Of a stretch of 37,228 nt of DNA, positions 1-37,228 are shown piece by piece (position 1 is the first letter of the stretch; every line of letters begins with the position of its first letter). The notes beneath the pieces were generated by a model, which made no database searches, had not been told where the DNA came from, and was given only the letters and a program-made list of their open reading frames with translations. The translations under genes and the position numbers were made by a program. The stretch comes from Bacteroidota bacterium (GTDB taxonomy: Bacteria > Bacteroidota > Bacteroidia > Chitinophagales > LD1): NCBI GenBank assembly GCA_947461105.1, contig CANHIG010000006.1, positions 1 through 37,228 on the forward strand, written 5' to 3'.

Positions 1-2292
1 TATAGTGTAAAAGGAACTACTCGTCATAATTATGCTGATGAAGTGCGAGGTGAAATTGACTTTGATAAAGAAGCTAATATAGTTGTAGCATCCTGTACTC
101 GCTCCGCAGATTTTCCCAGAACTGATTCTACATTTCAAACTTCTTTTGGTGGTGGATTGGATGCTTGTGTTACCAAATTAAAGCCTAATCTCGATTCACT
201 TATTTGGAGTACTACTTTTGGCGGCACAGGAGATGATGCAGCCTATTCCGTGGCGTTTGACGGAGATAATGATTTATATTTAGCCGGGGGCACAGTATCT
301 AGTGATTTTCCAATGCCTGGAGGCGGAAGACAGAAGACGATAGGCGGAGGAACTGATGGTTTTATTTATTACGTAACTAATGATATTGACACTGTAATAT
401 CATCCACTTTTCAGGGTTTTGCAGACTATGATCAAATATATTTTGTTGAGACCGACAGAAAGAAAAATGTTTTGGTTTTAGGTCAGGCAGAAAACAGTCA
501 GTCCAATTTTATTTTCAATGCTTTATATAACAAACCTAATAGCGGTCAATTTATAAGTAAGTATCCGGCTGATTTAAGTTCATGGACTTGGTCAACTTCA
601 TTTGGCAGAGGTATAGGTCAGACGGATATTTCACCTACAGCTTTTCTGGTGGATTTGTGCAATAGTGTTTATGTAAGTGGATGGGGAAGTCCCGGTGTAA
701 ATAATATTGTTCAGGCAACAGGAGGGACAACAGGAATGGATGTGACACCCGGTGCTTTGAAACCTACAACAGATGGCGAGGAATTTTATTTGATGGTGAT
801 GAGAGATGACGCATCGGGACTTCAGTATGCAACATTTATGGGTGGGAATAACAGCGAAGAACACGTAGATGGAGGGACAAGCCGATTCGACCGTAAAGGA
901 GTTGTATACCAATCTGTTTGTGCGGGATGTGGTGGTAATAGTCGTTTCCCAACAGCTCCTGCAAACTGTGTTTCTCCGACAAACCGAAGCAGCAATTGTA
1001 ATAATTTGCTTTTTAAATTTGATTTGGATATTCCGCTTGCTATTGCAGATTTTTCTTTTCCGGGTGGATGTAATTTATTCAATATTCCGTTTACAAATCT
1101 CAGTAAACAAGTTAGTGCAAATGCAAAGTATTACTGGATATTTGGAGATGGAGATACCGCTATTTCAAATTCACCATATCATGTTTATCAGGATACAGGG
1201 ATTTATGTAGTGAAGCTGAAGCTGATTGATTCTATGAGCTGCAATATTTCAGACTCAATAGAAAAAACAATTATTATTCAATCTTCGAATAGTACAGTTT
1301 TTGGTGATACAGCAAAATGTATTCCTGATGCTGTTCAGATAGGTATACAAAATGATGGAAATCCTACTTCATCTTATTTATGGACACCTGCAGCAGCTTT
1401 AGATAACCCAAATATTTCAAGCCCTATTTCATCTACTGATACGAATATAACATATCAATTAGTCTATTTTCATGGCTATTGTGGCGACACCTTCACGCAG
1501 AGGGTTTTGGTAAGAGACGATTCACTTTTGATTAGCGGTGGTTATGTTTTGTGTCCTAAGGACACACTGCGACTGAATATTTCCAACGTGAATACTTCTA
1601 ATAATTTGACTTATGAGTGGACTCCTGTAAGTGAAATTCTATTAGGTCAAAATTCTTCTAATCCAATTTGTTTTCCGAGAATGGATACCATGTATTATGT
1701 AAATGCAATCAGTCAATATGGTTGTAAGTATGCAGATTCTATTTTTGTAGCAGTGGCTTCTCCAATAGGTAGTATCAGCATTATTGCAAATCCCGATACA
1801 ATTCTATATGGCGATACCTCGCAAATTATTACTACCTATCCTCCTGAAGTTGTTTCTTTTGAATGGGTAAATGATGCTACCCTTTCTTCATGGGATATTC
1901 CTAATCCTAAGGCAAATCCTAAGGAAGATAAAAATTATGTGCTTGTCGCAAAAGATGCAAATGGATGCAAGGTATCAAGTACAGTAAGGATTTTGGTGCG
2001 TAGGACTCCATGTAATAATGAAGGAGTATATATTCCAAATGCTTTCACGCCAAATGGAGATGGCAAAAATGATGTCTGGTATGTAAGGGGAAATGATATT
2101 AGAAGTGTTGAAATTTCAGTTTTTGATCGCTGGGGACAAAGAGTTTTTAATTCCACTTCTCTTTCTGTTGGATGGGATGGCACTTTTGGCGGGGCAAAAT
2201 TAGACCCTTCTGTTTTTGGGTATTATGTGGAAGGGTATTGTAAAAATGGAGATAAATTTTCATTGAAAGGCAATGTTACCATACTGAGATAA
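1..2292 (+). CDS. T9SS type B sorted surface protein with beta-propeller and PKD domains (5' end cut off)
   Basis: The reading frame is open to the left window edge, so the true start lies outside; a GTG at 43 is only the first in-frame start codon visible. Numbering from that GTG, residues 1-320 contain SBBP-like beta-propeller repeats (WSTTFGGTGDD, then LYLAGG and VYVSGWG strands). A PKD domain lies near 334-411 (YYWIFGDGD). Three Ig-like repeats with a WTP/WVN start and a GCKxxDS-like end fill about 415-650. The last 90 residues are a CHU_C/type B T9SS sorting domain (IPNAFTPNGDGKNDVW, FDRWGQRVF, GWDGTF). Such proteins are exported by T9SS and displayed on or released from the cell surface, often as adhesins. 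The PorP/SprF gene begins 1 nt after the stop, which fits the known pairing of type B cargo with SprF-like partners. The ligand is unknown. Confidence 0.9.
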   Translation, partial: YSVKGTTRHNYADEVRGEIDFDKEANIVVASCTRSADFPRTDSTFQTSFGGGLDACVTKLKPNLDSLIWSTTFGGTGDDAAYSVAFDGDNDLYLAGGTVSSDFPMPGGGRQKTIGGGTDGFIYYVTNDIDTVISSTFQGFADYDQIYFVETDRKKNVLVLGQAENSQSNFIFNALYNKPNSGQFISKYPADLSSWTWSTSFGRGIGQTDISPTAFLVDLCNSVYVSGWGSPGVNNIVQATGGTTGMDVTPGALKPTTDGEEFYLMVMRDDASGLQYATFMGGNNSEEHVDGGTSRFDRKGVVYQSVCAGCGGNSRFPTAPANCVSPTNRSSNCNNLLFKFDLDIPLAIADFSFPGGCNLFNIPFTNLSKQVSANAKYYWIFGDGDTAISNSPYHVYQDTGIYVVKLKLIDSMSCNISDSIEKTIIIQSSNSTVFGDTAKCIPDAVQIGIQNDGNPTSSYLWTPAAALDNPNISSPISSTDTNITYQLVYFHGYCGDTFTQRVLVRDDSLLISGGYVLCPKDTLRLNISNVNTSNNLTYEWTPVSEILLGQNSSNPICFPRMDTMYYVNAISQYGCKYADSIFVAVASPIGSISIIANPDTILYGDTSQIITTYPPEVVSFEWVNDATLSSWDIPNPKANPKEDKNYVLVAKDANGCKVSSTVRILVRRTPCNNEGVYIPNAFTPNGDGKNDVWYVRGNDIRSVEISVFDRWGQRVFNSTSLSVGWDGTFGGAKLDPSVFGYYVEGYCKNGDKFSLKGNVTILR

Positions 2293-2293
2293 A

Positions 2294-3352
2294 ATGAATT
2301 GGTTCAAAAAATATAGCAGTACTATTTATAAGCATTTGAAGCTGATGAGGCTGCTTTTTTCTGTATTGTTTTTATCGAGTACATTCCTTACAAATGCTCA
2401 GGATATTCATTTTTCGCAATTTTCTTTTTCTCCAATGAATGTGAATCCTGCTTATACCGCTTTGTTTAATGGCGATGTTCGATTTGTAGGGAATTACAGA
2501 AATCAGTGGTTTACTGTTCCCGTTAACTATAATACAGTTTCTATTTCTGCTGATATGAATTTGTTCCAACTTAAAAATCATGATAAGATTGGCGGAGGAC
2601 TTTCATTTTACTATGACAGAGCAGGCGATTCTCGATTTACATCCATTCAGGCATTAGCTCATTTTAGCTATTTACTCAATTTTGGGAAAGACGATAAGCA
2701 TACTATTGGTGTAGGATTTAATGTTGGCGTAGGAAATAGAACTGTTCAGTATCAGTATTTGTATTTTGACAATCAATATAATGGAGATCGTTTTGATGGG
2801 CGAATTCAACCTGATGAAAATTTTCCAACGGCTACTTTTACCTATCCTGACATGGGAGCAGGAATCAGTTATCAGTATAGAAAAAGTAATAGGCAAGTAT
2901 TCGTTTTAGGTACTTCCATTCAACATCTTAACCAACCTGCGCAATCATTTTTTGGTGATAAAAACGTGAGATTGAATATGCGCTATACTATTCAAGCAAG
3001 CTTGAGGTGGAAGGTTCATAAAAAGTTAGATATTGTTCCTCAGGTAATTTTTCAATCGCAGGATACAAAATATGAGCTTGCATTTGGAGTACATACCAAG
3101 GCCTATATTTTCAAACAAAAAAATGCGAACATTTGCCTCAATACTGGTGTGTATTATCGAAATAATGATGCTGCATATCTTTTGCTTGGGATCGATTATA
3201 ATGCCTGGCAGGTGAATCTGACTTATGATATTAATACTTCAAAGTTTAAACCGGCTACCAGTACTTATGGCGCAATAGAAGCATCTGTCATTTATATTTT
3301 ATCAAGAGTGAAAAAAGTAAATAGTACCGGTAGTGATTGTCAGATTTTTTAA
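2294..3352 (+). CDS. PorP/SprF family type IX secretion outer membrane protein
   Basis: This 352-residue protein has the PorP/SprF hallmarks: a Sec signal peptide (hydrophobic MRLLFSVLFLSSTFLTNA, cleavage before QDIHFSQF), the N-terminal QFSFSPMNVNPAYTALFNGD motif typical of the family, and alternating aromatic beta strands to the C-terminus as in a 14-strand outer membrane barrel. Family members bridge the translocon to type B sorted cargo; Flavobacterium SprF is needed for SprB secretion. The annotated ATG lies 1 nt after the adhesin stop, suggesting translational coupling. An ATG at 2345 would give a shorter, more conventional signal peptide and is a real alternative. The PorE-like gene follows 7 nt after its stop. 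The family call is firm; the cargo being the adjacent adhesin is inferred from position. Confidence 0.92.
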   Translation: MNWFKKYSSTIYKHLKLMRLLFSVLFLSSTFLTNAQDIHFSQFSFSPMNVNPAYTALFNGDVRFVGNYRNQWFTVPVNYNTVSISADMNLFQLKNHDKIGGGLSFYYDRAGDSRFTSIQALAHFSYLLNFGKDDKHTIGVGFNVGVGNRTVQYQYLYFDNQYNGDRFDGRIQPDENFPTATFTYPDMGAGISYQYRKSNRQVFVLGTSIQHLNQPAQSFFGDKNVRLNMRYTIQASLRWKVHKKLDIVPQVIFQSQDTKYELAFGVHTKAYIFKQKNANICLNTGVYYRNNDAAYLLLGIDYNAWQVNLTYDINTSKFKPATSTYGAIEASVIYILSRVKKVNSTGSDCQIF

Positions 3353-3359
3353 TAAAAAA

Positions 3360-5423
3360 ATGAGCGTAAAATTGCCTTTCAGAAAATTGCTTTTTCTGTC
3401 TCTTTTCTTTCTGTTTGCAAGTGCTTTGGTTTCAGCACAAAGTGCAAAGCAGTTCTTAGAAAAGGGGAATCAGCGTTTTGAAATGGCAGATTATTATGGA
3501 GCTGCTGAAATATTGAATCAGGGAGCAGAGTTATATACTGACAATCTTGAAATCCGCTTTCTTCTTGCTGAGTCTTATAGACATTATAACGATTATGAAA
3601 CTGCTGCTGAGTCTTACAAAAATATTTTGACTGATGATAAAGATGAGCTTTTCCCTACAGCGCGATTTTGGTATGCCAGTATGTTGAAACAACTTGGAAA
3701 GTATAATGAAGCATTAAAACAATTTGAGAAATATAAAATAGCGAGCAGGGGGAGAACTGAGCTGGCAGCTGAAATAACTCGTGAGGTAGAAAGTGCAAAA
3801 TGGGCAAAAGAAAATCAAGCTAAAGTGGCACCAATAAAAATAATTCATCTTGGCGATGATGTGAATTCCGTGTACTCTGATTTCAATCCTTTTACTTCAA
3901 TTGATAATGAATTGGTATATAGTTCTCTGAAGAAAGACACATTGAAGAATATTAAAGAAAGTCGTTCTGGTTTTTTTTCTCCAGATAAAGAACTTGCAAA
4001 ATTTATAGATAAAATAAATGCTTCGCAAAGTTCTAAAAGTATTGCTAATGGTAGTTTTTCTGTTGATTTTTCTCAATTCTTTTTTAATGTTTGTGATAAT
4101 GAAATCAAAAAGCACTGCGATGTTTATGTGATGCATTTCAATGGAGAATGGTCTGCTCCAATAATAACTCAAGGGGTCAATTCAAATAATGCTACATCCT
4201 CGCAACCATTTTTAGTAAAAGAGCAGGATGGGAATTATTTGTATTTCAGCAGCGATAGGAGCGGCACTAAAGGTGGAATGGATATTTGGCGTGCCAAACA
4301 GATTGATAAAGAAAAGTTTATTGCTCCTGAAAATGTAAGCGCTATCAATACAGCAAAAAATGAGTATTCAGTATTTTATGATGAAGATTCAAACAAAATT
4401 TATTTTTCGTCTGAAGGGTGGAAAGGTTTTGGGGGACTTGATATTTTCTATTATGATCTAACCTGCAAGTGCGCACCCGTTAATTTAGGACAGCCTATTA
4501 ATTCACCTGCAAATGATTTCGGGTATTCATTGTCAGCTGACAGAACTAAAGCCTATTTTGCTTCTAATAGGAAAGGTTCTTTGTTTATTAAATCGCAAAC
4601 ATGCTGCTATGATATTTGGATGTATGATACAGGAAAAGATGCTAAGGAAAAGAAGGAAGTGCTAACAGTAAAAGTTGTTGATAGCATTGAAGCACGAATG
4701 AAAATTGATTCATCTTTTACTGTAGCTGTAACCAAAAATGATGATGAGAAATCTATAAAGGATACTCTAATAGTCAACGGAGAACAAATTGCAAATAGGC
4801 AGCGTGATTCATCAGTTCAAACATCACAAAATGTTTTTGATATTGCTAAGACCAAGAAATTGATTCCTGTTACTCTTTATTTCCATAATGATGAACCCGA
4901 TTGTTGCAATTTGAGTGACACAACAAATCTGAACTATGCAACCACCTATGAGGCATATTGGAAATTACTGAGAGAGTATAAAATGAATTTTGCTAAAGGG
5001 CTGGATGAAGGCAAGAAAACAGAAGCAGAGGATGCTATATTTTATTTGTTTACTAACCGTGTAGAGAAGGGATACAGCGATTTGGTACAACTTAGTGCAC
5101 AAATCACAGATGCGTTGAATACGAATCAAAAAATTGAAATTACTATTCAAGGTTATTGCTCTCCACTCAATTATAATTTGTATAACATTAAGCTGGGATA
5201 CAGGCGTGTAGCGTCATTAATCAATTATTTTTACAACTACAGAAACGGATTGCTCAGGCCATTTTTAAATGATGGACGATTAGTACTTAAAAAAGAATCA
5301 TTTGGAGAGGAGACCGCTCCGAGCGATGTAAGCGATAGCAGAGAGGATACTCAGAATTCTGTTTACAACCCACGAGCAGCGATTGAAAGAAAAGTAGAAA
5401 TCATTTCAATTGAAATAAAATAG
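3360..5423 (+). CDS. PorE-like periplasmic protein: TPR, PD40 beta-propeller and OmpA-like domain
   Basis: The start is ATG 3360, because a signal peptide begins there (LLFLSLFFLFASALVSA, cleavage before QSAKQF); a GTG at 3333 would overlap the previous gene. The mature protein begins with TPR-like helices (about 28-140: QFLEKGNQRFEMADYYGAAE). PD40/WD40-like blades follow at about 150-420 (YFSSDRSGTKGGMDIWRA near 292, IYFSSEGWKGFGGLDIF near 346, AYFASNRKGS near 398). An OmpA-like fold sits at about 570-687 (QGYCSPLNYNLYNIKLGYRR). This domain order is that of PorE, the T9SS component that binds peptidoglycan. There is no lipobox cysteine, so it looks like a soluble periplasmic protein rather than a lipoprotein. 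The Asp normally contacting diaminopimelate is not present in the OmpA loop. Being third in an adhesin-PorP-PorE set suggests anchoring of a dedicated export complex. Confidence 0.87.
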   Translation: MSVKLPFRKLLFLSLFFLFASALVSAQSAKQFLEKGNQRFEMADYYGAAEILNQGAELYTDNLEIRFLLAESYRHYNDYETAAESYKNILTDDKDELFPTARFWYASMLKQLGKYNEALKQFEKYKIASRGRTELAAEITREVESAKWAKENQAKVAPIKIIHLGDDVNSVYSDFNPFTSIDNELVYSSLKKDTLKNIKESRSGFFSPDKELAKFIDKINASQSSKSIANGSFSVDFSQFFFNVCDNEIKKHCDVYVMHFNGEWSAPIITQGVNSNNATSSQPFLVKEQDGNYLYFSSDRSGTKGGMDIWRAKQIDKEKFIAPENVSAINTAKNEYSVFYDEDSNKIYFSSEGWKGFGGLDIFYYDLTCKCAPVNLGQPINSPANDFGYSLSADRTKAYFASNRKGSLFIKSQTCCYDIWMYDTGKDAKEKKEVLTVKVVDSIEARMKIDSSFTVAVTKNDDEKSIKDTLIVNGEQIANRQRDSSVQTSQNVFDIAKTKKLIPVTLYFHNDEPDCCNLSDTTNLNYATTYEAYWKLLREYKMNFAKGLDEGKKTEAEDAIFYLFTNRVEKGYSDLVQLSAQITDALNTNQKIEITIQGYCSPLNYNLYNIKLGYRRVASLINYFYNYRNGLLRPFLNDGRLVLKKESFGEETAPSDVSDSREDTQNSVYNPRAAIERKVEIISIEIK

Positions 5424-5473
5424 AATAGTAAACAGAATTTTATTTGTTTAAATTAGTGGCGTAAAATTCATCA

Positions 5474-6457
5474 GTGAGTAAAGAAAATTTCAAATCAAAA
5501 ACATCTGATAAACATCCTTTCACAAAGTTTATCAAAGAAAAGCCTGTAGCAATCGAGCCTGAGCTTATCAAACGATTTGAAAAAGGACAAATTGCTCCAA
5601 GACCTGCAAGGAAATCAGCTTCATCTCTTGAAGAAAGAATAGACAAGAGAATCCGACAACTTGATATTGATAATAAAAAGAAACCCTATACAGGGAAAGG
5701 TGACGATTCCCCAAATTTTGATGAACCGGTAAGATTGAATAAATATCTAGCACATGCTGGAGTAGCTTCCAGACGCAAAGCCGATGAATTAATTGCAGCC
5801 GGAAAGGTAAAAGTAAATGGTGTAGTGATTTTGGAAATGGGCCACAAGGTATTGCCTGAGGATAAGGTTTATTTTGATGGGAAAACTGTAAATCCTGAGC
5901 AGAAGGTGTACATTTTGCTTAATAAGCCTAAGGATTGTATCACAACAACCAGTGATGAAAAAGATAGAAAAACAGTACTTGATTTAATCAAAGGTGCTTA
6001 CGCTCAGATAAAGTCGGTTAAGAAGCCGAGGCTATACCCTGTGGGGAGATTAGATAGAAATACATCGGGTGTTTTACTGATTACCAATGATGGTGAATTA
6101 GCTCAAAACCTTACACATCCTTCACGCGAGATGCGCAAGATTTATCACGTGCATCTAAATAAAAATCTGACTATTGAGGATATTGCAAAAATTCAACACG
6201 GAATTGTGCTGGAAGATGGCATTGCGGAAGTGGATGAAATAGCTTATACCAATCCTAAAACAAAAAGTGAAGTTGGTGTAGAAATTCATAGCGGAAAAAA
6301 CAGAATTGTCAGAAGAATTTTTGAATCACTTGGCTATGAAGTAGAAAAACTTGATAGAGTCTATTTTGGTGGTCTTACCAAAAAAGATTTGCCAAGAGGG
6401 AAATGGAGATTTCTTGATGAAGAGGAGGTGCGCAGATTAAAGCACTTTATTGTTTAA
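5474..6457 (+). CDS. rluB: RsuA/RluB-family rRNA pseudouridine synthase
   Basis: An S4 RNA-binding domain (about 85-130, VRLNKYLAHAGVASRRKADE) is followed by an RsuA/RluB catalytic domain (about 144-310). The catalytic Asp is D194 in GRLDRNTSGVLLITNDG. Family members isomerise a specific uridine in rRNA to pseudouridine in the cytoplasm. The start is GTG 5474: the frame has a stop at 5462 and no ATG in between, so GTG is the only usual start ahead of the S4 domain. The first 80 residues are a charged, Lys/Pro-rich extension, common in Bacteroidota homologues. The 3' end overlaps the convergent FMN reductase gene by 11 bases. RluB (23S U2605) is the likeliest specificity but RsuA or RluF cannot be excluded. 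Confidence 0.9.
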   Translation: MSKENFKSKTSDKHPFTKFIKEKPVAIEPELIKRFEKGQIAPRPARKSASSLEERIDKRIRQLDIDNKKKPYTGKGDDSPNFDEPVRLNKYLAHAGVASRRKADELIAAGKVKVNGVVILEMGHKVLPEDKVYFDGKTVNPEQKVYILLNKPKDCITTTSDEKDRKTVLDLIKGAYAQIKSVKKPRLYPVGRLDRNTSGVLLITNDGELAQNLTHPSREMRKIYHVHLNKNLTIEDIAKIQHGIVLEDGIAEVDEIAYTNPKTKSEVGVEIHSGKNRIVRRIFESLGYEVEKLDRVYFGGLTKKDLPRGKWRFLDEEEVRRLKHFIV

Positions 6458-6992
6458 GCGCTCTCGCCAACCACACAAACTCATTTGTAAAATTATTAAG
6501 GCTTCTATTGAGACCTTCGTCTAGTTTTTCTCCTTGCTCACTTATCTTTTTATCGATATTGCCAATTAGTAGCATGTGAGGACATGGTATACCGAAAAAT
6601 GCACAAATCATTTGTTGCATTTGTTGCGCAGCTCTCATACCTCCTAAAGCTCCTGTTGAGTAGGTAACTATACCAAATGCTTTTCGATTAAATTTTGGAA
6701 AATGGTCTAACAAATTTTTGAGCACCGGAGCGCAACTGCCATTATATTCAGGGGAAATAAGAATAAAAGCATCTGCATCAAAAATTAAACTTTCAAGTCC
6801 GTTATGGGAAGCAGGGATTTGTTCCTTAGAGGCAAAAATGTGTTCTATAAATGGAAGCGGATAATCGCGAATATCTAGAATATTAAATTCCACTTCGGGA
6901 TATTTGATATGCAATTCTCTTTGTAATAATAATGCAGCTCTGTGGCTCAATGCTTTCTCTCTGGAACTTCCGGATATTAGGGTAACTCTCAT
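6447..6992 (-). CDS. NADPH-dependent FMN reductase family protein
   Basis: The start at 6992 gives a 181-residue protein opening MRVTLISGSSREKALS, where the N-terminal beta strand and phosphate-binding loop (about 7-14) of the flavodoxin-like fold must begin; an upstream ATG at 7013 would add seven residues not expected for the family. The signature SPEYNGSCAPVLKNLLDH lies at 80-97, and TYSTGALGGMRAA at 110-122 forms the second flavin loop. Family members bind FMN and transfer electrons from NAD(P)H to flavin, quinones, azo compounds or metals; the substrate here is unknown. The gene is convergent with rluB (stop codons overlap by 11 bases) and divergent from the conserved membrane-anchored gene beginning at 7085. 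Confidence 0.9.
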   Translation of the reverse strand: MRVTLISGSSREKALSHRAALLLQRELHIKYPEVEFNILDIRDYPLPFIEHIFASKEQIPASHNGLESLIFDADAFILISPEYNGSCAPVLKNLLDHFPKFNRKAFGIVTYSTGALGGMRAAQQMQQMICAFFGIPCPHMLLIGNIDKKISEQGEKLDEGLNRSLNNFTNEFVWLARALKQ

Positions 6993-7084
6993 TTTTTTTG
7001 AAATATATAACACTCATAATCGAAACTATGTTTAATTTTAATGCAATATTTCTGATTGTGATTATATTTAGCAAATATTTTTTT

Positions 7085-7618
7085 ATGGATTGGTTGTCTG
7101 TTGTAATAGAAGTGCTTAAAATATTCATCCCTTTGGCGATATTGGCTGCTACAGTTATTTATACCATCCGCTCTTTTTTGGAGCGAGATGAGAAAGTGAG
7201 ATTAATAGAAGCAAAAGTAAATAGTTCGAAGGATGTGACTTTGATTCGACTACAGGCCTACGAAAGAATGGCATTGTTGCTGGAAAGAATTCATCCAGCA
7301 TCTGTTATGAACAGAGTATGGCAGTCTGAAATGAATGCCCGAGAACTGCAATATGCTTTTACCATGACTATTCAGGCTGAATATGATCACAATGTGGCTC
7401 AGCAGATTTATATTTCTTCTGAAGCATGGGGACTAATTGCTGAAGCAAAAGAGGAATTGATTAAGCTGGCTAATATGATTGGTAATGCTTTGCCGCAGGA
7501 TTCACCGGCTGCTCAGTTTTCTAAATTTTATCTTGACGCTGTAGCAAATGCAGGTAAGCCATTGCCAAATGAAACTGCCCTATCTTTTCTTAAACAGGAA
7601 ATAGCCCAAATACTATAG
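7085..7618 (+). CDS. Conserved membrane-anchored protein of unknown function (DUF7935-like)
   Basis: With the start at ATG 7085 this is a 177-residue protein: one N-terminal transmembrane helix (about 5-28, LKIFIPLAILAATVIYTI), then a charged helical cytoplasmic region. The stretch TLIRLQAYERMALLLERI and the later HNVAQQIYISSEAWGLIAEAKEE resemble a Bacteroidota-restricted family that I recall as DUF7935; I could not search to confirm. Starts at 6998 or 7028 would extend the hydrophobic N-terminus; 7085 is preferred because it leaves 92 bp for the divergent FMN reductase promoter. The exonuclease gene starts 3 nt after its stop, so the two are probably co-transcribed. No function is proposed. 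Confidence 0.8.
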   Translation: MDWLSVVIEVLKIFIPLAILAATVIYTIRSFLERDEKVRLIEAKVNSSKDVTLIRLQAYERMALLLERIHPASVMNRVWQSEMNARELQYAFTMTIQAEYDHNVAQQIYISSEAWGLIAEAKEELIKLANMIGNALPQDSPAAQFSKFYLDAVANAGKPLPNETALSFLKQEIAQIL

Positions 7619-7621
7619 TCT

Positions 7622-8356
7622 ATGAAACTCAGTGACCAAAGCCTAAGGAAAGTATTGTTTATTGATATTGAAACCGTTTCTCGCGAAAAGAGCTTCAAGG
7701 AATTAGATCAAACCTGGCAAAATCTGTGGGAACTGAAGGCGGCTACTTTTCAAAATAATACTGATTCTATTGATGTGTCTTACGAAAAGCGTGCTGCAAT
7801 TTTTGCAGAGTTTGGTAAAGTGATTTGCATTTCACTTGGTTATTTTCACAAAGACAAGAATAGTCACCATGAGATTTTCAGAGTGAAAAGTTTCTATGAA
7901 AATGAGGAAAGCGCGCTTTTGAAATCATTTGCTGCACTGCTTCAAAAGTATTTTTCTGATGAGCATGACTGGCAATTGTGTGGACATAATATAAGAGAGT
8001 TTGATATTCCATTTTTGTGCAGAAGGATGGTAGCGAATGGAATTGCTTTGCCTGATATTTTAGACTTATCTGGTCGCAAACCATGGGAAATAAATATTAT
8101 TGATACGATGCAGCAGTGGAAATTTGGAGATTATAAAAACTATACTTCACTTAAACTAATCGCTGCTACGCTGGGTATTCCTTCTCCAAAGGATGATATA
8201 GAAGGGAAAGATGTTGGACATGTTTTTTGGAATGAGCATAATCTTCAGCGTATAGTGGATTATTGTCATCGCGATGTAATTACTGTAGCCAGAATCCTCA
8301 TGAAAATCAAAGCTGAGACCTGCACTTTAGATGAGGCTGATATTTTGATCCAATAA
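7622..8356 (+). CDS. PolB-like DEDDy 3'-5' exonuclease
   Basis: The 244-residue protein has all three exonuclease motifs of the DnaQ/PolB superfamily: Exo I with D15 and E17 (LFIDIETV), Exo II with N123 and D128 (CGHNIREFDIPFL), and Exo III of the DEDDy type with Y214 and D218 (YCHRDVITVARI). There is no polymerase domain, and the length matches stand-alone members of the family described as predicted 3'-5' exonuclease related to the PolB exonuclease domain (PF10108 type). It should remove nucleotides from 3' ends of DNA or RNA using two metal ions; the natural substrate is not known. It lies 3 nt after a membrane-anchored conserved gene and ends 3 nt before the convergent esterase gene. Confidence 0.88.
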   Translation: MKLSDQSLRKVLFIDIETVSREKSFKELDQTWQNLWELKAATFQNNTDSIDVSYEKRAAIFAEFGKVICISLGYFHKDKNSHHEIFRVKSFYENEESALLKSFAALLQKYFSDEHDWQLCGHNIREFDIPFLCRRMVANGIALPDILDLSGRKPWEINIIDTMQQWKFGDYKNYTSLKLIAATLGIPSPKDDIEGKDVGHVFWNEHNLQRIVDYCHRDVITVARILMKIKAETCTLDEADILIQ

Positions 8357-8359
8357 TTG

Positions 8360-9268
8360 CTACTCGAAATTTTTATCCAGAAAAGCACTGAGTTTTTTTA
8401 TTGCTGCATTAGCTTTTGGTAAAACCCTCCAAAAGGATTGGAACACATGAAAGTAATCTTCATAAACATCCATTTCAATCGGAACATTTTTTGATTGAGC
8501 ATTTTCATAAACTCTTACTGAATCATCAAGCAGCACTTCTGCTGTACCCACTTGAATATAAATAGGTGGAAGACCACTGAAGTCGCCAAATACAGGAGAT
8601 ATATATGGATTTGCAGGATTGTTTTCGGTGTAGTAAATTTTTGTCCAAAACGGAAATGCTTCTTTGGTGAGCATAGGTTCCTCTGTGTTTGGATCTAAAT
8701 AGGTTTTCCCACTCAGGGTAAGGTCTGTCCATGGCGATAAAGTAATGGCGCACTTCGGAAGAGGCTTGTTATGGTCTCGTAAATACAAAAGGGTTGCGAA
8801 TGTAAGTCCTCCTCCTGCCGAGTCCCCGCCAAGTGCTATATCATTGTTACTATATCCATTTTCCAGCAACCATTCATAAGCCATTACTGCATCATTGAGT
8901 CCTGCGGGGAAAGGATTTTCCGGTGCAAGCCTGTATTCAAAGTTTAGAATTTTAAAATGCTGTCCTGCCAAAGCAATTTTGGTAAGTAATGAGCGATGTG
9001 TATCTATACTGCCTACTGAATAGCCTCCCCCATGAAAATACAACAACACTTTTTTTGAAGAATGCTTTTTTTGTTCAATCCATTCAGCTTTGCAATGCTG
9101 TATTTCTATTGGTGTGTAGTTGCATTTATCGCTTCTATATTCATAGCGCTTTGTAAGTTTTTCGAACCCGGCTCTGGACCTTGGTATATTTTGCCATTCA
9201 GCCTTATTACGAAATGAACGAATTGCATTTTTTACAACACTAATTGGAATTGGAATATTTATCATCAT
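8360..9268 (-). CDS. Alpha/beta hydrolase, hormone-sensitive-lipase-like esterase
   Basis: The 302-residue cytoplasmic protein carries the HSL-family signatures: the oxyanion-hole motif HGGG at 79-82 (YFHGGGYSVGS), and the nucleophile elbow GGDSAGG with Ser150. The probable acid is Asp249 or Asp248 (EVLLDDSV) and the probable base His274 (DYFHVF). Family IV esterases hydrolyse short-chain esters; the true substrate is unknown. No signal peptide is seen. The start ATG at 9268 is followed by a second ATG codon, either of which could be used. It converges on the exonuclease gene with only 3 nt between the stops and no obvious hairpin terminator. Confidence 0.92.
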   Translation of the reverse strand: MMINIPIPISVVKNAIRSFRNKAEWQNIPRSRAGFEKLTKRYEYRSDKCNYTPIEIQHCKAEWIEQKKHSSKKVLLYFHGGGYSVGSIDTHRSLLTKIALAGQHFKILNFEYRLAPENPFPAGLNDAVMAYEWLLENGYSNNDIALGGDSAGGGLTFATLLYLRDHNKPLPKCAITLSPWTDLTLSGKTYLDPNTEEPMLTKEAFPFWTKIYYTENNPANPYISPVFGDFSGLPPIYIQVGTAEVLLDDSVRVYENAQSKNVPIEMDVYEDYFHVFQSFWRVLPKANAAIKKLSAFLDKNFE

Positions 9269-9340
9269 GGTATTATAATCTTAAGTTGAAACTGTTTCTA
9301 ATCTCCATTTAATGAAATATTGGGAATAGCAATTAATAAG

Positions 9341-9895
9341 TTAGGGTCTGAAATCAGGATTTCCGGCTCGTTTTTTCATGAGGCGCTCATATATGCTGGA
9401 AATAGGATTATAGAATTTCGCCTTTTCTTTGTGAAGGTATTTTGGAGCCGCTACGCCAGGAACTAAAACAATATTTGCCATTCCATCTCCCCGAATAAAT
9501 GCATCTTCAAATTCTCTTTTATTGCTGAATGGATAGATGGTCACTTCTTTAAGTTTGTAAAAGTCTTTCATGAGATTTACATCCAGCGAATAGCGCATCG
9601 TTTCGGGAATTCCCGAAACGGGTATTTCTTTCCAAATATATCCTAATGAAGAAAATCTTAAGGTGTCTGAAGGGTATACATATATTTGAAATTTTCCGTC
9701 TGCATCGGCACTTTGTCCTTTTTTTCTGTTTTGAATTACGATTGAAGCATTTGGTAAGTGTGCTTTGGACTGCATGTCAACAACTGTTCCCTTAAGCAAT
9801 ATTTTCCCTTCTGTATAGTCGAAATTTAATTGAGCGCTAATGTTAAGCGTCAGAAATATAATCAGAAAAAATGAAAGGAATAAACGAGTTTTCAC
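9341..9895 (-). CDS. Secreted carboxypeptidase-regulatory-like domain protein
   Basis: A signal peptide (MKTRLFLSFFLIIFLTLNISA, cleavage before QLNFDY) precedes a CarboxypepD_reg-like beta-sandwich at about 30-115 (ILLKGTVVDMQSKAHLPNAS, then SADADGKFQIYV and FSSLGYIWKEI). This is the same plug-like module found at the N-terminus of SusC/TonB-dependent receptors, but here no barrel follows: the protein ends at 184 residues after a short basic tail. It is therefore periplasmic or outer-membrane associated with unknown function. A perfect 22-bp palindrome lies inside the coding sequence at 9599-9620. It is flanked by the dioxygenase (upstream) and esterase (downstream) genes on the same strand, with gaps of 61 and 72 nt. 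Confidence 0.82.
   Translation of the reverse strand: MKTRLFLSFFLIIFLTLNISAQLNFDYTEGKILLKGTVVDMQSKAHLPNASIVIQNRKKGQSADADGKFQIYVYPSDTLRFSSLGYIWKEIPVSGIPETMRYSLDVNLMKDFYKLKEVTIYPFSNKREFEDAFIRGDGMANIVLVPGVAAPKYLHKEKAKFYNPISSIYERLMKKRAGNPDFRP
9599..9620. repeat. Perfect 22-bp palindrome inside a coding region
   Basis: The half-site is CGTTTCGGGAA, followed immediately by its exact reverse complement with no spacer; the centre contains GAATTC. It falls within codons for VSGIPET of the carboxypeptidase-regulatory-like protein. In RNA it could form a GC-containing hairpin, in DNA a dimeric protein site. It may equally be accidental. Confidence 0.6.
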
Positions 9896-9956
9896 AGTAG
9901 TAAAATATAATAACAGATTGAGGGTTGAAAAGTATTTAGCCTTATTAACAGTTCTG

Positions 9957-10910
9957 TTATTTTTTAAGTCCTATTTCTCTCAATCTTTCATCTAAATACT
10001 CTCCTGCCGAAGAAGGAGTATACGCCAATGGATTTTGATCATTAACACAGGATGGTAAACAATCTAACCTCATTTCTGAACGTGGGTGTAAGAAAAACGG
10101 AATAGAATAACGGTGTGTATGCCATTTTTCTCTGGATGGATTTACCACCCGATGTGTTGTAGAGCGAAGTTTATTATTGGTGAAACGTTGCAGCATATCT
10201 CCTACGTTTACTACTATACAGCCTTCAGGTGCAGTGATGTCACGCCATTGGTTTTGTCTGTTCACTAGCTGCAATCCTTCTGCAGATGCGCCTACCAGAA
10301 GTGTAATGAGATTAATATCTTCATGCGCTTCAGCACGAATAGCGGATTTCGGTTCCTGAGTTATTGGCGGGTAATGAATGGCGCGCAAAATGGAGTTTCC
10401 GTTTCTAATGTGCTGATCAAAATAAAACTCACCTATTCCAAGATGTATGGCAATTGCCCTTAATAGATTTTTTCCTGATTGTTCAAAAGCCTTGTAGAGT
10501 TGCGAGCCTACTTCGTCAAAATCCGGTAATTCGTTTACTTTGATATTATCAGGATAATCAGCCTTGGATAATTCTTCACCTTCAACCTGCTGTCCTATTT
10601 GCCAGAACTCTTTTAAATCTGGAGCATCACTCCCTTTTGCATGTTCTTTACCAAATGAAGTATATCCTCTTTGTCCAGCATATTCAGGTATCTCATATCC
10701 TCGTTTTGCATCTGTAGGTAATGAAAAAAACGACTCCACCAATTCATAAAATTTATTGATTTTTTCGGCAGGCACTCCATGATTTTTTACTGATACAAAA
10801 CCGGTTTCTTCAAATGCTTTTCCGAGCTCTTCCACAAATTTATGCTTAGACTCAGCATTGCCGTTTATAAATTCGTTTAAATCAACAATAGGAATTGTGG
10901 TTAATGACAT
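9957..10910 (-). CDS. 2-oxoglutarate/Fe(II)-dependent dioxygenase, isopenicillin N synthase-like
   Basis: The 317-residue protein has the DIOX_N region (IPIVDLNEFI at 6-15, FEETGFVSVKNHGVP at 33-47) and the 2OG-FeII_Oxy core. The iron ligands are visible as H196 and D198 (AEAHEDINLITLL) and H253 (RSTTHRVVNP), and the oxoglutarate-binding R267-Y-S269 follows in HRYSIPFFLHP. Family members in bacteria oxidise small molecules by hydroxylation, desaturation or ring closure; homologues are widespread outside antibiotic clusters and no biosynthetic genes lie nearby, so a beta-lactam role is not supported. The start MSLTTIPIVDL fits the family N-terminus. The substrate is unknown. Confidence 0.93.
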   Translation of the reverse strand: MSLTTIPIVDLNEFINGNAESKHKFVEELGKAFEETGFVSVKNHGVPAEKINKFYELVESFFSLPTDAKRGYEIPEYAGQRGYTSFGKEHAKGSDAPDLKEFWQIGQQVEGEELSKADYPDNIKVNELPDFDEVGSQLYKAFEQSGKNLLRAIAIHLGIGEFYFDQHIRNGNSILRAIHYPPITQEPKSAIRAEAHEDINLITLLVGASAEGLQLVNRQNQWRDITAPEGCIVVNVGDMLQRFTNNKLRSTTHRVVNPSREKWHTHRYSIPFFLHPRSEMRLDCLPSCVNDQNPLAYTPSSAGEYLDERLREIGLKK

Positions 10911-10971
10911 AGCAATTTATTATAGCTGAAAAATATTGTTTAATGATGCAAAAACAAAATAAAGCGATGCT

Positions 10972-12525
10972 TTATTGTATTGGTAAAGCTATGTCTTTAA
11001 TGGCAATTTTGGGGTTTGTTTCCTTATCCGCAATAGTGATTATTGAACCTAGCTTCAGTTTATTAGTTTTTAAGAAATCATAAGCAGCTGCTTCATTTTG
11101 AATATTTAGGATATTTCTTTTTGCATAATAAATCAGTTGTGGCTCAGCTTTTTCGTAGCTAAATAAAACATGATTAGTATCCGTTTGATTCGCAATCTGC
11201 TCTCCGATTTTTTTGTCTAAATCATAGTTGATTCCTTTTATGTTTCTGGAGCCGGGTAGGTTGGAAAGCGTGAATTGAACACAAAGAACTATAACACCCA
11301 AAAAATAGATCAGGTTTAATGTTCCTGCTTTAATAGAATTAGATTTTTTTCCTTTATCATAGAATATGCCCATCAACACACTTAGAAATAGCGATGCATA
11401 CAAAACGGTAAAATCATGTTCTGAATAATTCAGGAAAAGCATATGCATGAGTAATACTGGTAGTAAGGATAGCCAAATAAAGCGATAGCCATTTTCAGTG
11501 AAAGTTATTTTCAGTTTCTTTTTTGAAAAAACGAAAAAAAGGAAACCGATTATAATCAGATAATAGAGTGTGTAATTTACTGCATAGTTATATATGATGT
11601 TCTTCAGGTAATGGAAATAGGAAATGAAGAATGCCCAAAATCCATTATTAATTTCACCGATGCTACCACGGATTAGGTAACGATGAAAGAGCTCATTGAA
11701 ATATATTTCAGTTCCTGCAATCAGGCTGTATTGATAAGTGATTAACCTAAGCGTAAATATGCTTATCACGATGGTGGTCAATATTAAAATTCTGAATCCT
11801 TTGATTTCCCTGACATGCAGCAAAGAATAAACAATAACTGATGCGGCATAGAAAAAACCGAGCCATGATGTATAAATCATTACGAACAAGATAATGGCAT
11901 AGAAAAAAATGTATTTGGGTACTTGAAATTTTTGTCTGATAATCATCTTAAGTACTACATACACTCCAATCACAAACGGTGTTTGCACAGACATATCACT
12001 CATATACACATTGCCTTGAAACCATAAAGCGGGAGGCGCAAATACATAAAAGCAAAAAGCAACGAGCGAGGGAATATGGAGATGGCTTCTTGCTCTATTG
12101 AAGCTTAGCAGACAGACCGTGAAGTAAACAAACATTGCGGCAATAAAGTGCAATAGGAAGTTGATAATTTGCAGAGACTTTACATCAGGTCTGTAATGGA
12201 TTGCTTTGTATATAAGGAAAGGGAAATAGTAGGCAAACGGAGGATGAGAAACGTAGTAAAAATTACCTGTGGCATCTTTAATTTTGCCTGTAGCATTGGC
12301 AAAGTTGTTGATGTTTTTGTCAGCAATGTGATTGTAGGTCATTACAGGATTATACTGATAGGAGCCGATGCCATTGTCATACCAGATTTCAAGAATGCGA
12401 AGTGAGACAGCAGTACAAAATTCATGATGCTTAGAAAGAGGCCGACCAAGCTGAGGCAATCTTAATGCTACAGAAAGCAAAAAAATCACTGCAAGTATGG
12501 GGAATGTTTTTCTAAGGAAAATCAT
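10972..12525 (-). CDS. Polytopic membrane protein, GT-C glycosyltransferase-like
   Basis: The 517-residue protein has roughly ten to twelve hydrophobic helices and a soluble C-terminal segment of about 90 residues. The first external loop contains PLSKHHEFCTA, and a later loop has YVSHPPFAYYFPFLIY; an acidic residue after the first helix plus a SHPP-type loop is typical of GT-C enzymes such as the PMT/ArnT (GT39) group, which transfer sugars from polyprenyl phosphate carriers. That assignment is by architecture and motif resemblance only. The DUF4290 gene ends 12 nt upstream on the same strand, so the two are likely co-transcribed. It could also be a non-catalytic membrane protein. Confidence 0.7.
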   Translation of the reverse strand: MIFLRKTFPILAVIFLLSVALRLPQLGRPLSKHHEFCTAVSLRILEIWYDNGIGSYQYNPVMTYNHIADKNINNFANATGKIKDATGNFYYVSHPPFAYYFPFLIYKAIHYRPDVKSLQIINFLLHFIAAMFVYFTVCLLSFNRARSHLHIPSLVAFCFYVFAPPALWFQGNVYMSDMSVQTPFVIGVYVVLKMIIRQKFQVPKYIFFYAIILFVMIYTSWLGFFYAASVIVYSLLHVREIKGFRILILTTIVISIFTLRLITYQYSLIAGTEIYFNELFHRYLIRGSIGEINNGFWAFFISYFHYLKNIIYNYAVNYTLYYLIIIGFLFFVFSKKKLKITFTENGYRFIWLSLLPVLLMHMLFLNYSEHDFTVLYASLFLSVLMGIFYDKGKKSNSIKAGTLNLIYFLGVIVLCVQFTLSNLPGSRNIKGINYDLDKKIGEQIANQTDTNHVLFSYEKAEPQLIYYAKRNILNIQNEAAAYDFLKTNKLKLGSIITIADKETNPKIAIKDIALPIQ

Positions 12526-12537
12526 CGTGTAAGATGT

Positions 12538-13200
12538 TTACTTATTTCTATTCTTATTACCATTAAATTTGTTGTTTCTAAACTTATTGTTCGGTCTGTT
12601 TCCGGTGAATTTTCGTCCATCTCTGCCGGTGTTGTTGTTCTCTCTGAATTTGTTCCCTTTGGTAAGTTCACTGATGCTATCTTCAACGCCTAGTTGGAGC
12701 TTATCATCAGATAGGATACGTAAATCGTTTTTAATGATTTCATCATTTGTATTTTCCTTAGTCCAGTTTTGGTATACCAGCTTCATATAATTTCCAATGG
12801 TTTGTGCAAAGGCAAGTCTTTTTTCAGGATCTTTTTCTTCTATCGCCTTTTTCACAAGCAGGTCTACCTTTTTTCCATAAGTCCTATGCTTGATTCTGCT
12901 TTGAGGGTAGGGTAGTGGTTCAGGTTTTTTCTCTACCAGTGCTCTTGTTGTTTTTGGATATGGCGAATCTACATCTAGTTTGAAATCAGACATGATGAAA
13001 AGGTGATCCCATAGCTTGTGCCTGAAGTCTTCAACGTTTCTAAGTTGGGGATTTAATTGCCCCATGAGCTCTATAATCTCTCGCGCCATCTGATTTCTTC
13101 TTATAGGGTCTTCTACGGTAATACATCGTTCTACTATTTCTTGAATGTGTCGTCCATATTCAAGTAATTCAATTTTTTCTCTTGTAGTATTATATTCCAT
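12538..13200 (-). CDS. DUF4290 domain protein
   Basis: Residues 1-175 match the Bacteroidota-restricted DUF4290 family as I remember it (MEYNTTREKIELLEYGRHIQ at the start, then ELMGQLNPQLRNVEDFRHKL). The start at 13200 is chosen because the family opens with MEYNT; an in-frame ATG three codons upstream at 13209 is possible. The last 35 residues form a disordered tail rich in Asn, Arg, Lys, Gly and Phe (KFRNNKFNGNKNRNK), which looks like a nucleic-acid-binding or phase-separating tail. The function is unknown. The GT-C-like gene follows after 12 nt on the same strand. A short inverted repeat (GAATCA at 13233-13238, TGATTC at 13243-13248) lies upstream. Confidence 0.88.
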   Translation of the reverse strand: MEYNTTREKIELLEYGRHIQEIVERCITVEDPIRRNQMAREIIELMGQLNPQLRNVEDFRHKLWDHLFIMSDFKLDVDSPYPKTTRALVEKKPEPLPYPQSRIKHRTYGKKVDLLVKKAIEEKDPEKRLAFAQTIGNYMKLVYQNWTKENTNDEIIKNDLRILSDDKLQLGVEDSISELTKGNKFRENNNTGRDGRKFTGNRPNNKFRNNKFNGNKNRNK

Positions 13201-13315
13201 TGTGTGCATGTGATTAATTAAGTAATAATGCTCCGAATCAAAATTGATTCATGAGGTAATGGTGCTTTGTCTGCAAAAATCCGAATGCAAAGAGAGGGTG
13301 AATTGCTCAGATTCT

Positions 13316-15586
13316 TTATGTGCCACTAACTATCTTTAGCTTTGCAAATTTGAGCATTATTTTCTTTTCTCCAAAGTTTGGGAAGAAAATAGTTGCTATT
13401 TTGTTAATTGCGTTGCCTTCAAGAAGGATTACTTTTCCTTCACCAAACTTTTCATGTATGACATCTGCACCCATTTGGAGGTTAGAAACATCATCAGGAA
13501 CAAACGGTTCTCCATTGCCCATCATTCTGGCAGGAGCTTGTGCTACTGGCTTTTGCATGAGTGTTTTCCCAAAGCTTGACCTTAATGAACTTTCTGATGT
13601 AGTAGGTCTAGATTCTTTTTGCTGTCCGTAAAATGATAAAACTCCTTCTGGTAATTCTTTTAGAAATCTTGATGGTTCGCTATATTGAATATTTCCAAAC
13701 TTGTAACGAGATGTTGCATAGTTGAGGAATAGTTTCTTTTCAGCTCTGGTGATAGCTACATAGAATAATCTTCGCTCTTCCTCTAAATCATCCATGGAGT
13801 ATAGAGATTGCGATGATGGAAAAAGACCTTCTTCCATGCCTACTACATAAACTACAGGAAACTCAAGTCCTTTTGCAGCATGTGTTGTCATTAGTTTTAC
13901 GCAATCAATATTTTCAGTTTGTTTTTCATCACCTGTTAGTAATGTTATATTTTGAAGATATGTTCCTAAGCCTCTGTCTTCAGTAATCTCGTCACCATCA
14001 GTTACGATATCTTCTTCTACCCATTCTTTGATACCGTTTAATAACTCCTGCAAGTTTTCATATCGAGCAATACCTTCTACTGTTTTATCATTATAGAGTT
14101 CAGCAATTAGTTTTGTTGTTTTACCGATGTGGGTTGCCAGTTCAAAAGCATTTTTCTGCTTTGCCATAGCTCCAAAAGATTGAACCAATAAAACGAATTC
14201 CTGAATCAATTGCTTGGCACGCGGTGGAATTTCATATTTATGAATATGCTCTAAAACATCCCACATTCTAACGCCATCATTGGCAGCATAAATTGTAATC
14301 TTATCTATAGTGGTTTGTCCAATGCCCCGCATTGGGTAATTGATTACCCTTTTTAATGCTTCTTCCTCAAATGGATTGACTGCAAGCTTCAGATATGCAA
14401 GTAGGTCTTTTATTTCTTTTCTTTGGTAGAATGACATACCTCCGTATATCTTGTATGGTATGTTATGTTTTCTAAGCGATTCTTCAAAAGAACGTGACTG
14501 CGCATTAGTTCTATACAATATTGCAAAGTCATTATTTTTGAAGTGGTCGCGCATTTTTAACTCCATAATGCTATCGGCCACCCAACGCCCTTCTTCATTG
14601 TCGGAAGCGGTTTTAACTACCAATATTGCATCTCCCTGATTGTTTGATGTCCAAATCTCTTTCTTGATTTGGTTCTTGTTTTTATGAATCAGCTCATTTG
14701 CAGCCTTTACAATGTTTTTAGTAGATCTGTAATTCTGTTCCAGTTTGAATACTTTCAAATCCGGGAAATCAGATTCGAAATTCAATATGTTGTCAATGGT
14801 TGCTCCCCTGAAGGCATAAATGCTTTGCGCATCATCACCTACTACTGTTATATTTTGATGAGCATCAGCTATACTTTTAATAATGGAGTATTGAAGTTGA
14901 TTCGTATCCTGAAACTCATCAATCAATACATACTTAAATTTGTGTTGATACTTATATAAAACCTGTGGATGATTTTTAATCAGCTCATAAGTCTTTAAAA
15001 GTAAATCATCAAAGTCCATTGCTCCCGATCTGAAGCATCTATCACAATATAGTTTGTAAATATTTGCGGTTTGAGGTCTTTTTGTGTTTTTGTCTTCTGT
15101 AATTAATTCGGGATCATTTGCATAGTCCTCAGGAAAAACCAAAGCGTTTTTACATGCTGATATCCTCCATTGAATCGTAGATGGTTTGTATATTTTATCA
15201 TCAAGATTTAATTCTTTGATAATGCTTTTGATAACAGATTTAGAGTCTTCGGTATCGTATATAGTGAAATTGGACGGATAGCCAATAAATTGGGCATCTG
15301 TTCTGAGCAGTCGTGCAAAAATGGAGTGAAAGGTACCCATGAATAAAGAGCGAGCATCTGTTCCGGCAATTTTTTCAATCCTCTGCCTCATTGCTTCCGA
15401 AGCTTTGTTGGTAAATGTGAGTGCAAGGATTGAAAATGGATTTGCTCCGTTTCTAAGCAAATGAGCTATACGGTAAGTGAGTACTCTGGTTTTGCCTGAC
15501 CCCGGTCCGGCAACTATCATTACCGGGCCATCAATATGCTCTACGGCCTGTTTTTGGACATCATTAAGTTCTTCTAAGTAGTTCAT
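13316..15586 (-). CDS. pcrA: PcrA/UvrD-type ATP-dependent 3'-5' DNA helicase
   Basis: This 756-residue protein is a complete superfamily 1A helicase. Motif Q and Walker A are at the N-terminus (LNDVQKQAVEHIDGP, AGPGSGKT at 26-33). Motif Ia is ALTFTNKASEAM, Walker B is VLIDEFQDTNQ near 223, and motif III is VGDDAQSIYAFRGA. Motif IV is QNYRST, motif V is TTHAAKGLEFPVVYVVGMEEG, and motif VI is FYVAITRAEKKL. The C-terminal 60 residues contain the Tudor-like segment of PcrA/UvrD (VIHEKFGEGKVILLEG) that binds RNA polymerase in related enzymes. It acts in nucleotide excision repair, mismatch repair and removal of stalled complexes. It is divergent from fic across 129 bp. Confidence 0.95.
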   Translation of the reverse strand: MNYLEELNDVQKQAVEHIDGPVMIVAGPGSGKTRVLTYRIAHLLRNGANPFSILALTFTNKASEAMRQRIEKIAGTDARSLFMGTFHSIFARLLRTDAQFIGYPSNFTIYDTEDSKSVIKSIIKELNLDDKIYKPSTIQWRISACKNALVFPEDYANDPELITEDKNTKRPQTANIYKLYCDRCFRSGAMDFDDLLLKTYELIKNHPQVLYKYQHKFKYVLIDEFQDTNQLQYSIIKSIADAHQNITVVGDDAQSIYAFRGATIDNILNFESDFPDLKVFKLEQNYRSTKNIVKAANELIHKNKNQIKKEIWTSNNQGDAILVVKTASDNEEGRWVADSIMELKMRDHFKNNDFAILYRTNAQSRSFEESLRKHNIPYKIYGGMSFYQRKEIKDLLAYLKLAVNPFEEEALKRVINYPMRGIGQTTIDKITIYAANDGVRMWDVLEHIHKYEIPPRAKQLIQEFVLLVQSFGAMAKQKNAFELATHIGKTTKLIAELYNDKTVEGIARYENLQELLNGIKEWVEEDIVTDGDEITEDRGLGTYLQNITLLTGDEKQTENIDCVKLMTTHAAKGLEFPVVYVVGMEEGLFPSSQSLYSMDDLEEERRLFYVAITRAEKKLFLNYATSRYKFGNIQYSEPSRFLKELPEGVLSFYGQQKESRPTTSESSLRSSFGKTLMQKPVAQAPARMMGNGEPFVPDDVSNLQMGADVIHEKFGEGKVILLEGNAINKIATIFFPNFGEKKIMLKFAKLKIVSGT

Positions 15587-15633
15587 AATTATAACGCTGT
15601 GAAATTAAAATAATGCACACAAACCACTTTGAA

Positions 15634-15647
15634 AATTGTAAACAATT
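15634..15647. promoter_or_regulatory. Inverted repeat in the pcrA-fic divergent region
   Basis: AATTGT and ACAATT are separated by two A residues. It lies 48 bp before the pcrA start codon and 69 bp before the fic start codon. It could be an operator or part of the pcrA promoter, but the site is AT-rich and short, so chance is a fair explanation. Confidence 0.35.
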
Positions 15648-15659
15648 GGAATTAGATAA

Positions 15660-15693
15660 TATCGGATAATTAAAAATTTTTTATTATCCGATA
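15660..15693. promoter_or_regulatory. Candidate operator: 11-bp inverted repeat upstream of fic
   Basis: TATCGGATAAT (15660-15670) and its exact reverse complement ATTATCCGATA (15683-15693) flank a 12-nt spacer that is nearly A5T6. The right arm ends 22 bp before the fic ATG and abuts the candidate promoter box. The centre-to-centre spacing of the arms is about 23 bp, close to two helical turns, as expected for a dimeric repressor. The downstream Fic protein has a C-terminal HTH-like domain that could be the binder; that link is inferred. Confidence 0.6.
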
Positions 15694-15699
15694 AATTTG

Positions 15700-15707
15700 T
15701 AACTTTG
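15700..15707 (+). promoter_or_regulatory. Candidate Bacteroidota -7 promoter box for fic
   Basis: TAACTTTG matches the TAnnTTTG consensus recognised by the Bacteroidota primary sigma factor. It lies 8 nt before the fic ATG, so the transcript would be almost leaderless. An overlapping match, TAAATTTG, is at 15692-15699. No clear TTTG -33 box is present at the usual 19-21 nt spacing. Confidence 0.42.
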
Positions 15708-15715
15708 TGTGAGAT

Positions 15716-16666
15716 ATGTGGAATATAAATTTTAATGAACTATTGGAATTCAATGAAAGCCTTGATCGAATTGCTGAGAAAGAGCAGCAATTGTCGCTCA
15801 AGAGACCATTGCCATCTATAGCAGTCCAAAAAATCAAGGAAGGGTTATTTGTTGAATGGACATACAACTCGAATGGTATAGAAGGAAATACACTCACGCT
15901 CAGAGAAACAAGAGTGGTATTGGAGGAAGGCATGACAGTCAAAGGGAAATCGCTTCGTGAGCATTTTGAAATTACTAACCATCATGATGCTATAGAGTTA
16001 GTTGAGAAAATGGTAGCTGAGAAAAATAGTTTTACTGAGCGCCATATCTTAGATATTCATGAAATGGTGATGCTCAAAATTGAAAAGGAATTTGCAGGCA
16101 GGTACCGTAATGCAGGAGTGCGTATAGTTGGTGCCAATTTTTTACCGCCTAATGCGCGTAAAGTTCAGGATTTGATGTCAGAGTTAGTTGCGTTTGTTAA
16201 TCAAAACCCAATGAATTTGCATGAAGTAATATTAGCAACTGTGTTCCATCATCGGTTTGTTTGGATTCATCCTTTTTTGGATGGTAACGGCAGAACAGTT
16301 AGACTTGTGATGAATCTTATATTAATGCAGCATGGATTTCCGCCTGCCATCATTCTAAAAAATGACAGGAAGAAATATTATGATGCTTTGAATCAAGCAA
16401 ATTCGGGTTCCTATAAAAAGCTTTTATTGTTAGTAATTCAGGCTTTGGAACGCTCTTTGGATATTTATCTCAGTAGTTTTCAGGATACCGATGATGAATA
16501 TTTACCAATTTCCTCTATAGTGATGGAACCTGACATGCCTTATGGCCAGGAATATGTGAGTCTTTTGGCGCGTACAGGAAAAATAGATGCTTATAAGGAA
16601 GGAAGAAACTGGCTCACTACTGAGCGAGCAGTGAAAGAGTATGTAATAAAAAGGAGAAAAAAATAG
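15716..16666 (+). CDS. Fic family protein (AMPylator-like) with inhibitory helix and C-terminal HTH-like domain
   Basis: The 316-residue protein has a full FIC active-site motif, H185-PFLDGNGR-193, preceded by VFHHRFVWI. An inhibitory-helix motif of the S/T-xxx-E-G/N type lies N-terminal at 52-57 (SNGIEG, Glu56), placing it in class II, where the glutamate blocks productive ATP binding until it is moved. The C-terminal 270-311 segment (YVSLLARTGKIDAYKEGRNW, then TTERAVKEYV) resembles a MerR/excisionase-type HTH. Fic proteins usually transfer AMP to a hydroxyl of a target protein; the target is unknown. ATG 15716 is the first start codon after the promoter-like region. An 11-bp inverted repeat immediately upstream suggests autoregulation. 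No separate antitoxin gene is adjacent, as expected for a self-inhibited protein. Confidence 0.93.
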   Translation: MWNINFNELLEFNESLDRIAEKEQQLSLKRPLPSIAVQKIKEGLFVEWTYNSNGIEGNTLTLRETRVVLEEGMTVKGKSLREHFEITNHHDAIELVEKMVAEKNSFTERHILDIHEMVMLKIEKEFAGRYRNAGVRIVGANFLPPNARKVQDLMSELVAFVNQNPMNLHEVILATVFHHRFVWIHPFLDGNGRTVRLVMNLILMQHGFPPAIILKNDRKKYYDALNQANSGSYKKLLLLVIQALERSLDIYLSSFQDTDDEYLPISSIVMEPDMPYGQEYVSLLARTGKIDAYKEGRNWLTTERAVKEYVIKRRKK

Positions 16667-16702
16667 CAGAACTTACCAATCAAAATTTGGTTTAAGTTCT
16701 GC
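16666..16702. terminator. Hairpin between convergent fic and LOG genes
   Basis: GCAGAACTT (16666-16674) pairs with AAGTTCTGC (16694-16702), and an inner CCAA/TTGG pairing extends the stem. On the minus strand it is followed by a run of eight T residues, so it would terminate the LOG transcript; on plus it follows the fic stop directly but has only a weak ATTTTG tail. The stem overlaps the last codons of the LOG gene. Confidence 0.65.
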
Positions 16703-17353
16703 ATTTTGAAAATGATTTTTGATAACCGTTACTCCTTCATCTAGGTCATTAGTGATATGAAAGAGATCCAAATCCTGAATATTTATATTCTTTTCACTTA
16801 GCATTTGATCTTTTATCCATTCAACCAAACCGCTCCAGTAACTTTTCCCAATCAATATTATTGGCACTCTGCTTATTTTTTTTGTTTGCACAAGAGTGAG
16901 GACTTCAAAAAGCTCGTCCATTGTTCCAAACCCTCCGGGGAAATAAACAAACCCCTGAGCATATTTTATAAACATCACTTTTCTGACAAAGAAGTATCTG
17001 AATACAAATGTCCTGTTGTGGTCTACATATTGGTTTGCGCCTTCTTCATTAGGTAGAACGATATGTAAGCCAACTGAATGCCCATTTGCTTTTTTTGCCC
17101 CCTTATTCCCGGCTTCCATTATTCCGGGGCCACCACCAGTAATTACACCAAAGCCTTCGTGAACTAGCTTCTCTGCCATTTTTTCAGCAAGGTCATAGTA
17201 TGGATTATCTTGTTTCGTCCGAGCTGAACCAAAGATAGAAACGCATGGTCCGAATTGTTCCATTCTATCAAATCCATCCGCAAATTCAGCCATAATTCTG
17301 AACATACGCCAAGATGAATCTGCATGGTGACTACTCCATTTTTTAGGCTGCAT
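16673..17353 (-). CDS. LOG-family nucleotide 5'-monophosphate phosphoribohydrolase (TIGR00730 type)
   Basis: The 226-residue protein has the two signatures of the LOG family: GGGPGIMEAGNKGAKKANG at 73-91 and PGGFGTMDELFEVLTLVQT at 139-157, with the catalytic R124-K125 (FVRKVMFIKYA) between them. Family members cleave the N-glycosidic bond of nucleoside monophosphates, classically releasing cytokinins in plants; bacterial members (LOG, YgdH/PpnN-like) also act on ordinary purine nucleotides. The older lysine decarboxylase label for this family is misleading. The start codon lies inside the 3' end of the symporter gene (11-base overlap), so the pair is probably co-transcribed and translationally coupled. 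Confidence 0.93.
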   Translation of the reverse strand: MQPKKWSSHHADSSWRMFRIMAEFADGFDRMEQFGPCVSIFGSARTKQDNPYYDLAEKMAEKLVHEGFGVITGGGPGIMEAGNKGAKKANGHSVGLHIVLPNEEGANQYVDHNRTFVFRYFFVRKVMFIKYAQGFVYFPGGFGTMDELFEVLTLVQTKKISRVPIILIGKSYWSGLVEWIKDQMLSEKNINIQDLDLFHITNDLDEGVTVIKNHFQNAELKPNFDW

Positions 17354-18785
17354 CTTTTATTGTTTTTTTAAGTAAAAATAATCCTGCAAAAGTGAGAACA
17401 CCATTGATGAGTAATAACTCATTACCTATTTGGTAGCCTTCGGGATTCGATTTGCTCCACTCACTGAGTAAATAGCAGATAAAAGGGACTATGATACAAA
17501 CAATGGGGATCCATTTATCATGAACAGTATATTTTGTAAGTATTCCAAACATGAAAAGCCCCAGTAAAGGCCCATAGGTGATATTTGCAATAAAAAGAAC
17601 GGATGAAATCACTGCACTATTATTCATCCATTTAAAACCCATAATTACAATCAATAGCAACACAGCAAACCCGATATGTATGAATTTCCTTGTTTTTGAG
17701 GATTGTTCGTTTTTATTCAGAAAATCGAAATAAAAAGATGTTGTGAGTGTAGTGAGAACTGAGTCTGCGCTATTAAATGTAGCTGCAGTGAGTCCAACAA
17801 TGAAGACCATTGATGCAAATAGCCCAAGATGTTGCAATGCTAAAAACGGGAATAAATCATCAGATTTTGCAGGCAAAGTAATTTGTTGAACAGAAGCATA
17901 ATGATAGAGCAAGACTCCAAGAGAAAGGAAGAATATATTTACTACAAGTTGTATAATACTGAAGGTATAGATATTTGTTTGAGCTTCTTTTAGCGAGCGG
18001 CAGCTTAGATTTTTCTGCATCATATTTTGATCAAGTCCTGTCATGGTCAGCGCTATCAAAGCTCCGCCAATAAACTGTTTTGGGAAAAAGCTTTTTGGCA
18101 TCCAATCCCAAAAGAAGATTTGATTATTTGGCGAATCTGATATAGTGGAAACTAGCTGAGGCAGGGAAAGATTAAGTTGGCTTGTAATAGCAACGATTGA
18201 GAAAATTACAGCCATCAGTAAAAAGGAAGATTGGAAAACATCTGTCCATACCAAAGTTTTTATACCGCCTTTTACGGTATATATCAATATCATGATGATT
18301 ACTATGGCAGCAGAAATTGCAAAGGGAATATGCAACGCATCAAATACAAAAAGTTGCAGCACATTTATGGCAAGAAAAAGTCTTGCTCCTGCACCAAGCA
18401 AGCGAGATATAATGAAATAAAATGCTCCGGTTTTTTCTGCATAAAATCCAAAACGGCTTTTGAGATAAGTGTATATTGAAGTGAGATTTCGATTGTAGAA
18501 AATAGGCAGTAAAATTTTCCCGATAACGATATAGCCAAGTATATATCCTAGTACTACCTGCAGATAACCAAATTTGTCTTTGGCTACTATTCCGGGAACT
18601 GAAATGAATGTAACTCCTGATAATGAGTCGCCAATCATTCCGAATGCCACTAAATACCATTTTGACTGTTTGTTGCCCAGAAAATAACTTGCTTCATCGG
18701 CACCTCGCGATGTAAACCATGAAATAGTAAGCAGTACGCCAAAGTATGCTACAATGAAGAGCAGAATGTATAAAGGTGCTATCAT
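17343..18785 (-). CDS. Sodium:solute symporter (SSS family)
   Basis: The 480-residue protein has about 13 hydrophobic helices. It begins in the way SSS transporters do, with an N-terminal helix, a SWFTSRGADEASYFLGNKQS loop, and a GDSLSGVTFISVPG segment in the second helix region. A GLTAATFNSADSVLTTLTTS stretch in the eighth or ninth helix corresponds to the conserved sodium-site serine/threonine region. It imports an organic solute with sodium across the inner membrane; the solute cannot be read from sequence. A terminator for the upstream THX gene lies 32 bp before its start codon, so it probably has its own promoter, although I see no TAnnTTTG box there. Confidence 0.92.
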   Translation of the reverse strand: MIAPLYILLFIVAYFGVLLTISWFTSRGADEASYFLGNKQSKWYLVAFGMIGDSLSGVTFISVPGIVAKDKFGYLQVVLGYILGYIVIGKILLPIFYNRNLTSIYTYLKSRFGFYAEKTGAFYFIISRLLGAGARLFLAINVLQLFVFDALHIPFAISAAIVIIMILIYTVKGGIKTLVWTDVFQSSFLLMAVIFSIVAITSQLNLSLPQLVSTISDSPNNQIFFWDWMPKSFFPKQFIGGALIALTMTGLDQNMMQKNLSCRSLKEAQTNIYTFSIIQLVVNIFFLSLGVLLYHYASVQQITLPAKSDDLFPFLALQHLGLFASMVFIVGLTAATFNSADSVLTTLTTSFYFDFLNKNEQSSKTRKFIHIGFAVLLLIVIMGFKWMNNSAVISSVLFIANITYGPLLGLFMFGILTKYTVHDKWIPIVCIIVPFICYLLSEWSKSNPEGYQIGNELLLINGVLTFAGLFLLKKTIKDAA

Positions 18786-18817
18786 AGATTCGTAATTCTA
18801 TTGGGAATATACATTTT

Positions 18818-18857
18818 TATTAAAAAACAGAAAGCCCCACCGCAATAGCGAAGGGGC
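18818..18857 (-). terminator. Rho-independent terminator after the THX gene
   Basis: On the minus strand GCCCC (18857-18853) pairs with GGGGC (18838-18834), with an inner CGC/GCG pairing around a TATT loop. It is followed by TTTCTGTTTTTT. It lies 24 nt downstream of the THX stop codon and ahead of the symporter gene. Confidence 0.82.
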
Positions 18858-18881
18858 GATTCTATTTTTGAAAGTTGTATC

Positions 18882-19115
18882 TTATTCTTCAGTTTTCTTT
18901 GCTGCCTTTTTTGCCGGAGCTTTTTTAGCTGCTGCTTTTTTTGGAGCTGCTTTTTTTGGAGCTGCTTCTGTTGAAGTTGTTTTTTCTTTTGCAGGTTTAG
19001 CTGCTTTTTTAGCTGAAGGGGCAGCAGCTTTTACAGCTACTTTGCTCGGACGAGCGTTGCCAAATGAGCCTTTAAATCTTTTTCCTTTTTCAGTTCTTTT
19101 ATCTCCTCTTCCCAT
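18882..19115 (-). CDS. 30S ribosomal protein THX with a Lys/Ala/Pro-rich C-terminal extension
   Basis: Residues 1-25 (MGRGDKRTEKGKRFKGSFGN followed by ARPSK) match ribosomal protein THX, a 25-30 residue basic peptide that stabilises the top of the 30S head in Thermus and is common in Bacteroidota. Here it is followed by about 50 residues made almost only of Lys, Ala, Pro with some Glu/Thr, including KKAAP pentads, a composition like histone H1 or the bacterial HU/AlgP tails. The tail DNA contains a 15-bp tandem repeat. It has its own promoter-like sequence (19139-19169) and a strong terminator (18818-18857), so it is a monocistronic unit. A long reading frame on the opposite strand (18868-19125) is an artefact of the repetitive tail. 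Confidence 0.88.
   Translation of the reverse strand: MGRGDKRTEKGKRFKGSFGNARPSKVAVKAAAPSAKKAAKPAKEKTTSTEAAPKKAAPKKAAAKKAPAKKAAKKTEE
18931..18966. repeat. 15-bp tandem repeat in the THX tail
   Basis: The unit GCTGCTTTTTTTGGA occurs at 18931-18945 and 18946-18960, followed by a partial copy GCTGCT. On the coding strand each unit encodes a KKAAP pentad. The T7 runs and in-frame unit length make it prone to copy-number change without frameshift. Confidence 0.8.
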
Positions 19116-19138
19116 GATTTTTTAATTTTTAAGATGCA

Positions 19139-19169
19139 CAAACCTAATTAAAATTTGTTTTAACACAAA
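19139..19169 (-). promoter_or_regulatory. Bacteroidota-type promoter for the THX gene
   Basis: Read on the minus strand, TTTG (19169-19166) is followed after exactly 19 nt by TAGGTTTG (19146-19139). This matches the TTTG / 19-21 nt / TAnnTTTG consensus. The start codon of THX is 23 nt downstream of the -7 box. Confidence 0.72.
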
Positions 19170-19181
19170 TGAACACTGAAA

Positions 19182-19307
19182 TTAATGCAGCCGTTTGCCA
19201 TTGAATTTAGGACAGTCGCACTTTTGAGCTGCGCAGGAAACCATTTGACTGACTGCTATAAAACTGATAACAATGAAAAGAATTTTCCTAATTCTGATTT
19301 TAAGCAT
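19182..19307 (-). CDS. Small lipoprotein, 41 residues
   Basis: A minus-strand ATG at 19307 opens a 41-residue frame ending in TAA at 19182. It starts MLKIRIRKILFIVISF, continues through a hydrophobic segment, and has a lipobox-like MVSC at residues 22-25 followed by AAQKCDCPKFNGKRLH. The basic n-region, hydrophobic core, Cys25 and short Cys-rich mature part (C30, C32) are what a tiny lipidated Bacteroidota envelope peptide looks like. The mature peptide would be only 17 residues. The function is unknown; lspA, whose product would process it, is 1.5 kb away but is not specific to it. It is too short for usual gene calling and would be missed. It lies upstream of THX on the same strand and divergent from the glycosyltransferase gene. 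Confidence 0.75.
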   Translation of the reverse strand: MLKIRIRKILFIVISFIAVSQMVSCAAQKCDCPKFNGKRLH

Positions 19308-19340
19308 AATATTTATCTCAATTTACCGCTAAAATAACTT

Positions 19341-20393
19341 TTGAAAGTTAATACAAAAATATTAGTTACTCCGCTTAATTGGGGACTTGGGCATGCTACA
19401 AGGTGCATCCCTTTAATTAATGAGCTAAGGAGGCAATCTTATGATGTTCATATAGCCTCGGATGGCGGATCACTTCAGCTTCTGAAAGAGGAGTTTCCTC
19501 AGCTACATTTTTTTGAATTACCTTCTTATAATATTTCTTACAACAGCCATTTTGTATGGAGCATGGCAAAAAAAATACCTGCTATCGTAAATGCTATTGA
19601 AGCTGAAAGAGAGGCGATTCAAAATATTGTAACTCAATGTGGAATTGACGTTGTTATTAGCGACAATCGTTATGGTTGCTATTCATCGAAAACAAAAAAT
19701 ATCTTTCTATGTCATCAGCAATATTTGTTGTTGCCTTGGTGGATGAAGCCTGTTAGTCCCTTCATTAATTTTTTACATAGGCGGTATCTAAATAAGTTTC
19801 ATGAGCAATGGATTCCTGATTTCAGCAATCATTACCTAAGTGGAATTTTGAGTGAAACTGCTCTGAGTAACGTAAGGTATATTGGCGCGCTTTCCCGTTT
19901 TAAGGCTAGCGATTCTGAGATGTATTATGATATTGCAGCTGTGATTTCAGGCCCTGAGCCACAGCGTACTTTCATTGAGCAAATCTTGTGGAGTCAACTT
20001 CAAAGCGCACCATATAAGTCTATATTGGTTTGTGGAAAAATTTCAGATGATAGAGTGGCGGTAAAATCACGGAATGCTGAGAAAGTAAATTTCCTCAATG
20101 CTCATGAATTGGAGCTTCTATTGAATAAAAGCGATGTTGTCATTTGTCGTTCTGGATACAGCTCTCTGATGGACATGATTTCTTTACGGAAGCGAGTGAT
20201 TTTTATTCCTACTCCCGGTCAAACAGAACAGGAATATATTGCTCAAAGATTTCAAGCAATGAAAATTGCACCTATGTTTACTCAAAATGATTTTAACATA
20301 GAATATGCAATTGATGTTTTGAAGGATTACAAGGGATTTAGCAAAACTCATGATTTTTCAACACTTTTGGCTGAAGCAGTAAAAAGTATATAA
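19341..20393 (+). CDS. MurG-like glycosyltransferase family protein
   Basis: The N-terminal LNWGLGHATRCIPLINEL (residues 12-29) is the glycine-rich acceptor loop of GT-B enzymes, and the C-terminal CRSGYSSLMDMISLRKRVIF and PTPGQTEQEYIAQRF correspond to the nucleotide-sugar site of MurG/GT28-like enzymes. The 350-residue protein belongs to the group annotated as putative UDP-GlcNAc:LPS N-acetylglucosamine transferases; acceptor and donor are not proven. The start is TTG 19341: the frame has a stop at 19335 and no ATG or GTG before the essential glycine loop. It is 1 nt upstream of the diacylglycerol kinase gene, suggesting a two-gene envelope operon. Confidence 0.85.
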   Translation: MKVNTKILVTPLNWGLGHATRCIPLINELRRQSYDVHIASDGGSLQLLKEEFPQLHFFELPSYNISYNSHFVWSMAKKIPAIVNAIEAEREAIQNIVTQCGIDVVISDNRYGCYSSKTKNIFLCHQQYLLLPWWMKPVSPFINFLHRRYLNKFHEQWIPDFSNHYLSGILSETALSNVRYIGALSRFKASDSEMYYDIAAVISGPEPQRTFIEQILWSQLQSAPYKSILVCGKISDDRVAVKSRNAEKVNFLNAHELELLLNKSDVVICRSGYSSLMDMISLRKRVIFIPTPGQTEQEYIAQRFQAMKIAPMFTQNDFNIEYAIDVLKDYKGFSKTHDFSTLLAEAVKSI

Positions 20394-20394
20394 A

Positions 20395-20760
20395 ATGGTT
20401 TTAAAATTTTTCAAAGGATTTTCATTTGCTTTTGCTGGTTTGATGGCGGCAGTACGTTCAGAAATCAATATGAAATTTCATCTTCTTGCTTCTGCTTTAG
20501 TAATATTTGCAGGATGCTTCTTTAAGATAAAAGCGCAGGAATGGATAGTCTTGATTTTTTGTATTTCTATGGTAATATCGATGGAACTGATAAATACATC
20601 AATCGAAAAGTTATGCGATTCTTTGCATCCGGAACAATCTCCCAAAATTAAGTATGTGAAAGATGTTGCTGCAGCCGCAGTTCTAATAGTTGCTTTGGGT
20701 GCAGCTATTATTGGTGCAATAGTCTTTATTCCTTATTGCGTATCGCTTTTTAATTCCTGA
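20395..20760 (+). CDS. dgkA: Diacylglycerol kinase family (DgkA-like) inner membrane enzyme
   Basis: The 121-residue protein has three transmembrane helices and the DgkA signature: EINMKFHLLAS early, then MELINTSIEKLCD with the catalytic Glu in the second helix, and KDVAAAAVLIVAL in the third. DgkA phosphorylates diacylglycerol for phospholipid recycling; related Gram-positive proteins act on undecaprenol, so a polyprenol substrate is also possible. The start ATG follows the glycosyltransferase stop by 1 nt. The last nine codons overlap, on the opposite strand, the end of lspA (28 bases, 20733-20760). Confidence 0.92.
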   Translation: MVLKFFKGFSFAFAGLMAAVRSEINMKFHLLASALVIFAGCFFKIKAQEWIVLIFCISMVISMELINTSIEKLCDSLHPEQSPKIKYVKDVAAAAVLIVALGAAIIGAIVFIPYCVSLFNS

Positions 20761-21395
20761 GGCTTTTCTGAAGCTGTTGCAATTATCTCATCTGTAGCAG
20801 GGAAAAATCTTTGCTGAAAAATAATGATGATGAAAACACTTACAGTAATTGCGGAATCAGCAATATTAAAGACTGGTCTGAAAAACTCAAAAGGTTCATT
20901 TGCCCAAAGCGGAAACCATAATGGGAAAGTGCCTCTGAGAATCGGAAACCAAAGCATGTCTACCACATAGCCCTCAAGGAATCCGGCATAACCCTTCTGC
21001 GGGAAAAGCTCAGCAATTCTGTAGTAGCTGTCAGTAAAAATCAATCCGTAGAATGCGCTGTCAATGAGATTCCCAAAAGCTCCTGCCAAAATTCCGGCAC
21101 CACAGTATATCAGTCCTTTTGGTTTGTCTTTTTTAATAAAATCAAGCAGTGTGTATACTAAAAAGCCTATTGCAAAAAGTCTGAAAACTGAAAGTAGGAT
21201 TTTCCCAAATTTCCCGGGTAGTTCTATGCTGAAAGCCATACCCGGATTTTCCACAAAATGGAGTTTTGCCCGGTCTCCAATCAGCTGTATTTCTTGTCCT
21301 TCTATCATGTGGGTCTTCACCCAAAGTTTCAAGCCCTGATCTATAAAAATTATTGTCAGAAAAATGATTACCGGAACGATTAATTTTTTTGCCAT
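20733..21395 (-). CDS. lspA: Lipoprotein signal peptidase (signal peptidase II)
   Basis: LspA removes the signal peptide from diacylglyceryl-modified prolipoproteins at the inner membrane. Four hydrophobic helices and the family motifs are present: D20 (FIDQGLKLWVK), N50 (FVENPGMAFS), GNLIDS at 108-113, and the probable catalytic dyad D146 (VVDMLWFP) and D180 (FNIADSAITV). At 220 residues it is longer than the 160-170 of E. coli; insertions between 113 and 142 and between 150 and 175 account for this and are typical of Bacteroidota LspA as I recall. It begins 6 nt after the ileS stop, the classic ileS-lspA pairing. Confidence 0.96.
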   Translation of the reverse strand: MAKKLIVPVIIFLTIIFIDQGLKLWVKTHMIEGQEIQLIGDRAKLHFVENPGMAFSIELPGKFGKILLSVFRLFAIGFLVYTLLDFIKKDKPKGLIYCGAGILAGAFGNLIDSAFYGLIFTDSYYRIAELFPQKGYAGFLEGYVVDMLWFPILRGTFPLWFPLWANEPFEFFRPVFNIADSAITVSVFIIIIFQQRFFPATDEIIATASEKPQELKSDTQ

Positions 21396-21401
21396 TTTAA
21401 T

Positions 21402-24400
21402 TTAGTTGTTTGCGACTGCAATATGTGTTTTAAGAATAGTTCCGTTGATATCTATCTCGTCAAAATCGCTGAATGATGCTGTTTCTGAAATATCAATTGC
21501 CAAAATTTCATTAGCAATGAAACTTTTGAAATTAGTCAAAGCAGGACTGATATTTTCGTTTCTTTCCAACTCCACTTTGATTCTGTCGAGCACCTGAAAA
21601 CCTTTATCTTTCCTAAGATTTTGAACTTTATTTACAATCTCGCGGGCAATTCCTTCCTGATGCAATTCGTCTGTGATTGTGACATCAAGCGCTACTGTTA
21701 ATGAGCCTTCATTAGCTACTAACCAGCCTTCGATGTCCTCAGACGCTATATCCACTTCTTCAAGCAGCAGTTCAAATTTCTCGCCACTCAAATCAAGCTT
21801 ATACTTTTTATTCTTTTCAATCGCTAATATGTCTTTTTGAGTGAAGGTTGCTACTGCATCCTGAACGGCTTTGATTTTTGGTCCTGCACGCTTTCCGAGT
21901 ACTTTGAAGTTTGGTTTTATTTTTTTCTTTACCATATCCGAAGCATCGCTAACGTACTGTATTTCTTTTACGTTTAATTCACTCAGAATATAGCCTTCCA
22001 CTTTCTGAAGCTGCTCCTGCATGTGACTTCCTGAAACCGGAATCAGAATTTTTTGTAATGGCTGACGCACTTTTATCATCATTTTTTTGCGTAGCGAAAG
22101 TATCATAGATGAAACCTTCTGAGCCATCTCCATCCTTTCTTCAAGCAATGCATCAATCAGCTTGGTATTTGCCTCAGGCCAGTAGGTGAGATGAACAGAT
22201 TCACAGCTGTTTTGATTTACTTTGTTGATGTTTTTATATAACCAATCGCTAAAGAATGGAGAGATCGGAGACATAAGCTGTGCAACAGTTTCCAGACACT
22301 CAATCAAGGTTTCATAAGCTGCTTGTTTATCGCGGCTCATTTCGCCCTTCCAGAATCTTCTTCGGGAAAGTCTGATGTGCCAATTACTAAGATTTACATC
22401 CACAAATTCCTCAATTGCTCTTGCCGCTTTTGTTGGTTCATAGTCTTTATAGAAACCTGTAACATCAACAATGAGTGAGTGTAATTTTGATATAATCCAA
22501 CGATCAAGTTCCGTTCTTTCTTCTATTGAAGTCAGATTATCTTTGTCAATAATGAACTTGTCAATGTTAGCATAAAGCGCAAAGAAGGAGTAGGTGTTGT
22601 ATAAGGTTCCGAAATGTGCACGAGTAACATCCTGTATTCCTTCAATATCAAATTTCAAATTATCCCAAGGGTCGCTGTTACGAATCATATACCAGCGTGT
22701 AGCATCAGCAGAATACTTTTCTATAGCTTCAAAAGGCTCTACCACATTGCCGAGTCTCTTGCTCATTTTGTTGCCGTTTTTATCGAGTAGTAACCCATTT
22801 GAAACTACGTTTTTGTAGGCAACAGAATCGAATAATGCAACTGCCAAAACATGCAGCGTAAAGAACCAGCCACGCGTTTGGTCAACGCCTTCAGCGATAA
22901 AATCGGCAGGGAAATTGTTTTTAAATTTCTCGATGTTTTCAAAAGGATAATGCCACTGCGCATAAGGCATAGCACCGGAATCGAACCAAACGTCTATCAA
23001 GTCAGAAACTCTGTTCATTGGTTTTCCGGAATCAGAAACAAGCACTATTTCATCTACGACAGGTTTATGCAAGTCAGTTACTTCAACTGATAGCATTAGT
23101 CCCGCTTTTGCTGATTTTTCAATTTCTTTTTTTAGCTCTTCGATAGAACCAATACATTTTTCCTCCTTGCCATCTTCAGTTCTCCAAATGTTGAGCGGAG
23201 TTCCCCAATATCTGCTGCGCGATAAATTCCAGTCTACTAAGTTTTCTAGCCACTGCCCAAATCGCCCTTCGCCTGTGTTAGCAGGTTTCCAGTTAATGGT
23301 TTTATTGAGTTCAATCAGTCTGTCTTTTACAGCAGTAGTTTTTATAAACCACGAATCAAGCGGATAGTAAATAATCGGCTTATCAGTTCTCCAGCAGTGC
23401 GGATAGCTGTGATCGTATTTCTCAGTTTTGAAAAGTTTGTTTTCCAGTTTCAGTTTCAGCACAATCAAATCATCTGCACTCATATAGCTTTTCAAATCAG
23501 CTATGATGTTGTTCACACGCAAAATCTCTTTTTGCAGATGAAACTCTTTCTCTTTTTCTTCTTCGGTATAGTAGGCTTCTTTCACATAGCGACCATCTAG
23601 TGGAAAAATAGGGTCGTTTACTTCATCTACAAACTTCCCTTGTCTGTCTACCAATGTAAGTGAACCAATACCATTTTGCTTCGCTACTTTAAAGTCATCA
23701 GAACCAAATGATGGCGAAAGGTGCACGATTCCTGTTCCGTCTGTGGTAGTCACAAAATCTCCGATTAAAACTCTGAACGCATCGCCATCTTTTGGCTGAG
23801 CATAAGGCAATAATTGTTCGTAGCGGATTCCTTCGAGTTCTGAACCCTTTACTTCAAATTGAATTTTCCAACTATTTATTTTATCTGTTGTAGTAAGTTG
23901 TCCAACATTTTTTTGATCTATCGAGGTATTAATAAAGATAAATGGTTCCTCGGCACTATTAGCAATTTGAGATAATGGGAAAGTTTTTCCTTTAAAAAGT
24001 GAAGCTCTTTCATTTCCTGCAATCAAAAAATATTTTTCAAAGAGATCTGAGGCTATAACTATTGAAATAGGTAATCCAGTGTATCTGTTTAAAGTTTTTA
24101 CTTTTAGATATTCAATTTTTTCACCAACCGCCAAAGCTGTATTACTCGGTAAAGTCCAGGGAGTTGTCGTCCATGCTAAGAATCTTACATCCTCATTTTC
24201 GCTGTCAAAAAGAAAAGCAGATTTCTCATCTTTTATCACTTTGAACATCGCTATCGCACTCACATCCTTCACATTTCTGTAACAGCCCGGCTGATTCAGC
24301 TCGTGTGAGCTTAGTCCTGTTCCTGCTGCGGGAGAGTATGGCTGAATGGTGTAGCCTTCATAAAGCAATCCTTTATCATAAAGCATTTTGAGCAATGCCC

Positions 24401-24902
24401 AGAGCGTTTCTATGTAGTTGTTTTCATATGTAACATAAGGGCTTTCCATATCCACCCAATAGCCCATTTTGCGGGTAAGTTCGTTCCAGATATCAGTGAA
24501 ACGCATCACATCTTCGCGGCAGAGTTTGTTGTATTCCGCCACAGTGATTTTTGTTCCGATGTCAGCCTTAGTGATGCCGAGTTGTTTTTCCACGTTCAGC
24601 TCCACAGGAAGTCCGTGCGTGTCCCAACCAGCTTTTCGCTCTACTCTGTATCCTTGCAATGTTTTAAAACGGCAGAATAAATCCTTAATCGTGCGGCTCA
24701 TTACATGGTGAATGCCTGGTTTGCCGTTGGCGCTTGGAGGACCTTCAAAAAACACAAAAGGCTTATTTTCTGGGCGACTTTCCACACTTTTTTTGAAAAT
24801 ATCGTTTTGCTCCCAAAATTCAAGAATTGCCTTTTCTAAAGCCGGAATATCTAATCCACTATATTCAGGATAGGCATTTTGCAGTTCGTTCTTCGCTTTC
24901 AT
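21402..24902 (-). CDS. ileS: Isoleucyl-tRNA synthetase
   Basis: The 1166-residue class I synthetase charges tRNA-Ile. The signature HIGH region is PPSANGKPGIHHVMSR with the order G63-I64-H65-H66, i.e. GxHH rather than HxGH. The CP1 editing domain is present (LAWTTTPWTLPSNTA). The KMSKR loop is at 712-716, and the anticodon-binding region includes LSNWHIRLSRRRFWKGEM. Length and motifs place it with the long, eukaryote-like type of IleRS used throughout Bacteroidota. It starts with MKAKNELQNAYPEYSGLDIP, and lspA follows 6 nt after the stop. The 214-bp region upstream (24903-25116) is divergent to porZ; I see no clear TAnnTTTG box there, only a GGTTTAAACC palindrome at 25069-25078. Confidence 0.97.
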   Translation of the reverse strand: MKAKNELQNAYPEYSGLDIPALEKAILEFWEQNDIFKKSVESRPENKPFVFFEGPPSANGKPGIHHVMSRTIKDLFCRFKTLQGYRVERKAGWDTHGLPVELNVEKQLGITKADIGTKITVAEYNKLCREDVMRFTDIWNELTRKMGYWVDMESPYVTYENNYIETLWALLKMLYDKGLLYEGYTIQPYSPAAGTGLSSHELNQPGCYRNVKDVSAIAMFKVIKDEKSAFLFDSENEDVRFLAWTTTPWTLPSNTALAVGEKIEYLKVKTLNRYTGLPISIVIASDLFEKYFLIAGNERASLFKGKTFPLSQIANSAEEPFIFINTSIDQKNVGQLTTTDKINSWKIQFEVKGSELEGIRYEQLLPYAQPKDGDAFRVLIGDFVTTTDGTGIVHLSPSFGSDDFKVAKQNGIGSLTLVDRQGKFVDEVNDPIFPLDGRYVKEAYYTEEEKEKEFHLQKEILRVNNIIADLKSYMSADDLIVLKLKLENKLFKTEKYDHSYPHCWRTDKPIIYYPLDSWFIKTTAVKDRLIELNKTINWKPANTGEGRFGQWLENLVDWNLSRSRYWGTPLNIWRTEDGKEEKCIGSIEELKKEIEKSAKAGLMLSVEVTDLHKPVVDEIVLVSDSGKPMNRVSDLIDVWFDSGAMPYAQWHYPFENIEKFKNNFPADFIAEGVDQTRGWFFTLHVLAVALFDSVAYKNVVSNGLLLDKNGNKMSKRLGNVVEPFEAIEKYSADATRWYMIRNSDPWDNLKFDIEGIQDVTRAHFGTLYNTYSFFALYANIDKFIIDKDNLTSIEERTELDRWIISKLHSLIVDVTGFYKDYEPTKAARAIEEFVDVNLSNWHIRLSRRRFWKGEMSRDKQAAYETLIECLETVAQLMSPISPFFSDWLYKNINKVNQNSCESVHLTYWPEANTKLIDALLEERMEMAQKVSSMILSLRKKMMIKVRQPLQKILIPVSGSHMQEQLQKVEGYILSELNVKEIQYVSDASDMVKKKIKPNFKVLGKRAGPKIKAVQDAVATFTQKDILAIEKNKKYKLDLSGEKFELLLEEVDIASEDIEGWLVANEGSLTVALDVTITDELHQEGIAREIVNKVQNLRKDKGFQVLDRIKVELERNENISPALTNFKSFIANEILAIDISETASFSDFDEIDINGTILKTHIAVANN

Positions 24903-25116
24903 CTACTTCGGGTTTGCAATCGTTTTTTCAAAAAATGAAGCGCCAAAATAATCGTTTTTGTCTACGAAACAGACTAAAATTAGTGCTTTAAAAATCTTTG
25001 TGATGAAATAATAATATTTAAAATGTTCCGTTTAATTGCGAAAAGTTATTTTAGACAAAATAAAACCGGGTTTAAACCAATAATATAGCGCTCAACCGAT
25101 TTAATCACAATTAGCC

Positions 25117-27423
25117 ATGCTTATCAGAAAAACGTTATTCACTTTCTCCATACTTTTTATTTCAATACATTCTTTCGCATCTTCACAAAGACCGATTGGA
25201 ACTTGGAAAGCTTTTTTCCCTTATGGTAGTGCTTTTCAGGTGGAGGAGAGCGAAGAGAGGGTATACTGCGCCTCTACATTGGGAATATTTTTTGTGGAGA
25301 AAGAAGACAATAGTTTGCATGCGCTGGATAAGGCATCCGGCCTCAGCGATGTCAGTATCAAAAGGATAAAATACAGCGATGCAGCAAAGTCATTGGTTAT
25401 TGTATACGAGAATAGCAATATAGATTTGCTGGTAGATGGGAATACCATTTTTAATATTCCGGAAATAAAAAACAAGGCAACCACAAGTTCTAAAAACATT
25501 AACAGTATTACCATTTCGGGCAAACTTGCATACCTATCTACCGATCTTGGAATAGCTGTTCTTGATCTTGAGAAAAGGGAGATTAAGAGTACTTATGTGA
25601 TTGGGAATACGGGCGGCAATGTTGTAGTGAATGATGTAGCAATAAATCAAGGCAAGATATATGCAGCGACCGATGAAGGCTTGAAAGTAGCTAATCTTAG
25701 TATTGGCAATCTTCAGGATTATAATAGCTGGACGCTTCAAAATAATGGAATGACAGCAGCTAAATCAAGTTTTGTGGCTGCCTACAACAGTAGTATTTTT
25801 ACTTCAATTCGTGATACTATTTATCGTTTTGATGGGAACTCATGGTCTGTGTTTTATCAGCAAAATAGCTGGAATGTGAAGCAGCTAAAAACCTCAGGAA
25901 ATAAGCTTTGGATTTCTCTTTGGCTGGACACGGCATCAGCAAATAACGGTAAGTGGGTCGCTGTAGATGCAACAAACTCAGCTGCAGAAGTTGTTTTTCA
26001 ATCGTCTATTCGTCCATTAGACATTTCTATTGATGGTAAATATTGGGTCGCTGATTTATGGTCAGGATTATTGCGATATGATGATATCAATGGTACAAAA
26101 ATCTCTTTCATTCCAAATGGCCCGGTTTCTAACGGGGTTTTTAATATGGCTATTCATGATGATGTTTTATATTTGGCAGCGGGTGGTACAGATGAAGCTT
26201 ATATTACCTCCAATAATAACAGAGACGGGCTGGTGATGCTCAAAGATGGGAACTGGCGCTACTACAATTACTTTACCGGATATGGCGGACTCTATAAAAT
26301 GGTAGATAACCTATCTGTTACAGTGAATAAAGAAGCCAATAAAATATACTGGGCATCTTATTCAGGCGGACTCACTGAGTTTAATGCATGGAATAACGAA
26401 ATCAAAATATACGATCAAACCAATAGTCCACTAGAGGTAGTTTTTGGAGACAGGGTAGCTGTTTCCGCACTCACAGTTGATGCAAAGGGAAATGTGTGGA
26501 TGATGAATACAGGAACCCCTAAGCAGCTAAAAGTATTGAAAACTGATGGAACCTGGTTGTCTTTTTCTCTGCCATACAATGTATTATCTACAAGGAAAAT
26601 GGTTTTCGACAGTTATGGTATATTATGGATGTGTCAAAGGGGAGGAGACATTATTCTATATGATCAAGGCGATGATATGGATAGTCCGAATGATGATAAT
26701 TTCAAGAAACTTGGCTTTGGAGTGGGTAATGGAAACCTTCCTAATAATGGAGTTTGGGCGATAGCAGAGGATAAACTTGGTGACATGTGGGTAGGAACAG
26801 AAGAAGGAATAGGTACTTACTATTGTGTTGGGTCTGTTTTTACAACAAGGGGATGTGATGCAGATAAAATTAAAGTAGAACGAGACGGATACATTGGATA
26901 TTTGTTTAGTACCGAAATTGTTCGCGCTATTGCTGTGGACGGAGGTAATAGAAAATGGGTAGGAACTACTAATGGCCTTTATCTGATTTCAGCCGATGGC
27001 AAAACTGAAATTCATCGTTTCACTAAGAATAATAGTCCACTTCCTGCAAACTACATTACTGATATCAAGATTAATCCGAGTAATGGCGAAGTTTTCATTG
27101 GTACAGAACTTGGGTTGGTGAGCTACCAGGGCGAGGCAACTGAAGGTGGTGAGAAAAAAGGCGAAGCATTGGTTTTTCCGAATCCTGTGCGACCTGATTA
27201 TGATGGTCCGATTGCTATAAAAGGATTGGTAGATGAGGCTAATGTAAAAATTACAGATGCTGCCGGAACACTTGTTTATCAAGGTAAAGCATACGGAGGG
27301 CAAATGATTTGGAATGGCAGAGGGTATAAAGGAGAGCGAGCTAAATCGGGTGTTTATATTGTTTATGCTGATACTGATTTAGGAAAAGAGAGGAGTGTGG
27401 CTAAAATCGTTTTATTGAACTAG
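25117..27423 (+). CDS. porZ: PorZ-like type IX secretion system component
   Basis: After a signal peptide (MLIRKTLFTFSILFISIHSFA) the 768-residue protein opens with RPIGTWKAFFPYGSAFQVEE and continues with the PorZ N-terminal beta-propeller pattern: VYCASTLGIFFVEKEDNSLH, ASGLSDVSIKRIKYS and NSNIDLLVDGN. A second propeller of Reg_prop-like blades follows (GNVWMMNTG, DMWVGTEEGIGTY, KWVGTTNGLYLIS). The last 80 residues are a type A sorting domain (FPNPVRPDYDGPI near 685, then SGVYIVYADTD). PorZ is itself a T9SS cargo that works at the cell surface with the PorU sortase in attachment of cargo to anionic LPS. The 3' end overlaps the convergent YfhO-like gene by 23 bases. No other T9SS core gene is adjacent. 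Confidence 0.9.
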   Translation: MLIRKTLFTFSILFISIHSFASSQRPIGTWKAFFPYGSAFQVEESEERVYCASTLGIFFVEKEDNSLHALDKASGLSDVSIKRIKYSDAAKSLVIVYENSNIDLLVDGNTIFNIPEIKNKATTSSKNINSITISGKLAYLSTDLGIAVLDLEKREIKSTYVIGNTGGNVVVNDVAINQGKIYAATDEGLKVANLSIGNLQDYNSWTLQNNGMTAAKSSFVAAYNSSIFTSIRDTIYRFDGNSWSVFYQQNSWNVKQLKTSGNKLWISLWLDTASANNGKWVAVDATNSAAEVVFQSSIRPLDISIDGKYWVADLWSGLLRYDDINGTKISFIPNGPVSNGVFNMAIHDDVLYLAAGGTDEAYITSNNNRDGLVMLKDGNWRYYNYFTGYGGLYKMVDNLSVTVNKEANKIYWASYSGGLTEFNAWNNEIKIYDQTNSPLEVVFGDRVAVSALTVDAKGNVWMMNTGTPKQLKVLKTDGTWLSFSLPYNVLSTRKMVFDSYGILWMCQRGGDIILYDQGDDMDSPNDDNFKKLGFGVGNGNLPNNGVWAIAEDKLGDMWVGTEEGIGTYYCVGSVFTTRGCDADKIKVERDGYIGYLFSTEIVRAIAVDGGNRKWVGTTNGLYLISADGKTEIHRFTKNNSPLPANYITDIKINPSNGEVFIGTELGLVSYQGEATEGGEKKGEALVFPNPVRPDYDGPIAIKGLVDEANVKITDAAGTLVYQGKAYGGQMIWNGRGYKGERAKSGVYIVYADTDLGKERSVAKIVLLN

Positions 27424-29404
27424 ATATTGTTGCAATAATAAAACTGCTCCACAAAAATAGGTTGAGATAAAGCAGCCATTTTATCCATTTGTTTTCAAAG
27501 CTAAAACTAACTATGTGTTTTCCTGAATCAACTTTTACTTGAAGAAGTTCACTATTAATTTTGTCAGCTCTTTTCCCATCCACTTTTATGTTCCAAAAAG
27601 GGTAATTCATTTGCATGAGCTTGAGTGTGTCTGCTCTGTTATTTATTAAAGAAAATGTAAACTTATTAGGTGAAAAAGAGGTGCATTGAAAAAGGCTGGC
27701 GCTATCTCTCATGGTTGCAAAAGGGTAGGCCGTTGCTTCAAAAATATTCTTATCAGCAATGTTGTTATATGTTTTTAAATTGAAGCTATTGTTGCCATTA
27801 AAGGTTATTTGTTTTTTGATAAAACCGGCATTATGCCATATCGGAGATGCGATATCATCAGTACCAGTTTCGCTTTGAGAACCAATAATTTCATTTCCCG
27901 GAATGGGAAATCCTGCTGGATATTGATTAATGGCTATTTGGAGTTCGGTTGTTTTTTTATTCAAGCAGACTGTGCTGAATTGATTGAGTAAGGAAGCCGA
28001 AAGTACATCAGCAATTATCAGCATTGCGAAGACGCTTGGTTTGAGTTTATTAAAAAAAGCAAACCCAATCAGTATTAGCAGCAAAGAGAGATGAATGGCA
28101 GATTGATTGAAAATTAAGTTCCAGATATTTGATTGATAGAAGTTGTCCCATTTATCAGCACTGAATATTGGAGCAAATATAATTTGTGGGTTGAAGATTA
28201 TTGCTGAGGTAATCATTATTATAAGCAATATGGCATAAACAATATAGCCCCTTTTGACGATTGATAGTTGTTGCTTCCAATTATTTGTTATCCATTCAAA
28301 AGTGCCGCATGCCAGTATAATAAAGCATAATTCTGCAATGAATCTGAAAATGGAGGCAAAGCGGAAAGTATTCATCAGAGGGACGAAATTGTATAGCCAT
28401 GTCCTCAGCGGAATTAAATCGCCCAGAGAAATAAGCAGAAAAAGAATTCCAATAAAAGAAATCACTTTCTCAAATGGACTGCTGTATTTTATCAAATAAT
28501 ACCCTGTAAATGGAAGTAGTAGGAATCCGAAATAAATATTTCGCATTGAAATGTCATTGCCGAAATTTAAATTGAGGTTAGTGGTAAACAATGGAAAAAC
28601 AAATGAAATGAAACTCTTCAAGGTAAAGGCATTGAAGTTGGCTCCTACTAAACTTACTCCGTTTCCCCGGTCAATATATTCCATATTGATGATGAAAACT
28701 GCAAAGTAGGTAAATGTTAGTAGCAATACCCCCAAGTTATATAGTGTAAGTCGCTTAAAATAGATCGCTCTTGTATTTGATTTTAGAAGACGTAATAAGT
28801 GATAGAAAAGTGCGATGTAGCAATTGATTATTGCCAAAGCAATATAGCCTCCACAAATCATTAAAGCAGTTAGAAGTATAGCTTGCATTAGTGATGCGGT
28901 GTCTCCCTTTCGCTCAATATTTAATTGTGCAAGGAAAAACCAAGGTGTCCATGCAGCGCTGACGAAAAGTGTGTAATGCATGGCATTGCTAACAAATATT
29001 CCGCTAAGTGCATACACTATTCCAAATGTGACAGCTGGTAATTCATCATATTTCAGCACTTTTAATAGCTTGTACATGCCTGTTGATGCAATAATAAGAT
29101 GTATGGAGAACTCTGCATTTGCAGTAAAGACATTATATTTATACAGCAAGGCGAACAGTAATGTAACGGGATAGTATAAGCCACTTTGAGGATCTCCGAA
29201 GAAGGGATATCCAAGTCTGCTGTATGGACACCAAAGCGGAAGAATCCCCTGATGGAAACATTCACTTATATATCTGTGCCATTGGAACATGGCATCCATA
29301 TTGTCCCATTTCATGCAATAAATCAGCGAGCTGACAGGCAAAAAACCGAGTAGTGGAATAATAGTTAGCCAGATATAAGGATTTGATTTTATTTTGTGCC
29401 ACAT
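27401..29404 (-). CDS. YfhO-like polytopic membrane protein
   Basis: About 12 hydrophobic helices are followed by a soluble domain of some 130 residues and a final C-terminal helix. The first loop WDNMDAMFQWHRYISECFHQ, then LPLWCPYSRLGYPFFGDPQS and GLYYPVTLLFALLY, matches the YfhO family pattern (GxPxxxDPQ-x-YP). YfhO proteins are GT-C related and in Firmicutes are linked to glycosylation of lipoteichoic acid or other envelope polymers; the Bacteroidota role is unknown. The ATG at 29404 is used here; a TTG at 29413 is possible. Its start codon overlaps that of recO on the other strand within a shared CATG, and its 3' end overlaps porZ. Confidence 0.82.
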   Translation of the reverse strand: MWHKIKSNPYIWLTIIPLLGFLPVSSLIYCMKWDNMDAMFQWHRYISECFHQGILPLWCPYSRLGYPFFGDPQSGLYYPVTLLFALLYKYNVFTANAEFSIHLIIASTGMYKLLKVLKYDELPAVTFGIVYALSGIFVSNAMHYTLFVSAAWTPWFFLAQLNIERKGDTASLMQAILLTALMICGGYIALAIINCYIALFYHLLRLLKSNTRAIYFKRLTLYNLGVLLLTFTYFAVFIINMEYIDRGNGVSLVGANFNAFTLKSFISFVFPLFTTNLNLNFGNDISMRNIYFGFLLLPFTGYYLIKYSSPFEKVISFIGILFLLISLGDLIPLRTWLYNFVPLMNTFRFASIFRFIAELCFIILACGTFEWITNNWKQQLSIVKRGYIVYAILLIIMITSAIIFNPQIIFAPIFSADKWDNFYQSNIWNLIFNQSAIHLSLLLILIGFAFFNKLKPSVFAMLIIADVLSASLLNQFSTVCLNKKTTELQIAINQYPAGFPIPGNEIIGSQSETGTDDIASPIWHNAGFIKKQITFNGNNSFNLKTYNNIADKNIFEATAYPFATMRDSASLFQCTSFSPNKFTFSLINNRADTLKLMQMNYPFWNIKVDGKRADKINSELLQVKVDSGKHIVSFSFENKWIKWLLYLNLFLWSSFIIATISSSIKRF

Positions 29405-30119
29405 GTACCACAAATCTAAAGGAATAGTATTACAAACAGTAAAATATGGTGAAACATCCGCTATCGCTAAAATTTATACCGAAAATATAGGGCTACTATC
29501 CTTCATGGTGTATGGTTTCAGGAGCAGCAAATCTACAAAGAAGGCAGCAATGCTACAGCAGGGAACACTTTTGGAAATTGATTTCCTGCATCAGACAAAT
29601 AAAAACCTGCATCAACTCAAAGAAATTAAGCGCTCATATACGTATCAAAGTATTCCTTTCGATATGCGCAAATCATCTGTGATGCTTTTTCTTATTGAGC
29701 TTATTTCAAAGTGTGTGATTGAAAATCAGATTAACGAAGAAGAGTTTGATTTTATATATAGTCAGTTTATTCATCTTGACAGTATGCCTGAAATTGATCC
29801 TTTTTTCCATCTCGATTTCCTCGTTTCCCTGACGCAGTACCTTGGTTTTTTTCCTGAAAACAACTGTTCTAGTGAGTATCCTTACTTTGATGTAAAAAAT
29901 GGCTTTTTTGTTTCTGCTCCCACTCATGATTTTAAAAACTTTTCAAAGGAAGAGAGTCAGTTGCTGGCAGATTTGCTGAGCAATCAGGTGAATTTGAAGC
30001 GGTATTCCAAAGATGTGCGAAATAGGTTTTTGGAGAAGTTTTTAACCTATTATGCTTATCATATTGATAACTTCAAGGAGATAAAATCGCTCAAGATATT
30101 TGAGGATATTTTTGCCTGA
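29403..30119 (+). CDS. recO: DNA repair protein RecO
   Basis: RecO loads RecA on SSB-coated DNA with RecR and anneals strands in RecF-pathway repair. The N-terminal OB-fold start is YHKSKGIVLQTVKYGETSAI, with the usual KYGET motif, and the later helical domain contains LFLIELISKCVIEN and FLVSLTQYLGFFPEN. At 238 residues the length is typical. The Cys pairs of the zinc finger seen in some RecO proteins are absent. ATG 29403 fits the family start; a TTG at 29394 would add three residues. The gene has no 5' spacer from the divergent YfhO-like gene. A 136-bp gap to murA follows with no clear terminator or promoter. Confidence 0.92.
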   Translation: MYHKSKGIVLQTVKYGETSAIAKIYTENIGLLSFMVYGFRSSKSTKKAAMLQQGTLLEIDFLHQTNKNLHQLKEIKRSYTYQSIPFDMRKSSVMLFLIELISKCVIENQINEEEFDFIYSQFIHLDSMPEIDPFFHLDFLVSLTQYLGFFPENNCSSEYPYFDVKNGFFVSAPTHDFKNFSKEESQLLADLLSNQVNLKRYSKDVRNRFLEKFLTYYAYHIDNFKEIKSLKIFEDIFA

Positions 30120-30255
30120 AAGTGTTCCCTTTCAATTCCTCACTGTTAATTATTCCATACACTCAACAATTCTTTGTGCTATAAGATAATCTGTGAATAA
30201 AGCGGATTAAAGCCTAAGAAGCTATTTTAGCCGAAATAAAATTTTAAGACATAGA

Positions 30256-31566
30256 ATGGCAAATGCATTTGAGGTACAGGGCGGGTTAAAATTGAAGGGA
30301 ACGATAACGCCACAAGGCGCAAAAAACGAGGCATTGCAGATTATTTCTGCTGTTTTACTTACAGCTGGGGAAGTAGTGATTTCGAACATTCCTGACATTC
30401 GAGATGTGAATTTGCTCATTGAAATTCTTTCAGATTTAGGTGTTAAAGTAAAAAAGCTTAATCAGGATACTTATTCTTTTCAGGCAGATGATATCAATCT
30501 GGAATATTTGCAAGGAGAGGTATTTAGGAAAAAAGGTGCAGCTCTTCGAGGCAGTGTGATGATTATCGGACCGCTTTTGGCTCGATTCAAAAAAGCATTC
30601 ATGCCCAAACCGGGGGGCGATAAAATTGGTCGAAGAAGGCTCGATACTCACTTTTTGGGTTTCGAAAAACTTGGTGCAGCTTTCATTTTTGATGACAAGG
30701 AAAGTTTCTTTACAATTAGTGCTGAACATCTAGAGGGCAAGTACATCCTTCTTGATGAGCCTTCGGTTACCGGTACTGCAAATATTGTGATGACAGCTGT
30801 CTTGGCAAAAGGAAGCACCACTATATATAATGCAGCCTGTGAGCCTTATCTGCAACAGCTTTGCAATATGCTTAATAGGATGGGAGCAAAAATATCAGGA
30901 ATCGGCTCTAACCTTCTGACAATAGAAGGCGTGAATGAGCTCGGTGGAACTACTCATACCATGCTTCCGGATATGATTGAGATTGGCTCTTTTATCGGCA
31001 TGGCTGCAATGACTCAATCGGAAATTTTGATTAAGAATTGCAGAATAGACCAACTTGGAAATATTCTTCCCGTTTTTGCTAAGATGGGTATTCAAATGGA
31101 ATTTAAGGGCGATGACATTTTTATTCCAAGTCAGGAGCATTATGAAATTCAAAAATTTATTGACGGCTCAATACTCACAGTGGCAGATGGTCCATGGCCC
31201 TTGTTTACACCGGATTTGATAAGTATCGTATTGGTTACTGCTACTCAGGCAAAAGGCTCGGTGCTGATACACCAAAAAATGTTTGAATCGCGACTTTTCT
31301 TTGTAGATAAATTGATAGATATGGGTGCTCAGATTATTCTGTGCGACCCACACCGCGCTTCTGTAATTGGTATTGACAGAGCTTATAAACTACGTGGTAT
31401 TACCATGTCATCACCCGATATACGAGCGGGAGTATCGCTTTTGATAGCTGCAATGTCTGCTGAAGGGAAATCGACTATTAACAATATTGACCAGATAGAC
31501 CGAGGGTATCAATTTATAGATACTCGACTTAACGCACTAGGTGCAAATATAAAACGCATAGAATGA
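30256..31566 (+). CDS. murA: UDP-N-acetylglucosamine 1-carboxyvinyltransferase (MurA)
   Basis: MurA transfers enolpyruvyl from PEP to UDP-GlcNAc, the first committed step of peptidoglycan synthesis in the cytoplasm. The 436-residue protein has the two-domain EPSP-synthase-like fold, with GAKNEAL at 21-27 (Lys23 and Asn24 correspond to E. coli K22/N23), DIRAGVSLLIAAMSAEG near the C-terminus and IDRGYQFIDTRLNALGANI. The active-site loop reads PKPGGDKIGRRRLDTHFLG: Asp122 occupies the place of the usual catalytic Cys115 of E. coli. This Cys-to-Asp form is active in other bacteria and is not alkylated by fosfomycin. The stop overlaps the start of the next gene by 4 bases (ATGA). Confidence 0.96.
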   Translation: MANAFEVQGGLKLKGTITPQGAKNEALQIISAVLLTAGEVVISNIPDIRDVNLLIEILSDLGVKVKKLNQDTYSFQADDINLEYLQGEVFRKKGAALRGSVMIIGPLLARFKKAFMPKPGGDKIGRRRLDTHFLGFEKLGAAFIFDDKESFFTISAEHLEGKYILLDEPSVTGTANIVMTAVLAKGSTTIYNAACEPYLQQLCNMLNRMGAKISGIGSNLLTIEGVNELGGTTHTMLPDMIEIGSFIGMAAMTQSEILIKNCRIDQLGNILPVFAKMGIQMEFKGDDIFIPSQEHYEIQKFIDGSILTVADGPWPLFTPDLISIVLVTATQAKGSVLIHQKMFESRLFFVDKLIDMGAQIILCDPHRASVIGIDRAYKLRGITMSSPDIRAGVSLLIAAMSAEGKSTINNIDQIDRGYQFIDTRLNALGANIKRIE

Positions 31567-32432
31567 CCCAAAACCCCATACCACAAGAGCTTTGGTCGTA
31601 TTTGCAAAACAAGTACAAGGCCGTTGACGCTCGAATTGTGAAAGGGGGTAGCATTAACGAGACTGCTAAAATTATTACTCCCACTCAAATTTTCTTTATT
31701 AAGTGGAATCAGGATTTCATTCCGGGATTCTTTGAATCGGAGGTAAATAATCTTGAGTTAGTAGCTGCAACTAATACCGCTAAAACGCCACAACTTATTG
31801 AATTTGGACTTACAGAAGATTCATCATTTTTGATGTTGGAATATTTACAACCTGGATTTCATACTTATCAGTCTATGCAAACATTAGGGGAGCAGCTTGC
31901 GCAGATGCATAAGCAGAAAAGTGATTTTTCAGGTTTGCATTATCACAATTATTGTGGCCTTCTTCCTCAATATAATGCCCGCTCCAGTTCATGGGCAGAT
32001 TTTTTTATTGAATACCGATTGAAACCTTTGGTGAATAAAGCTTTTAGCCAAAATTTGCTATCTCTGGATGAAGTGGAACGTTTCGTAAAGCTATTTACTG
32101 TTTTCCCTTCTCTTTTTCCTCAGGAGCAGTCCTGTTTGCTTCATGGTGATTTATGGAATGGCAATTTTATGATTACTGAAAGTCAGATTCCGTATCTTTT
32201 AGACCCGGCATGTTATTACGGGCATAGAGAAGTAGATATAGCGATGACTATGCTTTTTGGAGGTTTTGACAAAGCTTTTTATGATGCCTATACGGCAAAC
32301 TATCCTCTTGAAGAGGGCTGGAAAGAGCGCTCAGCACTTTGGAATTTATACCCATTGCTGGTTCACTTAATTCTTTTTGGATCCAGCTACAGGCAGCAGT
32401 TGGTAGCTCAGCTAAGTACTATAGCAGCTTGA
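31563..32432 (+). CDS. Fructosamine kinase family protein
   Basis: The 289-residue protein has the aminoglycoside-phosphotransferase-like kinase fold of fructosamine kinases: nucleotide loop KGGSINETAKIIT near 20-35, Lys in FFIKWNQ, catalytic loop HGDLWNGNF with H194, G195, D196, and metal-binding DPACYYGHREVDIAM. FN3K and bacterial YniA phosphorylate ketosamines (ribulosamine or fructosamine) formed by glycation, leading to their removal. It begins with an ATGA overlap with murA, so it is translationally coupled; whether it is functionally linked to wall synthesis or only carried along cannot be told. Confidence 0.93.
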   Translation: MTQNPIPQELWSYLQNKYKAVDARIVKGGSINETAKIITPTQIFFIKWNQDFIPGFFESEVNNLELVAATNTAKTPQLIEFGLTEDSSFLMLEYLQPGFHTYQSMQTLGEQLAQMHKQKSDFSGLHYHNYCGLLPQYNARSSSWADFFIEYRLKPLVNKAFSQNLLSLDEVERFVKLFTVFPSLFPQEQSCLLHGDLWNGNFMITESQIPYLLDPACYYGHREVDIAMTMLFGGFDKAFYDAYTANYPLEEGWKERSALWNLYPLLVHLILFGSSYRQQLVAQLSTIAA

Positions 32433-32459
32433 TTGTTTTCATTTCACTCATTTTGATAC

Positions 32460-32669
32460 ATGCGTAACACTACAAAACTAAAGGTGCTTTTGCTCAAATA
32501 TACAGTTAGTTTGGATTTGGATGACGATGGCTGTTTTGTTCTCCTACTTACTGATAAATCAAATAATGATATGAAACAGTTCGAAGGAAAATCTTACAGT
32601 CAGGTTTTGGCTTTTGCTTATAGTTTTCTGTTGCGGGAATTGAAAAATCAGGAAAAGGAAAGTCGCTGA
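32460..32669 (+). CDS. Small conserved-looking protein of unknown function
   Basis: A 69-residue frame beginning MRNTTKLKVLLLKYTVSLDL and ending in a charged helix (LLRELKNQEKESR). It has two short beta strands (TVSLDLDDDG, FVLLLTDKSN) then FEGKSYSQVLAFAYSFLL, giving a small alpha/beta fold. No signal peptide or transmembrane helix is seen. It lies 27 nt after the fructosamine kinase gene on the same strand, with normal codon use and no overlapping gene. I do not recognise a named family. Confidence 0.72.
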   Translation: MRNTTKLKVLLLKYTVSLDLDDDGCFVLLLTDKSNNDMKQFEGKSYSQVLAFAYSFLLRELKNQEKESR

Positions 32670-32767
32670 AAATCCAGGTAGAGATTTATCAAGGAACACA
32701 AAGTTGCCTTTGAATTACTCACCTCACATTACCAAAACATTTGTTTTACTTTTAAATAACATTTAAT

Positions 32768-32775
32768 TAGCTTTG
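32768..32775 (+). promoter_or_regulatory. Candidate -7 promoter box for the phosphatase operon
   Basis: TAGCTTTG fits TAnnTTTG and lies in the 204-bp gap before the phosphatase gene, 98 nt upstream of its ATG. A TTTG at 32740-32743 is 24 nt away, longer than the usual 19-21 nt spacing, so the match is imperfect. The rest of the gap (32670-32873) is AT-rich with no other feature seen. Confidence 0.4.
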
Positions 32776-32873
32776 AAAAAGCCTTGATGTTAGCATTATT
32801 CAATTTTTTATTGTTCTGTTCAATATTATGCGCTTTGTTTTATTAATTATTTATTAAAGTTAAAAACATAATA

Positions 32874-35708
32874 ATGCGAACTATCCTCACCATTTTATTT
32901 GCCGCTGTAATCAGTATGGCCAGCAATGCACAAACAGCTCCTGCTGTTGTTCCAAATCAAATATCAGGAATGGTAGGATTTTGGGATTTTGAGAATATCG
33001 GAAATCTAAATGAACCTACTTCCGGATTGGGTTCCGGTTTGGTAGTAAGTGGTTCCTCGGGCTCTATTACTCAAATTGCAGGACCGGAGGCTGGAGATAT
33101 GGCGATTACAAAAACTACCGGAAAGTATTTGAACTGTATTCATGGCATCGCTGCTAACGGAGGAGGCTCAACCAATGTCAATAAATACTCATTGCTTGTT
33201 GATTTTCGAGTACCCACTACTACTGATTGGAAATCTTTTTACCAAACTAATACTGCAAACTCTAATGATGGTGACTTTTTTATGAATAATACCGCTAATA
33301 TTGGTATTGCGGCAGTTGGTTATTCTCCCTCTTCTTTAATTGCCAACCAATGGTATCGCTTGTTGATTTCTGTTGATTGCGGTAATGAAGTATCTTATTA
33401 TATAGATGGGCAAAAATGGGTTTCAGGTAATCCGGATGTGCTAAATGGCCGATTTTCTTTAGATCTAAATGGCGTTTTGCTTTTTGCTGATGATAATGGT
33501 GAGGATGGTAATATGGACATTTCCAAAGTAGTTTTGTTTGATAGAGCTCTCAATGCTTCAGAAGCATTGCTTTTAGGAGGATATGGGCATAGTCCTAATG
33601 GTTCCTCACGCAGTATCTCGATGTCACCATATTTACAGACTCCAACTACTTCCTCAATATATATATCATGGCATTCGGTTAATAATGTTACCCCTGAAGT
33701 CAAATATGGCACAAGTGCTTCTAATTTGAATCAAACTGCCAGCGGCAGCTCACAACTGATTAATGGAAATGCCAATTACAGATGGCATACCGTGAAACTT
33801 ACTGGCTTATCACCCAATACGGAGTACTTCTATAAGTGCTATAGCGGTTCAGATTCTACGCCTACCGTATATCCTTTTAAAACTCAGGCTTTGCGAAGCA
33901 CTCCGGGTCAGCATTTCAGATTTATTGCACTTGGAGACAATCGTACCAATGTGGCTCAGTCGTCTAGCGAGGCAATAAATATTGCTGCTAAGCTCACCGA
34001 ACTATACGGTCCGGATTATCATAAATATGTTAATCTGATTTGTAGTGAGGGTGATATTGTAACCAGCGGTTCTGATGTTACTCAATACGAAAGAGAATAT
34101 TTCACACCTTTTGCACCACTCACAAAAAATATTCCTTCCATGATTTCTATCGGTAATCATGAAAACAATTCAACCATGTTTTTCGATTACATGAAGTATG
34201 AGGAGTTAACTGACGGTTATAGTGCGCCAAATCCTTACAATGAAAAGTTCTACCAGTTTTCTTTGGGGTCTTCTCAATTTCTGTTTTTAAATGCAAACAC
34301 GCTGTATAGAATTGCTCCTCAAACCACTTGGGTTAACGACCGTTTGAATGAATCCCAAAGCAATCCTGATATAGATTTTGTTTTCAGTTTTACCCATCAG
34401 CCAGGACATAGCGAAGTGTGGCCGGATGGCAATGAAAATTATGTGCAAACAAGTTTATTTGGTGCATTGAAAACGCATCATAAATCAGCCATTCATTTTG
34501 ACGGACACTCCCATAATTACGAAAGGGGCATTGTAGAAATGGTAAATTCCGACTCTACAAAACAACACGATATGCGTCAGGTGCTAAGTGGCGGAGCTGG
34601 TTCTGCGTTGGATAGATGGGGTATGTATTCAAATCAAACCAATTATTATGAAATTAATAAGAGCATGGACATCTACTGCTGGACATTGATAGATATTGAT
34701 ATTGACAATAAATCATACAAAGGATGGACTTATAGTTTTGGTAATGCCTCTGCACCCAAAAGCAATATAATTGTTGATTCATTTTACAGGAAAATAAATC
34801 AGTCAGGTCCTTTAAAGGCTAAAGCAGCAGGAGTTGTAAACTCAAATCAGCTAGTAGCATTTCCGATGCAGGGAGTTGATTCAGCAATGACTTGTCATTT
34901 TCAGGTAACTGCTACTCCAGGGAATTATTCCACAGTAGCTTTAGATAGAAAGCAAGATAAATATGATGTATATGGAGATTCAGGAGCACCAAATTGGGCG
35001 CCTACCGATTTGAATGCTAATCTTGATATTAAGCGACTTTTATTTGGCGGATTAACATCTGGTCAAACTTATGGCTTCCGAGTTAGATACAAGGATAATA
35101 ACTTGGAATGGGGCAAGTGGTCTGATGAGAAAACGTTTGTTTTTTCTCCTGGCACATCTTCTAATGCAGTTGATTTTGTTGCGGATTCTTTAAATGTTCC
35201 GGTTGGTTACGCTGTTTCTTTTACTGATTTATCTGGAACTGCAGCTTCATCATGGGCATGGGATTTCAATAATGACGGAACAGTAGAAAGTACTACGCAA
35301 GATCCAACTTATTCCTACTCAACTCCCGGCTTCTATACCGTATCACTTAAAATAAATGGTTCAGGAGGAAGTGTAGCAACAAAAAATAGCTACATCCATG
35401 TTTATAGCGGGAATGGCATTGCAGATAATACAGAATCAATGGAGGTATCTGTCAGTCCAAATCCTTTTCAGTCAAATACTTCTATCCGTTTTGATTTGGA
35501 AAAAACACAAAATGTAGACATAACAATCAGCGATATTTCCGGAAAATTAGTTCGCAGATTACAACAATCGACTAAACTTAATTCAGGCGTTCAAAACTTA
35601 ACTTGGGATGGCAAATCTGATAGCGGTGCAAAGCTTGCATCAGGCTCATATTTTATTTCCATTAAGGGCGAAACAGTTAATACTACTAAAACTATTATTC
35701 TCGAGTAA
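32874..35708 (+). CDS. Secreted purple-acid-phosphatase-like metallophosphoesterase with LamG, PKD and T9SS type A sorting domains
   Basis: The 944-residue protein has a signal peptide (MRTILTILFAAVISMASNA), then a LamG/concanavalin-like domain (about 35-240, MVGFWDFENIG and WYRLLISVDCG). A PAP N-terminal/FN3 domain follows at about 245-335 (YLQTPTTSSIYISWHS). The metallophosphoesterase is at about 345-590, with ligands D355 (LGDNR), D394 (EGDIV), N428-H429 (GNHEN), H508 (THQPGHS) and H545/H547 (GHSHNYERG). An FN3-like stretch, a PKD domain (about 775-860, SWAWDFNNDG) and a type A sorting domain (SPNPFQSNTSIRF, SDSGAKLASGSYFISI) complete it. It probably hydrolyses phosphomonoesters or nucleotides outside the cell. 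It heads a tightly packed run: the MORN gene starts 1 nt after its stop. Confidence 0.92.
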   Translation: MRTILTILFAAVISMASNAQTAPAVVPNQISGMVGFWDFENIGNLNEPTSGLGSGLVVSGSSGSITQIAGPEAGDMAITKTTGKYLNCIHGIAANGGGSTNVNKYSLLVDFRVPTTTDWKSFYQTNTANSNDGDFFMNNTANIGIAAVGYSPSSLIANQWYRLLISVDCGNEVSYYIDGQKWVSGNPDVLNGRFSLDLNGVLLFADDNGEDGNMDISKVVLFDRALNASEALLLGGYGHSPNGSSRSISMSPYLQTPTTSSIYISWHSVNNVTPEVKYGTSASNLNQTASGSSQLINGNANYRWHTVKLTGLSPNTEYFYKCYSGSDSTPTVYPFKTQALRSTPGQHFRFIALGDNRTNVAQSSSEAINIAAKLTELYGPDYHKYVNLICSEGDIVTSGSDVTQYEREYFTPFAPLTKNIPSMISIGNHENNSTMFFDYMKYEELTDGYSAPNPYNEKFYQFSLGSSQFLFLNANTLYRIAPQTTWVNDRLNESQSNPDIDFVFSFTHQPGHSEVWPDGNENYVQTSLFGALKTHHKSAIHFDGHSHNYERGIVEMVNSDSTKQHDMRQVLSGGAGSALDRWGMYSNQTNYYEINKSMDIYCWTLIDIDIDNKSYKGWTYSFGNASAPKSNIIVDSFYRKINQSGPLKAKAAGVVNSNQLVAFPMQGVDSAMTCHFQVTATPGNYSTVALDRKQDKYDVYGDSGAPNWAPTDLNANLDIKRLLFGGLTSGQTYGFRVRYKDNNLEWGKWSDEKTFVFSPGTSSNAVDFVADSLNVPVGYAVSFTDLSGTAASSWAWDFNNDGTVESTTQDPTYSYSTPGFYTVSLKINGSGGSVATKNSYIHVYSGNGIADNTESMEVSVSPNPFQSNTSIRFDLEKTQNVDITISDISGKLVRRLQQSTKLNSGVQNLTWDGKSDSGAKLASGSYFISIKGETVNTTKTIILE

Positions 35709-35709
35709 A

Positions 35710-36624
35710 ATGAAATCTATTAATTTTTTACTTGCGCTGCTATTCATTTCCTTTTGTGTTCAGGCAGCTGATACTGATTCATTGAATGCAAAAGGAACTT
35801 CGGTGAAAGGGAAGAAGCAAAGCGAATGGACTTATTATCGTAATGATGGCACAGTTTCCTACCAATGTAATTATATAGATGATGTGTTGTATGGCAAATA
35901 CAAAGCATTTTTCTCCAATGGGAAGGTATCTTTAGAAGGCAACTTTCAGGCTGGGAAAGAAGTGGGCTTGTTTATTTCCTATTATGAAAATGGAAATGTA
36001 GCATCTAAAAAGAGCTACGATTTCGGAATGCTTTATGGCAAGTCAGAAGAATTTTACGAAAACGGAAATCCGTATCGGGAAGACTATTACAAAGAATATA
36101 AGCGGGTTGGATTCTGGAAGCAATGGTATGAAAACAAGCAGCTAAACTGGATAGCTGAATATAAGAATGGGCTTCAGACAGGAAATTATGTTTCTTATTA
36201 TGAGAATGGAAATAAGAAAGAGGAGGGCGCTTATGAAAATGATACCAGAATAGGGAAGTGGATTTACTATAACAAAGATGGAACTATTCAGCAAACCAGA
36301 AATTACAAAGGGGGGATGTTGACAGGGGTTAATGTTGTTTATTTTCCGGATGGAAAAGTAAAGGAAGAAACCCGCTATATTGATGATGAAAGGGAAGGCC
36401 CTTATACTTTGTATGATGATAGAGGTCAGGTGCTTGTTCGTAGTTCCTTTCAAAAAAATCTGGTGAATGGTCTTTGGGAAGATTTTTATCCTTCAGGACT
36501 AAGAAAATCAAAAGGTGTTTTTGTCAGAGGTCAAAGGGCTGGTTTATGGAAGTATTTCAATGAACAAGGGAAACTGGTGGAAAAGAAAAAGTATAAACTA
36601 AATCCAAATCAGGCTTCTTGGTAA
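35710..36624 (+). CDS. Exported MORN-repeat (YwqK-like) protein
   Basis: ATG 35710 is chosen over an upstream start at 35608 because it opens a clear signal peptide (MKSINFLLALLFISFCVQA) and lies 1 nt after the phosphatase stop. The 304-residue protein then has 11 consecutive repeats of about 24 residues with the pattern G-x-W/Y-x-x-Y-x-x-x-G-x-x-x-x-x-x-x-Y, for example GLFISYYENGNVASKKSYDF and GKWIYYNKDGTIQQTRNY. This is the MORN_2 type, which databases often label as a YwqK family antitoxin; the toxin-antitoxin label is not supported here because the protein is exported and no toxin is adjacent. The repeats form a beta-hairpin solenoid, usually for binding. Confidence 0.88.
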   Translation: MKSINFLLALLFISFCVQAADTDSLNAKGTSVKGKKQSEWTYYRNDGTVSYQCNYIDDVLYGKYKAFFSNGKVSLEGNFQAGKEVGLFISYYENGNVASKKSYDFGMLYGKSEEFYENGNPYREDYYKEYKRVGFWKQWYENKQLNWIAEYKNGLQTGNYVSYYENGNKKEEGAYENDTRIGKWIYYNKDGTIQQTRNYKGGMLTGVNVVYFPDGKVKEETRYIDDEREGPYTLYDDRGQVLVRSSFQKNLVNGLWEDFYPSGLRKSKGVFVRGQRAGLWKYFNEQGKLVEKKKYKLNPNQASW

Positions 36625-37061
36625 AGTTTAGTTTTCTAGCTCTTCATATTCTTTTCGGAGTTGCAGGTACATTCTTGGCTGCAATAGCTTTGCATTTTCG
36701 CTTGCTCAATGATGGTAAGAAAGTCAATCAATTTGCTTTTTATGAGTTTCTGTCTTCTATGCTGGCTTTAGTTACTGCTGGTGTTTATTACATTATATTT
36801 TATCAACCCGATAAGGCGATTATTATAAACGGCAAATTTCCGTTAGCCCACGAACTGTTTATGGAGGTGAAAGAACATGTTTTTATTATGTTCTTTTTGT
36901 TGAGCTTGTATTTGCAATTTAGATTTTGGTTTACGGAAACAGAGAAAGACATTTCATTCATTAAAGAGAGCAAGACTGTTTTGATTCTGATTATTTTTCT
37001 TGGGGTTTTCATGTCAGTGATGGGGATACTTGTCAATATTGGCTTTAGAGTAAATCAATAA
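36618..37061 (+). CDS. Four-helix membrane protein of unknown function
   Basis: The frame starts at TTG 36618, overlapping the MORN gene stop by 7 bases; there is no ATG or GTG before the first membrane helix, so the weak start appears real and coupled. Four transmembrane helices are predicted by eye at about 4-27, 38-62, 86-104 and 120-143. Histidines H10, H26, H78 and H87 lie in or next to helices, which is compatible with heme or metal binding but proves nothing. I do not recognise the family. The next gene begins 1 nt after its stop. Confidence 0.72.
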   Translation: MVKFSFLALHILFGVAGTFLAAIALHFRLLNDGKKVNQFAFYEFLSSMLALVTAGVYYIIFYQPDKAIIINGKFPLAHELFMEVKEHVFIMFFLLSLYLQFRFWFTETEKDISFIKESKTVLILIIFLGVFMSVMGILVNIGFRVNQ

Positions 37062-37062
37062 G

Positions 37063-37228
37063 ATGGGCAATAAAACTTCTTTTAGTAAATCATCACTCCA
37101 AATTTCATTTCTACTCTGTAGTGTTATAAATGTATTTTTTACAATAACCAAGGAGTTTAACGCTGAATTAAATCAAACATTAAAAAGTGTATTTTCTAAC
37201 TCATGGTTTGGGCAAATGCTCATTATGA
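37063..37228 (+). CDS. Start of an unidentified gene, cut by the window edge
   Basis: ATG 37063 lies 1 nt after the previous stop and opens a frame still open at the window end (55 codons). The N-terminus MGNKTSFSKSSLQISFLLCS continues into VINVFFTITKEFNAELNQTL. It has a hydrophobic stretch at about 13-29 and later WFGQMLIM, so the product may be a membrane protein. Too little is visible to name it. Its position suggests it belongs to the same operon as the phosphatase, MORN and four-helix genes. Confidence 0.6.
   Translation, partial: MGNKTSFSKSSLQISFLLCSVINVFFTITKEFNAELNQTLKSVFSNSWFGQMLIM

Follow-up and report, generated by a model that had tools for sequence, protein, structure and literature searches.

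Does the seemingly empty gap before the THX gene in this Bacteroidota genome encode a protein and, if so, what might that protein do? We examined the locus in the window, a stretch of 37,228 nucleotides. A preliminary description proposed an unlisted lipoprotein gene here, on the minus strand, and its coordinates and features were exact. The gene has 41 codons and a stop (19182–19307, minus strand). Read from the ATG at 19307 to a TAA stop, the translation is MLKIRIRKILFIVISFIAVSQMVSCAAQKCDCPKFNGKRLH. Residues 1–24 form a predicted type II signal peptide (19236–19307, minus strand), with a basic n-region (KIRIRK) and a hydrophobic core. This leads into the lipobox MVSC, which ends in the predicted lipidated Cys25 (19233–19244, minus strand). 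The predicted mature peptide, CAAQKCDCPKFNGKRLH, is 17 residues long and begins CAAQKCDCPKF. Within it, the KCDCPKF core (residues 29–35; 19203–19223, minus strand) contains the CDC motif and a proposed metal or thiol site, Cys30-x-Cys32-Pro.

As described, the frame fills the gap before THX. The next gene downstream encodes 30S ribosomal protein THX (18882–19115, minus strand; NCBIfam TIGR04560, E 1e-11), and 66 nt separate the two (19116–19181, minus strand). On the other side is a divergent gene for an MJ1255/GT28-like glycosyltransferase (19341–20393, plus strand), identified by Pfam and NCBIfam; no other neighbour of the lipoprotein gene is so constant. The two divergent start codons are 33 nt apart (19308–19340) and this tight spacing recurs in relatives. 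Hence, there is no room for two promoters that overlap neither coding sequence nor each other. We also noted that the THX product (77 aa, compared to a 26-position model) has a repetitive tail rich in Lys and Ala. Elsewhere in the genome, similar low-complexity DNA produces weak matches. Near the window start (2294–5423, plus strand), PorP/SprF-like and OmpA-like genes lie beside genes for gliding/T9SS-type C-terminal-domain proteins, as judged by eye from translations.

Conservation of the frame

The preliminary description named two observations that would count against a gene: no conserved frame in relatives, or substitutions not biased to third codon positions. Homologues were found in 45 of 61 searched genomes at E ≤ 1, counting the window's own genome; the best match (E 3e-10) was in a genus-mate. 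A profile search of the order returned matches in 182 of 399 genomes at E ≤ 0.01, the weak ones among which may reflect the signal peptide only. At class level, 127 of 296 genomes matched at E ≤ 0.01, spread over many families. The best of these matches are short lipoproteins ending K-x-C-D-C-P-x-F/W-G/S. A scan of contigs was made with a 7-row alignment, an 18-row alignment being too divergent. Its named records came from Chitinophagales, Sphingobacteriales and unplaced Bacteroidetes MAGs; JAEUUZ010000017.1, 'Chitinophagales bacterium new MAG-368', was the closest, and its match has the same position on the contig as that of the genus-mate (G001). Most of the genomes compared throughout are MAGs.

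The family core is the lipobox Cys followed by C-x(1,2)-C-P-x-[F/W], some members having C-x-x-C-P. In a 24-member divergent alignment, invariance is confined to M1, the lipobox Cys, the two Cys residues of the core (C30 and C32) and Pro (P33). The signal peptide keeps its architecture across homologues and its sequence varies. Within the bacterial family of the window, the mature part hardly departs from C(K/A)A(N/T/Q)KCDCPxFGGHRLKH. His residues occur at the C-terminal end, two of them in most genomes of this family. No meaningful match was found in Pfam, NCBIfam or PDB for the peptide or for 24-member alignments. Profile matches named BamJ, LptM, LPXTG or toxin were marginal and those inspected in full fell far under the cut-offs.

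Selection acts on the protein. In the closest homologue pairs dN/dS is about 0.06–0.2 and differences are concentrated at third positions. Briefly, differences at first, second and third positions were [4,1,15] for G021/G028 (dN 0.05, dS 0.78), [4,5,20] for G020/G015 (dN 0.10, dS 1.31), [5,2,10] for G017/G022 (dN 0.07, dS 0.43) and [8,2,14] for G007/G004 (dN 0.10, dS 0.55). Between the window and its genus-mate there are 17, 7 and 23 differences at first, second and third positions over 41 codons, and the QKCDCPKF block is identical in the two proteins. Such third-position-dominated change marks the frame as a gene. With only 41 codons and no match in Pfam or NCBIfam, it might be suspected of being open by chance in non-coding DNA. 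However, homologues of the same architecture occur class-wide and dN/dS is far below 1; the conservation data already refute this reading, whose probability we regard as negligible. The lipoprotein interpretation is supported by the lipobox Cys, which is invariant across very divergent members. We conclude from these comparisons that a genuine and conserved gene lies here. It encodes a tiny Cys peptide, with a predicted lipid anchor, of an uncatalogued Bacteroidia-wide family.

Neighbouring iron genes

Surroundings rich in iron genes, absent from the preliminary description, emerged in relatives of the window. In the window's family, the next gene on the lipoprotein strand usually encodes an FeoA-domain protein or ferritin. 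The lipoprotein gene diverges from the same glycosyltransferase gene in nearly every genome. In the synteny comparison, this glycosyltransferase neighbour fell in the same cluster in 31–33 loci. Twelve members in the order have a ferritin gene downstream in the same orientation, 11 of them within 180 nt. Identities of ferritin and FeoA were verified by Pfam. The ferritin-linked members come from several families (f1, f7, f10, f14 and f22). Hence, the linkage does not trace to one inherited event. Outside the order, a small lipoprotein gene stands directly before feoA-feoB. At five loci from other orders (L157, L158, L163, L164 and L166) two conserved genes, of clusters c13 and c6, diverge from the lipoprotein-feo unit. 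By sequence, these genes resemble an MlaE/MlaF-type ABC transporter pair.

Linkage to feoB was assessed with loci that had not been picked by the peptide. An independent search for FeoB supplied the loci, one for each family (three were order-level). The 1.5 kb upstream of each was scanned for a strict pattern of signal peptide, Cys and C-x(1,2)-C-P. Six non-lipoprotein matches to an earlier pattern were gone under the strict one. The lipoprotein was encoded directly upstream in 16 of 56 feoB loci, always on the feo strand. None of the 398 upstream windows taken as controls contained this pattern, and it was likewise absent from all 56 opposite strands and all 1120 shuffles. These controls also bear out the original suggestion that so ordered a composition is unlikely by chance. 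Of the 74 profile matches in the class sample, 22 shared a strand with FeoB and lay no more than 4 kb upstream of it; none was on the opposite strand and none was downstream. We estimate that chance would yield far fewer than one such FeoB-adjacent match. The strict pattern was not matched at the other 40 of the 56 sampled feoB loci, and 52 of the 74 profile matches were not near FeoB, the weak ones among them perhaps being signal-peptide noise. Linkage to iron genes is thus frequent and not universal. Being above chance for feoA/feoB, it places the family among Feo-associated proteins in the sense of functional association, not homology. We consider an association of this lipoprotein family with iron very likely. 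No relevant publication on a small feoA-linked lipoprotein came up in a search of the literature.

Alternatively, the lipoprotein could have a general role in the envelope, perhaps as a maturation factor resembling LptM, and its iron neighbours would then be incidental. Weak matches were obtained to the LptM model for two members and to BamJ for two (best E 0.03–0.054), and the genes flanking it in the window encode a glycosyltransferase and THX. LptM and other short envelope lipoproteins do resemble the present family in having a short mature peptide on a lipid anchor. However, they have no common C-x-C-P core, their profiles match marginally and the present family is linked to iron genes. 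The BamJ match that we inspected scored 14.6 bits against a cut-off of 100. Furthermore, the gene stands at 16 of 56 feoB loci and in none of 398 control windows, and feoA, feoB and ferritin recur while other neighbours change. Hence, we judge an envelope role with incidental iron neighbours improbable.

The locus in the lineage of the window

Comparison of gene orders suggests how the window came to lack iron genes at this site. The full run, seen in one genome (G039), is a divergent glycosyltransferase gene and then, on the lipoprotein strand, lipoprotein, ferritin, feoA and feoB. Four others (G031, G033, G454 and G515) have the same order with no ferritin gene. In the complete genus-mate (G001), the divergent glycosyltransferase gene is followed by lipoprotein, feoA, THX and an SSF symporter. 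The window has the glycosyltransferase, lipoprotein, THX and SSF symporter genes, and neither feoA nor ferritin at the locus; feoA of the genus-mate sits at the place matching the 66-nt gap (window compared to L064). THX is an ordinary neighbour, outside the iron unit.

FeoB (PF07664) is present in 127 of 149 class genomes. No match was found in the window's own genome, in the complete genus-mate or in any of 19 genomes of the family. As the window's own genome is 87.65% complete, claims of absence for it rest on the complete genus-mate. A lone FeoA match in the window's genome (contig C59) was set aside; the ORF list has no separate FeoA gene there and the match does not lie near the locus. 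An NRAMP protein occurs in 19 of 19 tested genomes of the family and may replace FeoB there. These NRAMP proteins are mostly about 620 aa, longer than usual (in the window's genome, C27:10071–11138, minus strand, and C12:26482–27564, plus strand).

Given the absence of FeoB from the family and the gene orders of relatives, the best explanation of the window locus is a remnant. Its ancestor would have had a divergent glycosyltransferase gene followed by lipoprotein, in some cases ferritin, feoA and feoB, and the lipoprotein would have outlived FeoB. This bears on whether the frame is a regulatory leader, the translation of which controls iron genes while the peptide itself is irrelevant. The small size and the location just upstream of feoA/feoB would suit a leader. 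However, the frame carries a full lipoprotein signal, its amino acids are strongly constrained where synonymous change is saturated, and the gene persists where the locus has lost feoA, feoB and ferritin, as in the window. A leader is therefore highly improbable.

Possible roles of the peptide

The lipoprotein is probably an unnamed periplasmic helper in iron handling. With a basic n-region, a hydrophobic core and a Cys-ending lipobox, the precursor has the sequence of a type II signal peptide. Signal peptidase II would cleave before Cys25, which would be lipidated, leaving the mature peptide anchored at the periplasmic side of a membrane. The Bacteroidetes consensus for lipoprotein surface export is K-(D/E)2 (PMC5080379). 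Neither K-(D/E)2 nor Q-A-(D/E)2 follows the lipidated Cys in CAAQKCDCPKF. The peptide is predicted to face the periplasm because this acidic motif is absent.

In that position the Cys pair, together with the C-terminal His residues in the window's family, might bind Fe(II) or keep iron reduced. Iron might then pass to an inner-membrane importer, which in most Bacteroidia would be FeoB. One account of FeoB describes its predicted pore as Cys-lined (PMC4847171), which would suit a hand-over of iron. In the window's lineage, which has no FeoB, such a hand-over cannot operate and the role of the peptide must be FeoB-independent. There, the peptide may serve another importer, such as NRAMP, or buffer periplasmic iron.

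With a C-terminal His, the paired Cys residues next to Pro might be ligands of a soft or borderline metal, for example Fe(II), or they might serve as a thiol reductant. The C-x-C motif suits several metals and redox roles. Hence, the sequence does not establish iron specifically. Metal chaperoning by the lipoprotein is a reasonable possibility, a little short of evenly balanced. The C-x-C-P pair could alternatively be read as a periplasmic reductant or thiol exchanger that keeps iron ferrous, or the cysteines of FeoB reduced, and carries no metal. Both C-x-C and C-x-x-C spacings are found in the family and, beside Pro, are reminiscent of thiol-disulfide sites. However, no thioredoxin-like or DsbD-like partner recurs next to the gene, the peptide is below the size of a thioredoxin fold and the C-terminal His residues in the window's family fit metal better. 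We think a purely redox role rather unlikely. Taken together, a real lipoprotein gene, in the remnant of an iron locus, for a putative Fe(II)-handling peptide is the best explanation and, on balance, a probable one.

Small Cys-rich accessories of Feo are already known, as FeoC and PF12669, and judging by sequence the present family belongs to neither. The FeoB-associated Cys-rich protein PF12669 is likewise small, Cys-rich, membrane-associated and tied to feo loci. It is common in Bacteroidetes, its translation and function are still open questions, and it is encoded downstream of feoB or fused to the FeoB C-terminus, with the motif Cx3-5Cx2-3Cx6-8C (PMC8749426). In contrast, the present gene lies upstream of feoA, its 22 FeoB-adjacent matches all being upstream, and its product carries a lipobox and a single C-x(1,2)-C-P. 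A Pfam scan of 24 members gave no match to PF12669 at E ≤ 0.1. FeoC, in Gammaproteobacteria, is similarly a small third feo-operon component with functional cysteines (PMC8749426). It is a cytoplasmic protein of about 8.5 kDa (PMC10353542), whereas the present product, from a gene preceding feoA, is a peptide predicted to be lipidated and periplasmic. None of the 24 members matched FeoC in Pfam and the precursor has an N-terminal export signal. Position, localisation signal, motif and profile therefore all separate the family from FeoC and PF12669.

Feo is a widespread bacterial importer of ferrous iron and, to our knowledge, has no established periplasmic partner. We tentatively propose, with some doubt, that the family is a Bacteroidia-wide component of ferrous iron uptake. 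It would be a lipid-anchored mini-metallochaperone, encoded before feoA-feoB and ferritin. The lineage of the window would have kept it, with extra His ligands, after loss of FeoB, then to serve, for example, NRAMP. A lipoprotein that accompanies feoA, feoB and ferritin across the class, and is missing from the profile libraries searched, would be a candidate periplasmic partner of Feo that can be tested directly. Gaps in Bacteroidota genomes that look 'empty' can harbour short, conserved genes that belong to metal systems.
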